From Synechococcales cyanobacterium C42_A2020_086 (GTDB lineage: Bacteria > Cyanobacteriota > Cyanobacteriia > Elainellales > Elainellaceae), in NCBI GenBank assembly GCA_015272325.1, contig JACYLU010000035.1, positions 62,001 through 126,000 on the forward strand: a stretch of DNA of 64,000 nucleotides, read 5' to 3'. The translations under genes were made by a program, and so were the position numbers. The notes beneath the pieces were generated by a model. It was not told the DNA's origin, made no database searches, and saw only the letters and a program-made list of their open reading frames with translations. Shown in pieces: positions 1 to 64,000 of the stretch (the first letter of the stretch is position 1; each line of letters starts with the position of its first letter).

Positions 1-2
1 CG

Positions 3-89
3 CCCAAGTCAAAGCCGATCAAGCGACGGTCTTCTCAAGCCTCTGATGCATCGTCTTCCTCGAACAAGGTGCCAGCCCTGGAGAATTGA
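3..89 (+). CDS. Possible 3' end of an upstream gene
   Basis: The window opens in a reading frame that runs without a stop to a TGA at 87-89. It would encode a short basic and Ser-rich tail ending in Ala-Leu-Glu-Asn. A strong terminator hairpin follows at 149-177 on the same strand, which supports a plus-strand gene ending here. The other two frames also stop early, so the frame choice is uncertain and no family can be named. Confidence 0.35.
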   Translation, partial: PKSKPIKRRSSQASDASSSSNKVPALEN

Positions 90-148
90 AGGGGCTAGAT
101 AGCGTCTCTGCAGCGAAAAATTAGTGACCTTGTTAGTTACTTTGAGCC

Positions 149-187
149 ATGGTGTAGGAGGCATACTTCTACACCATTGTTTTTAAT
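149..187 (+). terminator. Rho-independent terminator
   Basis: A 12-bp stem (149-160 with 166-177, one G-T pair) closes a 5-nt GCATA loop and is followed by TGTTTTTA. It lies 60 bases after the putative stop at 87-89 and before the exonuclease gene, so it probably ends transcription of the gene to the left. Confidence 0.7.
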
Positions 188-234
188 GTCTTGATATTGT
201 CTTGATAGTTTCATGCCTGTGTTCACGAGCTTAG

Positions 235-1056
235 ATGTTCAGGGTGTGCCGAGGTCACAATGTTTTAGGAGTATACAAGCCTGTGCTATCCACCGAGTTA
301 CTGGCTTACTACCGTCAGGCGAGTCAACAGGTCCTGACTGTTGTGGATGTTGAAACCACTGGACGATTTGCCTGGAGCGACCGGGTGATGGAAATCTCGG
401 TGCTGCAGGCGACACTAGCCAACGGAATTCAGCACCAGCAAACCAGCTTGATCAATCCCCAGACGGCGATCCCCGCTAAGATTGCTCAATTTACGGGCAT
501 TTCCCAAGCGATGGTAACCACGGCGGCAGTCGCAGCTGACGTATTGCCCGAGTATTTACCGCTGCTGAATCAGGGCATTCTCACTGCCCACAATCTCGAG
601 TTCGACTATCCGTTTTTGCAGGCAGAATACCGGCGGCTCGGTACGGACTTTTCGCGAACCCCGCAGGACCAACTCTGCACCGTTCGCCTCTCCCGCCTGA
701 TGCTGCCTGATTTGCCCTCGCGTAGCCTGCCCAATTTGGTGCGCCATTTTCAGTTCCCGGTGGATTGTTCCCACCGCGCCGAAGCCGATACCCTAGCCTG
801 CTGGCTGCTAGCGGAGCGGTTGCTGCAACAAATTCTCGATGAAACCGACGAAGTGCTGCTAGCTCGCTTTGCCCAGCAGTGGCTGCCATTGAAGGAGGCT
901 GCAAAGCTATTGAACTGCCCAACTCGCCAAGGGCGGGTGATTCTAGAGGCAGCTGGCATTCCTCATCGCTTGGTTGGTCGTGGCCAGAGCAGCACCTGGA
1001 TGTATCGTCGCGGCGATGTTGAGCGGGTGCGATTGGAACAGGCATCGAGCAGTTAA
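235..1056 (+). CDS. DEDDh 3'-5' exonuclease (DNA polymerase III epsilon-like) with C-terminal helix-turn-helix-like segment
   Basis: The protein has 273 residues. The exonuclease core shows all three motifs: Asp38-Val-Glu40-Thr-Thr-Gly, an ExoII block with Asp124 in LEFDYPFLQ, and ExoIII with His180 and Asp185 in HRAEAD. These are the five metal-binding and catalytic positions of DEDDh exonucleases, such as the epsilon proofreading subunit and RNase T. After about residue 210 comes an extra segment with WLPLKEAAKLLNCP and RRGDVERV, which resembles a MerR/excisionase-type winged helix that could bind nucleic acid (inference). The ATG at 235 has no clear Shine-Dalgarno and the first 30 residues look unlike the fold, so the true start may be a downstream GTG. 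A perfect 16-bp tandem duplication spans the stop codon. Confidence 0.85.
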   Translation: MFRVCRGHNVLGVYKPVLSTELLAYYRQASQQVLTVVDVETTGRFAWSDRVMEISVLQATLANGIQHQQTSLINPQTAIPAKIAQFTGISQAMVTTAAVAADVLPEYLPLLNQGILTAHNLEFDYPFLQAEYRRLGTDFSRTPQDQLCTVRLSRLMLPDLPSRSLPNLVRHFQFPVDCSHRAEADTLACWLLAERLLQQILDETDEVLLARFAQQWLPLKEAAKLLNCPTRQGRVILEAAGIPHRLVGRGQSSTWMYRRGDVERVRLEQASSS

Positions 1057-1075
1057 AAGATCGAGCAGTTAAAAG
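1044..1075. repeat. Perfect 16-bp tandem duplication over the exonuclease stop
   Basis: ATCGAGCAGTTAAAAG occurs twice back to back (1044-1059, 1060-1075). The first copy contains the TAA stop of the exonuclease gene. Confidence 0.95.
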
Positions 1076-1172
1076 AGTGTAGATTGTCCTCGCTGAACAA
1101 CTGAACCAGGTGAATTGCCAATTCTTAAGGTCTTCTCAGCGCTTTCTCGGCAATCAATGAAATGATCAGCAA

Positions 1173-2531
1173 GTGGATGCATTCAAGGATAGTTTGGTGG
1201 AGACCCGCGATCAGTTGATTCTGTTTACTCGCTACCCGCTACCTGGCAGAACTAAGACTCGCTTGATCCCAGCGTTGGGGGCTGCTGGAGCCGCTGCCTT
1301 GCAGCGTCAGATGACGGAACACACCCTGAACCAAGTACGCTCTTTGCTGGCTCAGCGGATAGTTTCCGTTGAGATCTGGTTTGCTGCCGAGGAATCTGCT
1401 AGTACAGAAGCCGCGCGGCAGCAGATGCAGGACTGGCTGGGGTCCGACTGGAGCTATCAGGCGCAGCCCACAGGCGATTTGGGACTGCGTATGGCCGACG
1501 CCTTTCAGCATGCCTTTGCGGCCGGAATGCAGCAGGTCGTCATTATTGGCACCGATTGCCCTGGGCTGGATGCGTCTCGATTGGCGCAAGCCTTCGCTGC
1601 CCTGACATCTCATGATTTGGTCGTAGGACCAGCGACCGACGGCGGCTACTATTTAATTGGGCTGCGGCAAGCAGTACCCGCCCTGTTTGTAGACATCGAC
1701 TGGGGAACCGCTACCGTCTTCTCGCAAACGATGGCCATCGCCGAACGTTGCCATTTGTCGGTCGCTGTGCTCGATCCGCTAACGGACATTGACCGCCCCG
1801 ACGATCTCAGTGTTTGGCAAACTTTACATCCAGCGATAGTGAATCGGGAGCGTCCCTTCCTTTCCATTATCATTCCTGCCCTCAACGAAGCTCATGTGCT
1901 GCCAGAGATACTTTTGCCTCTGGTGCAGCAGCCAGCAGTAGAAGTGATTGTGGTCGATGGGACTAGTCAAGACAGCACGGCTACCGTTGCGGCGGCTCTA
2001 GGGGCAACGGTGCTAGTTTCCCCTCCCGGACGCGCCCAGCAAATGAATGCCGGTGCTGCTATCGCTCAAGGGGAGGTGCTGCTGTTTTTGCATGCCGATA
2101 CCTGTCTGCCCGATGGCGTCGTAGACTGGGTGCAGAAGACACTAGCACAGCCTGGAACAATTGCGGGTGCCTTCGAACTGCAGATTGCCGGCACCCTTAA
2201 AGGGCTATGCTGGATCGAGCGAGGCGTCAACTGGCGATCGCGTTACTGGCAGCTTCCCTATGGCGATCAGGGGTTGTTTCTCAGGGCAACAACCTTTCGT
2301 GAGCAAGGCGGCTTTCCCGAGCTGCCCATTATGGAGGACTATGCCTTCGTTCAACAGTTAAAGTCTAGAGGGAGGATTGCCATTGCTCCGGTCCCGGTGG
2401 TGACCTCTGGGCGGCGCTGGCAGAAATTGGGCATTCTCAAGACAACACTGATCAATCAGCTGATGATTGTGGGCTATTGGTTAGGTGTTTCTCCACATCG
2501 CTTGGTTCGCTGGTATCGAGGTCAGTTGTGA
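1173..2531 (+). CDS. Fused TIGR04282 (DUF2064) and TIGR04283 glycosyltransferase
   Basis: The protein has 452 residues in two parts. Residues 1-210 match the TIGR04282/DUF2064 nucleotidyltransferase-like fold: FTRYPLPGRTKTRL near the start, IGTDCPGLD, then ATDGGYYLIGL. Residues from about 228 form a GT-A glycosyltransferase of the TIGR04283 type: SIIIPALNE, VVDGTSQDST, PPGRAQQMNAGA, FLHADT with the metal-binding acidic pair, and a late MEDYAF block. These families often sit next to each other and some have been linked to arsenosugar biosynthesis; here they are one polypeptide. No arsM or other arsenic gene is nearby, so the substrate is unknown. The start is a GTG at 1173; a second in-frame GTG at 1197 is possible. 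310 bases separate it from the next gene. Confidence 0.85.
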   Translation: MDAFKDSLVETRDQLILFTRYPLPGRTKTRLIPALGAAGAAALQRQMTEHTLNQVRSLLAQRIVSVEIWFAAEESASTEAARQQMQDWLGSDWSYQAQPTGDLGLRMADAFQHAFAAGMQQVVIIGTDCPGLDASRLAQAFAALTSHDLVVGPATDGGYYLIGLRQAVPALFVDIDWGTATVFSQTMAIAERCHLSVAVLDPLTDIDRPDDLSVWQTLHPAIVNRERPFLSIIIPALNEAHVLPEILLPLVQQPAVEVIVVDGTSQDSTATVAAALGATVLVSPPGRAQQMNAGAAIAQGEVLLFLHADTCLPDGVVDWVQKTLAQPGTIAGAFELQIAGTLKGLCWIERGVNWRSRYWQLPYGDQGLFLRATTFREQGGFPELPIMEDYAFVQQLKSRGRIAIAPVPVVTSGRRWQKLGILKTTLINQLMIVGYWLGVSPHRLVRWYRGQL

Positions 2532-2842
2532 ATTCACCCACCGCCCCGAGAAATGTAAAATTTTTATTAAACTCGCTCAAGGTTAACCCCAGTAGAACAA
2601 CGGAACGTTGTCAATAGAACGGTGTAGAGTGTTATGACGCTCAACTCCATAGAGCCTGACGCAGAAATTGGCTGCGCCTGAACCCTGCGGGTGGATTAGT
2701 CTTTACCTGCATGTAAATTCTGCAAAAATCCCCAGTCACTCCTGATAATCTTGAAGGATTGTGAAAGACTGGAAGGTACGGTCTACATCATCTGTCACGT
2801 GTACAAGCATTGGTAGCCCAGGTATTAGAAGGATAGACGTTT
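2532..2842. other. Spacer before the pyrophosphorylase gene
   Basis: No gene is seen. It is AT-rich just after the glycosyltransferase stop. It holds a loose inverted repeat CCAGTC (2731-2736) ... GACTGG (2767-2772) with an inner AATC...GATT, and ends with an AGAAGGA ribosome binding site before the ATG at 2843. It presumably carries the promoter of that gene. Confidence 0.5.
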
Positions 2843-4009
2843 ATGAAAGCCATGATTCTGGCGGCGGGTAAAGGGACACGGGTTCGCCCAATCACCTATA
2901 CCATTCCCAAGCCAATGATCCCCATTCTGCAAAAGCCGGTGATGGAGTTTCTGCTGGAGCTTCTGAGACAGCATGGCTTTACCGAGATTATGGTGAATGT
3001 GAGTCACCTGGCAAACGAGATCGAGAGCTATTTTCGGGATGGGCAGCGCTTTGGTGTGCAAATTGGCTACTCCTTCGAGGGCAGAATTGTAGACGGCGAA
3101 CTGGTTGGAGAAGCCCTCGGTTCTGCTGGAGGCATGCGCCGCATTCAGGATTTTTACCCGTTCTTTAACGATACGTTTGTGGTGCTCTGTGGCGATGCGT
3201 TGATTGACCTCAACTTGACCGAAGCCGTAAAACAGCACCGCGAGAAAGGAGCGATTGCCACCATTGTTACCAAGACGGTACCTCGGGAAGAGGTTTCTAG
3301 CTATGGCGTCGTGGTGATGGATGAGTCGGGACGAATCAAGGCATTTCAGGAGAAACCGAGTGTCGAGGAAGCTCTCAGTACTAACATCAACACCGGCATT
3401 TACATCTTCGAGCCGGAGATTTTTGACTATATTCCTTCTGGCGTCGAGTATGACATCGGGGGGCAGCTCTTTCCCAAGCTGGTAGAAATGGGAGCGCCCT
3501 TCTACGGCATCTCTATGGATTTTGAGTGGGTCGATATCGGGAAAGTGCCCGACTACTGGCAGGCAATCCGCGATGTGCTGCTGGGTAAGATTAAAAACGT
3601 AGAAATTCCCGGTTATGAAGTTGCTCCTGGCATCTATACGGGTTTGAACGTAGCGGTGAACTGGGACAAGGTGCACATTGAAGGACCCGTGTACATCGGC
3701 AGCATGACGCGCATTGAAGATGGTGCCACAATTATCGGTCCTTCGATGATTGGTCCGAGCTGCCACATCTGCAGCAATGCCACGGTAGACAACAGCGTTA
3801 TCTTTGAATATTCGCGACTGGGGCCCGGTGTGCGGCTGGTGGATAAGCTCGTGTTTGGTCGCTACTGCGTCGATAAGACAGGAGCCGCCATCGATGTGCA
3901 GGCAGCAGCCCTAGACTGGCTAATCACCGACACCCGGCAGACCATGCCCGCTAGCCCACCTGCTGAGCATCAAGCGATTGCTGAGCTGCTAAGCGTTGAT
4001 AGTAAGTAG
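2843..4009 (+). CDS. NDP-sugar pyrophosphorylase, probably mannose-1-phosphate guanylyltransferase
   Basis: The protein has 388 residues. It starts with the nucleotidyltransferase signature LAAGKGTRVRPIT and continues with KPMIPILQKPVM, LCGDALIDLN and EKPSVEEALSTNINTG, so the N-terminal 235 residues are a Rossmann-like nucleotidyltransferase. From about residue 255 there is a left-handed beta-helix with hexapeptide character (VHIEGPVYIGSMTRIEDGA, then IIGPSMIGPSCHI). This is the layout of cyanobacterial GDP-mannose or NDP-sugar synthases of about 390 residues, which make activated sugars for exopolysaccharide or glycan assembly. The exact sugar cannot be read from sequence alone. The ATG is preceded by AGAAGGA at a good distance. 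It is convergent with the PPC gene, only 14 bases away. Confidence 0.85.
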   Translation: MKAMILAAGKGTRVRPITYTIPKPMIPILQKPVMEFLLELLRQHGFTEIMVNVSHLANEIESYFRDGQRFGVQIGYSFEGRIVDGELVGEALGSAGGMRRIQDFYPFFNDTFVVLCGDALIDLNLTEAVKQHREKGAIATIVTKTVPREEVSSYGVVVMDESGRIKAFQEKPSVEEALSTNINTGIYIFEPEIFDYIPSGVEYDIGGQLFPKLVEMGAPFYGISMDFEWVDIGKVPDYWQAIRDVLLGKIKNVEIPGYEVAPGIYTGLNVAVNWDKVHIEGPVYIGSMTRIEDGATIIGPSMIGPSCHICSNATVDNSVIFEYSRLGPGVRLVDKLVFGRYCVDKTGAAIDVQAAALDWLITDTRQTMPASPPAEHQAIAELLSVDSK

Positions 4010-4023
4010 GGAGGGAAGCAACG

Positions 4024-5133
4024 TTAAGCCTCTGCTGGAGGAACGGCTGCAGGCGTCGCGCTCATCAGCAATCCGTAATCGACATCGCGATTGCTGGTAG
4101 AAAGCTGGATGAAATAGGTGCCGGCATCCAGAGGGCGATTGACAATCGTCGTGCCGCCGCCGTTTTCTAACGTAGTGCGCGTTTCAATCACTGTATTCAG
4201 CTGATCGCGCAACCGCACAGTAATGGGTCCTCGTAGCAGGTTACCGTTCGGTCCGGTCAGGGTGAGATTGAACGTACTCTTGGGAAGTGTGACCTGATAG
4301 TAATCCGTTTGGTCACCGATCCCGATGAACTCCCGAAACAGACTAGGAGTTTCGTTCAATGTAATCGGACGAGCTGCGGCGGGTGTGTTGCCAGCCGAGT
4401 CGAAAATGGCAGTATTAGTCAGCGTCAACCTATAGGTAGCCTGATCTCGTTTGGGGTCAGCAGGCGCAATTTCTAGGAAATAGGTGCCCGCGGCGAGGGG
4501 TTCGGTGAATTGCAAGCCGCCTTGTCCGCGGGTCTGTCGTGGTGTTCCCACTGGGTTGAGTAATCCGTCGCGTAGGCGCACACTGACATTTCCGCCCAAG
4601 AGGTGCCCATCTACTCCGGTTAACGAAACTGTGAGGCGATTGCTGGGAAAACCGGGCGCTCCCAGGGTGAACGCATAGAAATCGCTGCGATCTTCAGCAC
4701 CGACGAATTCCGTCAATGTCGTGGGTTCAGAACTGAGACTGACAAAGCGCGCCCGGCTTGGGGTGTTTCCGGTATCGACAAGCGGTGTAGTGGCGATCTG
4801 AAGCCGGAAACGGCTGCGTCGTCCTCGCTTGAGGCTAGCTCGTAAATAGTAGGTATCGGGCGCTAAATTGTTGATCTCGATGCGTTCGGGGCGGTTGCCA
4901 ATGCGGCGAGAAAACGCCAGCACCGTTTCCCGATTGCTATCGAGCAGTTCTAAATCAATGTTTCGGTTAGGACCCATCCCGCCTAGGGTGGCCAGCAGGC
5001 TACTACGCGCCGCAAAGCGCACTCGGATATCTTTGACGGGGTTCTCCCGCTCCAGCGAGCGCCGAATGTCTCTAAAGATGCCCCGACCTTGAGTGGGTAG
5101 CGATCCGGTAAAAGGTGAGCGAACGTCAGCCAT
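4024..5133 (-). CDS. Protein with three pre-peptidase C-terminal (PPC)-type repeats
   Basis: The protein has 369 residues. It is made of three beta-sandwich repeats of about 100-110 residues. Each ends in a related strand (DTYYLRASLKRG, AGTYFLEIAP, AGTYFIQLS) and the second and third start with FVGAEDRSDFYAFTL and FIGIGDQTDYYQVTL. This is the PPC domain of secreted proteases and adhesins, here with no catalytic domain. No signal peptide is visible at the chosen ATG, so it may be cytoplasmic, non-classically exported, or lacking a true N-terminus. It follows the ribonuclease gene by about 100 bases on the same strand. Role unknown. Confidence 0.7.
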   Translation of the reverse strand: MADVRSPFTGSLPTQGRGIFRDIRRSLERENPVKDIRVRFAARSSLLATLGGMGPNRNIDLELLDSNRETVLAFSRRIGNRPERIEINNLAPDTYYLRASLKRGRRSRFRLQIATTPLVDTGNTPSRARFVSLSSEPTTLTEFVGAEDRSDFYAFTLGAPGFPSNRLTVSLTGVDGHLLGGNVSVRLRDGLLNPVGTPRQTRGQGGLQFTEPLAAGTYFLEIAPADPKRDQATYRLTLTNTAIFDSAGNTPAAARPITLNETPSLFREFIGIGDQTDYYQVTLPKSTFNLTLTGPNGNLLRGPITVRLRDQLNTVIETRTTLENGGGTTIVNRPLDAGTYFIQLSTSNRDVDYGLLMSATPAAVPPAEA

Positions 5134-5169
5134 GAGCGTGAAACCCTGAAGCGTCGGCAGTAGCCAGTT

Positions 5170-5189
5170 CAGTCATCATCAGTCATCAT
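5170..5189. repeat. Perfect 10-bp tandem duplication
   Basis: CAGTCATCAT is present twice in tandem in the spacer between the ribonuclease and PPC genes. Confidence 0.9.
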
Positions 5190-5236
5190 GCCTACACTGG
5201 TGTATCCATTCACTATTCAGGGGCAGCCATTCCGGA

Positions 5237-7264
5237 TCAGGCAACCGATTGCACTAATTCAGAAAATTGGATCACGTCCTGCCGGGGATCGGCATAAACG
5301 ACCTTGACATCGAGGCGATCACCCGGCTCAATGGGGCGAGTAAACCGCATTGCCATTTCCAATCCCAGATCTTCAAGCAGGACCAGTCCCAGATTTTCAT
5401 GTTCGCGGAGCCAGCGCAGCATCAGAGCGTGCCAAACTTCATCCGCGTGCCGCCGCAGATACTCTAGCGCCCAGTAGCGATTGGTTTGCCGCTCCACTAG
5501 GCTGGCTTCATAGGCGGTGTTGCTCACTGCCTGGATTAGCTCTTTGGTGGTTTCTAGCGAGAAGGGCAGTGGTTCTCCGCGCAGGTGGGCCTTAATTTGA
5601 AAGTGAGCTAGCAAATCAGCATAGCGGCGAATGGGGGAAGTGACCTGGGTATAGGTGTCTAGACCGAGACTGGCATGGCGGAACGGTGTAATGCTCACCT
5701 CGCTGCGGGGCATACAGCGTCGAATCGCGCAATCTCGTACTGGACCTGCTGGAAGCTGCATCAGCTCCTCTTCAGGAGGCAACTCGGGCTGCGCCTGACC
5801 TCGAAACGGCAACGCCAAACCATGGGCTTCTCCGTAGCGCCCTGCCACCTCACCGGCTAGAATCATCATTTCCGCGACCAAGTTGCGAGCTGGGGAGTCT
5901 TCCAGAACCTGAATGGTAATTTCATTCTCAGAGACTTTAATGGATGATTCTGGCATATGAATACTGATTGCCCCTTGGGACTGTCGCCAAGCTGTGCGCC
6001 GCTTCGCCCAGAGAGCGAGAGCTTGCAGTTCCGGTTCGGCTTGCAACTCCAGCTCCAGCATTTCATCAACATCTTCGTAGGTAAGACGATAGGTCGGCTT
6101 CACCAAGGTTGGGTGAATTTCGTAGCTTTGAATTGCCCCTAGCTCGTCGAGCACGACTGCAAAACTGAGAGCCGTACAGACCTGCCCTTGGTTCAGACTC
6201 ATAGGTCCGGTTGCCAGCTCAGACGGGAACATGGAGATCATCCCCGTAGGCAAATAGATAGTAGTGCAGCGCCGTCGGGCTTCCAAATCGAGATCATCGC
6301 CCGGCGACAGCCAGCGGGTTGGGTCGGCAATATGGATCCACAGCCGTTGCTGCCCATCCGCCAAAAATTCAACACTCAGCCCGTCGTCAATTTCTCGCGT
6401 ACTTTCATCGTCGATGGTATAGACCTTGAGATCGGTCAGGTCTAGGCGATCAACGTCGGGATCAGGTGGAGGTGTCACAAGGCGGCTTTGAGCCATTTCA
6501 AGGACCCGGCTAGGGAATTGGGTAGGAATCTGACTACGCCGCAGCGACAGATTCTCATGGTGGCTCCAAAGACCCAAATCCACTAAAAGCTGAAATGCGG
6601 CTGGAGCGGTCTCCGTGCGCCCCAAGGCCGCTAACGTTTCTAGTGCCGGTGTCCGGTGGGTGGCTTCCTCCCCAAACACCGCAAAACGTTCTAAGGCTTC
6701 TAGCCGCAGCAGATCGCTACTCTGCCATTCTACCTGCTCTCCCCGAAGCGCCTCCTGGACCCGCGCCAAAAACCCCTGCCACTCTTGCAGGCGTTGAGCT
6801 TCCACGGTAGATTGATGCTTTAATTCAGCAACCTGAGCAGGCGAGCGCGGTTCATAGCGATCCCCTTTTTGCTTGAAGTAGAACTTATCCTCCGATAGCA
6901 GGCAGTAAGCGGCGTAGCATAGCGGCGGACTCTGATCCGAAAAGAGCAGCAGCGCCATCGTTGCTGGGTCTACCGGCTCCCCATCCTCCACTAGAAGTTC
7001 CCAGGCCACCTCGAGACTGGAAGGATCCAGATACCGCTGCACCTGCTGCCAAAACGCTGCGATCTCGGTGGGTTTAAAGCTCTGCCCCGTCACGGTGTAG
7101 GTAATCTGGCGAGGATGCAGCGTATGGGACTGTCCCCGTTCATCGAGGACAATCCAATGTTTTTTCCCTTCCGGGCGATCGACCACTGCCAATCGGCGTT
7201 GACGCAGCTTATCGGAACTGCTGTCGCCCTGGAGGCGAAATTCAACTAAGGTGCCCTTCTCCAT
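5237..7264 (-). CDS. RNB-domain 3'-5' exoribonuclease (RNase II/R family)
   Basis: The protein has 675 residues. The central RNB domain is clear: TIDDESTREIDDGLSVE carries the acidic cluster that binds catalytic magnesium, followed by LWIHIADPTRW and later SVEFL and TSPIRRYADLLAHFQI, the conserved RNB C-terminal motif. An N-terminal segment of about 230 residues and a short C-terminal S1-like strand region (PIEPGDRLDVKVVYADP) complete the protein. The length is that of the shorter cyanobacterial and plastid RNB enzymes used in rRNA and mRNA 3' processing. It is the last gene of rpmG-rpsR-rnb on the minus strand, an order widely kept in cyanobacteria, which ties it to ribosomal RNA maturation. 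It starts 113 bases after the rpsR stop. Confidence 0.9.
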   Translation of the reverse strand: MEKGTLVEFRLQGDSSSDKLRQRRLAVVDRPEGKKHWIVLDERGQSHTLHPRQITYTVTGQSFKPTEIAAFWQQVQRYLDPSSLEVAWELLVEDGEPVDPATMALLLFSDQSPPLCYAAYCLLSEDKFYFKQKGDRYEPRSPAQVAELKHQSTVEAQRLQEWQGFLARVQEALRGEQVEWQSSDLLRLEALERFAVFGEEATHRTPALETLAALGRTETAPAAFQLLVDLGLWSHHENLSLRRSQIPTQFPSRVLEMAQSRLVTPPPDPDVDRLDLTDLKVYTIDDESTREIDDGLSVEFLADGQQRLWIHIADPTRWLSPGDDLDLEARRRCTTIYLPTGMISMFPSELATGPMSLNQGQVCTALSFAVVLDELGAIQSYEIHPTLVKPTYRLTYEDVDEMLELELQAEPELQALALWAKRRTAWRQSQGAISIHMPESSIKVSENEITIQVLEDSPARNLVAEMMILAGEVAGRYGEAHGLALPFRGQAQPELPPEEELMQLPAGPVRDCAIRRCMPRSEVSITPFRHASLGLDTYTQVTSPIRRYADLLAHFQIKAHLRGEPLPFSLETTKELIQAVSNTAYEASLVERQTNRYWALEYLRRHADEVWHALMLRWLREHENLGLVLLEDLGLEMAMRFTRPIEPGDRLDVKVVYADPRQDVIQFSELVQSVA

Positions 7265-7377
7265 GAGATCGGTGTGTGCTAGCGGCTGAGAATGACAGGT
7301 GGTGGACTAGGACCTAAGGGGACTGTGGCTAGATTGAGCATCTATATTGAGAGTGCCCTCTTCCCTAGTCTGCCGCC

Positions 7378-7593
7378 CTACCCCTCGCGGTTGATGAAGG
7401 GCAACAGCGCCAGAATCCGAGCTCGCTTAATCGCTTGGGTGAGGTCACGTTGCTGCTTAGCCGTCAGCCCGGTGATGCGGCGAGGTAGGATTTTACCGCG
7501 TTCAGTAATGAATTTGCGCAGCAAATCAACATCCTTATAGTCAATGGGATCTTCAGGCTTGATCGGAGAAACGCGACGGCGGAAGTAAGTCAT
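7378..7593 (-). CDS. rpsR: 30S ribosomal protein bS18
   Basis: The protein has 71 residues, the normal cyanobacterial length. The family core is intact: [20 protein letters not shown] then [20 protein letters not shown], ending LALLPF. The N-terminus [16 protein letters not shown] is typical of cyanobacteria and chloroplasts. It is flanked by rpmG upstream and the RNB ribonuclease downstream on the same strand. Confidence 0.97.
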
Positions 7594-7721
7594 AGGTATA
7601 ACTTGCTGAAATGAGAGTTGCGATGGGTGAAACGTTAGATGAAACCAATTTCCTAATCAGAGTGCGCTGATCGCTGGCGTCTGAGGCACCATAGCTCGGA
7701 TCGCCGTCCGCACGACCGATA

Positions 7722-7916
7722 CTACTTTATTTCCTTGTGAACTGTGTGCTTGTTGCAATGGGGGCAGAACTTTTTGATTTCTAGGCGATTCGTGGTATTG
7801 CGACGGTTCTTCGAGGTGGTATAGCGAGAGACCCCCGGCGACCGCTTATCGGGGTTGGTGCGGCATTCGGTGCACTCTAGGGTAATGATGATTCGGACGC
7901 CCTTTTTACTAGCCAT
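7722..7916 (-). CDS. rpmG: 50S ribosomal protein bL33
   Basis: The protein has 64 residues with [17 protein letters not shown] at the start and [15 protein letters not shown] at the end. Both CxxC pairs are present, so this is the zinc-binding (C+) form. It is the first gene of rpmG-rpsR-rnb, with 128 bases to rpsR. The RDD-protein gene lies upstream on the same strand, 45 bases away, and may be co-transcribed. Confidence 0.97.
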
Positions 7917-7961
7917 AGGTTTATCCAGTGATTAGCGGAGACAATTAGACACAATCTCCTA

Positions 7962-8489
7962 TTATTTCATACGGTTCTGAACATCGGCAAGGAGCTGCCG
8001 AATCTTCAAGTCGAGAGAGAACCCGCGGCGCGAGGGGACCAGCACGGTTTCAGCCCATTGATCGTGAAATGCCTGCTGCCGCGAATCGGCAAAGGCGGCG
8101 CTGCAATCGATCGCCAGAGGCACAAAACAGAGAGGGGCCCACGGTGTCGCTGGACTCAGGCTCAGCAACCCCAGCCAGGCTAGAAACGCCGCTCCCCCCA
8201 GGAGACCTTCCCGCTTGAGCAGAGTTTTTAGCTCTGGGATTCTGCCGTCTAGTTGATCGGCAATCCGCATATCCATAGCCCACCAGCCCAAGCTCTGCCC
8301 GTGGTTTTTCGACACCAACACCACCCGCATTCCCAGCCATGCCGGTATAAATACCAGCCCTAAGGCAATAGGAGTCGGTCCAATGGAGGCACTGACTAGT
8401 CCCACCGTAAACAGGTCAATGCAAAATGCGGCACTGCGTCGCCCCAAAGGCACTTTAGGATAGCGAACTGGCGGCAGATCGGAAGACAT
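7962..8489 (-). CDS. RDD family membrane protein
   Basis: The protein has 175 residues. It shows LGRRSAAFCIDLFTVGLVSA, the variant RDD motif (Arg near the start, Asp in the first helix), and further hydrophobic helices around residues 40-60, 110-125 and 128-145. A linker with SLGWWAMDMRIADQ fits the family, in which this segment precedes the third RDD helix. The biochemical role of RDD proteins in cyanobacteria is mostly unknown; some act as ion antiporters. It starts just upstream of rpmG. Confidence 0.75.
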   Translation of the reverse strand: MSSDLPPVRYPKVPLGRRSAAFCIDLFTVGLVSASIGPTPIALGLVFIPAWLGMRVVLVSKNHGQSLGWWAMDMRIADQLDGRIPELKTLLKREGLLGGAAFLAWLGLLSLSPATPWAPLCFVPLAIDCSAAFADSRQQAFHDQWAETVLVPSRRGFSLDLKIRQLLADVQNRMK

Positions 8490-8676
8490 ACGAAGCAGGG
8501 GGTTTCTTTACCCATCATAGGCGGTCTAGCCACAGATGGAAGGCAAGGTAGATGCAGAAGCCAGGGAATGGGATGATAGGAAAAGACAAAGCCCGATTTT
8601 AATAATCAGGTGATCGGGTGGCTCGCCATCGGGACAGAATTGCAAGAAATAGAATGCCTCAATTTAGGATGCCTCT

Positions 8677-9933
8677 ATGCTGTCAGCCGCGGAAGCCGAA
8701 GCGTTGATTCTCGACCTGACCCAGCCCCTAGATGCCGGTCGCGATGGCGAGGTGGTGGCTCTCGCTGAGGCAGCCGGGCGAATTCTGGCTCAGGCAGTGA
8801 GCGGACGTCAGGATTTTCCCTACTGGGATAATTCGGCGATGGATGGCTACGCCGTGCGCTATGCCGATGTGCAGCACTGCACCCCCGAATCGCCTATAAC
8901 ATTGGAGATTATTGAAGAAATTCCGGCTGGCTACGTGCCCCAACACACTGTACAGCCCGGGCAGGCCGCTCGCATCCTCACCGGCTCGATGCTGCCCAGC
9001 GGAGCCGACACCATTGTAATTCAGGAAAATACCCAGCGAGTGGGAAATCGGGTGACGATCTTGGCAGCACCTCAACCCCAGGCATTCGTACGGCATCGCG
9101 GCGAGTTTTACCAGGCGGGTCGTCCGCTGTTGCCGGCTGGAATTCGGCTCACCGCTCCTGATATTGCGGTATTGGCAACGGCACAGTGCATTCAAGTGCC
9201 AGTCTTTCGTCGGCCGCGTGTGGCCATTTTGTCTACCGGTAGTGAGCTGATCAGCCCGGATCAGCCGCTGCAGCCCGGACAGATCATCGACTCGAATCAA
9301 TATGCCTTGGCAGCCCTGGTTGCGGCCGCCGGAGCAGCACCCCTCCCTCTCGGCATTGTCCCCGATCAGCCGCAGGCGTTGCGCGAAGCCATCGCCGCCG
9401 CTGTGACTAAAGCCGATATTGTGCTCTCATCGGGAGGCGTCTCGGTAGGCGACTATGACTATGTCGATCGCATCCTGACAGAGTTAGGCGCTAAAATTCA
9501 CATTCGCTCGGTTGCTGTGAAGCCCGGAAAACCGCTCACGGTGGCGACTTTTGACCCTACTGACTCGCAGGACCCGCAACGACCAACGCTCTATTTTGGG
9601 TTACCCGGTAATCCAGTGTCGGCTCTAGTCACTTTCTGGCGATTTGTCCAGCCGGCCCTCCGCAAATGCTCGGGACTCGCACAGGGCTGGCAACCGCTGA
9701 TTGTGTCTGCTCGCACCCAACGAGAGCTACGCTCTGACGGTCAACGAGAATCCTATATCTGGGGGCGGCTGCATCCGGTTACGGGCAGCTACGAGTTTCA
9801 GCCTGCAGGCGGTGCCCACAGCTCTGGAAACTTGATCAACCTAGCGCAAACCAATGCCCTGGCTATCCTCACTGCCGGATTACCTCCGTTGGCAGCAGGA
9901 GCCGAAGTGCCCGTAATGCGAATCGACACCTGA
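8677..9933 (+). CDS. moeA: Molybdopterin molybdenumtransferase MoeA
   Basis: The protein has 418 residues, the usual length. MoeA inserts molybdate into adenylylated molybdopterin to make the molybdenum cofactor. Hallmarks are NSAMDGYAVRYADV in domain I, TGSMLPSGADTIVIQE, RHRGEF, the MPT-binding segment ILSTGSELI, SSGGVSVGDYDYV, VAVKPGKPLTVATF and FGLPGNPVSALVTF. The protein looks complete. No other moa/moe genes are nearby, so it stands alone. Cyanobacteria use this cofactor chiefly for nitrate reductase. Confidence 0.95.
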   Translation: MLSAAEAEALILDLTQPLDAGRDGEVVALAEAAGRILAQAVSGRQDFPYWDNSAMDGYAVRYADVQHCTPESPITLEIIEEIPAGYVPQHTVQPGQAARILTGSMLPSGADTIVIQENTQRVGNRVTILAAPQPQAFVRHRGEFYQAGRPLLPAGIRLTAPDIAVLATAQCIQVPVFRRPRVAILSTGSELISPDQPLQPGQIIDSNQYALAALVAAAGAAPLPLGIVPDQPQALREAIAAAVTKADIVLSSGGVSVGDYDYVDRILTELGAKIHIRSVAVKPGKPLTVATFDPTDSQDPQRPTLYFGLPGNPVSALVTFWRFVQPALRKCSGLAQGWQPLIVSARTQRELRSDGQRESYIWGRLHPVTGSYEFQPAGGAHSSGNLINLAQTNALAILTAGLPPLAAGAEVPVMRIDT

Positions 9934-10012
9934 AGCGAGGTAGCCAATCCAGTTCTCTTCGCGGTTCGTATTGCAATCAACTGGAAAGAACTCGAAGGGA
10001 GAGAAGTTCAAA

Positions 10013-10612
10013 ATGCCTATACGCTTCATGCGCCTGATCATGGCTGCTGGTTTAGCTGCCCTAGGGACAATTGCAGCTCAGCATCCCAGTCTTGCCCAAT
10101 TTAGCCCTGGTTATAGTCCGCCAGTGATGCCAAGCTGGTATGACTACGGGATTCTGCGACAGCAAACTATTAATGGGGCAGACGGAGAGGAACTGATTCA
10201 GGAATATGAAGAGTACGAGCCTCAACCTGAGAACCCGTTTGCGACCGAGTTCAGTGCTTCTCCAGGGACATCTCTGCCTTCAACAGCCATCCCCTTACTG
10301 CAACAGCAGGGTACTTTGCAGGCAGGCGACTCTGTCATCCCAATCGACGGTAGCTTTTACGATCAGTACACTTTCACAGGTCAAGCTGGACAAACAGTAA
10401 CGCTGTGGATGCAAAGCAGCGAATTCGATACCTACCTTGCTGTGGTCGATGCCAACGGTCAGGTTTTGGCAGAAAACGATGACCTCAACAGCAGCACAAC
10501 CAACTCCGCAATCACGCTGACGTTGGCTGAAGATGGCATCTACACGATCATCGCCAACACCTCAGCGGGCGGCGAAACCGGGCAATATGTGGTGGGTGCG
10601 GCAGCTTGGTAG
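10013..10612 (+). CDS. Secreted PPC-domain protein
   Basis: The protein has 199 residues from the ATG at 10013, which follows a GGGAGAG ribosome binding site. A longer reading from a TTG at 9971 would add 14 polar residues in front of the signal peptide and is unlikely. The first 29 residues form a signal peptide ending near SLAQ. Residues from about 110 form one PPC domain: YDQYTFTGQAGQTVTLWM, FDTYLAVVDANGQVLAENDD and YTIIANTSAGGETGQYVV, a near-consensus version. The middle is acidic and Gln/Pro-rich. It is probably periplasmic or extracellular, with no catalytic domain. tRNA-Thr follows 71 bases downstream. Confidence 0.85.
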   Translation: MPIRFMRLIMAAGLAALGTIAAQHPSLAQFSPGYSPPVMPSWYDYGILRQQTINGADGEELIQEYEEYEPQPENPFATEFSASPGTSLPSTAIPLLQQQGTLQAGDSVIPIDGSFYDQYTFTGQAGQTVTLWMQSSEFDTYLAVVDANGQVLAENDDLNSSTTNSAITLTLAEDGIYTIIANTSAGGETGQYVVGAAAW

Positions 10613-10683
10613 CAAGGCATGTTCCCAAACGGCAAACTCAAGTTGCAGTCGATCCGCTGAATGCTATACTGGTTAACTGTCAT

Positions 10684-10755
10684 GCCGGTGTAGCTCAGCG
10701 GTAGAGCACTCGATTCGTAATCGAGCGGTCGTGAGTTCAAATCTCATCACCGGCT
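10684..10755 (+). tRNA. tRNA-Thr (anticodon CGU)
   Basis: This 72-nt cloverleaf has an acceptor stem GCCGGTG/CACCGGC, D-arm GCTC/GAGC, anticodon stem CTCGA/TCGAG enclosing TTCGTAA, and T-arm GTGAG/CTCAT with TTCAAAT. The anticodon CGT reads ACG (Thr). The CCA end is not encoded. Confidence 0.97.
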
Positions 10756-11098
10756 TTGAGGCAAACAGAAGCATTGCAGATCAGGCAAGAGAGTACCTTG
10801 CCCCAAAGCTGTCATGAGATTGACTGTAGACGGTTGCTGGACAGTTGCAGAGATAATTGCTGCAGAGATAACCGCACCTCGAACCGGACAGGGGAAGGAT
10901 AGTCCAATCGTGATGGTTTAGTTGTGATGGTTTAGTTGTGACAATTTACGGTTGGATACAAGCACTATTAGGAATAAAGTCCTTCTACCTATTCTCTTTG
11001 TCACAATTTCAGTATCTTCTTTAATTACAAACTCACGTTCACGCGGCAATTCTGTTTTGAGTAAGTTAGAACTGAGCGCCGAGTGCTCAATACCTTCC
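10756..11098. other. Spacer with two tandem duplications
   Basis: No convincing gene. It contains a degenerate 15-bp pair (10847-10861, 10862-10876, sharing GCAGAGATAA) and the perfect 14-bp pair at 10910-10937, then runs into the GUN4 remnant. A weak plus-strand frame continues through 10952-11098 but has no family features. Confidence 0.5.
10910..10937. repeat. Perfect 14-bp tandem duplication
   Basis: GTGATGGTTTAGTT is repeated exactly, followed by the start of a third copy (GTGA). Confidence 0.95.
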
Positions 11099-11260
11099 AT
11101 GTCTTCCTACCAGGAAACCACCAAACGCCTTGATCCAACGCTAGAAGCAGAACTGCGAGCGCTAAACCAAACCGTGCAAACCTCGCGCTATCAGCAGCTC
11201 GAAGCGTATTTGCAAAACCAGCAATGGAAGCAAGCGGACTCCGAAACCTATCGATTTTAG
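11099..11260 (+). pseudogene. Truncated GUN4-like remnant
   Basis: A 53-codon frame from ATG 11099 ends at TAG 11258-11260. Its last part, SRYQQLEAYLQNQQWKQADS followed by ETYRF, matches the start of the GUN4 porphyrin-binding domain, in which the two first helices read roughly Y-x-x-L-x-x-x-L-x-x-x-x-W-x-x-A-D-x-E-T-x-R-L/M. A real GUN4 domain needs about 110 more residues, including the tetrapyrrole-binding groove, and nothing like it follows in any frame. The upstream residues resemble the linker that precedes GUN4 domains in multi-domain proteins. This is best read as a decayed fragment, not a functional magnesium-chelatase activator. The assignment rests on about 25 residues. Confidence 0.55.
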
Positions 11261-11549
11261 AGGGCGCACAGAGGGCGTCGCCTTCCCGCAGGGTAGCAGG
11301 CTAGACAAAAGATTCAGTGCTTTTCAGCGTACTTACTTTGATGTCCTGCGATTCATGTGTGGGCGGAGCAGGCAACCAGCCGACACAGCAAATTGACAGC
11401 CCCGATTTCCTCCTAAAGTTGATGCCTGCTGCCTCTCCTTCCTAGGGTGGACCTACGGCACTGCATCTCTGTCGTTCGGATGTTTTGGGTCGCTATCGCT
11501 CTGTGTTTCAGTAGTGAAAGCTACAAAATTACAGCAAATTTGAGGTTGT

Positions 11550-12449
11550 ATGGTAACGGCTAATCAGGACGCTTCAGCACTAGAGCCAAGTCCAGCGGCA
11601 GACAACTCTACGGTAAGCAACGATACGCCTGAGCAGGTGACGCCCCATCTCGACTCCAACCGCCAGCTCGTGATCATCGGCGGCGCAGAAGATAAAGAAG
11701 GCGACTGTCAGATTCTCAGGGAATTTGTGCGGCGAGCAGGCGGCATGCAGGCTCGGATTGTCGTGATGACGGTAGCCACGGGATTGCCGGGCGAGGTTGG
11801 CGAAACCTATATCAATGTCTTTAACCGCCTCGGCGTCGAAGATGTGCAGGTGGTCGATACCGCCCGTCGCGAAGACGCCAGCGATGCTCGCGCCCTCGAA
11901 AAAGTGCAGCAGGCTACCGGCATTTTCTTTACCGGCGGCAATCAAGCCCGAATCACAGAACTGCTCAAGGATACAGAACTCGACGCAGCCTTACACGAGT
12001 GCTACGCTCGCGGTGTAGTGATCGCTGGAACGAGTGCTGGAGCGGCGATGATGCCCGACACAATGATTGTGGAAGGCGAAGGAGAAACCAACCCCCGCAT
12101 GGAAGTTGTACACATGGATCAGGGTATGGGCTTTTTGCCGGGTGTCGTGATCGACCAGCACTTTGCTCAACGCGGTCGCTTGGGGCGTCTGCTCTCGGCT
12201 TTGGCGCAGCAGCCGGCGATCCTTGGCTTTGGCATCGACGAGAATACGGCAATTGCGGTGAACGGCAACGAGATCGAGGTGATTGGTGAAGGAGCCGTGA
12301 CCGTGGTGGATGTGGAGAACATTACCCATATCAATGTCGATGAACTGCTGCGGGACGAGCCGCTGGCAATCTGCAATGCCAAGCTGCATATTCTGCCCCA
12401 CGGCTATAAATTTGACCTCGAGAAGCGGTCGCCGCGCTGGCAGTCTTAA
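11550..12449 (+). CDS. cphB: Cyanophycinase
   Basis: The protein has 299 residues. It is a peptidase family S51 serine exopeptidase that cleaves the storage polymer cyanophycin to beta-Asp-Arg dipeptides. Seen: LVIIGGAEDKEGDCQILREF at the start of the fold, FFTGGNQARI, the nucleophile in AGTSAGAAMM (Ser about residue 162), MGFLPGVVIDQHFAQRGRLG and LGFGIDENTAIAV. The first 35 residues are a non-conserved acidic leader. In most cyanobacteria cphA (cyanophycin synthetase) follows directly; here the gene is followed by a terminator and then ndhF. cphA must be elsewhere or absent. Confidence 0.93.
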   Translation: MVTANQDASALEPSPAADNSTVSNDTPEQVTPHLDSNRQLVIIGGAEDKEGDCQILREFVRRAGGMQARIVVMTVATGLPGEVGETYINVFNRLGVEDVQVVDTARREDASDARALEKVQQATGIFFTGGNQARITELLKDTELDAALHECYARGVVIAGTSAGAAMMPDTMIVEGEGETNPRMEVVHMDQGMGFLPGVVIDQHFAQRGRLGRLLSALAQQPAILGFGIDENTAIAVNGNEIEVIGEGAVTVVDVENITHINVDELLRDEPLAICNAKLHILPHGYKFDLEKRSPRWQS

Positions 12450-12543
12450 CCCGGGTTGACGGACAACCGAGCGTTCCGGGTGGCGTTTCACCGTTTAGCC
12501 CGTCGGTTAGGTTCTGACTGGTCCTAAACTTGCTTCTAATTCG

Positions 12544-12572
12544 TCCATCTCCTAGGTAGGGGATGGATTTTT
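12544..12572 (+). terminator. Rho-independent terminator after cphB
   Basis: A 9-bp stem TCCATCTCC / GGGGATGGA with one G-T pair and a TAGGTA loop is followed by TTTTT. It lies 95 bases after the cphB stop, so cphB is transcribed apart from ndhF. Confidence 0.75.
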
Positions 12573-12606
12573 GACTAGAAATTGTGCGTGGCAACTCTTG
12601 CTCTAT

Positions 12607-12630
12607 TCTCTAGACTGCTCTCTAAACTGC
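12607..12630. repeat. 12-bp tandem duplication
   Basis: TCTCTAGACTGC is followed directly by TCTCTAAACTGC (11 of 12 identical). Confidence 0.85.
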
Positions 12631-12756
12631 CTGTCGTCCCAGAGTAGACCCAGCCTGCTGCCAGACGGACCCGTCCGTTACCCTGAATCAGCAAAATGGG
12701 TATTCTATGAATCAGACTTTTATGATTTTCTCCTCAATCATGACTTTAATCATGGA

Positions 12757-12826
12757 GTTTTCTCTATAGGCTTTTCTACAGATTCAGTTTTCTCTATAGG
12801 CTTCTATAGGCTTTTCTACAGATTTA
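12757..12826. repeat. 30/40-bp imperfect tandem repeat upstream of ndhF
   Basis: Copy 1 (12757-12786) and copy 2 (12787-12826) both begin GTTTTCTCTATAGGCTT and end TTTTCTACAGATT. Copy 2 carries an internal 10-bp re-duplication of CTTCTATAGG. The block is in the cphB-ndhF spacer, within a 124-codon frame that I do not believe is coding. Confidence 0.85.
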
Positions 12827-12944
12827 TAGATGCATTTTGTAACAAGGCAGGTTTACCGTTTGAAGAGCAGGGAACGGCTCTCAGAGGTGGTCTATTTCGG
12901 TTTGCTTCCCAAGCTATGCCCTGTGTAAGAGTTCAAACAACTTA

Positions 12945-12970
12945 GCCTTAGTTTAAGAATCTTCTAAGGC
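12945..12970. promoter_or_regulatory. Inverted repeat upstream of ndhF
   Basis: GCCTTAG (12945-12951) and CTAAGGC (12964-12970) are exact inverse complements. The 12-base spacer itself contains the palindrome AAGAATCTT. The element sits 66 bases before the ndhF ATG and could be an operator or an mRNA 5' hairpin. No specific regulator can be named. Confidence 0.45.
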
Positions 12971-13036
12971 AGGTATGTGTCACAATGTAAACGGTTTTGC
13001 CAACTCAGATGGAATGCGATGGAGTAGGCGTGAGTC

Positions 13037-15106
13037 ATGGAACCACTATATGAGTACGCCTGGTTAATTCCCGTCCTGCCATTGGCGGGCGCGATGCTGC
13101 TAGGTTTGGGTTTAATTTCGTTCAACAAGACAGTCAACCAAATCCGCAAAGGAAGCGCGGTGTTCATTGTTTCCCTCTTGGGTGCGGCAATGGTGCTGTC
13201 TTTTTTGCTGCTAGGGAGTCAAATTCAAGGGCATCCTCCCTATACGCGCCTGATTGAATGGGCGGCCGCCGGAGATTTTCACCTCACGATGGGTTACACC
13301 GTCGATCACCTGACGGCAATGATGCTGGTGATCGTGACCACGGTTGCCTTCTTCGTGATGATTTACACCGACGGCTACATGGCTCACGACCCAGGCTATG
13401 TGCGCTTTTATGCTTATTTGAGTCTGTTTAGCTCGTCTATGTTGGGCCTGGTAGTCAGCCCTAACTTGCTGCAAGTGTATGTGTTCTGGGAACTGGTGGG
13501 CATGTGCTCCTACCTGTTGATTGGCTTCTGGTATGACCGCAAGGCGGCAGCCGATGCCTGTCAGAAAGCGTTTGTCACGAACCGGGTGGGCGACTTTGGG
13601 CTGCTGCTGGGCATCTTGGCTCTTTTCTGGGCCACCGGCAGCTTTGAATTTGACATCATGGGTGAACGCCTAGGCGAGCTGGTGCAAACCGGAGCGCTGG
13701 GGTCTGGACTGGCAGCCCTATTCGCGATTCTAGTCTTCTTGGGACCCGTAGCCAAATCAGCGCAGGTGCCGCTGCATGTGTGGCTGCCGGACGCCATGGA
13801 AGGTCCGACGCCGATCTCGGCTCTAATTCACGCGGCAACGATGGTGGCTGCTGGGGTGTTTCTGATTGCCCGCATGTACCCGGTGTTCGAGCATGTGCCC
13901 TCAGCCATGAACGTGATTGCTTGGACCGGGGCTGTAACCGCCTTTATTGGGGCTACCACCGCGATTACCCAGAATGACATCAAGAAGGGCTTGGCCTACT
14001 CCACGATGTCGCAGCTCGGCTACATGGTGATGGCGATGGGCGTCGGAGCTTACGGCGCTGGACTGTTTCACCTGATGACCCACGCCTACTTCAAGGCGAT
14101 GTTGTTTTTAGGCTCGGGTTCAGTGATCCACGGCATGGAAGCGGTGGTTGGTCACGATCCCACCCTGGCGCAAGATATGCGGCTGATGGGCGGTCTGCGC
14201 AAGTACATGCCGATTACTGCTATTACCTTTCTGATTGGCACCTTGGCGATTTGCGGGATTCCGCCCTTTGCAGGCTTCTGGTCCAAAGATGAGATCCTGG
14301 GAGCGACGTTTGCAGCCAACCCAGCGCTTTGGGGCATCGGCTGGCTAACGGCGGGCATTACCGCCTTCTATATGTTCCGCATGTACTTCAGCACCTTCGA
14401 GGGCAGCTTCCGCGGCAACGACGGCGAGATCAAGCGGCAGCTCAAGGTGGCAGAGCTACAGCGCATGGGGCTGTCTCTCGGTCCGGGGGCGATGAACCCA
14501 CAAGAGCTGACGATGGATGCAGAGGTCGATGAGCATGACGCTAGCAATCATCATCACAGCAGTTCCCCCCACGAGTCGCCGATTACAATGACGCTGCCGC
14601 TGATTGCGCTGGCGATTCCCTCGATTGTGATTGGTTTGGTGGGTACCCCCTTCGCCAACTACTTTGAAGCTTTCATCCATCCGCCGGGCGAGATCATCGA
14701 AGGGATTCCCTCCGAGGTGGAGTGGGGCGAGTTCCTGACGATGGGCGGCAGTTCGGTTGGGGTGGCTCTGATTGGCATTACCTTAGCCTCGCTGATGTAC
14801 CTCAGCCGCAAGATTGACCCGGCTGCCATTGCCAAGCAGATTGAGCCGCTCTACAAGCTCTCCCTCAACAAGTGGTACTTCGATGATGTTTACGAAGTTC
14901 TGTTCGTGCAGGGTAGCCGTCGTTTGGCTCGTCAGGTGATGGAGGTAGACCTGCGCATCGTTGACGGCTTCGTGAATCTGGCTGGCTTTGTGACCTTGGT
15001 GACTGGCGAAGCGCTGAAGTATCTGGAAACGGGGCGGGCGCAGTTCTATGCCTTGATTGTGTTTGGCGCCGTTTTAGGTCTTGTGTTGCTGTCCGGGGTT
15101 ACCTGA
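13037..15106 (+). CDS. ndhF: NAD(P)H-quinone oxidoreductase subunit 5 (NdhF)
   Basis: The protein has 689 residues, close to NdhF1 of other cyanobacteria. It is a thylakoid antiporter-like proton-pumping subunit of the NDH-1 complex, used in respiration and cyclic electron flow. Seen: the N-terminal LFSSSMLGLVVSPNLLQVYV helix, the conserved Glu in FWELVGMCSYLLIGFW, the Lys-containing VPLHVWLPDAMEGPTPISAL, THAYFKAMLFLGSGSVIH, and the C-terminal lateral-helix extension after about residue 500. It is followed 96 bases later by ndhD on the same strand. This ndhF-ndhD order is the NDH-1L arrangement (NdhD1/NdhF1) rather than the CO2-uptake ndhF3-ndhD3 type, because no ndh/cup partner genes follow. 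Confidence 0.96.
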   Translation: MEPLYEYAWLIPVLPLAGAMLLGLGLISFNKTVNQIRKGSAVFIVSLLGAAMVLSFLLLGSQIQGHPPYTRLIEWAAAGDFHLTMGYTVDHLTAMMLVIVTTVAFFVMIYTDGYMAHDPGYVRFYAYLSLFSSSMLGLVVSPNLLQVYVFWELVGMCSYLLIGFWYDRKAAADACQKAFVTNRVGDFGLLLGILALFWATGSFEFDIMGERLGELVQTGALGSGLAALFAILVFLGPVAKSAQVPLHVWLPDAMEGPTPISALIHAATMVAAGVFLIARMYPVFEHVPSAMNVIAWTGAVTAFIGATTAITQNDIKKGLAYSTMSQLGYMVMAMGVGAYGAGLFHLMTHAYFKAMLFLGSGSVIHGMEAVVGHDPTLAQDMRLMGGLRKYMPITAITFLIGTLAICGIPPFAGFWSKDEILGATFAANPALWGIGWLTAGITAFYMFRMYFSTFEGSFRGNDGEIKRQLKVAELQRMGLSLGPGAMNPQELTMDAEVDEHDASNHHHSSSPHESPITMTLPLIALAIPSIVIGLVGTPFANYFEAFIHPPGEIIEGIPSEVEWGEFLTMGGSSVGVALIGITLASLMYLSRKIDPAAIAKQIEPLYKLSLNKWYFDDVYEVLFVQGSRRLARQVMEVDLRIVDGFVNLAGFVTLVTGEALKYLETGRAQFYALIVFGAVLGLVLLSGVT

Positions 15107-15202
15107 TGTTGGCGGGGGATCTGTGCGGCTGTCTACTTTACTTGAAGCAGCCGATGTAGCGGGTCCCCAACGACTCGATATCACTGCACATAACAATCTG
15201 CA

Positions 15203-16798
15203 ATGAATACTACTGATTTTCCTTGGTTGACGACCGCCATTCTGTTCCCGTTTTTGGCGTCGCTGCTGATTCCGTTCATCCCCGACAAAGAGGGCAAAAC
15301 CGTTCGCTGGTATGCCCTTGTGGTAGGGCTGATCGACTTTGCGATTCTGGTGTACGCCTTCTACACCCAGTACGACATGTCGAACCCGGGATTGCAGCTC
15401 GTAGAAAGCTACTCCTGGGTTGAGTCCCTCGATCTGCGCTGGTCGGTTGGGGCAGACGGGCTATCGATGCCGCTGATTCTGCTCACTGGCTTTATCACGA
15501 CGCTGGCGATTCTGGCGTCTTGGCCGGTGACCCTGAAGCCAAAGCTGTTCTACTTCCTGATGCTGGCGATGTACAGCGGGCAGCTCGGCGTGTTTGCCGT
15601 GCAGGACATGCTGCTGTTCTTCCTGATGTGGGAGCTGGAGCTGATTCCGGTTTACCTGCTGTTGGCGATCTGGGGCGGCAAAAAGCGGCTCTATGCGGCA
15701 ACAAAGTTTATTCTCTACACGGCAGGCGGCTCGCTGTTCATTCTGGTGGCGGCGCTAGCCATGGCCTTCTACGGCGACACCGTCACCTTCGACATGCGAG
15801 CGCTGATGAATAAGGAGTACGCTCTGAACTTTCAGCTCCTTACCTACGGTGCCTTCTTGATTGCCTACGCGGTGAAGCTGCCGATTTTCCCGCTGCATAC
15901 CTGGCTCCCCGACGCTCACGGCGAAGCAACCGCTCCCGTTCACATGCTGCTGGCAGGCATTCTGCTGAAGATGGGCGGCTATGCCCTGATCCGCATGAAT
16001 GTGGAGATGCTGCCGGACGCCCATGTGTACTTCGCGCCCATTCTGGTGATTTTGGGTGTGGTCAACATTATTTATGCGGCGCTCACCTCTTTTGCTCAGC
16101 GCAACCTGAAGCGAAAGATCGCCTATTCCTCGATTTCCCACATGGGCTTTGTGCTGATTGGTATTGCCTCATTTACCGACCTAGGTCTGAGCGGCGCAAT
16201 GCTGCAAATGGTCTCCCACGGACTGATTGGGGCGAGCCTGTTCTTCCTGGTCGGCTCCACCTATGACCGCACCCACACGCTGATCCTGGATGAAATGGGC
16301 GGCGTCGGCAAGAAAATGCCCAAGATTTTCGCCATGTTTACCGCCTGCTCGCTGGCCTCGCTAGCATTGCCAGGAATGAGCGGCTTTGTGGCAGAGGTCA
16401 TGGTGTTTGTCGGCTTTGCTACCAGCGATGCCTACAGCCAGCTCTTTAAGGTCATTGTGGTAACGCTGGCTGCCGTTGGCGTGATTCTGACGCCCATCTA
16501 TCTTCTGTCGATGCTGCGGGAGATCTTCTACGGTCCCGAAAACAAAGAGCTGACTTCTCACGAGGTGCTAGTGGATGCCGAACCCCGCGAGGTGTTCATC
16601 ATCGCCTGCTTGCTGATCCCGATCATTGGCATTGGCTTCTACCCCAAGCTGATCACCCAAATCTACGATGTCAAGACTATCGCTGTTACCGCCAAACTCG
16701 AAGATTCCCTCACGGCGCTGGCAGAGCAGCAGACCCGGACGCGACCGCTGGCACTACAGCCGTCGTCAGCTCCAGTAGTGGCTCCGTTGATTCAGTAG
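15203..16798 (+). CDS. ndhD1: NAD(P)H-quinone oxidoreductase subunit 4 (NdhD1)
   Basis: The protein has 531 residues. This is the proton-pumping membrane subunit of NDH-1. Key motifs are [20 protein letters not shown] with the essential Glu, [20 protein letters not shown] with the functional Lys, and [20 protein letters not shown]. It is adjacent to ndhF, which supports assignment to the respiratory NDH-1L complex. A second ndhD lies on the opposite strand at 49.6-51.3 kb; the two share long identical stretches. A terminator follows the stop by about 45 bases. Confidence 0.95.
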
Positions 16799-16843
16799 TA
16801 CATCAATACGTCTGACAAAACGTTTGGCGAAACCGTCTATCCT

Positions 16844-16879
16844 CCAGTCTGGCTTATGTCAGGCTGGTTTTTCTTTTCT
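16844..16879 (+). terminator. Terminator after ndhD1, overlapping the mutM stop
   Basis: An 8-bp stem CCAGTCTG / CAGGCTGG (one G-T pair) with an 8-nt loop is followed by TTTTTCTTTTCTTTTT. The TAA stop of the convergent mutM gene (16854-16856) lies inside the hairpin loop, so the two genes meet in this element. Confidence 0.8.
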
Positions 16880-17798
16880 TTTTCATAGAGTCGTTTATAG
16901 AGCCGGAAACTGCTGACTGAGGGGCTGTCCAATGGGGTTGACACTGGGGACAGAAATGGGACGAGCGCCCCGCTAACTTAATGCGTTCAATGACTCCATC
17001 ACAGATTCGGCACTTCTCTCCTTGGCGGTCATACACCCAGGCTATACCGCCATAGTTGCCGTTAATACCCGAGACATCGCGAAAGTCACTAAAGGTTGTA
17101 CCTCGGGCAGCAATGCTGTCTTGCAGCACTCGTAGGAGGGCTTCCCGAAGCTGAGCAACCTGAGCAGGCAGAAGATCGCAACAGAGCGTCTGCGGCTGAA
17201 TTCGGCTCAAGAACAGGGCTTCATCGGCGTAGATATTGCCCACTCCTGCTACCAGCACCTGATCGAGCAACGCGGTTTTAATCGGGCGCTTCCGATGGGC
17301 TAGGCGGTCCCGCAAATACTCTACAGAAAACGCGGGGGAGAAAGGTTCTGGTCCCAATTGTGCTAGCCCAGTCATAATCTCTTCCGGACGGCAATGGGGC
17401 GGAACCCACCACATTTGCCCAAACGTCCGCTGATCCACAAAGCGCAGCTCCCGTTCCCCAGCAAAAAATAACCGCACTCGGCAGTGCTTCTGGAGCGGCT
17501 CCCCGCGAGACATCCACAAAAGCTGACCCGTCATCCGCAAATGCACTCCCAACCAACCGGCGGCTTCCTCTAAAGGGGTATTTCCTACTCCTGGGCGGCT
17601 CAGCTCTGCTAATAAATACTTGCCTCGCCGGTGCCATTGCCGAATCTGAGCTTGCTGTAGCCCCGCCAAAAAGCCTGCGCTAGAGCCAGGATGAGCAATG
17701 GTGCGATCCAACAGCACCTCCCCTCCCTGAATGGTTTGCTTCAGCGTGACCTGGTTTAAGCCCTGGCGGACCGTTTCAACTTCTGGAAGTTCGGGCAC
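16854..17798 (-). CDS. mutM: Formamidopyrimidine-DNA glycosylase
   Basis: The protein has 314 residues. It removes oxidised purines (8-oxoguanine, FaPy) and nicks the DNA. The N-terminus MPELPEVETVRQGL supplies the catalytic Pro2 and Glu3; HRRGKYLL carries the conserved Lys; DQVLVAGVGNIYADEALFL is the helix-two-turn-helix region; and CRICDGVIERI ... CPQCQ is the four-Cys zinc finger. The tail after the finger, basic and ending SLT, is somewhat longer than usual. It is transcribed alone, convergent with ndhD1. Confidence 0.96.
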   Translation of the reverse strand: MPELPEVETVRQGLNQVTLKQTIQGGEVLLDRTIAHPGSSAGFLAGLQQAQIRQWHRRGKYLLAELSRPGVGNTPLEEAAGWLGVHLRMTGQLLWMSRGEPLQKHCRVRLFFAGERELRFVDQRTFGQMWWVPPHCRPEEIMTGLAQLGPEPFSPAFSVEYLRDRLAHRKRPIKTALLDQVLVAGVGNIYADEALFLSRIQPQTLCCDLLPAQVAQLREALLRVLQDSIAARGTTFSDFRDVSGINGNYGGIAWVYDRQGEKCRICDGVIERIKLAGRSSHFCPQCQPHWTAPQSAVSGSINDSMKKKRKTSLT

Positions 17799-17862
17799 TG
17801 TCTGATTACTAATCTGAACCTACCAATTGAATCATTTGGATCATTGGATCATCAACTAAATC

Positions 17863-17892
17863 GAAGCTGTTTCACTAGAAGCTGTTGCACTA
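17863..17892. repeat. 15-bp tandem duplication
   Basis: GAAGCTGTTTCACTA is followed by GAAGCTGTTGCACTA (14 of 15 identical), upstream of mutM. Confidence 0.9.
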
Positions 17893-17926
17893 TCAGCCGG
17901 CTGGATTAGCTTGCTAGAACAACAAA

Positions 17927-18595
17927 CTACGCTTCCACCCATGCCACTCGGACAAAATGTACCGGCGTTCCCTGACGGCTACCCAGGTAAACTATCTCTC
18001 GCACCTCCAAATTGAAGGGAATGGCAGTTGTAATGTAGCGCTGCACCAAGCTTCCTACCTCGGGGGCCAGCGAAGCCGCAGCCATAGTGGCTAGTCCTAA
18101 CCCTAGCAGTTGCTCAATTGGGCCCCGCGGTAGCAGCCAATGCAGCCCTAAGACCAGCCCGCCCATCAGCAGCATGCCAACCGAGAAATTGGTGCCACAG
18201 CGGGGATGCACAGCCAAATCCCACTCTCCCTGGGTCAACCGCTGCCGGGCCCGAGGCACTGCCTGCCGCAGTTTTGCGAGATTCAACGCTCCATAGAGGT
18301 AGAAGCCGTCGCTAGTAGATAGCCCGCTGAGATTAGATGACCGAGACTTGACCGCAGCGGTTTGGGTTGGGATGTGGCTCGGGAAGACGCTCGCCGGGGA
18401 TGCCTCTGCATCGCTCAAGAGCCAAACGGTGGCATGTTCGAGGGCATGCACCTGTCTCAAGATGAGCACCTCTTTGAATCCCGGTATGAATTTGAGCTGC
18501 TGCAGAAGTTCAGTATCTTGAGTGGGGCGCGGGGCAAACTCAAACGGTGAACCGTGAGACTGAAAATCTGAAAGCAGTGAAGAAAAGTCCACCAT
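17927..18595 (-). CDS. DUF6391-type conserved cyanobacterial protein
   Basis: The protein has 222 residues. Seen: VLILRQVHALEHATVWLL near residue 45, the invariant-looking HPRCGTNFSVGMLLMG with one hydrophobic segment after it, then a second hydrophobic helix (LLGLGLATMAAASLAPEVG) and a beta-rich end. The histidine-glutamate-histidine ALEHAT and the HPRCGTN motif are the hallmarks of DUF6391, a cyanobacterial membrane-associated family of unknown function; they could coordinate a metal (inference). It is transcribed alone between mutM and a lipoprotein gene. Confidence 0.7.
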   Translation of the reverse strand: MVDFSSLLSDFQSHGSPFEFAPRPTQDTELLQQLKFIPGFKEVLILRQVHALEHATVWLLSDAEASPASVFPSHIPTQTAAVKSRSSNLSGLSTSDGFYLYGALNLAKLRQAVPRARQRLTQGEWDLAVHPRCGTNFSVGMLLMGGLVLGLHWLLPRGPIEQLLGLGLATMAAASLAPEVGSLVQRYITTAIPFNLEVREIVYLGSRQGTPVHFVRVAWVEA

Positions 18596-18710
18596 GGGTA
18601 CACTCCTTCAGAATTACAAAGGAGCAGTGCGGCTAAACCGAACTGCACAGTAGAGCCTTTTTTCACTTTAGCGCTGCCTCAGGAGAGGGTAGCAGTCCGC
18701 GTCATCAATG

Positions 18711-18758
18711 TTCTTAAACTCGTTCTTAAACTTGTTCTTAAACTCGTTTTGAAACGCG
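18711..18758. repeat. Four tandem 12-bp units
   Basis: TTCTTAAACTCG, TTCTTAAACTTG and TTCTTAAACTCG are followed by a degenerate fourth copy TTTTGAAACGCG. The block lies between the lipoprotein gene and the DUF6391 gene. Confidence 0.92.
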
Positions 18759-18833
18759 ATGCCTAGATAGCCCAGAGACTAAACCCTCACGCTAGAACGC
18801 TGACCAACTCACCGCTCAACATTACCCGCAACA

Positions 18834-19658
18834 CTAGCTAGAGGGTCCCGTTGCCGGCGTAAATGCCGCGGGGGTAGTAGGCGCTGCCACTGGTGCCCCT
18901 TCTCCGACTGCTCTCACCACTTCAATACCATTCTGCTCCAGCACAACGACCGGCTCAGGACGATTCATTTCAATGCGCCGCACCAAAACTTGTCCATTCG
19001 ACAGCCGCTGCCCAACCTGCACATAGCGGCTCGATGGCTCGTTGGGTGCATCCACAATGGCGTAGGCCGTATCGCCCACCTGCACCACGCCAGTCACCTG
19101 CACCGCCCGGGCTAGGTCTGGCTGGGGTTGAGGTGGAGCTGCCGCAATCGGGCTACGGCGAGGTACCAGTTCAGGAATGGGGGCAAGCGGCCCAGTACCC
19201 CCTTGGCCATTGGGAGTAGTGGGGCGAGTGGTAGGCGTCTGAGCAGTAGGACGCGGCTGAGTAGGAGACGGCGATTGGGCCGTTGTCGGAGAGGTCGCTG
19301 TCGGCGCAGCAGTTTGGGTGTCATCAACAGTCCGTTGCACCGTTGGCGTTGTTGGCAACAAGGCAAATGGATCAGCCCGGTTTCCTTGCACCTGCTGTAC
19401 CCGTTGATTGGGATCAGTTGAGCTGATCAGATCGGGCGGAAGAATGCCTTGTGGACTCGGCTGCGCCTCCACCGTGGGCTGGGGAAAGGGCTGCGGGTCC
19501 GGAGATGGCTCTGCCGGAACGGGACTGACAGCCACGGGCGACTGCTCAGTGACAGGTTGCTCGGTAGTAGGGCTGCCACCACCGAACGGCAGCTGGTCAC
19601 AGGCTGTCGAAGCAGCTCCCAACAAGACAGTAGCAGTAATCAAAACAATGCGACGCAT
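18834..19658 (-). CDS. Proline/threonine-rich lipoprotein with PilP-like C-terminal domain
   Basis: The protein has 274 residues. It starts with a lipoprotein signal peptide whose lipobox is ASTAC, so Cys20 is probably lipidated. Residues 25-185 are low-complexity Pro/Thr/Gln, a likely periplasm-spanning linker. The C-terminal 80 residues (VQVTGVVQVGDTAYAIVDA, VQVGQRLSNGQVLVRRI, VVLEQNGIEVVRAVG) form a small beta domain resembling the PilP / type II secretion subunit C homology region, which docks to secretin complexes. A pilus-related job is therefore possible but not proven; no pil genes are adjacent. Similar proteins are common in cyanobacteria. Confidence 0.6.
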   Translation of the reverse strand: MRRIVLITATVLLGAASTACDQLPFGGGSPTTEQPVTEQSPVAVSPVPAEPSPDPQPFPQPTVEAQPSPQGILPPDLISSTDPNQRVQQVQGNRADPFALLPTTPTVQRTVDDTQTAAPTATSPTTAQSPSPTQPRPTAQTPTTRPTTPNGQGGTGPLAPIPELVPRRSPIAAAPPQPQPDLARAVQVTGVVQVGDTAYAIVDAPNEPSSRYVQVGQRLSNGQVLVRRIEMNRPEPVVVLEQNGIEVVRAVGEGAPVAAPTTPAAFTPATGPSS

Positions 19659-19837
19659 TTCCCTCCTCCCTATGCTTGCTACAAATGGTTAACTTACCCA
19701 TGCCAAAGGTGCCCAAATCGCACGTTCTAACGACCTAGCTTCAGCGATTGCTACCGGAAACGCCCAGTTGGCTGCAAGAGTCGCCAGCCAATTCACCTGA
19801 ACCATCTGACTGCTCAGTGGGGTAGTTCGCTGCAGCG

Positions 19838-19873
19838 CTTTATTAGCCCTCGTCACTTTATTAGCCCTCATAA
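19838..19873. repeat. 18-bp tandem duplication over a stop codon
   Basis: CTTTATTAGCCCTCGTCA and CTTTATTAGCCCTCATAA lie end to end (16 of 18 identical). The second copy contains the stop (19868-19870) of the minus-strand gene that follows. Confidence 0.9.
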
Positions 19874-20419
19874 GATGATCGCATCCCTCTCCTCTGGAAG
19901 ATCAAGAGCATCCGATGTGGTGAGGTGACCGTCCTGCTCACTGACTCGGCTCAAAGTCGAACCGCCCCTATAAACGACAGCTAGCCCGTGCTCAATGTCC
20001 CACTGGCACTCGGCGAGAATCTCTACGTAAACCGACCGGTCTCTGCGATGGCGACGAGAGACATGAATCTCAGTCGGTGTAACAAAGTCCCAAACAGCAG
20101 AAGCACTTGGGATGGAGAAATCGAGATCGCCCTCACCAATGACCTCCACAACCTGACGATACACTCGAAAGACGTAGTGCCCTGCTTGTTCGCGCTCGGT
20201 AGGTCCGATACGAAAAAATGCAGTCAATGCGCTCTCAAAATCAGAGGGAGCAGAGTCGTCCTCAATGCCACGCAACACAAACGGCAGCGCCAAACCTCCA
20301 AAGTAAGGAACTGGAACTGGCGCACTGCGCAACCACTCCGGGATGTTTGGGTCCCGTTCGAGCTTCCCTATGGGTCGGATGATCATGAGGGCTATCCCTG
20401 AGTTGGAAGGATCAATCAA
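19868..20419 (-). CDS. Hypothetical protein, DUF6985-like
   Basis: The protein has 183 residues, probably soluble. The last third contains ECQWDIEHGLAVVYRGGSTL followed by VSEQDGHLTT, the pattern (Cys-x-Trp-[acid]-x-Glu-His-Gly-Leu) of the DUF6985 family, often found in bacterial genomes near other orphan genes. The first part (PVPYFGGLALPFVLRG, then FRIGPTEREQAGHYVF) is typical of the same family. The start ATG at 20419 could be moved to the Met at residue 12. Function unknown. Confidence 0.65.
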   Translation of the reverse strand: MIDPSNSGIALMIIRPIGKLERDPNIPEWLRSAPVPVPYFGGLALPFVLRGIEDDSAPSDFESALTAFFRIGPTEREQAGHYVFRVYRQVVEVIGEGDLDFSIPSASAVWDFVTPTEIHVSRRHRRDRSVYVEILAECQWDIEHGLAVVYRGGSTLSRVSEQDGHLTTSDALDLPEERDAIIL

Positions 20420-20432
20420 GCATCAATCAAGA
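20411..20432. repeat. 11-bp tandem duplication
   Basis: ATCAATCAAGC and ATCAATCAAGA are adjacent, overlapping the 5' end of the DUF6985-like gene. Confidence 0.85.
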
Positions 20433-20599
20433 GTCAATAAATTCGTCAGAAAATTCATCAGATAGTGAGTCAGTTCAATAGCTAGTTAACGCAACAACGG
20501 GAGCAGCAGTTCAGGACGCCAAGTGTAATGTGAGATCTACGTCCAAGATACTTGAGATATTGCCTGTTTGTCTGCATCCAATGCTTCAGCACCCGTCTG

Positions 20600-21190
20600 C
20601 TAACGTCCTGGCTGGGGTTGGCGCGGTAGCGAAAAAGGGAAAGTAACAACTGGATTTTGATCGGTCACCGTACCTGTCAAGGTTTCGGTGGTTCCTTGAA
20701 CAAGCAGTGTTAGGGTAAACGGAATCGATCCGGACGAATTACAGCGAGCAAACAAATTGACCGAAACGCTGTAATTGCCCTGAGGAGCTTGCCCAGGCGG
20801 CCAAAAAATATTTTCAATGGGTGTTTGAGTTTGAGTTTGGCAGCCGGCATTGGCGTCTACATCCAACTTACCTCCAGAGGTAATAGTGGGATTGGAGAAG
20901 CTGACGATATCGCCACGGGGGTCAGTGACGGCCAGATCGAGATCATCGCTGGTGGCCCAACGCAGAGTAACTTGAATATCTCCTGTGCCTAACTGAGGAG
21001 TAGCTGTTGGCGTCAGCACTCGTTGAGGTGCAGGGCAAATCTCCGACAGATCAATGAATCGCCCGGCAGCGTTCACCATAAAGCAACCTTGACGCTCTTG
21101 CGATCGCACGGGCAGCATTAGCCCACTCACCACAGCCAAGGCGACCGCCGGCACAATGGCTTGCTGTAGATTTTTGACTATCTTAACCAT
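20600..21190 (-). CDS. Secreted YfaP-like (DUF2135-type) beta-sandwich protein
   Basis: The protein has 196 residues. The N-terminus has a signal peptide (hydrophobic to about residue 28, ending near VRSQE). The centre matches the YfaP/COG4676 pattern: VTLRWATSDDLDLAVTDPRG, a glycine-lined turn, KLDVDANAGC, ENIFWPPGQAPQGNYSVSV. The paired Asp residues in this family form a calcium-binding Ig-like fold. A few extra cysteines (CFMVNAAG, CPAPQR, ARCNSS) may form disulfides in the periplasm. Function unknown; it stands alone. Confidence 0.75.
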   Translation of the reverse strand: MVKIVKNLQQAIVPAVALAVVSGLMLPVRSQERQGCFMVNAAGRFIDLSEICPAPQRVLTPTATPQLGTGDIQVTLRWATSDDLDLAVTDPRGDIVSFSNPTITSGGKLDVDANAGCQTQTQTPIENIFWPPGQAPQGNYSVSVNLFARCNSSGSIPFTLTLLVQGTTETLTGTVTDQNPVVTFPFSLPRQPQPGR

Positions 21191-21736
21191 GCTTAACCAT
21201 TACGCTCCGGTGCCTGCCGCTGGAGACCCTGAATCATAACTCGGACGCTCTATCTGATTCGCTTTATCTGACTGATTCGCTTTATCTGATTGCTGTACCT
21301 GATCGGTCTAATAATCATGGCTGTCAGAAGTCTGACCTGATCAAGCGACAATCGCCAATCAGACTCAACAGTTCTGCCTGATAGAGCTCTGCTTTATAGA
21401 ACACCCAACATAGCTACGCTTTTCTCATATTTCTCAATTTATCGTAGAAAATTAGAACCCGCAAATTCAAGCAATATTTTTTACAGCTGGTTGCAGCCTT
21501 CTCTACTGAAACAATGCTCAGCTTGCTAAGCTACACTATCTGCTGCTGCAGTTTTTCTCTAATAATTAAAAAATTCATTCCGGAATTTGCTTCTCATAAA
21601 AAATATTAATAGATGGCTGCTGGAGATGCCGTGATTTCAAGCCTTGAAGCGGTGGAAGTTTCAAGGTGTCTGAGCTATCGTTTGGAAGATCATCGAGTAC
21701 TCAAACTCTCTCAAACTCTTTCGAGGAGGTTCATGC
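21191..21736. other. Spacer between divergent secreted-protein genes
   Basis: No gene is seen. It contains an 18-bp tandem pair at 21257-21292, an AT-rich stretch (about 21420-21620) with the palindrome ATTCCGGAAT, and a GAGGAGG ribosome binding site before the next ATG. Promoters for both flanking genes probably lie here. Confidence 0.5.
21257..21292. repeat. 18-bp tandem duplication
   Basis: ATTCGCTTTATCTGACTG is followed by ATTCGCTTTATCTGATTG (17 of 18 identical). Confidence 0.92.
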
Positions 21737-22282
21737 ATGCATAGCCTAAACTCCTGGATACCGAGGCTGGGAGAACTGGGAGCAATTGCCCTAGGCAGTG
21801 CCGCTCTCGGTGCCAGCCTCATTTTATCGACCCCGTCTGCTGCCTCTGCCCAAGCTGCCTACGGTAGCTACATCGGGATTGGAGGCAGCTTCGGTGCCAC
21901 CGATGGACCCACTGGAAATGGTGGCGGCGGTGGTGGAGTCATTGCCGTTCGCTATAAGTTTCTAGAAGTTCCGATGTCGATTCGGGGACAGTTGATCATC
22001 GGGGACTCCACGGTTTTTGTGCCCACGGTGTCCTATGATGTTCCTCTAACTTGGCAGACTGATGCTTACATTGGCGTAGGTGCCGCTCTCCAAGATGGTG
22101 ATGAAAATAGCTCATCTCCACTAGGAAATCAGACGAGTTTCGTGATTCAACCTGGAGTGGACTACAGCTTCCCGTACAGCAACGTGGTGCTGTTTGGCAA
22201 CGCCATCATCGCCTTCGATGCGTACAAAAACAGCAACGACACTGCCGCCTCTATTCAGGGTGGTGTAGGGGTTCGATTCTAA
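21737..22282 (+). CDS. Small exported protein, probable outer-membrane beta-barrel
   Basis: The protein has 181 residues. A signal peptide of about 40 residues ends near ASAQA. The mature part is Gly-rich with alternating hydrophobic strands (YGSYIGIGGSFGAT, GGVIAVRYKFLEVPMSIRGQ, FVPTVSYDVP, AYIGVGAAL, SFVIQPGVDYSFP, NVVLFGNAIIAFD) and ends in Gly-Val-Arg-Phe. A terminal aromatic residue after a strand is the usual sorting signal of outer-membrane barrels. It has about eight strands, the OmpA/OmpX size class. A GAGGAGG ribosome binding site precedes it. It is not assigned to a named family. Confidence 0.7.
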   Translation: MHSLNSWIPRLGELGAIALGSAALGASLILSTPSAASAQAAYGSYIGIGGSFGATDGPTGNGGGGGGVIAVRYKFLEVPMSIRGQLIIGDSTVFVPTVSYDVPLTWQTDAYIGVGAALQDGDENSSSPLGNQTSFVIQPGVDYSFPYSNVVLFGNAIIAFDAYKNSNDTAASIQGGVGVRF

Positions 22283-22600
22283 CTAGACCTCTAGGCTAGA
22301 CACCAACTCGTCGCCAAACCAGATAGGGGTTGATTCGTCGGGCATGACTTAACGTTAAAGTTGCTATAGTCGCTCCATGCAGCCATTCGGACTGAGCGGC
22401 AATTGGGCAGATATTTTAGTTATTGGATAGTTATCGGATCATTGATGGAGTATCCGGCGTCTGATCGTCTCCCGTCAGAAACAGACTACAGCGCCTCGCT
22501 GCCCACCTCGGTTGCACAAATTCACCAAAAAGTGTTGGAATAGACAAGAGCTAAATTGCTTTAGCAAGCCGCTAATCTGCAAGTCAGCTTGTATAGCCAT
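22283..22600. other. Spacer before tRNA-Leu
   Basis: No gene is seen. It holds the palindrome TTAACGTTAA near 22351 and presumably the tRNA-Leu promoter. Confidence 0.5.
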
Positions 22601-23036
22601 GGGGGCATGGCGGAATGGTAGACGCTGCGGACTTAGAAAACTGAGCCTTGTTTGAGAAATCTTACAAGTGGAAGCTCTCAAACTCAGGGAAACCTAAGTC
22701 GAAGTGCATCAGTTGGCAGGGGGTCGAGGAGATGATTGCTTCGGACCTCGCGCTAGCTGAAGACAAGATAGGGCAATCCTGAGCCAAGCCAAACGAAAGG
22801 GAGCGGCAGCAGCCACGCAGTAGATATTGCGGTTCTGGCCGTTGACGACCTTTTCTAAGGAAGGTGCAGAGACCCGACGGGAGCTACCCTAGCGGTTCGG
22901 CCGAGGGTAAAGGGAGGGTCCAATTCTCAAGACCTCTTGCGCTGACTCTAGCCGCAGACGGTTGCAGCGAAAGCTGTGAGAGAATGAAAATCCGTTGACT
23001 GTTGAAGTCGTGAGGGTTCAAGTCCCTCTGCCCCCA
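22601..23036 (+). tRNA. trnL-UAA: tRNA-Leu (anticodon UAA) interrupted by a group I intron
   Basis: The 5' exon is 22601-22634 and the 3' exon 22987-23036; spliced length is 84 nt. The acceptor stem GGGGGCA pairs with TGCCCCC and the discriminator is A. The anticodon loop reads CTT|AAAA, with the intron between U34 and A35 of the anticodon, the site used by cyanobacterial and plastid tRNA-Leu introns. A long variable arm, as expected for Leu, and the T-arm GAGGG-TTCAAGT-CCCTC are present. Confidence 0.96.
22635..22986 (+). ncRNA. Self-splicing group I intron in tRNA-Leu(UAA)
   Basis: 352 nt long. It follows a U at the 5' splice site and ends in G, both group I rules. Conserved parts are visible: a P-like segment AATCCTGAGCCAAGCC, the R-like segment GACGACC...AAGGTGCAGAGACCCGACGG, which fits the core J/P7 region, and AGGGAGGGTCCAATTCTC near the end. 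It has no open reading frame for a homing endonuclease. It is somewhat longer than the 250-300 nt seen in many cyanobacteria, so a peripheral helix is probably expanded. Confidence 0.9.
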
Positions 23037-23716
23037 TTTATATAGACCAAAGATGTAGATCAAAGATGTAAATCAAAGAGGCTTTTTGAGGAGTAGGGAT
23101 GTGCTGCGCCTGCGCGGTACGTCCTTCATTTGTTTAGGGCTAGATTTCTAGATTTAGAGATGTAGAGATGGCAAGAGATTGCCACCTCATCTTTTTTGAT
23201 ACAGGACTACCTTGGACTACTGGCTGTGCTGCTGATCAGAATTCTCCGGGTTTTTACTGAGTTTATATCAGGGTATGCAACGCCGCACAGACTCCGTACG
23301 AGCCTCTGTTGTGCAGTATGTCCAGGCTTGAACCTAGTCTTGAAACTATTAAAACCCCAGCTTGATGCAGCATCGAGGAAACACAGTGAGCGAAAGGCTG
23401 CCTCACATATACGCCAGCGAAGTAAAGAAATCGTAAACTCTATTGGTTTAAAAAAGCACATTCTTTCACCCTGCGATACGGTGAAGGCATATTACCCAAA
23501 TGCCTCTTTCGCGGTTGCGAGCGAGGAGCAGTGGCTGACCTCGTTTGGCCAAGCTGTCCCGAAAGAGGGTTCCGTTGCCTCCACGTCTCCAGATCAGTTC
23601 ACCTGCATCTCCGCCGTTCCACCTCCGTTCCAGAAGTGGCCTTGGGCGCTGGAACGAGCAAGAACCTGCCCCTTTGTTATCTACGCTGCTATCGCTGGCT
23701 TACCCTGAATGCCGTT
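23037..23716. other. Spacer between tRNA-Leu and an unknown gene
   Basis: No confident gene. It starts with tandem repeats (23045-23080 and the CTAGATTT pair at 23140-23155). Overlapping plus- and minus-strand frames cover 23196-23708, but none shows a recognisable family or a ribosome binding site. The stretch could be a decayed gene or simply a long leader of the following gene. Confidence 0.45.
23045..23080. repeat. 13-bp tandem repeat, 2.7 copies
   Basis: GACCAAAGATGTA and GATCAAAGATGTA are followed by a partial AATCAAAGAG, directly downstream of tRNA-Leu. Confidence 0.9.
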
Positions 23717-25111
23717 ATGCTTGGAGACAAACTGACCGTTCCGCTGCAAGCGCTACCCGTCACTTCCATCCAGCCACCTCGACGCAATATTCCCAAGGCG
23801 CAGGAGGCAATCTATGAATTCCTGCTGGAGATCGTCAAAACTTGGACTCCAGAGAATGTTCTCAATGAATTTGAGAATCTATTTATTCACCATTCCGATC
23901 GGAGCAGTTCAAGCACACTCCCCTATCTCTATGAAATTGTGTTGTCTAATCAAGAGCACGAATTTCAAAATACGCTGAAGCGGTCCTGCTACATCTTGAT
24001 TAACAACTGGGATATTAGCCGCGATTACGATGCCATTCAGAAGCTCGTCCATCTCTTCTCTGATCCCATTATCTATAAGCACACGACTTCACCCACCCTG
24101 AAACGGTTACGCGAATGGCTGCGAAACTTCATTGCTAGCGATGACTTTCAGGAACTGAAACTGTTTACATCCCGATATGAGGAGTGCAGCAAAATCCACT
24201 GGAGCAAGCGCTATACATCCTACCTGCTCGTTCCCCAATACACGAATCTGTCTAATCCCTTAGAGCAGCGTCAGGCGGCTCGCAATCTGTCTAAAAAACT
24301 CAAGGAGAAATTCAAGTTTGATCTGGCGCGGTATACGGCTCTTTCCCAAGACAGTCGCTATCGCCGGCAGTTGGAAAACCCCACCAGCTTGGGCGATGAG
24401 GTCCTCCGGTTAGTTAAGCGGATTGTCGCCAAGCGCGGGTTCTTTAGTTACCCCAATATCGCCCATATTTTTCTGAATCAAACTCAACATCTGCGGTATC
24501 AAGACTTTAAGCGTAGTCTGCTGCATTATTTAATTTTTGCCATTGAACCCGATGCACTGACGCAGCAATTGCAGGATCATCTCGCTGAAAAACTAGAGCC
24601 GCTATACGCAATCCATCATGACAAAGCCATCAGCAGTGCCCTGCTACTCCGCACCGTGAATCGAGTGATCGAATATCTCACGACTGAGAACTATCGAGAG
24701 CCTTCGGCACTATTTGTGCTGCTGCTGTCTCAAGGTGCTGCACTGACTTTGGTTGTGGTGCTGCTGAAGCTGATCTTAATCTGTAAACATGCCCGTACCC
24801 ATTTAGAAGTGCGGATTGCCGAATTAGTTCGCTACTATGCTGACTACTCCGAAGAAGAATGCCAATGGGTCATTACTTTTTTTGAGCTTTTTAGAATTAT
24901 CACGACTATTTACGCTGAAAACATCGACTATAACCTAGTCAATATGAACGTTGAAACAGCCTACACTGCGGATTGGTCGGTAGATCTCAGCCAAGACGCA
25001 TACCGGATTTTCTCTCAGGCTAGACGTTGCTCTGAACCCTCCCATGAGCCAAATTTGTTAGAGTTGCGGGCTATCCGGGCTGCGGAAGCCGAGGAAGACA
25101 GAGTGGGTTAG
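23717..25111 (+). CDS. Hypothetical protein, all-alpha, unknown family
   Basis: The protein has 464 residues from the ATG at 23717. The frame is open further upstream to 23531, but those 62 residues are Arg/Cys/Ser-rich and unlike the rest. The protein is rich in predicted helices with many Leu, Tyr and Arg residues: KAQEAIYEFLLEIVKTWTPE, RSCYILINNWDISRDYDAI, LVKRIVAKRGFFSYPNIAHI. One strongly hydrophobic helix lies near residue 340 (LFVLLLSQGAALTLVVVLLK). No catalytic or binding motif could be recognised. It may be a cyanobacterium-specific protein. It is convergent with the haloacid dehalogenase gene, with 8 bases between the stops. Confidence 0.7.
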   Translation: MLGDKLTVPLQALPVTSIQPPRRNIPKAQEAIYEFLLEIVKTWTPENVLNEFENLFIHHSDRSSSSTLPYLYEIVLSNQEHEFQNTLKRSCYILINNWDISRDYDAIQKLVHLFSDPIIYKHTTSPTLKRLREWLRNFIASDDFQELKLFTSRYEECSKIHWSKRYTSYLLVPQYTNLSNPLEQRQAARNLSKKLKEKFKFDLARYTALSQDSRYRRQLENPTSLGDEVLRLVKRIVAKRGFFSYPNIAHIFLNQTQHLRYQDFKRSLLHYLIFAIEPDALTQQLQDHLAEKLEPLYAIHHDKAISSALLLRTVNRVIEYLTTENYREPSALFVLLLSQGAALTLVVVLLKLILICKHARTHLEVRIAELVRYYADYSEEECQWVITFFELFRIITTIYAENIDYNLVNMNVETAYTADWSVDLSQDAYRIFSQARRCSEPSHEPNLLELRAIRAAEAEEDRVG

Positions 25112-25119
25112 GGGGCAGC

Positions 25120-25845
25120 CTAGGACAACTCAATTAGACCATCACTCAATTGCTGCTTTGCCCTATCTACCAAGGTCTTGAGATCGGGAACTTCCAGATC
25201 TGGCTGTTCTTGCACCGGTAGAACGGCTCCAGAGCCGACCAATCCGTGCCGCCGATTCACCCATACGGTGGCTAAGCCTAGCGATCGGGCAGGAGCAATG
25301 TCGTGATAGAGGCTAGCAGCCACATGCAAGATCTGCTCCGACGGCACGCCGATTCGCTGCATGGCTTGCTGAAAATTATTGAGCGAGGGCTTATAGCTTC
25401 TTACCTGCTCGGCTGTAATAACCTGATCAAACTCAACTTGCAAATGCGCAGCAGTATCCGCAAAGAGATGATCATCTATGTTTGAAATAATCACTAGCTT
25501 GAATCGCTTCTTGAACGCCTGTAGGGCAGCTACCGTATCGGCAAAAGGAAGCCAGTTCCGAATGGAATCGGGTAATGCCTGCTGCTCGGCGGTGGTGGGC
25601 GTAAATCCGAACTGCTCACCGAACCGTTGCACCACGCCTTGCAAAATTTGGCGATAGGATTGGTACTCTCCTTGCTCTAATGCCGCCTCAAATTCAGCAA
25701 ATCGCTCTAGAATCACCTCATCAGTGAGTTGAATATGGTGCGTAGCAAGCAGCGTTCGCATAGCAGTGAGGATGCCGCTCTCCCAGTCAATTAGCGTGCC
25801 GTAGCAGTCAAAGGTCAGCACTGTGTACGATTTGAAGTCCAGCAT
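25120..25845 (-). CDS. Haloacid dehalogenase type II (HAD superfamily)
   Basis: The protein has 241 residues from the ATG at 25845, giving MLDFKSYTVLTFDCYGTLID. An upstream ATG at 25887 would add 14 polar residues that overlap a tandem repeat and is less likely. Motif I FDCYGTLIDWESG supplies the nucleophilic Asp. Motif II is VIISNIDD and the later ITAEQVRSYKPSLNNF holds the Lys. HVAASLYHDIAPARSLGLATVWVNRR is the type II motif in which a His-rich or Asp pair completes the site. The family hydrolyses 2-haloacids, but many members act on phosphoglycolate-like or unknown substrates. Its natural substrate here is unknown. Confidence 0.85.
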   Translation of the reverse strand: MLDFKSYTVLTFDCYGTLIDWESGILTAMRTLLATHHIQLTDEVILERFAEFEAALEQGEYQSYRQILQGVVQRFGEQFGFTPTTAEQQALPDSIRNWLPFADTVAALQAFKKRFKLVIISNIDDHLFADTAAHLQVEFDQVITAEQVRSYKPSLNNFQQAMQRIGVPSEQILHVAASLYHDIAPARSLGLATVWVNRRHGLVGSGAVLPVQEQPDLEVPDLKTLVDRAKQQLSDGLIELS

Positions 25846-25851
25846 ATTCGT

Positions 25852-25875
25852 GTTCTGATGCGTTTTCTGATGCGC
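25852..25875. repeat. 12-bp tandem duplication
   Basis: GTTCTGATGCGT and TTTCTGATGCGC lie in tandem (10 of 12 identical). Confidence 0.8.
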
Positions 25876-25900
25876 GTTGACAGGCATGCGTGAAGTTGAC

Positions 25901-25922
25901 TTGGAGTACAGTTGGAGTACAG
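25901..25922. repeat. Perfect 11-bp tandem duplication
   Basis: TTGGAGTACAG occurs twice in direct succession. Confidence 0.93.
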
Positions 25923-26287
25923 TGAACAGTCAACAAGGACTCTGATGAGTCTGAATGATTCTATGAGAAGACTGCGGCAGCTAGACTATCATGACGTCGC
26001 GGTGGGATGAATAACTCGGCAGCACCACGGGCGCTGAAGCAAAGTGGAGACATCCCTGATTACCAAGAATTGAAAGAGTAGAATTGAATACCGGATCGAG
26101 CCAACAACGCTGATTAACCGGGTCAACCAGGACAAAAGGTAAAGTGAAAATACAAGATTTGCTTTTCGAGCCGGCTTCACTGAGAATAGGGGTAAGGTGA
26201 ACCGCTCCACAAGGCTTCTGAGCCTTTGCTGCTTCCGAGTTGGCCTTTGCTAGTTAGCCTTTTCTAGATGTAGTAGGAGTCAGAACT

Positions 26288-27049
26288 ATGGTTAGTTCTG
26301 ATCTGAATTTTGGTTCTGCACCTTCTGCACCAACCGCCCATTCGGGAATTATCGCCTACCCTCATCTTGAGGCGGCAATTGTTGCCCGTGGCGTCAGTAT
26401 GGTGTTCAGTTCGCGAACGGTTTCTTTTCAAGCCCTGAGTGAGATCAACCTGGAGGTGCGACCTGGGCATCTGCATTTGCTGATGGGACCCGCCGGCGCC
26501 GGAAAGACTACGCTGCTCCTGATTTTGGCAGGCTTACTGACACCCACGGCAGGGCGTGTTTATCTACTGGGGCAGGATATGATGGCGCTGTCGCAGTCAC
26601 AGCGGGCGCAGTTTCGTCTGGCTCATCTGGGCATTGTCTTTCAGGACCATAACCTGCTGCGCAGCCTCACGGCTCTGGAAAATGTGAAATTGCTGCTGAC
26701 GCTCAAAGGGGTACCCGAGCAGGAAGCTGAAAAGCAGGCATTGGCGCTGCTGGAGGCACTGGGGCTAGGCGCACAAGCCCATACTCGGCCTCGGCTGCTC
26801 TCGGTGGGGCAACAGCAGCGGGTCGCAGTGGCGCGGGCCCTAGCAGGCAATCCGCCGCTGATCATGGCCGATGAACCTACCTCTGCTCTGGATTCGGAAA
26901 ATGGCCGTATTGTCGCGGAACTGCTGCATCAGCGGTCGCGGCAGGGCAGTACAGTGCTGATGGCAACCCACGACGCTCGAATTTTATCCTTTGCCGATGA
27001 TGTCACTTACTTGGAGGACGGAGTGATTGTGCCGTCGGGAATGTCATGA
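26288..27049 (+). CDS. ABC transporter ATP-binding protein, DevA/LolD-like
   Basis: The protein has 253 residues. The ATPase core is complete: Walker A GPAGAGKTT, Q-loop VFQDHNLLRSLT, signature LSVGQQQRVAVARAL, Walker B PLIMADEPTSALD and the H-loop MATHDARIL. The similarity is to DevA/MacB/LolD-type exporters, which work with MacB-like permeases (DevC) and an adaptor (DevB). None of those is present within the window on either side, so the partner permease is encoded elsewhere. It overlaps the next small gene by 4 bases (ATGA), suggesting coupled translation. An N-terminal extension of about 35 residues, Ser/Pro-rich, precedes the fold. Confidence 0.9.
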   Translation: MVSSDLNFGSAPSAPTAHSGIIAYPHLEAAIVARGVSMVFSSRTVSFQALSEINLEVRPGHLHLLMGPAGAGKTTLLLILAGLLTPTAGRVYLLGQDMMALSQSQRAQFRLAHLGIVFQDHNLLRSLTALENVKLLLTLKGVPEQEAEKQALALLEALGLGAQAHTRPRLLSVGQQQRVAVARALAGNPPLIMADEPTSALDSENGRIVAELLHQRSRQGSTVLMATHDARILSFADDVTYLEDGVIVPSGMS

Positions 27050-27261
27050 GCCTGGATAGAACGGAACTGAAGCAATTGCTCGAACGCGTCATTTTTGACG
27101 ATGAGCGACCGGAAGACTGGGTGCAAGATATTTGGGGATTAAGCCCAACCCTAGGAGAAACCGCCGCCAAACTTCTAGAGGTCTTCGATGCCCTGATTGA
27201 GTGCGGCTCGGAGGAAAAACTGGAAAACTTGCTGCATGGGCTGTATCGCGACTTGACTTAA
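27046..27261 (+). CDS. Small acidic protein translationally coupled to the ABC ATPase
   Basis: The protein has 71 residues: acidic, helical, Leu-rich (LKQLLERVIFDDERPEDWVQ, then LLEVFDALIECGSEEK). Its ATG overlaps the stop of the ATPase gene (ATGA at 27046-27049), so the two are very likely co-translated. The aldolase gene follows after 24 bases on the same strand. No family recognised; it could be an accessory to the ATPase. Confidence 0.75.
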   Translation: MSLDRTELKQLLERVIFDDERPEDWVQDIWGLSPTLGETAAKLLEVFDALIECGSEEKLENLLHGLYRDLT

Positions 27262-27285
27262 CCGGCTGAATACTCTGGAGATTCT

Positions 27286-28179
27286 ATGCTGACCTCAACG
27301 CGGGAACTGTTGGAAACCGCACGCCGCCATATCTATGCCATCGGTGCGTTTAATGTTTACAACCTAGAAGGGGTACGGGCGGTGATTGGGGCGGCCGAAG
27401 CCAACCGCAGTCCGGCGATGCTGCAGATCCACCCGAGTTCGCTGAAGTATGGCGGCACACCCTTGGTAGCCCTGTGTTTAGAAGCAGCAGCAGCGTCTGC
27501 AATGCCGATTTCCGTGCATCTGGACCACAGTACCTCAGCAGAGGCGATCCGCTTGGCGCTAGAGGCAGGCATGAATTCGATTATGGCGGATGGCTCCCAC
27601 CTGCCCTATGAAGAGAATCTCTCCTACACGCGGCAAATGACCCAGTTGGCACATCGCTATGGTGCGGTGGTCGAAGCAGAGATTGGGCGGATCAGCGGCA
27701 CCGAAGATGGGCTGTCAATTTCTGAAAAAGAAGCGAAGATGACCGATCCAGTGCAGGCTGGGGAGTTTGTGCAGGCGACACAGGTGGATGCCCTAGCGGT
27801 GACAATCGGCAATGTTCATGGGGAATACCGCAGCGAGCCGCGCCTCGATTTTGAGCGGCTAATCCGAATTCGCCAAACTGTAGGTCCGGATGTGCTGCTG
27901 GTGCTGCATGGTGCCTCGGGGCTGCCTGCCGGAATGATCAGCCGCTCGATCGAGCTGGGCGTCTGCAAATTTAATGTCAATACCGAGGTGCGGCAAGCCT
28001 ACATGACGATGCTGCGCTCAGACGCCTGCGCGGCCGAGAAGGCAGATTTGGTGCCCTGCATGGAATCAGCTGTGTCGGCGATGCAGCGCGTAGTGACGGA
28101 AAAGATGCAGCTATTCGGCTCGGTGCAGAAAGCCCATCTGCACCAAACCCCTTACGCCATGATGCTGAGCCATCGCTAG
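27286..28179 (+). CDS. Class II aldolase (fructose/tagatose-bisphosphate aldolase-like)
   Basis: The protein has 297 residues. The fold of zinc class II aldolases is clear: IGAFNVYNLEGVRAVIGAAE, ISVHLDHSTS with the catalytic Asp and zinc His, EAEIGRISGTEDG, VTIGNVHGEY with a zinc His, VLHGASGLP with a zinc His, and FNVNTEVRQAYM. It is shorter than the approximately 359-residue Calvin-cycle FbaA of cyanobacteria and closer to GatY/KbaY or IolJ-like enzymes. The sugar phosphate cannot be assigned. It lies downstream of the ABC ATPase pair and may share its transcript. Confidence 0.85.
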   Translation: MLTSTRELLETARRHIYAIGAFNVYNLEGVRAVIGAAEANRSPAMLQIHPSSLKYGGTPLVALCLEAAAASAMPISVHLDHSTSAEAIRLALEAGMNSIMADGSHLPYEENLSYTRQMTQLAHRYGAVVEAEIGRISGTEDGLSISEKEAKMTDPVQAGEFVQATQVDALAVTIGNVHGEYRSEPRLDFERLIRIRQTVGPDVLLVLHGASGLPAGMISRSIELGVCKFNVNTEVRQAYMTMLRSDACAAEKADLVPCMESAVSAMQRVVTEKMQLFGSVQKAHLHQTPYAMMLSHR

Positions 28180-28241
28180 TACACCTCTCCGGGTCTGCCC
28201 TATCCTGATGTATAGTCTTCTGAATCTAGGGCTACCTACAC

Positions 28242-30851
28242 ATGGTGAATGTTTATTTCGATGAAAATGGCAGAAAGTCGTTTGAGTTACCGGGAGCAAA
28301 ACCGCATTACAATCCCGACCGTCCCGGACAGGTAGAGCACATTGCCCTCGATCTCGCCCTAGACATCCCATCCCGGAGCTACTGCGGTACCTGCACAATC
28401 CGCCTCAATCCGATCCGCGATGGCGTGGAGCGCCTGACGCTGGATGCTGTCCATCTCCATATCGATGGCGTCAGGATTGCCGAGCAAGAGCAGCCCTTTG
28501 ACTATGACGGCGAGCAGCTCCAGATTCGCCTACAGCAGCCCACCACCGCCGGAACGCCAATTCAGCTCGTGATTGCCTACCATGTGGAGCAGCCACAGCG
28601 TGGACTGTACTTTATTGCCCCCACGCCCGACTATCCCCACAAACCCGTGCAGGTCTGGACCCAAGGCGAAGACGAAGACTCGCGCTACTGGTTTCCCTGC
28701 TTCGACTATCCGGGGCAGCTCGCTACTTCCGAGATTCGGGTGCGGGTGCCGCGTCCCTATTTAGCCATTTCAAACGGAGAGCTGATCGCCACCGAAGACG
28801 ACGGCGATGCTAAGATCTACCACTGGCTGCAAAGGCAGGTGCATCCTACCTATTTGATGACCCTAGCAGTGGGGGACTTTGCGGAACTGCGCGATGAATG
28901 GCAGGGCAAACCCGTCACCTACTACGTCGAGAAAGGGCGAGAAGCCGACGCCCGTCGCACGATGGGCAAAACGCCGCAGATGATTGAGTTTTTTAGCGAG
29001 ATCTACGGCTATCCCTACCCCTATCCCAAATACGCCCAGGTCTGCGTTGAGGATTTTATCTTCGGCGGCATGGAGAACACCTCGACCACGCTGCTCACCA
29101 ACCGCTGCTTGCTCGATGAACGCGCCGCCCTCGACAACCGCAGCGCCGAAAGCCTCGTTGCCCACGAGCTGGCCCACCAGTGGTTCGGGGATTTAGTGGT
29201 GATTAAGCACTGGTCCCACGCCTGGATTAAAGAAGGCATGGCCTCCTACGCCGAGGTGCTATGGGTGAATCATGCGTATGGCGCGCAGGACGCCACCTAC
29301 TACCGCCTCAACGAAGCCCGTAATTACCTTACCGAAGACAGCTCTCGCTATCGTCGCCCGATTGTCACCCATATCTACCGGGAAGCGATTGAGCTTTACG
29401 ACCGCCATCTCTACGAAAAAGGAGCCTGCGTCTATCACATGATCCGGGCAGAGCTAGGGGACGAGCTGTTTTTCAAGACCATTCGTACCTTCGTGCAGGA
29501 CAACGCTCACCGCACCGTGGAAACCGTCGACTTGCTGCGCGCGATCGAAAAAGCTACGGGACGCAATTTGCAGTTTTTGTTTGATCAGTATGTCTTCCGG
29601 GGCGGCCATCCCGATTACAAAGTGGCCTACTCCTGGGACGGCGATAGCAAGCTGGCCAAGTTGACGGTCACCCAAACCCAGGCAACACCCGGCGATACGA
29701 GCAGCAGCAGTGGTTTGTTTGATCTGAAAATCCCCATTGGTTTTGGCTATAGCGGTGAGCCATCGGGCGCAGAGCAGCCAATCTTCACCGTACGTGTCCA
29801 CGAGTATGAGCAAAGCTTCTACTTTCCCCTGCCCGAGAAGCCGCAATATGTCCGCTTTGATGTCGGCAATCACTATTTAAAGACCGTAACGCTGGAGTAT
29901 CCGCTGGCAGAGCTAAAGGCGCAGCTTCAGTACGACCCGGACCCGATCGCCCGGATTTACGCCGCCGCAGCCCTGGCCAAGAAAGGCGGACTTGAGGCGG
30001 TCAAAGCTCTGGAGACGGCACTGCAAACCGATCCGTTTTGGGGCGTGCGGGCAGAGGTAGCTGAGCAGCTCGCAACGGTAAAACTGGATCAGGCGGTAGC
30101 AGCACTGCTACGGGGTCTAAACGATCCAGAAGCCCGAGTGCGTCGTGCTGTTGTCAACGCTTTGGGCGGCATTAAAACCGAATCTAGCTACAATGCACTG
30201 CGGGCAATTGCAGCCAGCGGCGATGCCAGCTATTACGTTGAAGCCGCCGCTCTGGAAGGACTAGGAGCAGTTGCGGCTAATTTTACCGCTCAGACCGAAA
30301 CTGAGGTGCTGGAGCTGTTTCGCTCGGTGCTAGCGGAGCGAGCCGGCTGGAACGAAACCGTGCGTGGCGGTGCCATCAGCGGCCTGAGCAAGCTCAAAAC
30401 TTCGGAGGCGGCACTGAATCTGATTCTCAACTACACCGTGGCAGGTACCCCTCAAGCGCTGCGGTTGGCGGCAATCCGAGCCTTGGGCGCAATTTCGACT
30501 GGGCAGAGCAACGGCAATCTGGAACGAATTCTGAATCGGCTGTCTGAGCTGGCGCGAGAGTCGTTCTTTTTGACCCAGGTTTCTACCGTGGCAGCACTGG
30601 GGCAAATGGAAACGGTGAAGGCAATCGGCATCTTGCAGGCGCTGGCGGATCAAACCCCCGATGGGCGAGTGCGCCGTATGGCAGAAGAAGCGGTGCAGCG
30701 AGTCCAGAAAGCCGTGAAGCAAGATCAGGCAGTGCAGAAACTTCAAGAGGAGTTAGAGCAACTTAAGAAAGATAACCAAGAGTTGCGCAGCCGGCTAGAA
30801 AATTTAGAGGCCAAGGCAGAAGCTAAGGAGGTACACTCTGCCAAATCATAG
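28242..30851 (+). CDS. M1 family aminopeptidase with C-terminal HEAT repeats and coiled coil
   Basis: The protein has 869 residues. It is a zinc metallopeptidase related to PepN. Catalytic residues are visible: exopeptidase motif FGGMENTS, HExxH as His308-Glu309-Leu-Ala-His312 and the third zinc ligand Glu331 in KEGMA (the family norm is NEG). The N-terminal part includes the saddle domain (residues 1-200). From about residue 560 the sequence becomes HEAT-like helical pairs (IARIYAAAALAKKGGLEAV, RVRRAVVNALGGIKT), used as scaffold or peptide-binding arcs. Residues 820-860 are a charged coiled coil (LEQLKKDNQELRSRLENLE). It presumably trims peptides in the cytoplasm. It follows the aldolase gene by 62 bases. 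Confidence 0.9.
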   Translation: MVNVYFDENGRKSFELPGAKPHYNPDRPGQVEHIALDLALDIPSRSYCGTCTIRLNPIRDGVERLTLDAVHLHIDGVRIAEQEQPFDYDGEQLQIRLQQPTTAGTPIQLVIAYHVEQPQRGLYFIAPTPDYPHKPVQVWTQGEDEDSRYWFPCFDYPGQLATSEIRVRVPRPYLAISNGELIATEDDGDAKIYHWLQRQVHPTYLMTLAVGDFAELRDEWQGKPVTYYVEKGREADARRTMGKTPQMIEFFSEIYGYPYPYPKYAQVCVEDFIFGGMENTSTTLLTNRCLLDERAALDNRSAESLVAHELAHQWFGDLVVIKHWSHAWIKEGMASYAEVLWVNHAYGAQDATYYRLNEARNYLTEDSSRYRRPIVTHIYREAIELYDRHLYEKGACVYHMIRAELGDELFFKTIRTFVQDNAHRTVETVDLLRAIEKATGRNLQFLFDQYVFRGGHPDYKVAYSWDGDSKLAKLTVTQTQATPGDTSSSSGLFDLKIPIGFGYSGEPSGAEQPIFTVRVHEYEQSFYFPLPEKPQYVRFDVGNHYLKTVTLEYPLAELKAQLQYDPDPIARIYAAAALAKKGGLEAVKALETALQTDPFWGVRAEVAEQLATVKLDQAVAALLRGLNDPEARVRRAVVNALGGIKTESSYNALRAIAASGDASYYVEAAALEGLGAVAANFTAQTETEVLELFRSVLAERAGWNETVRGGAISGLSKLKTSEAALNLILNYTVAGTPQALRLAAIRALGAISTGQSNGNLERILNRLSELARESFFLTQVSTVAALGQMETVKAIGILQALADQTPDGRVRRMAEEAVQRVQKAVKQDQAVQKLQEELEQLKKDNQELRSRLENLEAKAEAKEVHSAKS

Positions 30852-31623
30852 CCGCAGGTTATCGATTTTGCCAGTGCTGCCCGAGGAGGCTACTGTTTTG
30901 GCTGCAAGTTCAGCTCTCTTCATCCCAAGTTCAGCTCAATTGGCAGTTCGAGAATCGGAGCTAGGGTCGGCAGTCTGCGTAGACCGTTAGCCTGCTGCCT
31001 GGGCTACTTCCAAAGACCATGACGCGGGCTAGCAGTCTGACTGGTTCTAAAAGAACCTAAAAGAAAAGACCGACTCATCCCAGAGCCAGTCCATGATCTA
31101 CTAACTATGTCGTTTTCTCAATTGGAAAAAACCCAAACTGCGCGTTCCCAACCGGCAGTGAGTCTAAGAATAGCTACAAAACCGTACTACTCTTTTCCAG
31201 AGAACATCGTAACAAGAGACGCCATTTTTTTGTTATGAAACTTCACGCGACTTCTCTGAAAATCTATAGTTTTGCTTAATCAGCGAGCTTTACTTCACAG
31301 AGTATTAATCGGCAAGCCGCCCTAGGGCAAGTTGAAACAAGGACTGGAAACCCTAGACAACTTTGTTTTCTAATTTTTCTAAAATTAGACACTTTTGCAG
31401 CTCGGCTCCCGTCTGAAAGGGCAAGGGTCCTTGCTGAAGATTTGGAGATGAGCGCCTAGCGGCAACCCCTCTCTCCTTTGCTGGCAGACTGATTCGATGG
31501 CACGTGTGCGGCTCAATTTCACCGCCTTCCTCGGAGGACAAACAAGGAAGCCATTCGATTGGGTCAGTTTGGCGACGGACCGTCACTCAGTCTTCATGAT
31601 GTCCAAAAGAACAGGATCTTGTT
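30852..31623. other. Long spacer upstream of the COP23 gene
   Basis: No gene recognised. The direct repeat CAAGTTCAGCTC occurs twice near 30904 and 30926, and a short hairpin GGTTCT-AAA-AGAACC lies at 31043-31057 without a T run. The 3' part probably holds the COP23 promoter. Confidence 0.5.
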
Positions 31624-32367
31624 ATGTCATCAACTTCACCATTATCTGTTGTGTCCAATGTTTGTCAGGGTATGGCGTCGGTGCTGCTGGCTAGTGGTAT
31701 CGCCTTGCTGCCCATGGATGCCGTACTGTCTCAAACGCGATCTGGGTCGTCCAACCCTGCTCCCGTCGTTGTTGGGTCTGAGTCCAGTTCTCCAAATTTG
31801 AACGAAGTTCGCTTTAGCTGTCAGGTGGTGAATGGTCAGTACATCGTTATGTACAATCCCCAGAGCCAGCCAGGACGGTTTTATCCATGGGCATCCCCCA
31901 CTGCACTGGGAGGAGGCTGGAGTCCCGAGCGCCGCTGTAATGAAATCAGCCGTCGCCTGGAGTTTTATCGCCCTGATGGATTGGTGGAACTGCGAACAGG
32001 CGTAGAGAACGGTTACAACACCGTTTGCGTGACCACCGAAACAGTTCCAGCCTGCCGAATTGTGCTGACGGTGCCACCGGGACAAGACCCAGTCGCAATT
32101 CGGGATCGGGTGTTCAACAATTTGTTGGTGGCCGATAGCGGGCAGCAGACAACAGCTGTAACCGCATTTTCTGGTAATGATCGCAATATTCTCAATCAAA
32201 TTGGGCAAGTTCTGGGAATTAATTTGCCCTCGTCCGGACAGCAACGCAGTCCCAGCGGCATTGACCTGCGTCCGTTCCTGGATCCGGCCGATGGGGGAAC
32301 CGGGACCCAATTGCAGGGGGGAACACCTGTTCAGTCACCGCGATTGAATCCAGATAGTTTCCGTTAG
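31624..32367 (+). CDS. COP23 domain protein
   Basis: The protein has 247 residues. A signal peptide (hydrophobic about residues 15-32, then AVLSQ) precedes the COP23 domain: VRFSCQVVNGQYIVMYNP, ERRCNEISRRLEFYRPDG, YNTVCVTTETVPACRIVLTV, NNLLV, followed by a low-complexity tail. Four cysteines in the domain could form two disulfides. COP23 was named for a circadian-oscillating protein of Cyanothece; most genomes hold several copies and the function is unknown. The start ATG at 31624 has no strong Shine-Dalgarno. Confidence 0.85.
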   Translation: MSSTSPLSVVSNVCQGMASVLLASGIALLPMDAVLSQTRSGSSNPAPVVVGSESSSPNLNEVRFSCQVVNGQYIVMYNPQSQPGRFYPWASPTALGGGWSPERRCNEISRRLEFYRPDGLVELRTGVENGYNTVCVTTETVPACRIVLTVPPGQDPVAIRDRVFNNLLVADSGQQTTAVTAFSGNDRNILNQIGQVLGINLPSSGQQRSPSGIDLRPFLDPADGGTGTQLQGGTPVQSPRLNPDSFR

Positions 32368-32605
32368 AGACGCTAGTCTGGAATCACTTTAGTCCCATAG
32401 CGCTTCCCAACGCTTTTGCTAGCGTGCCAATGCATCATGCCCAGCTTGTTTGAGCCATTGCTAAGCGAGCTGGGTATTGTTGTGATTCAGAGTTGTTCTT
32501 AGTTCTAGAACGAGCAACTTATGTATCATTTGCTACAGTTTTATTTCTTCTAAACATTTGCTCCGAATCTCGGTACAATGAAATGCTGCCAGTACATCAG
32601 AATTC

Positions 32606-33673
32606 ATGACTTTCTCTTCTGCATCTGCTTCACTTGAATCCCTTCAAGCAGAGATCAATGAATTGCTGCACCAGCTTCCAACAATGAAGCACGGAGCGTT
32701 GATCCAGCAGGCATTAACGACTCTGGTGCGAATGGCAGAGGTAGAGGGCGACCGCCTAGACTGGAAAATTCTGAGTGCTTCGCTGCAAGATATGGAGCGA
32801 GCTTTCCGGACGTTTTATCCCTATCGCCACATCCGCAAAATCTCGATCTTTGGCTCGGCTCGTATTCGCTCCGGCACGCCCGAGTATCAGATGGCTGTTG
32901 ATTTTGCTCGCTGTGTGACGCAGCAAGGCTTTATGGTGATTACCGGGGCCGGACCAGGCATCATGCAGGCAGGCAACGAGGGAGCAGGGGCAGAAAAATC
33001 ATTTGGTTTGAATATTCAGCTACCGTTTGAACAAGGCTCTAATCCCTTTATTGAAGGGGATCCAAAGCTAATCAATTTCAAGTACTTCTTCACGCGCAAG
33101 CTATTCTTCCTGCGAGAAAGCGACGCGCTGGCTTTGTTTCCCGGCGGGTTTGGCACCCAGGACGAAGCCTTTGAGTGCTTGACGCTGATGCAAACTGGCA
33201 AAACAGGACTGCTGCCACTGGTGTTGATTGATCCTCCTGGCAATGATTATTGGCAAGGCTGGGAAACCCATGTGCGCGAGCATCTGCTGAAGCCAGGACT
33301 GATCAGTGCCGACGATCTGCACCTCTATACAATCACCGATCGCGTGGATGTTGCCTGCGAAGCCATTGCCAGCTTTTACCGCGTTTTTCATTCCAGCCGC
33401 TACGTGGGTGACCGCTTGGTGCTGCGGCTCAACACCGAACTCTCGGACGCTGAGGTCGACTATCTCAACGAACAGTTCAGCGATATTTTAGTGCAAGGAC
33501 GGATCGAGAAAACCAAGGCACTGCCCCAAGAAGCGGGGGGTGAAACCGCCCAACTGCCTCGCCTGATCATGCACTTTAACCAGCGCGATTTGGGACGACT
33601 CTATCAAATGATTCGTGTGATCAATCAGCTCGAACAAGACGCTCCCGCCTCGAAACATCCTGAACAGAAATAG
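32606..33673 (+). CDS. LOG family protein (TIGR00730/lysine-decarboxylase-like)
   Basis: The protein has 355 residues. The Rossmann-like domain starts near residue 83 with ISIFGSARIRSGTPEYQMAV, has TGAGPGIMQAGNEGAG, and the LOG hallmark PGGFGTQDE. Members release adenine or cytokinin bases from nucleoside monophosphates. The first 80 residues (helical) and the C-terminal 70 residues exceed the small LOG enzymes and fit the longer TIGR00730 proteins of cyanobacteria. A phosphoribohydrolase role is plausible, not shown. The ABC gene lies 84 bases downstream. Confidence 0.85.
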   Translation: MTFSSASASLESLQAEINELLHQLPTMKHGALIQQALTTLVRMAEVEGDRLDWKILSASLQDMERAFRTFYPYRHIRKISIFGSARIRSGTPEYQMAVDFARCVTQQGFMVITGAGPGIMQAGNEGAGAEKSFGLNIQLPFEQGSNPFIEGDPKLINFKYFFTRKLFFLRESDALALFPGGFGTQDEAFECLTLMQTGKTGLLPLVLIDPPGNDYWQGWETHVREHLLKPGLISADDLHLYTITDRVDVACEAIASFYRVFHSSRYVGDRLVLRLNTELSDAEVDYLNEQFSDILVQGRIEKTKALPQEAGGETAQLPRLIMHFNQRDLGRLYQMIRVINQLEQDAPASKHPEQK

Positions 33674-33757
33674 GGCAACACTCTTCCTCGAGCAGAGGAG
33701 AGAGACACGGTGAATCTGTCAGGATTAAGAATTAATGCAACTAGGGTTCTTTAACCT

Positions 33758-34768
33758 ATGTCGATCATTACCGTCGAGAACCTCAGTAAAGTTTACCCAG
33801 TCGCTGTCAAAGAACCGGGACTACGAGGCACATTGCTGCATTTCTTTCGCCGCACCTATCGTTCTATTGCGGCTGTGCGCTCGGTTTCGTTTCAGATCGA
33901 AGCAGGGGAAGTGGTCGGCTTTCTGGGACCCAATGGTGCCGGTAAAACCACTACCCTCAAAATGCTGACTGGGTTGATCCACCCATCTACGGGTCAGGTC
34001 AGGGTGGCAGGGCATGTGCCGTTTCAGCGAGAAGCCGACTTTCTGCAAAAAATCACCTTGGTCATGGGGCAAAAGCAGCAGCTGATCTGGGATTTGCCTA
34101 CCCTGGACTCCCTGCGGATTAATGCCGCCGTTTACGACATCTCCGATGCCGAATTGCGCCAGCGAGTGGGGGAACTCAGCGAAATGCTGTCGCTCGAGGG
34201 TAAACTAACGCAACCTGTGCGCAAGCTCTCTTTGGGCGAGCGAATGAAGGCAGAACTCTTAGCGGCCCTGCTGCATCGCCCCAAGGTGCTGTTTCTCGAT
34301 GAACCCACGCTGGGGCTAGATGTGAATGCTCAGGTGAGCGTGCGGGAATTCCTCAAGGAATACAATCAGCGCTACGGGGCTACGGTGCTGCTCACCAGCC
34401 ACTACATGGCAGACATCACAGCGCTGTGCCAACGGGTGCTAGTGATCTACGCAGGGCAACTCATGTACGACGGTAGCCTAGAAGGGCTACTCGAACGCTT
34501 TGCACCCTGCCGAGAAGTTACCCTAGAACTCGCGCAAGCCTGCCCTGTAGAGACACTGCAAACCTATGGTGAGCTGAAGGAAGCATCTGGGCGAATGGTG
34601 AGGTTTATTGCCCCTCAAGAAGACTTGACTCAACTGATTGCCCGCCTCTTGGCAGAGTTAGAGGTTGTTGATTTAACCGTAACGGATCCTCCCATTGAGG
34701 AAGTCATCGGGCAGATCTTCCAGATGGGAACAGCGCTCAGCCCTCCAGTCACTCCTGCCTCAGCCTAA
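33758..34768 (+). CDS. ABC transporter ATP-binding protein, ABC-2 type (NatA/CcmA-like)
   Basis: The protein has 336 residues. Walker A GPNGAGKTTTLKMLTG, Q-loop VMGQKQQLIWDLP, signature LSLGERMKAELLAALL, Walker B VLFLDEPTLGLD and HYMADITALC are all present. The N-terminal insertion (LRGTLLHFFRRTYRSIAAVRS) is characteristic of a group that pairs with two ABC-2 permeases (for example viologen or DUF990-type exporters). No permease gene follows here; the next frame is a small unrelated membrane protein. It is therefore an orphan ATPase in this window. Confidence 0.9.
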   Translation: MSIITVENLSKVYPVAVKEPGLRGTLLHFFRRTYRSIAAVRSVSFQIEAGEVVGFLGPNGAGKTTTLKMLTGLIHPSTGQVRVAGHVPFQREADFLQKITLVMGQKQQLIWDLPTLDSLRINAAVYDISDAELRQRVGELSEMLSLEGKLTQPVRKLSLGERMKAELLAALLHRPKVLFLDEPTLGLDVNAQVSVREFLKEYNQRYGATVLLTSHYMADITALCQRVLVIYAGQLMYDGSLEGLLERFAPCREVTLELAQACPVETLQTYGELKEASGRMVRFIAPQEDLTQLIARLLAELEVVDLTVTDPPIEEVIGQIFQMGTALSPPVTPASA

Positions 34769-35030
34769 TGTGCTAGTCTGGTCTCGTGCAACTTTGCTTC
34801 AGATTAGGTTCAAATCAGTTTCAAATTACGGTGGAGACTCCTCTTTCTTTCCGGATGGGTGTCGAGAAGCCCGGTAGATTAAAAGGGAAAACTAATGATA
34901 CCCAAACCATACCCAACTGACGCAACCGGCTTTGTTCCCTGGAGAAGGTGTCCCGTCTGTTCACGTCTGTTCAACGGTTGTAGTCTCAAGTGCCGTTTTG
35001 CGTAAGTGCTGAGAGCAAAGGATAAAGGGA

Positions 35031-35276
35031 ATGCAAGCCAATTTCGCTGTTTTGTATCTGTTCGTTGCCGTCGCTTTTTTCGTGATTCTTCTGGGCGCTT
35101 TCTTGCTGGACCGCTCAACCCCCAAGCAGCATGCGTTGTCCTGGATGATCATTCTGGTGAGTGCCATGTTTTGGGGGTTAGTGTTGCCGCTGGCGATCAC
35201 CGAGCGTAGCCGCAAATTTATCAGACAGCGACAGTTCTCGTCCCAGCAGCGGCAGCCTAGCCGGAATTGGATCTAG
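35031..35276 (+). CDS. Small two-helix membrane protein
   Basis: The protein has 81 residues with two transmembrane helices (LYLFVAVAFFVILLGAFLLD and MIILVSAMFWGLVLPLAI) and a basic, Gln/Arg-rich tail. The start ATG at 35031 follows an AAAGGGA ribosome binding site. Small proteins of this type occur in many cyanobacteria; function unknown. Confidence 0.75.
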   Translation: MQANFAVLYLFVAVAFFVILLGAFLLDRSTPKQHALSWMIILVSAMFWGLVLPLAITERSRKFIRQRQFSSQQRQPSRNWI

Positions 35277-35411
35277 CGCCTCTATCATCAGCCTTGTCGT
35301 CGATCCTACGGATCTTCATCAGAACTTTATCCGGTGTCAGGATATACCTTTGCACAAGTTCAGTAAGCTAAAGGTAGTGGAATTACTGAATGGTTGCTCT
35401 AAGGATCCGCG

Positions 35412-35588
35412 ATGAAGGTTTATTTTAAGAATCTATTACTTGAGCCTAACGGGTTTCAGCCCGCTGCCGAAACTGCTAGCGACGATGCCATTCCAGCCTG
35501 GATCAGCGACATGGGGCTAGAGTGGCTCTACCGGCTGCTCGCTAGGGTCGACGAGGTCTGGAACCCAGGACCAGCTCGCCACAGCTAA
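35412..35588 (+). pseudogene. C-terminal remnant of a WecG/TagA/CpsF-type glycosyltransferase
   Basis: A 58-codon ATG frame. Its second half, IPAWISDMGLEWLYRLLARV, matches the C-terminal signature of WecG/TagA/CpsF N-acetylmannosaminyltransferases (consensus P-x-W-[MI]-x-x-x-G-L-E-W-[LF]-Y-R-L-L). In intact genes this segment is followed by a short basic tail and preceded by about 190 residues, absent here. The first 24 codons (KVYFKNLLLEPNGFQP) do not match and may be a new leader. A 15-bp tandem duplication spans its stop. Alternatively it is a small genuine gene that reuses this helix. Confidence 0.5.
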
Positions 35589-35614
35589 TGCAGGGTTAAC
35601 TAATACAGGGTTAA
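35585..35614. repeat. 15-bp tandem duplication over a stop
   Basis: CTAATGCAGGGTTAA and CTAATACAGGGTTAA (14 of 15 identical). The first contains the TAA stop at 35586-35588. Confidence 0.92.
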
Positions 35615-35688
35615 CCCAGGGCGGAACCGCCGTTCCTGCTTTGAACTTTGACCCTTGACTGTTCTGGACTATCCTGCCTGCTATCCCT

Positions 35689-36501
35689 CTAAAGGGCTGC
35701 GATTAACCGCTTAATTTCAGGGGCAGTTAGCTGCTCAACGGCATCGAGCACAAGAACTGCTCCTGCCTGCTGCAGGCGAGTTGCATAAGCGGCAGCATAC
35801 TCCCTCGACTGCTGAGCATGGGGCGGGAGAACGCCGACTCCCAGCCAGGCTCGTTCGGGTGCTACCCTCTTGGCCTGCTGCACCGTATGCAGATCCGCTA
35901 CAGTGTCTCCGGCATAGAGCACGGGTAGTCCTGCTGGCAAACCATGCCTTTCTTCGAGGAGCTGCACAGTTTGAAGTAATCCTGTGGGATTAGGCTTGCC
36001 GGGAGCATCCTCCATGGCAACTAAGACGGGAGACTCCAGTCCTAGGCGTCTTTCTAAAACATAGGTAGCTGACCCCCGAGTTGCGCCGCTAAAGAATCCC
36101 CAGACCATGCCCCTGTTTGTGAGAGCTTCCAGGTAGGGAACCTGGATAAGCAACGGTTCCTGGCAAATGTAACCGGTCCAGTGAGTTGGATCAGGACCCC
36201 GATAACGCCGCTGAAAAAAGGCGACCAGCTCCTCATAATTCAATGAAAGCTGCGAACGGGGTCGCCCTTGAGACTCGAAGTATCGGTATACAAGCTCTCG
36301 TGACGCTTCCCAGTCGTTATTCCACAGTCCTTCAGCCTTCAAGGCATCAATCTCGGTTTGGGAAGGGCGATAGGCTGCTGCGGTGAAGTGCTCAACGGTG
36401 TCTGCCAGTGCCAATCGATAGGAACCGCTCACATCTCGAATCACCCCATCGATATCAAAGACAACAATCGCCAGCATGGCCGAGTCCGGTTTCTGAGTCA
36501 T
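35689..36501 (-). CDS. HAD hydrolase, TIGR01548 subfamily
   Basis: The protein has 270 residues. Motif I VVFDIDGVIRDVSGSYRLAL, motif II FFSGATRGS, motif III Lys in EDAPGKPNPTGLL and motif IV VLYAGDTVADLHTV are present, with the cap region in between. It fits the cyanobacterial and plant IA-type subfamily TIGR01548, often found near histidine-biosynthesis enzymes in other genomes. No his gene is near here. The ATG at 36501 gives an 8-residue leader; the ATG at 36477 (start of MLAIVVFDID) is equally possible. The divergent gene is PSRP-3, 72 bases away. Confidence 0.85.
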   Translation of the reverse strand: MTQKPDSAMLAIVVFDIDGVIRDVSGSYRLALADTVEHFTAAAYRPSQTEIDALKAEGLWNNDWEASRELVYRYFESQGRPRSQLSLNYEELVAFFQRRYRGPDPTHWTGYICQEPLLIQVPYLEALTNRGMVWGFFSGATRGSATYVLERRLGLESPVLVAMEDAPGKPNPTGLLQTVQLLEERHGLPAGLPVLYAGDTVADLHTVQQAKRVAPERAWLGVGVLPPHAQQSREYAAAYATRLQQAGAVLVLDAVEQLTAPEIKRLIAAL

Positions 36502-36567
36502 CCCACGAGTCTGTAGATTAACATAGAGGATTGTAGATTGAATGGGAACGGCTTTATTGTTCGGGAG

Positions 36568-36573
36568 GTGTTT
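36568..36573 (+). promoter_or_regulatory. Ribosome binding region that decides the PSRP-3 start
   Basis: CGGGAGGTGT (36564-36573) lies immediately before TTG 36574, the only start that gives the family N-terminus. The longer TTG reading at 36538 lacks such a site. Confidence 0.6.
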
Positions 36574-36873
36574 TTGTCCAAGTTCATCCTAAAAGTTCTC
36601 TGGCTCGATCAGAACGTTGCTTTGGCTGTAGATCAGGTCGTTGGTAAGGGCACCAGCCCCCTAACTTCCTATTTCTTCTGGCCCCGAAATGACGCTTGGG
36701 AGCAGTTGAAATCGGAACTAGAAGCAAAGCACTGGATTTCAGAGGCTGACCGCATCGAGTTGCTAAACAAGGCAACGGAAGTGATCAACTACTGGCAAGA
36801 AGAAGGCAAGCGCCAGCCTATGGCTGAGGCTCAAGCGAGGTTTCCCGATGTCACCTTCACAGGGAGTGCTTGA
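36574..36873 (+). CDS. Ribosomal protein PSRP-3 / Ycf65
   Basis: The protein has 99 residues from the TTG at 36574, which has a good GGGAGG ribosome binding site 5-8 bases upstream. The frame extends further up to a TTG at 36538, but those residues do not match the family. The family core is almost unchanged: [40 protein letters not shown] and [18 protein letters not shown]-3 binds the 30S subunit in cyanobacteria and chloroplasts and was once called Ycf65. A TTG start is unusual. It is convergent with the GT2 gene, 28 bases away. Confidence 0.92.
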
Positions 36874-36900
36874 TTTAGCCTGCTCGGCAAACACGAGAGA

Positions 36901-37974
36901 CTAATCACTTGGGGGCAGCAGTGCCCCTCTTTTTGGTTCCATCCCAGTGGATTCCATACGAGCTGGTTCCATGCGAGAAGACACCACTTCCCGCACCCGA
37001 TAGATCGGGCGATTCTGCGACTCATGATAGGTGCGCATCGACAGTTCTGCCAGCAAGCCAAAGCTAAATAGGTTAACGCCGGTCAGAAATAGCACTACCG
37101 CCAGAATCAGCAGCGGGCGATCGCCAATGGCTTGCCCCAACCCTAGCTTCAGGAAGGTTAAGTAAATGCCAATGCCAAAGCCGACCAGCATGGACACAAG
37201 ACCAAACAGCCCAAAACCGTGCATTGGGCGGGTCAGGAATTTCTTCATAAAAAAGATGGTGAACAGATCCATCAGCACGCGGAAGGTGCGTCCCAGCCCG
37301 TATTTGCTGCGCCCAAACCGTCTGGGATGATGGCGCACCGGCAGTTCAGCGATGCGAGCACCTTCAATAAAAGCCAGCACTGGCAAAAAGCGGTGCAGTT
37401 CGCCGTAGAGGTTCATGTCGCGCACAACCTCAGAACGGTAGGCCTTCAGCGAGCAGCCATAGTCATGGATGTCTACTTCGGTGACTTTCACAATCAGCCA
37501 GTTCGCAATGCGGGAGGGAAGCAAGCGCGTCAACCTCGCATCCTGCCGCTCTTTACGCCAGCCACTCACCAAGTCATAGCCCTCATTCAGTTTGGCCAGC
37601 AGCAGAGGGATATCGGCCGGATCATTCTGCAAGTCGCCATCCAGGGTCACAATCACCTGTCCTTCTGCATGGTTGAAGCCCGCCGCCATAGCTGCCGTTT
37701 GCCCATAGTTGCGCCGCAGCAGTACGGCTCGCAAATCAACCCGCTCATGAGCTAATCGCCGCAACAGCTCGCTGGAGCCATCCTTAGAACCATCGTCTAC
37801 ACAGATAATTTCGTAGGTTAGGTTGTGCTGTTGCAGTGTGGTAGCAATGGCCTCCAGCAAGGGTGGAATGCTTTCCACCTCGTTGTAGATGGGCACCACT
37901 ACCGAAACTTCCGGTCGCTCCAGCGTAAACGCTATGGGTAGCTGAGATTGTTCTGAAAGCATTGATGAATTCAT
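36901..37974 (-). CDS. GT2 glycosyltransferase with C-terminal transmembrane helices (polyprenyl-phosphate glycosyltransferase-like)
   Basis: The protein has 357 residues. The GT-A domain (residues 15-240) contains SVVVPIYNEVESIPPLLEA, IICVDDGSKDGS, TLDGDLQNDP (DxD metal site), DLVSGWRKER and LPVRHHPRRFGRSKYGL. Two transmembrane helices follow (GFGLFGLVSMLVGFGIGIY and LLILAVVLFLTGVNLFSFGL). This is the layout of polyprenyl-phosphate glucose/mannose synthases. The C-terminus carries three 15-bp in-frame repeats encoding MEPAR, MESTG, MEPKR. The flippase-like gene is upstream on the same strand, 115 bases away, suggesting a glycolipid or polysaccharide pathway. Confidence 0.88.
   Translation of the reverse strand: MNSSMLSEQSQLPIAFTLERPEVSVVVPIYNEVESIPPLLEAIATTLQQHNLTYEIICVDDGSKDGSSELLRRLAHERVDLRAVLLRRNYGQTAAMAAGFNHAEGQVIVTLDGDLQNDPADIPLLLAKLNEGYDLVSGWRKERQDARLTRLLPSRIANWLIVKVTEVDIHDYGCSLKAYRSEVVRDMNLYGELHRFLPVLAFIEGARIAELPVRHHPRRFGRSKYGLGRTFRVLMDLFTIFFMKKFLTRPMHGFGLFGLVSMLVGFGIGIYLTFLKLGLGQAIGDRPLLILAVVLFLTGVNLFSFGLLAELSMRTYHESQNRPIYRVREVVSSRMEPARMESTGMEPKRGALLPPSD
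36932..36976. repeat. Three in-frame 15-bp repeats at the GT2 C-terminus
   Basis: Three adjacent 15-bp units encode (minus strand) MEPAR, MESTG and MEPKR. They extend the C-terminal tail after the second transmembrane helix. Confidence 0.85.
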
Positions 37975-38067
37975 GGCCGCTGTAACCCCTCCTCACCGAA
38001 CTGAGACGACGCACCATAACCTAAAAAGATCCCAGAAGCTGTTCTCGAATTCAAGTGGGCAACCCGA

Positions 38068-38091
38068 ATTCAGTAGATGATTCAGTAGCTC
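38068..38091. repeat. 12-bp tandem duplication at the flippase stop
   Basis: ATTCAGTAGATG and ATTCAGTAGCTC lie in tandem (10 of 12 identical). The end of copy 2 overlaps the stop codon (38090-38092). Confidence 0.8.
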
Positions 38092-39061
38092 ACTGGTTCC
38101 GTCGTGCCTTAGCTGACTCCACAATCCACGCTAAACCGGCTCCCAACACTTCCGCTAGCGTGCTCACTACTCGATACAGAGCAACGCTGCCCAGAATAAT
38201 TCCAGGAGCAAAGGAAGAACGCAGTAGGGCAATGGCTGTTGCCTCAAATACCCCAATGCCGCCGGGGGCACCTGGAATCACCAGACCGAGCATCCAAGCT
38301 ACACTGAAGGCACTAAACACGACTGGCAACTGGTAGAACGGCAAGGGCGTGAGAGAGAACAAGGTCAGTGCAAAGCCGGTACCGCGCAGAGCAACGAAGC
38401 CAATTTCGCCCAGTAGGGGACGGAGGGGGTAACGCAGCAGCACCGTAGGGGGTGGAGATACGGTGGACAAAGGAGAGTTGGCAACCGCTAGCTGCGATTT
38501 GCCTTTGAGACGAGCCGCCAACTGCAACAGTGGATTAAGAAAACGGGGATGCAAAGCCAGCAGCACGGTCATCAAAATGAACCCTTGCAACAGGGCATTG
38601 TGGCCGGCATTGGTGAGGGCGATGATCAGGGCAGCAGCAGCCATCAGCAGCGGTTCCAATAAAACACTGACTGTAGCGGCAGTTAGGGAAACACCAGCCG
38701 TTTTAGCTGCCATGACACGACCATAGAAATGCCAGACATTGCCAGGCAAATACTTGGCAATATTGGTTTGCAGATAAACTGAAACGCTCCAAAAGCTTCG
38801 AACCGGCTGATTCAGCGCTTGTAGGATCCATCCCCAGACCCAGCCCGACCAGATATGCGCCAGTAGCGTCACTACTAGTGCTATTGCCAGGGTGATCCAA
38901 CCCGTCCAATCGAGTCGCAGAGCTGCCACTTCTGACCAATGGTGCCATAGGGCACTGCCCACAAAAAACAGCGTGGCACCTAAAATCATCCAGCGTAGAT
39001 AAGGCTTGAAACGCAGCAGCAAGGTGTTAATACGAGTCAGAAGAGACGGCTGAGATGGCAT
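38090..39061 (-). CDS. Lysylphosphatidylglycerol synthase TM region/UPF0104-like flippase-type membrane protein
   Basis: The protein has 323 residues and about eight transmembrane helices: YLRWMILGATLFFVGSALWH, WITLAIALVVTLLAHIWSGW, a central NIAKYLPGNVWHFYGRVMAA (the conserved 'KY.PG..W...GR' loop), then AVVFSAFSVAWMLGLVIPGA and PGGIGVFEATAIALL (the family's PGG.G..E motif). These are hallmarks of the LPG-synthase TM family (AglD/YbhN), lacking the soluble synthase domain. Members are thought to move or handle lipid-linked sugars. Its same-strand neighbour is the GT2 enzyme downstream. Confidence 0.85.
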   Translation of the reverse strand: MPSQPSLLTRINTLLLRFKPYLRWMILGATLFFVGSALWHHWSEVAALRLDWTGWITLAIALVVTLLAHIWSGWVWGWILQALNQPVRSFWSVSVYLQTNIAKYLPGNVWHFYGRVMAAKTAGVSLTAATVSVLLEPLLMAAAALIIALTNAGHNALLQGFILMTVLLALHPRFLNPLLQLAARLKGKSQLAVANSPLSTVSPPPTVLLRYPLRPLLGEIGFVALRGTGFALTLFSLTPLPFYQLPVVFSAFSVAWMLGLVIPGAPGGIGVFEATAIALLRSSFAPGIILGSVALYRVVSTLAEVLGAGLAWIVESAKARRNQ

Positions 39062-39283
39062 GGGGTCCTCTAGGTCAGAAGCGGCAAGTCTGAGCCTTAC
39101 CTTATCATGCTCCTGATCTAGCTTCGGATTCAGAGTGTTGTGCTGCGGATTCTACGCTTCTCCTACATGGGTACGGTGTGTACCCCCTTGAGACGTACCT
39201 AAGGACGAATGCCAGTCCTGGTACCTGAAACTGAACGCTAACTGAATGCCTTCGTAATAAGCTTGATAAGGATTTGAGCAGTC

Positions 39284-40049
39284 TCAGAGCGTAGTGGGGT
39301 CAATGCCCAATTCAATCAGCTTTGCAGCTAGCCGTTCTGCCCGTTGGCGTTCTTGTTCTGCTCGTTGGCGTTCTGCAGTTTGGCCTTCTGCACCTGTGGG
39401 AATCACCTGTCCTTCTCGATCACACCAACGCAACCAGAGGCGAGGAACCGCGTCTTCAAAGGGTCCCTCCCACAGTCTCAGACCCAACCCCACTGCATCT
39501 AGCCACACCATCTCCTCAGGGCTGACAATGCCTGCCTTAGGCGTTATCTCGCTGTAACCACTCGCCACAATTGACCAAACCCGCAGCAGCGCTCCATCCA
39601 TTTGATCCGGATCTTGAATCTGCCGCAGTGGATCAAACACTCCACAATAGCGCACGCCAATCTGAGCATAGATGTCCCGCTTGGAAGCGGTCTTTCCTTT
39701 TTGCTGCGATTTTTGACTCAGCTTCAGCTCATCACCTTCCGGGTTAGAGACAATTTCAACGATTGCGACGCTGGGAGAAATCCTCTGGACGCTGCACCCC
39801 CAAACTGAGCATGACATCTGGCACAATCGGATCGCCCTTGAGTTTGTAAAATAACCCAACATTGGCTGCCGCCAAAAACGGAACAGGCAGCGGCTGAGCA
39901 CTGTACAACGGTTCGACTAGCAACCGCTGCTGAACTTCTGACTGAAAATTATCCACAGGGGTATCGTCCTCGATGACGAGGTGGCTGATGTCAAGCTCGG
40001 TGATGAGATCGGCGTCATCTAGCGAACTGTTCAGCAAATCTGGAGCCAT
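39284..40049 (-). pseudogene. Uma2-family (DUF820) gene split by a frameshift, probably from a deletion between direct repeats
   Basis: Two overlapping minus-strand frames make one Uma2 protein. The 5' part (40049 down to about 39760) encodes ITELDISHLVIEDDTPVDNF, then LAAANVGLFYKLKGDPIVPD and MLSLGVQRPEDFSQRRNR before a stop. The 3' part (to 39284) encodes SVAIVEIVSNPEGDELK, KRDIYAQIGVRYCGVFDPL, VWLDAVGLGLRLWEGPFED and a charged tail with heptad-like RQRAE repeats. At the junction, the bases CGATTGCGACGCTGGG (39760-39775) encode SQRRNR in one frame and PSVAI in the other. Intact family members have about 11 extra residues (S-Y-F-V-W-E-F-G-K-P-type) between these two points. A deletion between two copies of this sequence explains the frameshift. 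Most Uma2 proteins are putative restriction-type nucleases. Confidence 0.8.
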
Positions 40050-40150
40050 AAATCACCCCTACGAGAACTCTGCCACTGCTTGAACTGGCTTGATCTTAGC
40101 GGTTCTGCTCCAAACAAGCACTGGGTCGTCTAGCCCTTCCGAAAGCTGGA

Positions 40151-42892
40151 TTAATCAGGCGGATGCTTATCCAGTCTCGATTCGGACAATCCTGCTGGCT
40201 GCAAACACTGTTCTAGCGTACTCAAGAGTTCCTTATCGAGATAGGGTTTGGTGAGGTAGTGAGTAGCACCTAGTTGCTGAGCAAGCTGGCGATATCTGGC
40301 ACTACTGCGGTAGGTGAGCATGATGATCGGCAGGGTATATCCTTGCTGTCGGCAGCGGGTGAGAAACTCTAGTCCATTCATTCGAGGCATCTCAATATCG
40401 CAGATTACGGCGGCGACATCAGGCTGAGTCCGCAGTTGGGTAATGGCTTCCCAGCCGTCTTTCGCTTGGATAACTTGATAGCCGGCTTTGTCTAGGGTTG
40501 TAGATAGAGCATGGCGAATGGTGAGAGAGTCATCTACAACCAGCACCATAGGCACGCTGGGGACAGACAGTTCGCTCAGGAGGGCGGGTTCGGCAGCATT
40601 GGCTAAGGGGGGGTACCGTCGCTCTTGCCATTTTTCAATCAAAGCAGCGCCATCAAGGACCGGAGCCAACCGCCCGTCTGCCAGAATCGTGCAACCTGCT
40701 AAACTGCTCGGCGGTGTAATTGCCTCATTGAAGGGCTTGATCGCCAGCTCCTGTTCCACGAGAATTTCATCGACTTTCAGGGCAATCACCCGATCTCCGT
40801 GGGAGATCAGCAGCAGCGGGGTTTTGCTGGGTTTCTGCCAGGCTTTGTCGGGCTTCAAGCCGTCGCCGTCGCCCCAGCGAGGATAGCGGTAGCTCAGCAA
40901 GGTTTCAGGGCAAACCGGCACAAAGCGACCCTGCCAGTGAAAAAACTGCTGCCCTTGCTCGGTTTGAAATAAATGTTCAGAGGCTACAGTGATCGCAGCG
41001 AGCGTGTCTACAGGAATGGCAAACAGATTACCCGCAATGGTAAATACAAGCAGTTTAGTAATGCTCAGGGTCAGCGGTAGTCGCAGTGTAAACGTGGTGC
41101 CTCTACCCAAACGTGATTCTACAGTTACCACGCCTTTAAGGGCATTAATCTGGGACTGTACAGCATATAGCCCCATGCCTCGTCCAGAAAGGCGACTCAC
41201 TGCCTCGGTGGTCGAAAAGCCAGGCAGAAAGAGGTACTCGTACAGGCGATGATCAGATAGGGTGGCTGCTTCGGCTCCGGTTACCGCACCGCGGGCAACG
41301 ACGGCGGCTCGAACTCGGTCGAGGTCAATACCCTGACCATCATCTTGCACTTCAATGTAGGTTTGATTGCCTCGATGCCACGCACGAATGGTGATTTTGC
41401 CTTGCAGCGGTTTGCCGAGGATCTGTCGCACTTCGGGGGGTTCAATGCCGTGGTCAAAGGCATTACGCACCAAATGGACTAGCGGATCATACAGCTTTTC
41501 CAAAATGGCTTTATCGATTAAGGTCTGGGTTCCCTTCAGCTCAAGCACCACTCGCTTTTGTTCAGTGACCGCCAGATCGCGCACCATGCGAGGAAATTGA
41601 TTCAGCAGTTCCCCAACCGGCAACATGCGGGCTTGCAACACGCTCGTCTGCACTTGCTTCAGAGTTTTCTGCTTTTGTTTAAGGATCGGCTGAAGCTGCT
41701 GATCCAATAGCGTCAGATCTTGTAGAGCCTCGCTCAGATGGGACATTTCTTCGACCATTGCCTGGATCTGGGTCTGCCAATAGTCCTGGTTGCGGGGGCT
41801 AGAAGCAAGGCGGTGCCGCTGAGGTATGCCGTTCATGATGCGATGGTGGGAGGGGTCTGCGGCAGTCCGAGTAGGCAACTGCTGCGACCAGCGATGCAAA
41901 CCTTGCATCAACTGCTGAACTCGGCTGAAACATTGCACCAGAGATTTGACGGTTTCAACCTGCTGTTCGTATTGCAACTGAATGCGATTGTCTTGAGTGA
42001 CAAGTTCGTCAACTAGGTTGCTCAGCAGCTCTAGGCGGGACCAATCCTGGCGCACTCCCAACGGTCGAGGGGGGGTTGGCACTTCGGAGGGCATGTTGGC
42101 TGGCAACTCAGCGGCAGTCGGCAAAGCTGGATGTTCCGGTAGCGATATCGGGGCAGCATCGCAGAACTGTAGCAGTTCGGCAGATGGCAATGCTATCGTC
42201 TCCTGTGAATCCTGACCGCCTTGCAGCACCGCTTGAGCAGCAGCAAAATCAGCCGTGGCAAGCTGACCGATCCGGCGAGCCGACTGAGGATGCTGCTGCA
42301 GTGCCGTCAACGTAGCGTCGGCGATGGTTCTCAGCAGCGGCTGTTGAGCGATGTCTCCCAAACCGCGAAAGATCTCGATTTGAGCACGCAGAGCCTCCCC
42401 TAAGTCGGCATCGAGAACCGTGGACAAAATCGTATGTAGTCGCTGGATGCCTTTTTCCAGATCCACCGCAAAGAGAAAGGGAGACGCTGCTCCAAGGCAA
42501 GACGCATTCAGCTTAGCGTCGAGCTGTTGCCAGATGGGGTGACTCACTGAAACGGCGTTGCTGTTGGGTTGCAAATCCTCTAGCAGCAGCGATTTGAGAT
42601 GGTCATAGGCTTGAAGCAGTAGATTCTCTAGTTCCAGGTCCACCGGGATCCTCTGCTCGGAGAGGGCTTTAAACACCGTCTCCAGATTGTGGGCTAGGGT
42701 TTGAATTTGGCTCAACCCGACGCAGGCCGCTCCACCCTTGAGCGAATGAGCAGTTCGCATCAAGCGGTACATTTTGGCGACGCTGTGATCCTGTCGCAAA
42801 TGGATCAGATCTTCCTCAAGGGCCTGCAGTAGCTCGGGTATCTCTTGCAGAAAGAACTGATAGGACTCGTGGGGACGGAAATCAGAAACCAT
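40151..42892 (-). CDS. Hybrid CheA-type histidine kinase (PixL-like)
   Basis: The protein has 913 residues from the ATG at 42892 (a GTG at 42901 would add 3). Domains: Hpt at the N-terminus with phosphoacceptor His49 in TAHSLKGGAAC; a linker; a dimerisation/H-ATPase region with LVHLVRNAFDHGIEPPEVR (N box), DDGQGIDLDRV (G1) and LSGRGMGLYAV (G2); a CheW-like domain (about 620-770); and a C-terminal receiver (about 785-905) with VVDDSLTIRHAL, phospho-Asp in CDIEMPRMNG and TKPY. It would phosphorylate its own receiver and partner regulators. It lies 71 bases downstream of the GAF chemoreceptor gene on the same strand. Confidence 0.92.
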   Translation of the reverse strand: MVSDFRPHESYQFFLQEIPELLQALEEDLIHLRQDHSVAKMYRLMRTAHSLKGGAACVGLSQIQTLAHNLETVFKALSEQRIPVDLELENLLLQAYDHLKSLLLEDLQPNSNAVSVSHPIWQQLDAKLNASCLGAASPFLFAVDLEKGIQRLHTILSTVLDADLGEALRAQIEIFRGLGDIAQQPLLRTIADATLTALQQHPQSARRIGQLATADFAAAQAVLQGGQDSQETIALPSAELLQFCDAAPISLPEHPALPTAAELPANMPSEVPTPPRPLGVRQDWSRLELLSNLVDELVTQDNRIQLQYEQQVETVKSLVQCFSRVQQLMQGLHRWSQQLPTRTAADPSHHRIMNGIPQRHRLASSPRNQDYWQTQIQAMVEEMSHLSEALQDLTLLDQQLQPILKQKQKTLKQVQTSVLQARMLPVGELLNQFPRMVRDLAVTEQKRVVLELKGTQTLIDKAILEKLYDPLVHLVRNAFDHGIEPPEVRQILGKPLQGKITIRAWHRGNQTYIEVQDDGQGIDLDRVRAAVVARGAVTGAEAATLSDHRLYEYLFLPGFSTTEAVSRLSGRGMGLYAVQSQINALKGVVTVESRLGRGTTFTLRLPLTLSITKLLVFTIAGNLFAIPVDTLAAITVASEHLFQTEQGQQFFHWQGRFVPVCPETLLSYRYPRWGDGDGLKPDKAWQKPSKTPLLLISHGDRVIALKVDEILVEQELAIKPFNEAITPPSSLAGCTILADGRLAPVLDGAALIEKWQERRYPPLANAAEPALLSELSVPSVPMVLVVDDSLTIRHALSTTLDKAGYQVIQAKDGWEAITQLRTQPDVAAVICDIEMPRMNGLEFLTRCRQQGYTLPIIMLTYRSSARYRQLAQQLGATHYLTKPYLDKELLSTLEQCLQPAGLSESRLDKHPPD

Positions 42893-42963
42893 AAGCAGCA
42901 CAAGGACAGAGGAAGGCAGCGGCTCGCCACAGGTGATAGCACCCTTGGGTATTATTGCTAACG

Positions 42964-45900
42964 TTATTGCACTTTGAACTGAGCAGCGCTGTCCTGTAGC
43001 TCTCTAGCAACATCTAGCAGTTTCGTAAAGGAATCAGCTACCCGAATCGACTGTTCCGATGTGGTTTGGGCGATCACCTCGACTTCTTGCATCGTGCTGG
43101 ACACTGACGCTGAGGTTTGGGTTTGAGCAGTGGCAGCCTGGGCCATTTGTTCCACCAGTTCGCGAATCTCGCCACTCACAATAGCGATAGAATTCAGCCG
43201 TTGCCGGGTGGTTTCAACCAGCTCGGTTCCAGAAACCACTTGTTCTAATCCAGCTTCCATGGCTGTAACAACCTGATTGGTTTCCGACTGAATTTCCTCC
43301 ACGATTTGTTCAATTTCCCGAGTTGCCGCCGTCGAGCGCTCCGCCAGCGAGCGAACCTCCTCAGCCACAACCACAAAGCCCTGCCCTTCTCCCGCAGAAC
43401 CATTGGCTTCAATGGAGGCATTGAGCGCCAGCACATGGGTCTGACTAGCCAGATCCCGGATCAAGCTCACAACCCGAGAAATCTTTTGCGACGATTCGCC
43501 CAAACGTTTCACCTTCTGTGCCGTTTCCTCTACTGTTGCTTGAATCGCCAGGATGCCGTCCACCGTCCGATTCATGGCTTCGTCACCGTCCTGCAGCGTT
43601 TGGTTGGCTTGCTGCACTTTCTGCTCAGCGGCTTGGGCATTGGCAGCGACGCTCTGCATCGAGTCGGACATGGCCTGAATTTGCCCCAACGCCACTGTGA
43701 TGGCTTCTGCCTGCCGCAGTGCTCCCGCCGAGAGGGCGCTCACTTCGCCTTCACTGCTCCAGGCCGTCTGAGCAACCGCTGCTGACGCCGACTGCACATG
43801 AAGCACAATCCGCTGCAAGTTTTCGACTGTGGCATTGAGGAACTGCGCCACTGTGCCAATTTCACCGCTGAGTTGCCGCGCTCGCACGGTTAGATCGCCC
43901 TGAGAGACGCCCTGCACATCGGCAAGCAAGGCTTCGAGCTGCCCTTGAATGGCATCTTTCTGGTGTCGCTGCTCCTGGGAAGCCAGTTCTGCCTGTTCGC
44001 GAGCTTGTTCCAATGCTTCGATGAAACTGAGGTGATCCAGGGCATATTCCACCTGGGTCGCCAACTCCGACAGGAAATCCATCTCCGACCGTTGCCACAC
44101 CCGCGGCATTGAGCAATGGTGGGCCATCAAGAGTCCATAAAGCTGGTCGTCTTTGCGAATCGGAGCAATTAGATTCGCCTTGACTTCGTACTGTTCTAGG
44201 GTGCGGATGTGGCAGTCCGACAGGCCAGGCTCTTGGTAGATATCGTTAATGGCCCGCACCCGTCCGTTGCGATACAGCTCGACGTAGCGCCCCCGAAAGC
44301 AGGGGTCATCAATGCGGGCATCGAGCACCCGCGAGAAACCAGGCATGACGGCTTCAGCAACCATGGTGCCACTCCAGTCTGGATTGAAGCGGTACACCAG
44401 CACCCGGTCGGTGTGCAGTAGCCGTAGAGCACCCTGCACCGCTGTTTTGAGGATATCGTCCTGGCTTAGCGACTGGCGTGCCCGAAAGGCAATGTCGCCA
44501 AACAAGCGGGCGCGGCCGATAATCGCCTGATTCTTGGCAATCGAGCTAAGGTGATCTAGGGCATATTCCACTTGGGTCGCCAATTGCGCCATAAAATCAA
44601 TTTCAGCCTTCTGCCAGGCACGAGGTGCATTGCATTGATGAGCAATCAGTAAACCGATCAACTCATTGTTTTGGCGCAGCGGTGCAACCAAGTTGGCCTT
44701 AACGCCGTATTTCTCCAAGGTGCGGATGTGGCAGTCGGTCAACTGCGACTCTTGACGAATGTTGTCAATCGCGCGAACGCGCCCATTTTTGTAAAGCTCG
44801 ACATAGCGCCCCCGGAAGCAAGGGTCATCAATTTTTTCGGCCAACACGCTCGGAAACTCTGGCACCACCGATTCTGCCACCATCGTGCCGCTCCAGTCGG
44901 GATTGAAGCGGTACACCAGCACCCGGTCGGTCTTGAGGATTTGCCGTGCCCCCTGCACCGTCAACTGAAAGATCTCCTGGACATCTGAGGTTTGGCGCGC
45001 TCGAAAAGCAATTTCTCCGAAAAACCAGGCTCGCTGGTTGGCGGCCTGCTGCTCGTTGAAGAAATGAATATAGTCGAGGCTGTACTCAACTTCAGTGGCG
45101 AGCTGCGCCATAAAATCTAGATCGGCTTTGGTCCAGAGGCGTGGTCCCTGACACTGGTGGGCAATCAACAGTCCGTAGAGGTGGTCGTCTTGGCGAATCG
45201 GCACGACCAGATTGGCGCGCACCCGATACTGCTCCAGCAGACGAATGTGGCAATCAGTGAGTCCAGGTTCTTTGTAAATATCGTTAATCGCCCGCATCCG
45301 GCCATTTTGGTATTGGAGCGCATGCCGCTGCCGGAAGCAGGGGTCACCGATGGTTTCGTTGAGCACCTTGGGCAGATCGGGCGCGACAGATTCGGCCACC
45401 ATGGTGCCGCTCCAATCGGGGTTAAAGCGGTAGATTACCACACGGTCGGTACTCAAAAACTGACGGGCAGCCTGAACAGTGGTCTCGTAGAGCACCGACA
45501 ACTGAGGCGTCTGCCGGGTCCGGAAGGAGAGATTGCTCAAAAGCTGCCGCTGCTGCAACTGCCGTGCCTGCTGTTTCGAGAGCTGCTGCAACTGGCTGGA
45601 TAATTGCCTGATTTGGTCTTCTAGCTGCATCAGCTCATTACCGTCTGCCGCTGCCGGTAATTTACCCTGCCCAATCTGATGAACCACCGCATTCGCGTTC
45701 TCAATGGGACGCAAAGCTCGTTTAGTGAGCACATTGGCACTGGCTCCGGCGGCAATCGCAGTCAGCACACTGCCAAACAGCAGCGTCACAAACGGGCTAG
45801 GAAAATAGTAGCTAGTCGTACCCACGAGCAAAATTGGCACAGTGCTGAAGGCAATCGCCAGCAGGGCAACTTGCTGTTTCAAACCCAATCCCTGCCACCA

Positions 45901-46101
45901 GCGCTGAATTCGCAGAGGTTGGGCCGAGGGCTGAACCGATCCAGGCAAGGCTGATGACTCTTCAGCAGCATGAGACGAGAGTATTGGGGAAGCAGGCTCG
46001 GTGGGGTCTAGCAGCAGCGAGGGCAAATCGACTGCCTCCGGAGAAACCGAACTACCATCGGAAAGAGCAGAGTTAGCAGAATCGAGCATGTTGTCAGCCA
46101 T
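42964..46101 (-). CDS. pixJ: Chemoreceptor with three DXCF cyanobacteriochrome-type GAF domains (PixJ-like phototaxis receptor)
   Basis: The protein has 1045 residues: a cytoplasmic N-terminus of 70 residues, two transmembrane helices (about 75-95 and 102-122), a HAMP-like stretch, three GAF domains (about 200-345, 373-518, 546-691), a second HAMP-like region and a methyl-accepting signalling domain with LALNASIEANGSAGEGQGF and VVVAEEVRSLAERSTAA. Each GAF has DPCF (Cys255, 428, 601) and CH (Cys284, 457, 630). The spacing is 29 residues in each and the repeat period is exactly 173 residues. In DXCF cyanobacteriochromes these are the two bilin-linked cysteines of blue/green sensors, so I infer a light sensor for twitching phototaxis. 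Chromophore binding is not shown. It is transcribed between a CheW gene (20 bases upstream) and a hybrid CheA. Confidence 0.9.
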   Translation of the reverse strand: MADNMLDSANSALSDGSSVSPEAVDLPSLLLDPTEPASPILSSHAAEESSALPGSVQPSAQPLRIQRWWQGLGLKQQVALLAIAFSTVPILLVGTTSYYFPSPFVTLLFGSVLTAIAAGASANVLTKRALRPIENANAVVHQIGQGKLPAAADGNELMQLEDQIRQLSSQLQQLSKQQARQLQQRQLLSNLSFRTRQTPQLSVLYETTVQAARQFLSTDRVVIYRFNPDWSGTMVAESVAPDLPKVLNETIGDPCFRQRHALQYQNGRMRAINDIYKEPGLTDCHIRLLEQYRVRANLVVPIRQDDHLYGLLIAHQCQGPRLWTKADLDFMAQLATEVEYSLDYIHFFNEQQAANQRAWFFGEIAFRARQTSDVQEIFQLTVQGARQILKTDRVLVYRFNPDWSGTMVAESVVPEFPSVLAEKIDDPCFRGRYVELYKNGRVRAIDNIRQESQLTDCHIRTLEKYGVKANLVAPLRQNNELIGLLIAHQCNAPRAWQKAEIDFMAQLATQVEYALDHLSSIAKNQAIIGRARLFGDIAFRARQSLSQDDILKTAVQGALRLLHTDRVLVYRFNPDWSGTMVAEAVMPGFSRVLDARIDDPCFRGRYVELYRNGRVRAINDIYQEPGLSDCHIRTLEQYEVKANLIAPIRKDDQLYGLLMAHHCSMPRVWQRSEMDFLSELATQVEYALDHLSFIEALEQAREQAELASQEQRHQKDAIQGQLEALLADVQGVSQGDLTVRARQLSGEIGTVAQFLNATVENLQRIVLHVQSASAAVAQTAWSSEGEVSALSAGALRQAEAITVALGQIQAMSDSMQSVAANAQAAEQKVQQANQTLQDGDEAMNRTVDGILAIQATVEETAQKVKRLGESSQKISRVVSLIRDLASQTHVLALNASIEANGSAGEGQGFVVVAEEVRSLAERSTAATREIEQIVEEIQSETNQVVTAMEAGLEQVVSGTELVETTRQRLNSIAIVSGEIRELVEQMAQAATAQTQTSASVSSTMQEVEVIAQTTSEQSIRVADSFTKLLDVARELQDSAAQFKVQ

Positions 46102-46121
46102 CAGGGCAAACCTCTAGTCAG

Positions 46122-46613
46122 TTACTGAGTTACAGAATCCTTCAACAAATCAAGAATTTTTTCCCCATCTAGGATCAGGACAGTTCCCTCTTCCCGGCTT
46201 TGATAAAGACCGCGTAGGCAGCAGGCTAGATTGGGTGTGATGTCAATCAACAGCGGCGATTGCAACTGCTGAATTCGAGGGAGCGGGCAGACGACTAAGT
46301 GCCCCACTTGCCGCACCGCTAACCCAACCTGAGACTGCTGCCGATGCACCACCATGACACTGTAGGGGTGACGACAGTTTTGCGCCCAGAGGGTTTCTAT
46401 TCCCACTAAACAGGCCAGGTCAACAATCCATAACACTTCGCCCCGATGATTGCAGATCCCCATGACCGCATCGGGAAGATCAAAAATGGGGGTGATTTGG
46501 CTTGGTTCCAGAGTAAGAATTTCCCCGAGATGCTCGGTGGGCAGCATTGCCTGCAGCCGAGGTGTCATCTGAAAGCTCAAAAACTGAGAATGTTGAACCT
46601 GCCGTCCTGTCAT
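46122..46613 (-). CDS. CheW-type coupling protein (PixI-like)
   Basis: The protein has 163 residues from the ATG at 46613. A longer start at 46628 would add 5 residues. The CheW fold: FLSFQMTPRLQAMLPTEHLG, IFDLPDAVMGICNHRGEVLW, VDLACLVGI, SVMVVHRQQSQVGLAVRQV and ending LILDGEKIL. CheW proteins link receptor and CheA kinase. It is the first gene of a CheW - receptor - CheA operon on the minus strand. Unlike the Synechocystis pix (tax1) operon, no CheY-like (pixG/pixH) genes precede it. Confidence 0.88.
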   Translation of the reverse strand: MTGRQVQHSQFLSFQMTPRLQAMLPTEHLGEILTLEPSQITPIFDLPDAVMGICNHRGEVLWIVDLACLVGIETLWAQNCRHPYSVMVVHRQQSQVGLAVRQVGHLVVCPLPRIQQLQSPLLIDITPNLACCLRGLYQSREEGTVLILDGEKILDLLKDSVTQ

Positions 46614-47423
46614 AGAGCAGATACACAAAATACAAAAAAATTAGAAGTGCTAGCAGCCCTCACCGCCCCCAAGTTGGATTCTCACTGAGGCACTGCATTG
46701 AGTGACCGCATTGCCTGACTGATAGTTAGCCAGTAGTTAGCCAGGGTGGGGATGGCAAGAGTAGGATTAAACGGAACTGGAATCTAGGCAGCAGTGCGGA
46801 TAGTACAATGCGCTTATCATATAAAAAATGACACTCGCTAACCTACTGTGATTTGGCTGAGGTGCTTTTGGCAACCCCAGCAGATGCTGCTGTTTAGGAC
46901 CCGTATGAGCAGTAGAGCAGCCTATACTGACCTATACAGTGAGCTTACCGGTGAGATTAGTTTTCGATCCTACATCTAATGCCGCTAAGATTTGAATGAG
47001 GCGCTGTTGGCTAGAAAAGCCTGTCAGGGAAATTTAATCTTTAGACTGAATATCTCCAAAGCCAATAACGTTAGGTGGCCGCACATTTCATGGAAAATGC
47101 AGATTGGGCAAGGGAGTATCCTCCATGTCTGAACTGTCTACAATTTGTGTTGAAATTCTGTCTGGCAGACTAGCAGGCATCGAGCGGTTGCTGCCTATTG
47201 CCGCGAGAAGGAGAGGGAACGCTGGTTTCCTGCGCTAGGTTGCAGCCACTGAGCCACGAGTCAGCACACTGGTTTGGGTGAAATTCTGCTACTCCGCTCT
47301 TCTAGGAACCGCCGAATGGCGTTTGCAGCCAGTGAGATTGCTTTATCAGGGTTAGAATCTGTTTTTCAAGGTGATTGTTTTCCCAGGCTCACGTCCGTTC
47401 ATTGCTGAAGTGCACTACCTGCT
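46614..47423. other. Divergent spacer between the CheW operon and the kinase gene
   Basis: 810 bases without a supported gene. It contains the perfect 11-bp pair (46723-46744) and CCTATACTGA-CCTATACAGT (46921-46940). The divergent promoters of the phototaxis-type operon and of the WD40 kinase must lie here; I could not assign boxes. Confidence 0.5.
46723..46744. repeat. Perfect 11-bp tandem duplication
   Basis: TAGTTAGCCAG twice in tandem, in the spacer upstream of the CheW gene. Confidence 0.93.
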
Positions 47424-49475
47424 ATGCTCTGCTGTCTTAATCCTCAATGCCAGAAACCCCTCAATCCAGACGATGCCAATATTTGTCAGAACTGCGGGGC
47501 AGCGCTAACACTATTGCGAGGTCGCTATCGGGCAGTGCAACTGCTAGGACAGGGTGGATTTGGCAGAACCTATCTCGCATTGGATGAGGATCGTCTGAAC
47601 TCGCGCTGCGTCATCAAACAGTTTTCGCCACAAGTTCAGGGTACGAAATCGTTAGAGAAGGCAGTGCGGCTGTTCAACCAGGAAGCGGTGCGGCTGCACG
47701 AGCTAGGAGAGCATGCACAAATTCCAGCTCTGCTGGCTTACTTCGAGCAAGATGGCTATCTCTACTTGGTTCAGCAATTTATCGAAGGACAAAGCTTGCT
47801 GCAAGATATGCGGCAGCAGGGACCCTTTAATGAGCGGCAAATTCGCGAGGTGCTGGCAGACGTGCTACCCGTCCTGCGCTTTGTGCATCGCCATCAGGTG
47901 ATCCACCGCGACATTACTCCCACCAACATTTTGCGCCGCCAGTCGGATGATCGGCTGGTGCTGATTGATTTTGGTGTGTCTAAGCGAATTCAGGAAGAAG
48001 CGGCTGCCGACGGCGGTACCCGCATTGGCACCGAAGGCTACGCCCCCATGGAGCAATTTCGGGGTGGCAAGGCCTATCCAGCCAGTGATCTATACAGCCT
48101 AGGAGCAACTTGTCTGCATCTGATGACGGAAACCCGCCCCGATCATCTCTACGATCCGCTGAATGGGCGCTGGATCTGGCGAGAGTATCTGTGGAAGGAG
48201 AAAGGGATGCAGGTGAGCGACCAACTCGCGCATATCCTAGACCACCTGTTGAAAGATCTGGTGAGTGAGCGCTACCAGTCTACAGACGAAGTCATGCGGG
48301 ATCTCAACGCTGATTCTTTTCTGCCCTCCACTCGTCCGGGAGCATCGGTCGTTTCGGGTGCGGCTACTCGCTCTCCGACAGGGCTATCCTCCCATTCACG
48401 ATCGGCGACGCCGGCTCCAGCTGCTAGACCCATGTCTCAGCCGCCCTTGTCTCGACCTTCAGGGTCCCCCGGTGTGTCGGGTCGGCCGGCTACAGTTTCC
48501 TCGGGTGGTTCTAGCGGAACCCGTAGCGGGCAGGTGGCTTCGCAGCCCAGTGGACCCGCTGCCCCGTCTCGCCCGCCGACTGCTCGCTCTCCTCGCTGCT
48601 TGCACACGCTCACAGCCCATACCTCATGGGTTACCTGTGTCGCTATCAGCGCTACAACCCCAACCTTCGCCAGCAGCAGTTTAGATGACACTGTAAAGAT
48701 ATGGAACCTAAACACCGGCGAGCTGCTGCTCAATTTGGTTGGGCATACCCGAGGCGTGAATACGATCGCCATCAGTCCTGACAGCCGTACCTTAGTGAGC
48801 GGCAGCGACGACTACAGCGTGCGAGTCTGGAGCTTCCTGAACGGTGCACTGCTGGGTGCTCTGAGCGGGCATAACCGAGACGTCAATGCCGTTGCTATCA
48901 GCCCTGATGGCAAACTGCTAGTGAGTGGCGGTGAAGATCGCACGATTCGTCTCTGGAGTCTGAGCACTGGGGCGCTGCTGAAAACCTTGGCAGAAGTAGC
49001 TGGCATGATCAAGACCATTGCCATTAGCCCCGATGGCAAATTGCTGGCGAGCGGCGGTCTGGATAACAAAATTAAACTCTGGAGTCTGCGTACCGGAGAA
49101 TACCTGAAGACCCTGGTTGGTCACCTCAATCCAGTGCACGCCATCCTCTTCAGCCCTGACGGGCAAACCTTGATTACCGGCAGCAAAGACAAGACGATTC
49201 GGCTGTGGAACATCCAAACGGGCGAGTTAGTACGCACCTTCACCGAGCACATCCGAGATGTCAATGCTTTGGCGCTCACGCCCAATGGTCGAGTCTTGAT
49301 CAGCGGCAGCAGCGACAGCACCATTAAGCTATGGGATTTGGCTACCGGTCGCGTGTTGGCAACCTGGACGGACCATACCGATACGGTCAACTCCGTCGCC
49401 GTTAGCCCAGACGGCAAGCTGCTGGTCAGCGGCAGTTCCGATAAAACCATACGCATCTGGCAGTTGATGGTCTAA
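47424..49475 (+). CDS. Serine/threonine protein kinase with zinc ribbon and seven WD40 repeats
   Basis: The protein has 683 residues. It starts with a Cys4 zinc ribbon (CLNPQCQKPLNPDDANICQN, then CG). The kinase domain (about 30-295) has LLGQGGFGRTYLA, VIKQF with the ATP-binding Lys, VIHRDITPTNIL with catalytic Asp, LIDFGVSK, GTEGYAPMEQF and LYSLGATCLHLMTE. A Ser/Pro/Gly-rich linker (about 295-390) follows. The C-terminus has exactly seven WD40 blades, each ending IW/LW-type (VKIWNL, VRVWSF, IRLWSL, IKLWSL, IRLWNI, IKLWDL, IRIWQL), a complete propeller. Many cyanobacteria hold such kinases; their targets are unknown. Confidence 0.93.
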   Translation: MLCCLNPQCQKPLNPDDANICQNCGAALTLLRGRYRAVQLLGQGGFGRTYLALDEDRLNSRCVIKQFSPQVQGTKSLEKAVRLFNQEAVRLHELGEHAQIPALLAYFEQDGYLYLVQQFIEGQSLLQDMRQQGPFNERQIREVLADVLPVLRFVHRHQVIHRDITPTNILRRQSDDRLVLIDFGVSKRIQEEAAADGGTRIGTEGYAPMEQFRGGKAYPASDLYSLGATCLHLMTETRPDHLYDPLNGRWIWREYLWKEKGMQVSDQLAHILDHLLKDLVSERYQSTDEVMRDLNADSFLPSTRPGASVVSGAATRSPTGLSSHSRSATPAPAARPMSQPPLSRPSGSPGVSGRPATVSSGGSSGTRSGQVASQPSGPAAPSRPPTARSPRCLHTLTAHTSWVTCVAISATTPTFASSSLDDTVKIWNLNTGELLLNLVGHTRGVNTIAISPDSRTLVSGSDDYSVRVWSFLNGALLGALSGHNRDVNAVAISPDGKLLVSGGEDRTIRLWSLSTGALLKTLAEVAGMIKTIAISPDGKLLASGGLDNKIKLWSLRTGEYLKTLVGHLNPVHAILFSPDGQTLITGSKDKTIRLWNIQTGELVRTFTEHIRDVNALALTPNGRVLISGSSDSTIKLWDLATGRVLATWTDHTDTVNSVAVSPDGKLLVSGSSDKTIRIWQLMV

Positions 49476-49534
49476 AGCATTGTGGGTTAGGTGGATCAAC
49501 AAGCACCACGGCTGACCCAGTTTCACCTAGCAAA

Positions 49535-49565
49535 CACCCCCTCCACAGATAGACCGGGAAGGGGG
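49535..49565 (-). terminator. Weak terminator-like hairpin after ndhD2
   Basis: In the 164-base space between the kinase and ndhD2 stops there is a GC-rich inverted repeat, CCCCCTCC (49537-49544) and GGAAGGGGG (49557-49565), with one bulge. On the minus strand it is followed by TGTTTG, a weak T run. It could serve either convergent gene. Confidence 0.4.
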
Positions 49566-49631
49566 CGATTAAGTCAGCTATGCTCTCGATGAGCAATGTA
49601 GTAGCCGAGTTTCCGAGAATTGGCCAATCGA

Positions 49632-49655
49632 GGGTTGAACTATGGGTTGAACTGT
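49632..49655. repeat. 12-bp tandem duplication over the ndhD2 stop
   Basis: GGGTTGAACTAT and GGGTTGAACTGT (11 of 12 identical). The stop codon (49640-49642) lies in the first copy. Confidence 0.9.
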
Positions 49656-51259
49656 TGTCCAATCCGAGCGAGTTCCTGGGTTTCTGCGCCCAAGACCGGT
49701 GCAACCAACGACGGCTGTGGGAGAAGCAGCGGTTGCTGTGCTAAAAGCGGCAGCACCTGACGCACCTGAGCTGCCACCTCTACAGTTTTCACATCATAGG
49801 TCTGAGTCGCCAGCTTTGGATAGACGCCAATACCAATGATGGGCACTAGCAGGCAGAGGGCAATAAAGGCTTCCCGGGGTTTAACGTCTGTCAAAGTAAA
49901 TTGCGCCACCAGTTCTGGATTTTCCTTGCCGTAGAATACCGTACGCAGCATCGACAGCAGGTAGATCGGAGACAAAATCACGCCCACAGCCGCCAGCAGC
50001 ACGATCACCACCTTGAAAGCGGTGCTGTAGACATCACTACTTGCAAATCCTAGGAAAACTGCGATTTCGCCCACAAAACCACTCATGCCAGGCAGAGCCA
50101 GCGACGCCATTGAACCAGCCGTAAACAGGGCAAATAGGGTTGGCATCGACTTGCCCATGCCGCCCATTTCGTCCATCGCCAAGGTGTGTGTCCGCTCGTA
50201 GGCCACACCCGACAGGAAGAACAAGCTCGCGGCGATCAACCCGTGAGAGACCATTTGCAGCACTGCTCCACTCAAGCCGATATCAGTGAAAGCGGCAATG
50301 CCGATCAGCACAAAGCCCATGTGAGCAATCGACGAGTAAGCCAAGCGGCGCTTCAGATTCGTTTGCGCAAACGCGGTGAGGGAGGCATAAACGACACCCA
50401 CGGCTCCTAATACAGCCAGGACCGGAGCAAAATAGGCATGGGCATTTGCCAGCATTTCCATGTTGATCCGAATCAGACCGTAACCGGCTAGTTTCAGCAG
50501 CACCCCAGCTAAAATCATCGACACAGGAGCGGGCGCTTCACTGTGGGCATCGGGCAGCCAAGTATGCAGCGGAAAGATCGGCAGCTTGACAGCAAAGGCA
50601 ATCAAGAATGCTGCATACATTGTCACTTCAAATGCTAGGGAGTAGTCCTTCAGGGCCAGGGCGTGCATATCGAAGGTGACAGTATCGCCATAGAAAGCCA
50701 TCGCCAGACCAGCGACCAGAATAAAAATGGATGCGGCTGCCGTGTAGAGGATAAATTTAGTCGCGGCATAGAGGCGACGTTGCCCGCCCCAAGTAGCAAT
50801 GAGCAGGTAAACCGGCACTAGCTCAAGTTCCCACATCAGGAAGAAGAGCAAAATGTCTTGAGCAACGAACACGCCAATTTGGGCGCTGTACATTACCAGC
50901 ATCAAGAAGTAGAACAGCCGTGGTTTGTGCGCAACCTTCCAGGAGGCAAAAATGGCTAGAGTCGTCACAAAGCCAGCCAGCAACACTAGCGGCATCGACA
51001 AGCCATCGACAGCCACCGACCAGTTCAAACCTATCTGGGGAATCCAGGCATAGCTTTCTGCCATCTGATAGCCTGAATTGCTGAGGTCGTAGTGTTGCCA
51101 AAAGGCGTAGACCAGCAGGGCAAACTCAATCAACCCCACACTGAGCGCGTAGGAACGAACAGTCTTGCCGGTTTTATCGGGAAGCAGTGGAATCGGCAGA
51201 GCGGCTACCAGCGGCAGCAGAGTCAGAACGGTGAGCCAAGGAAATTGCGTACTGATCAT
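49640..51259 (-). CDS. ndhD2: NAD(P)H-quinone oxidoreductase subunit 4, second copy (NdhD2)
   Basis: The protein has 539 residues. It shares with ndhD1 (15.2 kb) the N-terminal PDK-GKTVR-YAL pattern, [40 protein letters not shown] and [20 protein letters not shown]. Differences cluster in the N-terminus and the C-terminal tail. Cyanobacteria commonly keep a second NdhD used in an alternative NDH-1L' complex. It stands alone here, without ndhF, consistent with NdhD2. It is not the CO2-uptake NdhD3/D4, which would sit with ndhF3/F4 and cup genes. Confidence 0.92.
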
Positions 51260-51918
51260 GGGAGCTTACCCAAACGGTTGTAGAGATTGCGGGTATTCAG
51301 GTTGGTTAAGCCAGAGCCTGGATAACAACCTGTGCTCAGTCTGCGAAGAAGCGCACCTAATCAGAGAAGGGAGTCTAGATGCTGGACGCTCTCGTCCTTG
51401 GTGACAAGATCGAGTAACGCAAATCACGGTTCAACCAGTCAGTTTCGAAGTTTAGGGGCTATGACCCGGCACCTCTCCCCAATTCTTTCTCTCAGCAGAC
51501 CAAGCAGCTAAGGCAAATGAATACTGAACAACAGGATTGATGAGGATTTATACTTATCAGTCCTGATTACCAGCATACCCGATTTGTAAAGTTAAGTTAA
51601 CTTTTTCGGTCAAGAATCGCTCACTTCACCCAGTACATATTGCAACATGATGAAGGGAAGGACTCCTTGCCTTTGCTGAGTCAGGATCATGTCCTGGCAG
51701 TTTTGTAAAGAAGCTAAAAAGCAGCTATCGCCGTCTTCTTAATATCTCTTTACAATTCCTGCCCCACTCTAGCTCACTTCAGTCCTGATCCGCCACTGCA
51801 TCATCCAGGCTTCAAAAAATAATTAATTTTCCTCTGCTTCACCAAAAATTAACTATAATCACGGCATGTTTCTTTTGCTGACTCTACTGCCCCGAGACAG
51901 ACTGCTGTTGACCCTACT
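51260..51918. other. Spacer upstream of ndhD2 and of a proline-rich protein gene
   Basis: No gene is seen. It contains the perfect 17-nt palindrome at 51588-51604 and two TTTGTAAAG motifs (near 51584 and 51702). The divergent promoters lie here. Confidence 0.5.
51588..51604. promoter_or_regulatory. Perfect 17-nt palindrome, candidate operator
   Basis: AAAGTTAAGTTAACTTT has 8-bp arms around a central G. It lies about 330 bases upstream of ndhD2 (minus) and 315 upstream of the proline-rich protein gene (plus). The arms do not match the known NdhR/CmpR half-sites, so the regulator is unknown. Confidence 0.45.
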
Positions 51919-52347
51919 ATGAATCGGATTTTGCCTTGGCTGCTCTCGCCTTGTCTGCTGCTGATTGCCCCAGTGACTGTTATGGCTCAGGTGGCACCGA
52001 CCGAGGCTCCGGGAGCAACGATTGGTACAGGCACACTCGCAGCTCCTTCGGCAACGCCCCCGGTCTTTACCGTACCCACCTTTACGGCACCGCAGTTTCC
52101 ACCTCCAGTACTGACGCCACCTGTCTTAAACGCTCCCACATTTACAGAACCCATATTTGAGGGTCCACAGAGCGCTGCACCGATTTTTGAATCTTCAGCT
52201 TTCGAACCGCAGCTATTTAGTCCTTATCAGCCGACACCACCAACGCTGACAGCTCCTAGCTTTATTTTCCCTACCCTTCCTGAGGAAGACGGCACTACTG
52301 AAGTTACTGTGCCGGCAGTGGAAGCGCCTGAGGTATCAGTTCCCTGA
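51919..52347 (+). CDS. Proline-rich exported protein
   Basis: The protein has 142 residues. It starts with a signal peptide (WLLSPCLLLIAPVTVMAQ). The mature part is made of short Pro-x-Phe/Leu units (PVFTVPTFTAPQFPPPVL, APTFTEPIFEG, APIFESSAFEP, APSFIFPTLP), with few charged residues except the acidic end. The regularity suggests an extended, wall- or sheath-associated rod. No family recognised. Confidence 0.65.
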   Translation: MNRILPWLLSPCLLLIAPVTVMAQVAPTEAPGATIGTGTLAAPSATPPVFTVPTFTAPQFPPPVLTPPVLNAPTFTEPIFEGPQSAAPIFESSAFEPQLFSPYQPTPPTLTAPSFIFPTLPEEDGTTEVTVPAVEAPEVSVP

Positions 52348-52464
52348 ATCTCAGCAAAACCTCAGCCGCTAATGGCAATCCATCTAGACAATCACCTTCT
52401 ACGACCTTCTACCGCTTCACCTTATGTGGCCAACTAGCAGGTCCGAGACGCGAATCTGCCCAAA

Positions 52465-52491
52465 ATATCTACCCAAAGATATCTACCAAAG
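52465..52491. repeat. 14/13-bp tandem duplication over a remnant's stop
   Basis: ATATCTACCCAAAG is followed by ATATCTACCAAAG, differing by one C. The second copy covers the stop (52483-52485) of the decayed minus-strand gene. Confidence 0.85.
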
Positions 52492-52661
52492 GGGGTTGCC
52501 CCAGCTGTGATCGGGTCCTCTCAAATTGCGAGCGGTGATGTACCCAGCCACGCCTTCAAAACCGTAGGTGGCAAAGAGCCGCCAATTGCTGTTTACGGTT
52601 AGGTAAAATAGGAGCTTTGCTGCCAATACACCGGTTGCGGGGTGCTCTCGGGTTCCCCGAA
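52483..52661 (-). pseudogene. Decayed gene fragment (unknown family) with a 5-bp duplication
   Basis: On the minus strand, codons before the TAG at 52483-52485 read NSNWRLFATYGFEGVAGYIT then ARNLRGPDHSWGNPLW, a natural protein end. Upstream, the other frame reads PQPVYWQQSSYFT and then stops. Removing five bases (TAACC) from the duplicated ACC-TA-ACC near 52597-52604 joins both into one frame reading SSYFTVNSNWRLFATYG. No start codon or more of the gene is present, so it is a truncated, frameshifted remnant. The family is not recognised. Confidence 0.5.
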
Positions 52662-52693
52662 TCAGTTTTTAGAACTTTCAGTTTTTAGAACTT
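52662..52693. repeat. Perfect 16-bp tandem duplication
   Basis: TCAGTTTTTAGAACTT occurs twice, followed by a third partial copy TTAGAAC. Confidence 0.95.
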
Positions 52694-52830
52694 TTAGAAC
52701 AGGGCTGAGGTAAAACGGCTGAATGATCAGAAGATGGAGAGGATAAAACATACTCCACGATTGCCCTAGATAAACGCTTTGATAAACACGGTCAAAACGA
52801 ACAACAAACAAGGTTAGTGCTGCGCTGCTC

Positions 52831-52856
52831 AATGAATTCAATCAATGCATTCAATC
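52831..52856. repeat. 13-bp tandem duplication
   Basis: AATGAATTCAATC and AATGCATTCAATC (12 of 13 identical), upstream of the CHAD gene. Confidence 0.9.
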
Positions 52857-53016
52857 ATGGAGCGGCACAGAGACTTGCAACATACTTGCAGTGGAGTCTG
52901 ATTAAAACTCAGTTCTTCTCCCAACTACGGTTCTGTCTTAAGCTTTTCTTAAATCTGTCTTAGTCTTCAATTAGGCTGCACACCCCTATAACCCGCTGAA
53001 TGGATGAGGTTGTCCT

Positions 53017-53985
53017 ATGGCTAATGCTGTCACTCCTGATCGCAATGCTGATATGGCTCTTGCAGATGCGGAACAGAGCGGAACCAATTCCCTAACGTTG
53101 GGCGACTATGCCCATACAGTGATCGCGAAGCAGTACCGCCGTTTAGTGAAGCAAGAACAAGGTGTTTTGAAGGACAAAGACCCAGAATATCTTCATCAAA
53201 TGCGGGTGGGAACTCGCCGCCTGCGGACAGCCCTACAAGTGTTTGGGCGAGCGGTGGACTTGCCTAAAGCAGCCCGAGAAAAAGCCGTGCAGGAGTTAAC
53301 TCGCACCCTGGGTCATTTGCGTGATCTCGATGTCCAAATAGCAGCTTTGCAGTCTAATTATCGTCCTCAGCTACCGACCTCTGAACAGAAGCTGCTAGAT
53401 AAAGCCACTGCTAACCTTAAGAAACAGCGTCAAAAAGCCTTTGCAGCGGTCGAGGCGGCTTTGACTCAACCTCACTATCAATCGCTGAAAGCGGCCTATG
53501 AGCAGTGGTTACAGCAACCCCGCTACACGCGCATTGCTCAACTGCCGCTATCGCTGCTTTTGCCCGATCTGCTCAGTCCGCTGCTGTCGGAGTTATTACT
53601 ACACCCCGCTTGGCTGATTTCAACTGAGGAGAATACCGGCGAGAATCGGCTCGTGCTACATGAATTGCGCAAGGTCTGCAAAAAGGTGCGTTATCAAACG
53701 GAGTTCTTTACCGATCTATACGGCGAAGAGTTTAGCAACTGGGTCAACGAGCTGAAGCAGCTTCAAGAAGACTTGGGTACGGTTCAGGATACCCATGTGC
53801 TGCTAGAAATCTTAGAGCAGCAAGGTTCCCCTACAGGCAAGCTGCCCGAACTGCATCAGGCGATTGACGCAGAACAGATGCAGGCCATGTCCTATTGGGA
53901 AAGCGTGCGCCAGCAATATCTCAGCGCTGAATTTCGTGCTCGCCTGCACCAGATGATCCTGGCACCCCTAACCAACCAGTTGTAG
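53017..53985 (+). CDS. CHAD domain protein
   Basis: The protein has 322 residues. The CHAD fold is a helical bundle with conserved His and basic residues: LKDKDPEYLHQMRVGTRRLR, LGHLRDLDVQIAAL, VLHELRKVCKKVRYQTEFF and ELKQLQEDLGTVQDTHVLLE. The H-x-x-R-[VT]-x-x-R-x-x-R motif binds polyphosphate; CHAD proteins are found on polyphosphate granules in other bacteria. There is no attached CYTH triphosphatase domain, which CHAD is often fused to. It has its own promoter region upstream and no same-strand partner. Confidence 0.9.
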   Translation: MANAVTPDRNADMALADAEQSGTNSLTLGDYAHTVIAKQYRRLVKQEQGVLKDKDPEYLHQMRVGTRRLRTALQVFGRAVDLPKAAREKAVQELTRTLGHLRDLDVQIAALQSNYRPQLPTSEQKLLDKATANLKKQRQKAFAAVEAALTQPHYQSLKAAYEQWLQQPRYTRIAQLPLSLLLPDLLSPLLSELLLHPAWLISTEENTGENRLVLHELRKVCKKVRYQTEFFTDLYGEEFSNWVNELKQLQEDLGTVQDTHVLLEILEQQGSPTGKLPELHQAIDAEQMQAMSYWESVRQQYLSAEFRARLHQMILAPLTNQL

Positions 53986-54822
<837 letters not shown>

Positions 54823-54856
54823 GCAGTTCAGCTCTGTCAGGGACCTGGACGTCGAT

Positions 54857-54886
54857 ACAGAAGTGCATGAGCACTTCTGTTTTGTT
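54857..54886 (+). terminator. Terminator after petF
   Basis: A perfect 10-bp stem ACAGAAGTGC / GCACTTCTGT with an ATGA loop is followed by TTTGTTG. It lies 35 bases after the petF stop. Confidence 0.85.
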
Positions 54887-54915
54887 GTATTCAGGTTGGC
54901 TGTATTCAGGGTGAC
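54886..54915. repeat. 15-bp tandem duplication over the SpoIID-like stop
   Basis: TGTATTCAGGTTGGC is followed by TGTATTCAGGGTGAC (13 of 15 identical). The second contains the minus-strand stop (54906-54908). Confidence 0.88.
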
Positions 54916-56720
54916 TCTGCAGGCGCTATTGCAGTTTCGGGCGCAGTCGGTTCTCGCCAGAAAGTGATTGAGGGATTCAACGGCTGTACCTGCGTTCCAG
55001 GGTAATAGAAGCTGAGAATGCGACTGTGCGACCAGTTTAGCTTTCCGAGTTGGTAGGCTCCCGTCTGGCTCATGCCGACTCCATGCCCCAATCCGCCACC
55101 AACGAAAGCATAGCCCTTCAACACTCTAGTTGGAGGGGAGGCTTGGGGGCTAGATTGAGGAGAAGCAGGACTGCCCGAAGGAGTGGCGGGAGCAGCTTGC
55201 GCAGGAGCCGTAAGACTAGGGTTCGCTGGACGAGGTGTTTCGTAGATTGGGTCGATGTAGAACAGCGTGCTATTCGGTGCGTAAAGTGCCCGCAGAATCT
55301 CGTCTTTCTCTAGTGTGACTATGCCGCGATCGGTGGTTACTTCCATGCGCTGCACCCGCCCTGCTGGCGAGCGCTCTAGAATCTGCAGTTCTTTAACCTG
55401 AGTGAAATTAGCGAGCGGGTGCTGCTTGCTTTGCAGGTAGCGCCGCAGATCGGAAGCAATGTCGGTGAGTGGGCTTTCAACCCGCCAGCGGAACATGTCC
55501 CACCCAACTTCGTTGAAGCCCTCCTTGCGGCTAATAAAAGCTCGGAAGTTGGTTTCGTCATCCAGGCTTTGCTGCGACAGGTCCCAGATGTTCTGCACGG
55601 AATCCACGACCGCTTGCAGGTAGGGACGATCGACCCCATTCCAAACATTGCTAAAGGGAGCGGTAACACCACCCGTAGTGGAGGAATAGAGCGCGTCCAC
55701 TAACTCGTTTTGATAGGTGAGCACTAACCCGCGCGTTGCCGCAATTGCCCGATCCGATTCGGGTGCCGCTCCGTTTAGCCCCCAATACACTTGACACTGG
55801 GTATCGGCACAGAGCTGGTAGTTGTCGATGGCAAAGCGGCGCAAATTGCGGAGTGCATAGGTACGAGCTAGAATGGCTTGCGCTTCAATGGTGGTGGGCG
55901 GAGCACCGAGTCCAATTTCGTGAGGTACCACGCCCCGCAGATAGGTTTCGATGGGCACCTGATTTACAAGCGTATAGGTGCCGTAGGCATTAGGCTGTAG
56001 CTTGAGGCTGCCTCCATAAAGGCGAGTCCCGTGGTCTTCACGGTTGAGCGTCACCTCAATTCGATCATTGGCAGTATCAAACTCGACCTCATCGTCTTGG
56101 TAGCGAGCACCGTCGACGACAATTGTGGCCTGCGGTTCTTGCTGCTGCACCTGAGAGTCGATGAACGCCGTCCGGGCACCGTGGGCTTGTAGGTTTTGCA
56201 TCAGTAGACGACGCAATAGAGGCGTGCGATAGGTGTCGCGCTTAGCCCAGACCTGCCACTGCCGCGGCTGAGCTAGCTCTACCTCGACCCCCTTGGATCG
56301 CCACTGCAAAGCGCTATCTTCGGCGCTTTCAAAGCTGCGATGGGTACTCAACACCACCCGCTCAGTAACCCTAGGTTCTGGCAGCGGCTGCATCTCGATA
56401 TCAATCTTGACGTCGCCATTGGTGGTTAGCCTCTGGACTTGATCCCCGGTCTGGAGCTTCACGGTCAGGCTATCCCCAGCTAAAGGTTTCAGGGTTATTT
56501 CTTCCTCAGGATTGGAGCCGAACCGCTGCACCACTCCCACATCCAAAATCGGATTCATCGGGGCTTCCTGAGCCGAAGCCGATCGCACCATAGCCGCGCT
56601 AGCCGCCATGCCGACTAAACAAGCGGTCATCACTCGGGTACTCAGGATTCCTAGAAGCCCCTCGGGTCGGGCAACAGATGAGCGACAAGTTGAAGGGGCA
56701 AAGGGCGTTGGTCTCCTCAC
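54906..56720 (-). CDS. SpoIID/LytB-domain protein (amidase-enhancer-like)
   Basis: The protein has 604 residues. An N-terminal hydrophobic segment (VMTACLVGMAASAAMVRSA) ends near SAQE, so it is exported. The SpoIID domain spans about 215-570: LYGGSLKLQPNAYGTYTLVN, IETYLRGVVPHEIGLGAPP, IEAQAILARTYALRNLRRF, TRGLVLTYQNELVDALYSST with GGVTAPFSNVW, then GGGLGHGVGMSQTGAYQLGK and ILSFYYPGTQV. SpoIID degrades or reshapes denuded peptidoglycan; in cyanobacteria related proteins act in cell-wall remodelling. A Pro/Ala-rich insert (about 505-535) splits the domain's last third. Confidence 0.88.
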   Translation of the reverse strand: MRRPTPFAPSTCRSSVARPEGLLGILSTRVMTACLVGMAASAAMVRSASAQEAPMNPILDVGVVQRFGSNPEEEITLKPLAGDSLTVKLQTGDQVQRLTTNGDVKIDIEMQPLPEPRVTERVVLSTHRSFESAEDSALQWRSKGVEVELAQPRQWQVWAKRDTYRTPLLRRLLMQNLQAHGARTAFIDSQVQQQEPQATIVVDGARYQDDEVEFDTANDRIEVTLNREDHGTRLYGGSLKLQPNAYGTYTLVNQVPIETYLRGVVPHEIGLGAPPTTIEAQAILARTYALRNLRRFAIDNYQLCADTQCQVYWGLNGAAPESDRAIAATRGLVLTYQNELVDALYSSTTGGVTAPFSNVWNGVDRPYLQAVVDSVQNIWDLSQQSLDDETNFRAFISRKEGFNEVGWDMFRWRVESPLTDIASDLRRYLQSKQHPLANFTQVKELQILERSPAGRVQRMEVTTDRGIVTLEKDEILRALYAPNSTLFYIDPIYETPRPANPSLTAPAQAAPATPSGSPASPQSSPQASPPTRVLKGYAFVGGGLGHGVGMSQTGAYQLGKLNWSHSRILSFYYPGTQVQPLNPSITFWREPTAPETAIAPAESP

Positions 56721-56882
56721 GAACCTGATTTCCTCCAGCTACAGAACGAACAACAAACCCGAATCTACGGTAGCTCTTGATCAGCCATGCTAACTCTGAA
56801 TTCGCGAATTGTTACAAGACCTTTGCATAGTTATACCGCAACTGGATTGGCTCTGACTGGGCTGAGAAAAGAGTTGAGAAAT

Positions 56883-57092
56883 CTAAAGGGCAGGGTTAGG
56901 CAGCAGGGTTGGTAGATCTTCATCTAGAATCGCACTATCGGCCCTGACAATGAGACCACAGTCTCTAGACGCTGATTTTTGATCGAGGTTTTCAAGGAAC
57001 AGATTTAGCCAAGGCTCTAAAGTAACGTTCTGAACGTAAAGTCGCGCTTGAACTATGACGCAACACTCTTCATCAGGATCAGGCACCTGCAA
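56883..57092 (-). CDS. Doubtful small protein or gene fragment
   Basis: A 69-codon frame from a TTG at 57092 (or a GTG eight bases on). Its translation is protein-like and acidic (VIVQARLYVQNVTLEPWLNL, then FLENLDQ, ILDEDLPTLLPNP), but the only starts are TTG/GTG without a clear ribosome binding site, and a stop lies just upstream. It could be the end of a decayed gene. No family recognised. Confidence 0.3.
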   Translation of the reverse strand: MQVPDPDEECCVIVQARLYVQNVTLEPWLNLFLENLDQKSASRDCGLIVRADSAILDEDLPTLLPNPAL

Positions 57093-57174
57093 GACGTTTT
57101 ATCGCGGGCATTGCAGCGCAACTGGAGATAGTTCGGTTGAACTCTGAAATGGGGCGCGGTTCCCAATCCGGTGC

Positions 57175-57202
57175 TCGTTTGATTTAACTCGTTTGGTTTA
57201 AA
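57175..57202. repeat. 14-bp tandem duplication
   Basis: CTCGTTTGATTTAA and CTCGTTTGGTTTAA (13 of 14 identical), 31 bases before the aldehyde dehydrogenase start. Confidence 0.9.
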
Positions 57203-57233
57203 CCGTTATTCAGCAGTTTACAGAGGCTTTTTT

Positions 57234-58706
57234 ATGGACAAGCTGATTCATTATCCCATGGTGATTGGTGGCGAACTCGTTGAGACGGGCAGCACTGATC
57301 TCATTGACCCAGCAACCGGCACTCCCTTTGCAACGGTAGCCCTGGGCACAATAGCCGATGTTGATCGAGCCGTAGCCGCCGCTAAATCCGCTCAGAAGGA
57401 CTGGAGGAAGCTGTCCTACGGAGAGCGCAGCATCGCATTGCTGAAGTTTGCCGATGCGCTGGAGGCTAAGAGCGATGAACTGGCTCGACTAGAAAGCCAG
57501 AACGCTGGCAAACCCTTGAAGCTGACAACCGGCGGCGATATCCCCTTTGCCATTGATAACCTGCGCTACTTTGCATCGGTGGTGCGGCGGCCTGAAGGCT
57601 CGGCGGCAGGAGAATTTGTGGGCGGCTATACTAGCATGACTCGTCGCGAGCCGATTGGCGTTGTGGGTGCGATCACGCCCTGGAACTATCCGTTCATGAT
57701 GGCGATCTGGAAGCTGGGTCCGGCTTTGGCGGCGGGAAATGCTGTGGTGATCAAGCCCGCGCCTAACACCCCTGTGACGACGATTGAGCTAGCCAAAATT
57801 GCACTGGAGGCAGGGCTACCGGCAGGTTTAATCAATGTCGTCACTGGCGGTGCTGAGGTGGGAGAAGCCATCTGTACTCATCCCGATATCCGCATGATCA
57901 GCTTTACTGGCAGTACGCGCACCGGCAAGCGGATTGCAGAACTCGCCAGCCCATTGGTGAAGCGGGTCACTCTGGAACTCGGCGGCAAAGCTCCCTTTGT
58001 CGTGTTTGCCGATGCAGATATTGAAGCAGCTGCTCGGGGCGCGATTCCTGCTGCATACATGAACAGTGGTCAAGATTGCACCGCCGCTACGCGGATCTAT
58101 GTCCAGAATGAAGTTTTCGATCCGTTTCTGGCTCGCTTCACCGAGCTGACCCAAACGATTAAAGTCGGACATCCTATGGCGGAAGACACCGACATCGGTC
58201 CGCTAACGAGCGAAACCCAACGCCTGAAGGTGCATGGTTTTGTAGAAGAAGCGCGGCAGCAGGGCGTCAAGATTGCTACCGGCGGTGAACTGCCAGCAGG
58301 CGAAGGCTACTACTATCCGCCGACGATTCTCGTGGAGGCAGATCAGGCGGCGAGCTGTGTGCAGGAGGAAATTTTTGGTCCGGTAGTAGTGGTGAACCGC
58401 TTCTCCGACGAGGCAGAGGCAATTCAGCTCGCGAATGACATTCCCTATGGCTTGGCAGGCAGTGTCTGGACGCTCAATGTGCAGCGGGCAATGCGAATGG
58501 CGGCTGCCCTAGAATGCGGCACAGTCTGGGTAAATGATCACCTGCCGATTGTCAGCGAAATGCCCCACGGCGGCTTCAAGCAGAGTGGTATCGGTAAAGA
58601 TATGTCTTACTATGCGCTGGAAGAGTACACGATCGTCAAGCATGTCATGTTCGATACCACCGGCGACCAGCGCAAAGCTTGGCACTCCGTCGTGTTTGAT
58701 GCCTAG
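57234..58706 (+). CDS. Aldehyde dehydrogenase, aminobutyraldehyde/betaine-aldehyde type
   Basis: The protein has 490 residues, the standard ALDH length. It oxidises an aldehyde to an acid with NAD(P)+. Motifs: ITPWNYPFMMAIWKLGPALA, KPAPNTPVTTIELAKIALEA, ISFTGSTRTGKRIAELAS, the general base in LELGGKAP (Glu248), nucleophile Cys282 in NSGQDCTAATR, and EEIFGPVVVV. The PHGGFKQSGIGKDMSYYALE end resembles 4-aminobutyraldehyde/betaine aldehyde dehydrogenases of polyamine breakdown. Exact substrate uncertain. The stop is within a 12-bp tandem duplication, and the convergent Trp-rich protein gene ends 9 bases on. Confidence 0.85.
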   Translation: MDKLIHYPMVIGGELVETGSTDLIDPATGTPFATVALGTIADVDRAVAAAKSAQKDWRKLSYGERSIALLKFADALEAKSDELARLESQNAGKPLKLTTGGDIPFAIDNLRYFASVVRRPEGSAAGEFVGGYTSMTRREPIGVVGAITPWNYPFMMAIWKLGPALAAGNAVVIKPAPNTPVTTIELAKIALEAGLPAGLINVVTGGAEVGEAICTHPDIRMISFTGSTRTGKRIAELASPLVKRVTLELGGKAPFVVFADADIEAAARGAIPAAYMNSGQDCTAATRIYVQNEVFDPFLARFTELTQTIKVGHPMAEDTDIGPLTSETQRLKVHGFVEEARQQGVKIATGGELPAGEGYYYPPTILVEADQAASCVQEEIFGPVVVVNRFSDEAEAIQLANDIPYGLAGSVWTLNVQRAMRMAAALECGTVWVNDHLPIVSEMPHGGFKQSGIGKDMSYYALEEYTIVKHVMFDTTGDQRKAWHSVVFDA

Positions 58707-58718
58707 TTTGATGGCTAG
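58695..58718. repeat. 12-bp tandem duplication over two stops
   Basis: TTTGATGCCTAG and TTTGATGGCTAG (11 of 12 identical). The first copy contains the ALDH stop (58704-58706); the second contains the minus-strand stop (58715-58717) of the Trp-rich protein. Confidence 0.92.
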
Positions 58719-58993
58719 ATGTCCTCGTTGAGGTCTGCGGTAGGCGGGGTCTGAGCCTGCAACGGTTGCCATCCTGCCTGCCAAAGGGTGCGGTCTTTCA
58801 ACTGCTGGGCGTTGAGCCAAAATCGCACTTGCGGGTCGCAGGCAGCAACCATCTCGGCAAACACCCACGGACCTTGATTTTTGCGGTTCACTACCCGAAA
58901 GTGACGCCAGCCCCACGTCGGTTGGCGGGAGGTCCATTTGGAGCCGACCAGATGAGGGAACTTCTGCTTTTTAGGCATCGGACGACTAGCCAT
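58715..58993 (-). CDS. TIGR02450 family Trp-rich protein
   Basis: The protein has 92 residues from the ATG at 58993 (an ATG at 58978 is also possible). The family pattern is visible: LVGSKWTSRQPTWGWRHFRV, QGPWVFAEMVAACDP and WLNAQQLKDRTLWQAGW. It is Trp-rich (six) with basic residues near the start. Small proteins of this family occur in cyanobacteria and proteobacteria; function unknown. Confidence 0.82.
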   Translation of the reverse strand: MASRPMPKKQKFPHLVGSKWTSRQPTWGWRHFRVVNRKNQGPWVFAEMVAACDPQVRFWLNAQQLKDRTLWQAGWQPLQAQTPPTADLNEDI

Positions 58994-58999
58994 AACTGT

Positions 59000-59023
59000 T
59001 TGACTATTAACTTGACTATTAAC
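59000..59023. repeat. Perfect 12-bp tandem duplication
   Basis: TTGACTATTAAC occurs twice in tandem just upstream of the Trp-rich protein gene. Confidence 0.94.
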
Positions 59024-59256
59024 GTTGCGCCTGCCACCGCAACCCACAAGATGGCGCAGCGATTGAGCACAGGCATCTTTACAGAATGTATCTTGTTGTA
59101 TTTTGTAATAAAAACCAGAGGAATGGGCAAAAACAAATTAATTCGCTTTATAAAATCAGAATTCTCGGCAGAATTCATCTCCCACTTCCGAAATGTTCGG
59201 TTATGCTGAATTCATAGCAATCGTCGCCTCGCCAAAAGAGACTGTACTGAACAGAT

Positions 59257-59276
59257 TGCACTGAACTGCACTGAAC
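59257..59276. repeat. Perfect 10-bp tandem duplication
   Basis: TGCACTGAAC twice in tandem; a related TGTACTGAAC precedes it at 59243. Confidence 0.9.
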
Positions 59277-59451
59277 AGGGGTTTCTTTTGGGGGCTGCGG
59301 TCAGTTGATCAACCTAAGGCATCTCGTCAGACTCGAATTACCCAATTCCATTCAATGCCACGTTGACCTCTTGATTGTGCACCGCCAATTCTGGTTCTAC
59401 GTTTTTGTTTCGTTTTAACCGTTCACATCGCAATTATCTGTGACGAGGATC

Positions 59452-59655
59452 ATGAAAAAGCGTGCAATTTTGGTGAGAAAAGTTACAATCGGAGAGGTTT
59501 CGGCGAAACCCGTAGGCAAAGAGTCCCGTTTTGGTGCTTGCGCTCAGCCGTTTGCTGTGACAAGACATGGTGCCTCAGGGATAGAGACCGGCAACCGTGA
59601 ACTGGTTCCCTCTTTTGTATCTGCTTCCAGCAGCTCAAGGGATACTAGCGCATGA
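59452..59655 (+). CDS. Possible small open reading frame in the sigA leader
   Basis: A 67-codon frame from ATG 59452, with GAGG four bases upstream. It ends 78 bases before the sigA ATG. Its composition (basic and Ser/Val-rich) is not clearly protein-like and no family matches. It also overlaps hairpins. It may be an upstream peptide controlling sigA, or a non-coding leader. Confidence 0.3.
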   Translation: MKKRAILVRKVTIGEVSAKPVGKESRFGACAQPFAVTRHGASGIETGNRELVPSFVSASSSSRDTSA

Positions 59656-59732
59656 CTATGGAACTAGGTCGTGAGAGTCCTTACTTTGATTGACCTTTCA
59701 CTATTCGATAAAAGGAGCATGAGGAGCGCGGC

Positions 59733-60869
59733 ATGACCCAGGCTAATGACGTACTCGAAACCATTGACCAGCCCGAGAGTGACTTGGATGAACTCTTAAT
59801 TGAGGAAGGAGATGATCGAGACGACCTGTTTGATGTCCAGCCGGATGAAGACGAAGGCAAAGCGGCGAAAGGAGGCACTCGTCGCCGGACACAAGCCAAG
59901 AAGAAGCACTACACGGAAGACTCCATTCGGCTCTACCTGCAAGAAATCGGTAGAATCCGCCTACTGAGAGCAGATGAAGAGATCGAGCTAGCTCGCAAGA
60001 TTGCTGATTTGCTGGAATTGGAGCGAATTCGCGATCGCCTCTGTGAGCGCTTGGAGCGCACTCCCCAAGACTTCGAGAAAGACTTGGAGCTGTGGGCTAA
60101 CGAGGTGAATCAGCCGCTTCCCAAGTTTCGCAGGCGTCTTCATGAGGGTCGTCGGGCTAAGGAGAAAATGGTGCAGTCTAACCTGCGCTTGGTTGTATCC
60201 ATTGCCAAGAAGTATATGAATCGCGGCTTGTCTTTCCAGGACTTGATTCAGGAAGGCAGCCTGGGTCTGATTCGAGCCGCTGAAAAATTTGATCACGAAA
60301 AAGGCTATAAGTTCTCGACCTACGCCACTTGGTGGATTCGTCAGGCGATTACTCGCGCCATTGCCGATCAATCTCGGACGATTCGGCTACCGGTTCACCT
60401 CTATGAAACAATTTCGCGGATCAAGAAAACGACAAAGCTGCTTTCTCAAGAAATGGGCCGTAAACCCACTGAAGAAGAAATCGCCACTCGCATGGAGATG
60501 ACCATTGAGAAGCTGCGATTTATTGCTAAGTCGGCGCAGCTGCCCATCTCGTTGGAAACACCGATTGGCAAAGAAGAGGACTCGCGTTTAGGCGACTTCA
60601 TTGAATCGGATGGCGAAACTCCCGAAGATCAGGTTTCGAAAAACCTGCTGCGAGAAGACCTGGAAAGCGTGCTGGGAACCCTCAGCCCCCGCGAGCGCGA
60701 TGTGTTGCGACTGCGCTACGGTCTAGACGACGGACGGATGAAAACCCTGGAAGAGATCGGACAGATCTTTAACGTCACTCGAGAACGCATTCGTCAGATT
60801 GAGGCGAAAGCACTGCGCAAGCTCCGCCATCCTAACCGCAATAGCGTCCTCAAAGAATATATCCGCTAG
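59733..60869 (+). CDS. sigA: Principal RNA polymerase sigma factor SigA (RpoD)
   Basis: The protein has 378 residues. All primary sigma regions are present: 1.2 ([20 protein letters not shown]), 2 ([60 protein letters not shown]), 3 ([20 protein letters not shown]) and 4 ([40 protein letters not shown]). The first 65 residues are acidic and variable, as usual. This is the group 1 housekeeping factor. A terminator follows the stop by 28 bases. No rpoD-linked dnaG or other genes are adjacent. Confidence 0.95.
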
Positions 60870-60897
60870 CGTGCCTTAAGTTCATTCCTGCTTGAAG

Positions 60898-60930
60898 ACC
60901 TGCCTCGAACGGGCAGGTTTTTTAGTTTTT
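60898..60930 (+). terminator. Terminator after sigA
   Basis: A 7-bp stem ACCTGCC / GGCAGGT with TCGAACG loop is followed by TTTTTAGTTTTTTA. Confidence 0.85.
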
Positions 60931-60939
60931 TATAGCTGT

Positions 60940-61761
60940 TTATGAATCGTAGGGGTTCTCGGGCACTGAAATTTCCTGGAGTTGGCTGGCTTGAATGACG
61001 AGCTGCCGTTTTCCGCCAACGGTTTCGGTAATCATCTCGCCTTCAAGCTGCAGCCATTGGTCGGGAGCATAGTCCGAACGAGTTCCGCTGGGTAGCTTGA
61101 CGGGTAGCCCCACTGGATAAGCATCGGCTGCACAACAGGTAATGATGAAGCGAGCAATCACAAAGTAGTTCTCGGGTAAATCTGGGATATGAATCACAAA
61201 GCCTTTCACGTTCACTTTCTGCCCCGTGTAGGCGTCGGGTTCAGGATAGACATTGAGGGTGCGAATCCAATCAATCAGCGAGCGAGATTCAGGGCTGACC
61301 GAGGCGCGAAAGGCTTGGGGCTGTGATCGGGTTAACGTCAAGGTTTCGGTGACGCCGCGATCGAGAGCAACTTGGCTGGCAAAGGGTTTAGGGGTGAACT
61401 GTAGCCCAAACAAAGCAACCAACAGCAGCAGAGCACTGCTCCAGCCCGGTGGAAACAGAGCTAGATGCGGTGGCAAGGATGGGCGAGGTAGCGAGCGGGT
61501 TTTCCGTACCCGACTTGCCATCTGCCAGCCCCGTTGTCCGATCATGACGGCTCCTAGCGCAACCAAAAAGAAGCCGGCTGAATAAGCAAGCCATACGTAG
61601 TCCGGGTGCAGCAACACGTTAATTTTGCCAGTCAGCCAGTATTGCAGCAACAGCGCTCCCCAGGCCAGCACAGTGGCAACATCGAGCAGCCATTGCAGCC
61701 AGTACAACTTCTTAGTGGGACGAGAGCGGGGTGGCGTACGCAGTTGCGAATTAATAGTCAT
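60940..61761 (-). CDS. TIGR03943 family protein (DUF1980, YcgQ-like)
   Basis: The protein has 273 residues. Three hydrophobic segments in the first half (LLDVATVLAWGALLLQYWLT, WLAYSAGFFLVALGAVMIGQ and SSALLLLVALFGLQF) anchor it in the membrane. The C-terminal half (YTGQKVNVKGFVIHIPDLPE, NYFVIARFIITCCAADAYPV, WLQLEGEMI) is the conserved soluble part with two adjacent cysteines (CC). In other bacteria this family is paired with a permease and controlled by zinc or metal status. It lies downstream of a permease gene on the same strand; 73 bases separate them. Confidence 0.82.
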   Translation of the reverse strand: MTINSQLRTPPRSRPTKKLYWLQWLLDVATVLAWGALLLQYWLTGKINVLLHPDYVWLAYSAGFFLVALGAVMIGQRGWQMASRVRKTRSLPRPSLPPHLALFPPGWSSALLLLVALFGLQFTPKPFASQVALDRGVTETLTLTRSQPQAFRASVSPESRSLIDWIRTLNVYPEPDAYTGQKVNVKGFVIHIPDLPENYFVIARFIITCCAADAYPVGLPVKLPSGTRSDYAPDQWLQLEGEMITETVGGKRQLVIQASQLQEISVPENPYDS

Positions 61762-61775
61762 AATTAATGGCCATA
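61750..61775. repeat. 13-bp tandem duplication at a start codon
   Basis: ATTAATAGTCATA and ATTAATGGCCATA (11 of 13 identical). The first overlaps the TIGR03943 start codon (61759-61761). Confidence 0.85.
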
Positions 61776-61833
61776 ATAGAGCGCCAGTGAGAAAGCGGCT
61801 AGGCGTAACATGAGCGAACTATTGAGCTGATAT

Positions 61834-62856
61834 CTAGCTCACATACAGATTAATCAACAGCGTCAACAAAAAGATTAACTGGGCTGCTAGAACGAAGATG
61901 TAGATAATGGCACGACCGCGAAAAACAGACCACATTAGGGCAAAATTCTTCAGGTCAATCATAGGACCAAACACCAGAAACGCCAGCAGCGATCCGCTAG
62001 TAAACGTCGCGGCGAAGGAGAGGGCGAAGAAGGAATCAACGGTTGAGCAGATCGAGACAATACAAGCCAGGACCATCATGGCCACAATAGATGTGATTGG
62101 ACCTTGCCCCAAGCTAAGGATGACTTCCCGTGGCACTGAAACCTGCACCAGAGCAGCAATCGCGGTACCAATAATCAGCACACCGCCCAACTCCCGCAGT
62201 TCCTGCACAATATTCTCGACCAGCATCCACAGGCGCTCGGGGATTGGCTTTGACAAGGTTGGATTAGCCACCAAGGTGGCTGCTTGCAGTGGATCACTCT
62301 CCAATTGCAGCGGCTGCTTCGACTGCCCGATGAAATAGGTTCCTGAGCGCAGCAGCGGCGAGTCAACGGGAGCAGATTCAGATTCAGCAGTACGCACCAG
62401 CATCGCTCGCGCAACGCTCGGCTGCATCAGCGGGCGTAGGTCGGCTTGAGTGCTAAACACCCAACCAATAATTGTGGCAACCAGGAGCGACATGCCAACC
62501 CGCAGAAACACAATTTCAGGCTGATCGCGAAAGGCAGTCCAAGTTGCCCAGAAGACAATCGGGTTAACGGTGGGAGCGGCGAGCAAAAACCCGATCGACA
62601 TCGAAGCGGGAGCACCTTGCACAATCAGACGACGGGCAACCGGGACGTTACCACACTCACAGACCGGGAACAGAAAGCCAATCAGGCTGCCGGCGAAGGC
62701 GGCCAACAGCGGGTTACGCGGCACTGATGCGACCAGCTTACGCTCATCGACAAACAGCAACAGCGTGCTCGAGAACAAAACACCCAGTAGCAAAAAGGGC
62801 ATTGCCTCCACAAGCAAGCTGAAAAATAGGGTCAGAGCATTGTTCAGCTGAGTCAT
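61834..62856 (-). CDS. Permease of the DUF318/ArsP-like family (COG0701)
   Basis: The protein has 340 residues and eight or so transmembrane helices. The family signature is FPVCECGNVPVARRLIVQGA followed by SIGFLLAAPTVNPIVFWATW. A second set of helices with ELGGVLIIGTAIAALVQVSV and FLVFGPMIDLKNFALMW completes it. A cytosolic loop of 60 residues separates the two halves. Related proteins export organoarsenicals or other metal(loid) compounds; the substrate here is unknown. It is upstream of TIGR03943 on the minus strand and probably co-transcribed. Confidence 0.87.
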   Translation of the reverse strand: MTQLNNALTLFFSLLVEAMPFLLLGVLFSSTLLLFVDERKLVASVPRNPLLAAFAGSLIGFLFPVCECGNVPVARRLIVQGAPASMSIGFLLAAPTVNPIVFWATWTAFRDQPEIVFLRVGMSLLVATIIGWVFSTQADLRPLMQPSVARAMLVRTAESESAPVDSPLLRSGTYFIGQSKQPLQLESDPLQAATLVANPTLSKPIPERLWMLVENIVQELRELGGVLIIGTAIAALVQVSVPREVILSLGQGPITSIVAMMVLACIVSICSTVDSFFALSFAATFTSGSLLAFLVFGPMIDLKNFALMWSVFRGRAIIYIFVLAAQLIFLLTLLINLYVS

Positions 62857-63067
62857 GCGTCCAGGGGTGGTGAGGAGGTGAGCAGCACATTAAAACCTGA
62901 TGGGTCATTTTACCTGATCCATTGGCAAGAAACCCAAAGAAACCCAAGAATGGCTTCAAAGACTTGCCCTTAACCCGTTAGTTCCACACAACATCCTACC
63001 TGATGGCTTGTTTTAGCATCTGACTCCACTGCTCTAACGCTCGTATGCTCTGGCGCTTGTAGTTGCC
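62857..63067. other. Spacer between glmM and the permease gene
   Basis: No gene is seen. It has a short repeat near 62929-62952 (GAAACCCAA twice) and no recognisable Zur or ArsR box. Confidence 0.4.
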
Positions 63068-64000
63068 TTAGCTGGCATATTGCTGCACAGCTAGCACTAG
63101 ATTCTCAGTCCAACGCTGGGTTAGCTCGTGGCTAGCCGCTTCCACCATGACGCGAATCACCGGCTCGGTTCCAGAAGCCCGCACCAGCACTCGTCCCTGT
63201 TCACCCATTGCGGCTTCGGCTTGAGCAATGGCACGTTGCAGTCGCTCATCCTGCTGCCAGTTGAGGCGGCGCTCTCGATCCTCGACTCGGACATTGCGTA
63301 GAAGCTGCGGATAGGTCCGGAAGCTTTGGTTCATCAGGTCTGCCAGGGAAGTCCCTGATTGTCGTACCAGCGACGCTAGATGCAGCGCTGTCAGCAGCCC
63401 ATCGCCCGAAACACCGTAATGAGGGCACAAAATATGCCCAGACTGTTCACCGCCCAGCTTAGCGCCGCGCCGCACCATTTCCGCGTGGACATATTGGTCA
63501 CCAACGGCAGTCCGCACCAAGGTGCCCCCCTGCTGTTGCCAGGCCCGCTCAAAGCCAAGATTGGCCATCACGGTCGAGATGATCAGATTTTCCGGGAGCT
63601 GCTGCGCCTGACGCAATGCCTGCCCCCAGAGATACAAAATATAGTCACCGTCTACCACTCGCCCGCGAGCATCGACTGCCATCACCCGGTCGGCATCTCC
63701 ATCAAAGGCAAAACCGATATCGGCATTGTGGTTTAGCACCGCCGCCTTTAGAGGCTCCAAATGGGTCGAGCCGCAATTGACGTTGATCCGGTTACCGTCC
63801 GCAATATCGTGCAGGCAAATTACCTCGGCACCCATCTGATGAAACACAGTCGGAGCAACCTGGGTCGCTGCTCCCCAGGCCAAGTCTAGAACAACTTTCA
63901 TTCCGTCTAGATGAACTGCCGGAACCAACGGACGCCGCAGCGATTCGGTGTAAGCGTCAATCAGTTCAGGACGATGGTACGACTGACCCCAGCAGGGTGC
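63068..64000 (-). CDS. glmM: Phosphoglucosamine mutase GlmM (3' part; runs off the window)
   Basis: 310 residues of the protein are present; the N-terminal part, with the active-site Ser loop, is off the right end. The reading frame is open to base 64000, so the frame's internal Met near 63928 is not the start. Seen: [20 protein letters not shown], the magnesium loop [27 protein letters not shown] and the phosphate-binding [14 protein letters not shown]. The enzyme converts glucosamine-6-phosphate to glucosamine-1-phosphate for peptidoglycan and UDP-GlcNAc. Confidence 0.95.

Follow-up and report, generated by a model that had tools for sequence, protein, structure and literature searches.

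Does a chemosensory operon with no response regulator genes alongside belong with the phototaxis systems of cyanobacteria, and are the tandem GAF domains of its receptor likely to sense light? The question is raised by three minus-strand genes in the 64-kb stretch of DNA analysed here, referred to below as the window. The system is real and well preserved, and belongs to the cyanobacteriochrome phototaxis kind, not to a separate kind. Our main reading, to which we assign a probability of roughly 0.65, is that of a light-regulated chemosensory operon of this kind that represents a rare and distinct sub-lineage, with a receptor working in the blue/green range and a CheA without a dedicated CheY. 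The bilin binding, colours and behaviour ascribed to the receptor are predictions made from its sequence.

A compact operon on the minus strand

The open reading frames of the window include three genes in tandem on the minus strand: cheW, one for a receptor of 1045 residues, and a hybrid cheA. The CheW adaptor (46122..46628) has 168 amino acids when read from a TTG, with an alternative ATG at 46613, and matches the Pfam CheW family with 69.1 bits. The receptor gene (42964..46101) lies 20 bases further on and is followed, after 62 or 71 bases depending on the cheA start chosen, by the hybrid CheA (40151..42901; 916 amino acids from a GTG, alternative ATG at 42892). Within the latter, Pfam recognises Hpt (42593-42862), HATPase (41069-41485), CheW-like (40634-41053) and receiver (40214-40546) domains, all on the minus strand, and both sequence and alignment show the Hpt His box, the kinase boxes and the receiver motifs to be intact. 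The genes, domains and gaps of 20 and 71 bases on which the earlier note had based its compact CheW-receptor-CheA operon are thus confirmed, the second gap being 62 bases if the GTG is used.

The intergenic region upstream of cheW (46629..47423) contains no PATAN or CheY relic by tblastn, which speaks against remnants of pixG or pixH at this position. Scanning for promoters and terminators yielded nothing exceeding shuffled expectation. The gene beyond this region (47424-49475) is divergent and encodes a Ser/Thr kinase with WD40 repeats. The related operons of Elainella (L071) and Pegethrix (L072) adjoin the same gene in the same position and, given this shared neighbour, were most likely vertically inherited. 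Past the cheA end of the operon, two overlapping reading frames without a Pfam match (39284-40049) look like one broken gene.

Three near-equal GAF domains with an altered cysteine spacing

Hydropathy peaks at receptor residues 77-97 and 104-125 mark two transmembrane helices, N-terminal of three cyanobacteriochrome-type GAF domains and an MCP signalling domain, as found by Pfam. The GAF domains occupy, on the minus strand, 45052..45522 (GAF1, residues 194-350), 44533..45003 (GAF2, residues 367-523) and 44014..44484 (GAF3, residues 540-696). Each of the three contains a DPCF motif, with Cys255 (45337-45339), Cys428 (44818-44820) and Cys601 (44299-44301), and a Cys-His pair, with Cys284 (45250-45252), Cys457 (44731-44733) and Cys630 (44212-44214), respectively. 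The MCP signalling domain (43078..43536, minus strand, residues 856-1008) scores 119 bits against Pfam MCPsignal and carries the conserved hairpin tip GEGQGFVVVAEEVRSLAERS, through which such domains couple to CheA and CheW.

The repetition was assessed by comparing the receptor with itself: a lag of 173 residues is the only one between 100 and 259 to give more than 12% identity, reaching 212 of 337 positions (63%), in agreement with the exact period and the cysteines that had been noted earlier. Aligned gap-free, the copies share 55-64% of their residues, far above chance, and their third codon positions agree in only 38-42%. Among solved structures, TePixJ entries are nearest in sequence (E 7e-39). 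An AlphaFold2 model of GAF3 (pLDDT 92) has the cyanobacteriochrome GAF fold, and its top PDB match in Foldseek is TePixJ 4FOF (TM 0.87/0.88, rmsd 1.4, 43% identity). When all three GAFs are modelled together (pLDDT 88, pTM 0.65), they are joined by continuous helices of about 46 residues. With TePixJ as the closest solved structure, the earlier assignment to the DXCF cyanobacteriochrome type appears sound.

Possession of three complete DXCF copies, which the earlier note considered noteworthy, is in fact ordinary. DXCF GAFs number three or four in receptors of the Okeania/Lyngbya type, the genomes G065 and G104 have sets of four complete DXCF and Cys-His sites on one strand, spaced regularly by 516 or 537 bases, and PtxD of Nostoc punctiforme (NpF2164) has seven GAFs, at least six of which bind bilin (PMC5812497). 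PtxD resembles the window receptor in joining many tandem cyanobacteriochrome GAFs to an MCP domain (PMC5812497), but its GAFs are of mixed kinds and colours and the ptx cluster keeps a CheY, whereas the window has three near-equal GAFs of one kind and no CheY. SynPixJ1, with two transmembrane helices and two GAFs, binds bilin through GAF2 only (PMC5812497). TePixJ and SynPixJ1 share with the window receptor an MCP domain and GAFs with DXCF and Cys-His, the window GAFs being 43-46% identical to that of TePixJ, but have one bilin-binding GAF where the window receptor has three of photosensory type. The notable points are instead the altered cysteine spacing and the conserved absence of CheY and PATAN.

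Regarding the first of these, TePixJ forms two thioether bonds to its bilin, through C494 and C522 (PMC6955287), and these cysteines are 28 residues apart, as in almost all other DXCF domains. In the window receptor and all copies of its lineage the separation is 29, the extra residue sitting directly before the canonical Cys (KEPGLTDCH here, K-AGLTECH in TePixJ). Both cysteines of the pair proposed earlier as the DXCF bilin sites therefore stand, but 29 is not their usual separation. Within the class, 75 of 107 genomes contain a strict DNA pattern with a spacing of 28; that with 29 is present in 19 of 390 genomes, in several of them by chance. The longer spacing is not unique to the operon, being found also in the GAF proteins L162-L164, L178, L174, L175 and L189. 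The last of these (L189:7305-8918) is a 538-residue protein with two such GAFs, neither an MCP domain in frame nor che genes nearby, and is possibly a sister of the window GAF lineage.

Receptors of the lineage were found, besides the window, at nine loci (L071-L078 and L146), and cover six named families: that of the host together with Leptolyngbyaceae, Prochloraceae, Coleofasciculaceae, Xenococcaceae and Aerosakkonemataceae. Six of the receptors (window, L071-L075) have three GAFs, all with both cysteines, and that of L078 has two; those of L076, L077 and L146 are broken or cut. Within the host's family, a receptor of more than 70% identity occurs in 3 of 36 genomes. The L076 receptor, about 75% identical to that of the window, comes from a record labelled Myxococcota and probably lies on a misbinned cyanobacterial contig.

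In an unrooted tree of 95 GAFs, the 25 lineage domains form one clade (support 97/90), outside both the TePixJ clade (98/90) and the red/green group. An AU test does not reject a tree in which they join the TePixJ clade (p-AU 0.092), though the best tree keeps the clade apart. Comparison with characterised PixJ and other cyanobacteriochrome domains, which the earlier note had called for, therefore gives a divided answer: the window GAFs are closest to TePixJ in sequence and fold, but in the tree they fall outside its clade. Among the 95 GAFs compared, they would represent a distinct branch. GAF1 and GAF2 copies each cluster with their counterparts from other families, which indicates that the triplet is old and that each copy has been kept; together with the low third-position agreement, this grouping rules out a recent tandem duplication.

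The same tree raises the prospect that the GAFs are not photosensory at all, having descended from domains of the PixJ-GAF1 type and inherited their cysteines, and act as dimerisation or small-ligand modules. The lineage does share one side of a branch (98/84) with PixJ-GAF1-type domains lacking the canonical Cys, and GAF1 of SynPixJ1 is not the bilin-binding one (PMC5812497). In these neighbours, however, the canonical Cys and the DXCF Phe are both lost. In the lineage, across the six named families, all 25 copies retain the equivalents of TePixJ Cys494, Cys522, Asp492, Phe495 and Asn535, and 24 that of Tyr463. The canonical Cys is followed by His in 22 copies and by Tyr in three. That all six cysteines of a receptor would persist neutrally through so much divergence is unlikely, and the fold predicted for GAF3 fits holo-TePixJ. 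We therefore regard a non-photosensory role as very improbable. A clade of non-photosensory domains that merely keep the cysteines had been named earlier as an outcome that would overturn the light-sensing interpretation; the lineage does adjoin degenerate PixJ-GAF1-type domains, but retains its cysteines and most of the pocket residues checked, so that the interpretation passes this test only in part. Placement in the tree proves no photosensing by itself, and the case for a photosensory role is made by the conserved residues and the fold.

A different matter is whether the photocycle would be blue/green. The position of TePixJ Gln526, a residue that the bilin comes near during photoconversion (PMC6955287), is occupied by Thr, Leu or Met in all 25 lineage copies, but 30 of 31 other DXCF domains have Gln there. 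This replacement and the residue added just before the canonical Cys set the lineage apart from TePixJ and SynPixJ1, along with its separate clade, and to judge from sequence could alter or even abolish a blue/green cycle, contrary to our main reading. A light sensor of another sort, whether UV/green, blue/teal or without a reversible second linkage, is accordingly a distinct possibility, though we do not favour it. Both cysteines are kept and, in alignment with AnPixJ, the pair of Phe residues on beta-2 and helix 4 that is tied to teal tuning (PMC5240096) is replaced in the window GAFs by Met and Tyr. With this pair absent, a type other than teal fits better, and blue/green is inferred in preference to blue/teal.

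A CheA without its own CheY

The core of the operon has the same order as in Synechocystis tax1 (pixG-H-I-J-L), in that cheW, the cyanobacteriochrome-MCP receptor and cheA run in one direction. It differs from tax1 in lacking a PATAN-CheY gene (PixG) and a CheY gene (PixH). Searching the 64-kb window by tblastn with the genome's own proteins revealed no PATAN or CheY gene, the sole match being the CheA receiver, so that the operon does open with CheW and without pixG or pixH alongside, as had been noticed from the sequence at first reading.

The wider genome search proposed at that time, made by protein family and by location, revealed five PATAN genes, each accompanied by CheY and CheW in one of five other che clusters. 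One of these, C19b (C19, around 159-168 kb), comprises PATAN, CheY, CheW, a two-GAF receptor and CheA in the order of tax1; one of the two receptor GAFs is a complete DXCF domain. Contig C25 of the genome encodes a further receptor, one GAF of which (L011:12087-12629) matches the solved far-red cyanobacteriochrome JSC1_58120g3 (E 2.5e-91) and is likely, from this match, to be a far-red sensor in a che cluster.

It could be argued from the pixI-pixJ-pixL order, and from the five PATAN and many receiver genes present elsewhere, that pixG and pixH have merely been relocated in what is otherwise a canonical pix/tax1 phototaxis system. We consider this improbable: every PATAN gene found belongs to one of the five other clusters, C19b already constitutes a separate full pix-like cluster, the window CheA is not sister to the CheA of C19b and so branches apart from the genome's pix-like cluster, and the absence of PATAN and CheY is common to all readable relatives. 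Upstream DNA is readable in eight operons (window, L071-L075, L078 and L146); in all of them PATAN is missing and CheY does not adjoin, and cheW is the first gene in seven, L071-L075 and L146 included. As for the closest receivers, L075 has a CheY-like gene of 143 residues about 1.5 kb upstream, L146 a partial receiver match some 3 kb upstream, L074 a regulator of 241 residues on the downstream side, and L073 one downstream on the other strand. In the Phormidesmis operon (L075:10088-12839), cheA is split into frames of 605 and 186 residues, with the receiver in the second.

In the CheA tree, which was built without Synechocystis PixL itself, the window lineage groups with CheA of the Okeania/Lyngbya type (support 98) and with L153. 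The Okeania/Lyngbya-type operons (L079-L087, L092) resemble that of the window in this grouping and in the tandem DXCF GAFs of their five-GAF receptors, but their cysteine spacing is 28, their GAFs fall in the TePixJ-side clade and they keep PATAN and CheY upstream; L153 lacks PATAN.

In two relatives, L077 and L078, the CheA lacks a receiver and nothing nearby matches CheW; their operon is a further reduced form. Because the receiver is missing from both, the fused CheA receiver is not the general output of these systems. It had been supposed that output would come from this receiver or from a regulator elsewhere; regulators are indeed present elsewhere, but the first option does not hold generally. 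The host genome encodes about 150 receiver domains, which leaves many potential partners for cross-talk and points to no particular one.

Proposed mechanism and wider meaning

In our main reading, each GAF would bind phycocyanobilin through its Cys-His, and the DXCF cysteine would reversibly attack C10 to give a dark state in the near-UV/blue and a photoproduct at longer wavelength, probably green. The genome encodes one ferredoxin-dependent bilin reductase. Photoconversion of any one GAF would travel along the continuous helices to the MCP domain and change CheA autophosphorylation; the spine shared by the three equal sensors might let them sum their signals or set a threshold. Phosphate would pass to the CheA receiver, acting as a sink or internal regulator, and, as the operon lacks a dedicated CheY, would also reach CheY/PATAN regulators belonging to one of the five further che clusters and through them tune motility by type IV pili; PilB/PilT-type ATPases are present in the genome. 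Transfer from a PixL-type CheA through CheY regulators to the pili is the accepted, though partly unproven, model in Synechocystis (PMC5812497).

More tentatively, and in our estimation rather doubtfully, the GAFs may be a separate DXCF lineage with a shifted cysteine geometry and a photocycle of its own, and the CheA, lacking a cognate CheY and in some lineages even a receiver, may make the operon a light-set source or sink of phosphate for other taxis systems.

If the main reading is correct, the lineage offers a natural and evolutionarily stable DXCF variant, with an extra residue beside the chromophore-bearing Cys, through which the relationship of cysteine geometry to colour may be probed. 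With three near-equal sensors along a single helical spine, it would also allow a test of whether tandem sensors of the same kind add their signals or set a threshold. A phototaxis-type cluster without CheY or PATAN output would, likewise, be a clean case for chemosensory cross-talk in cyanobacteria.
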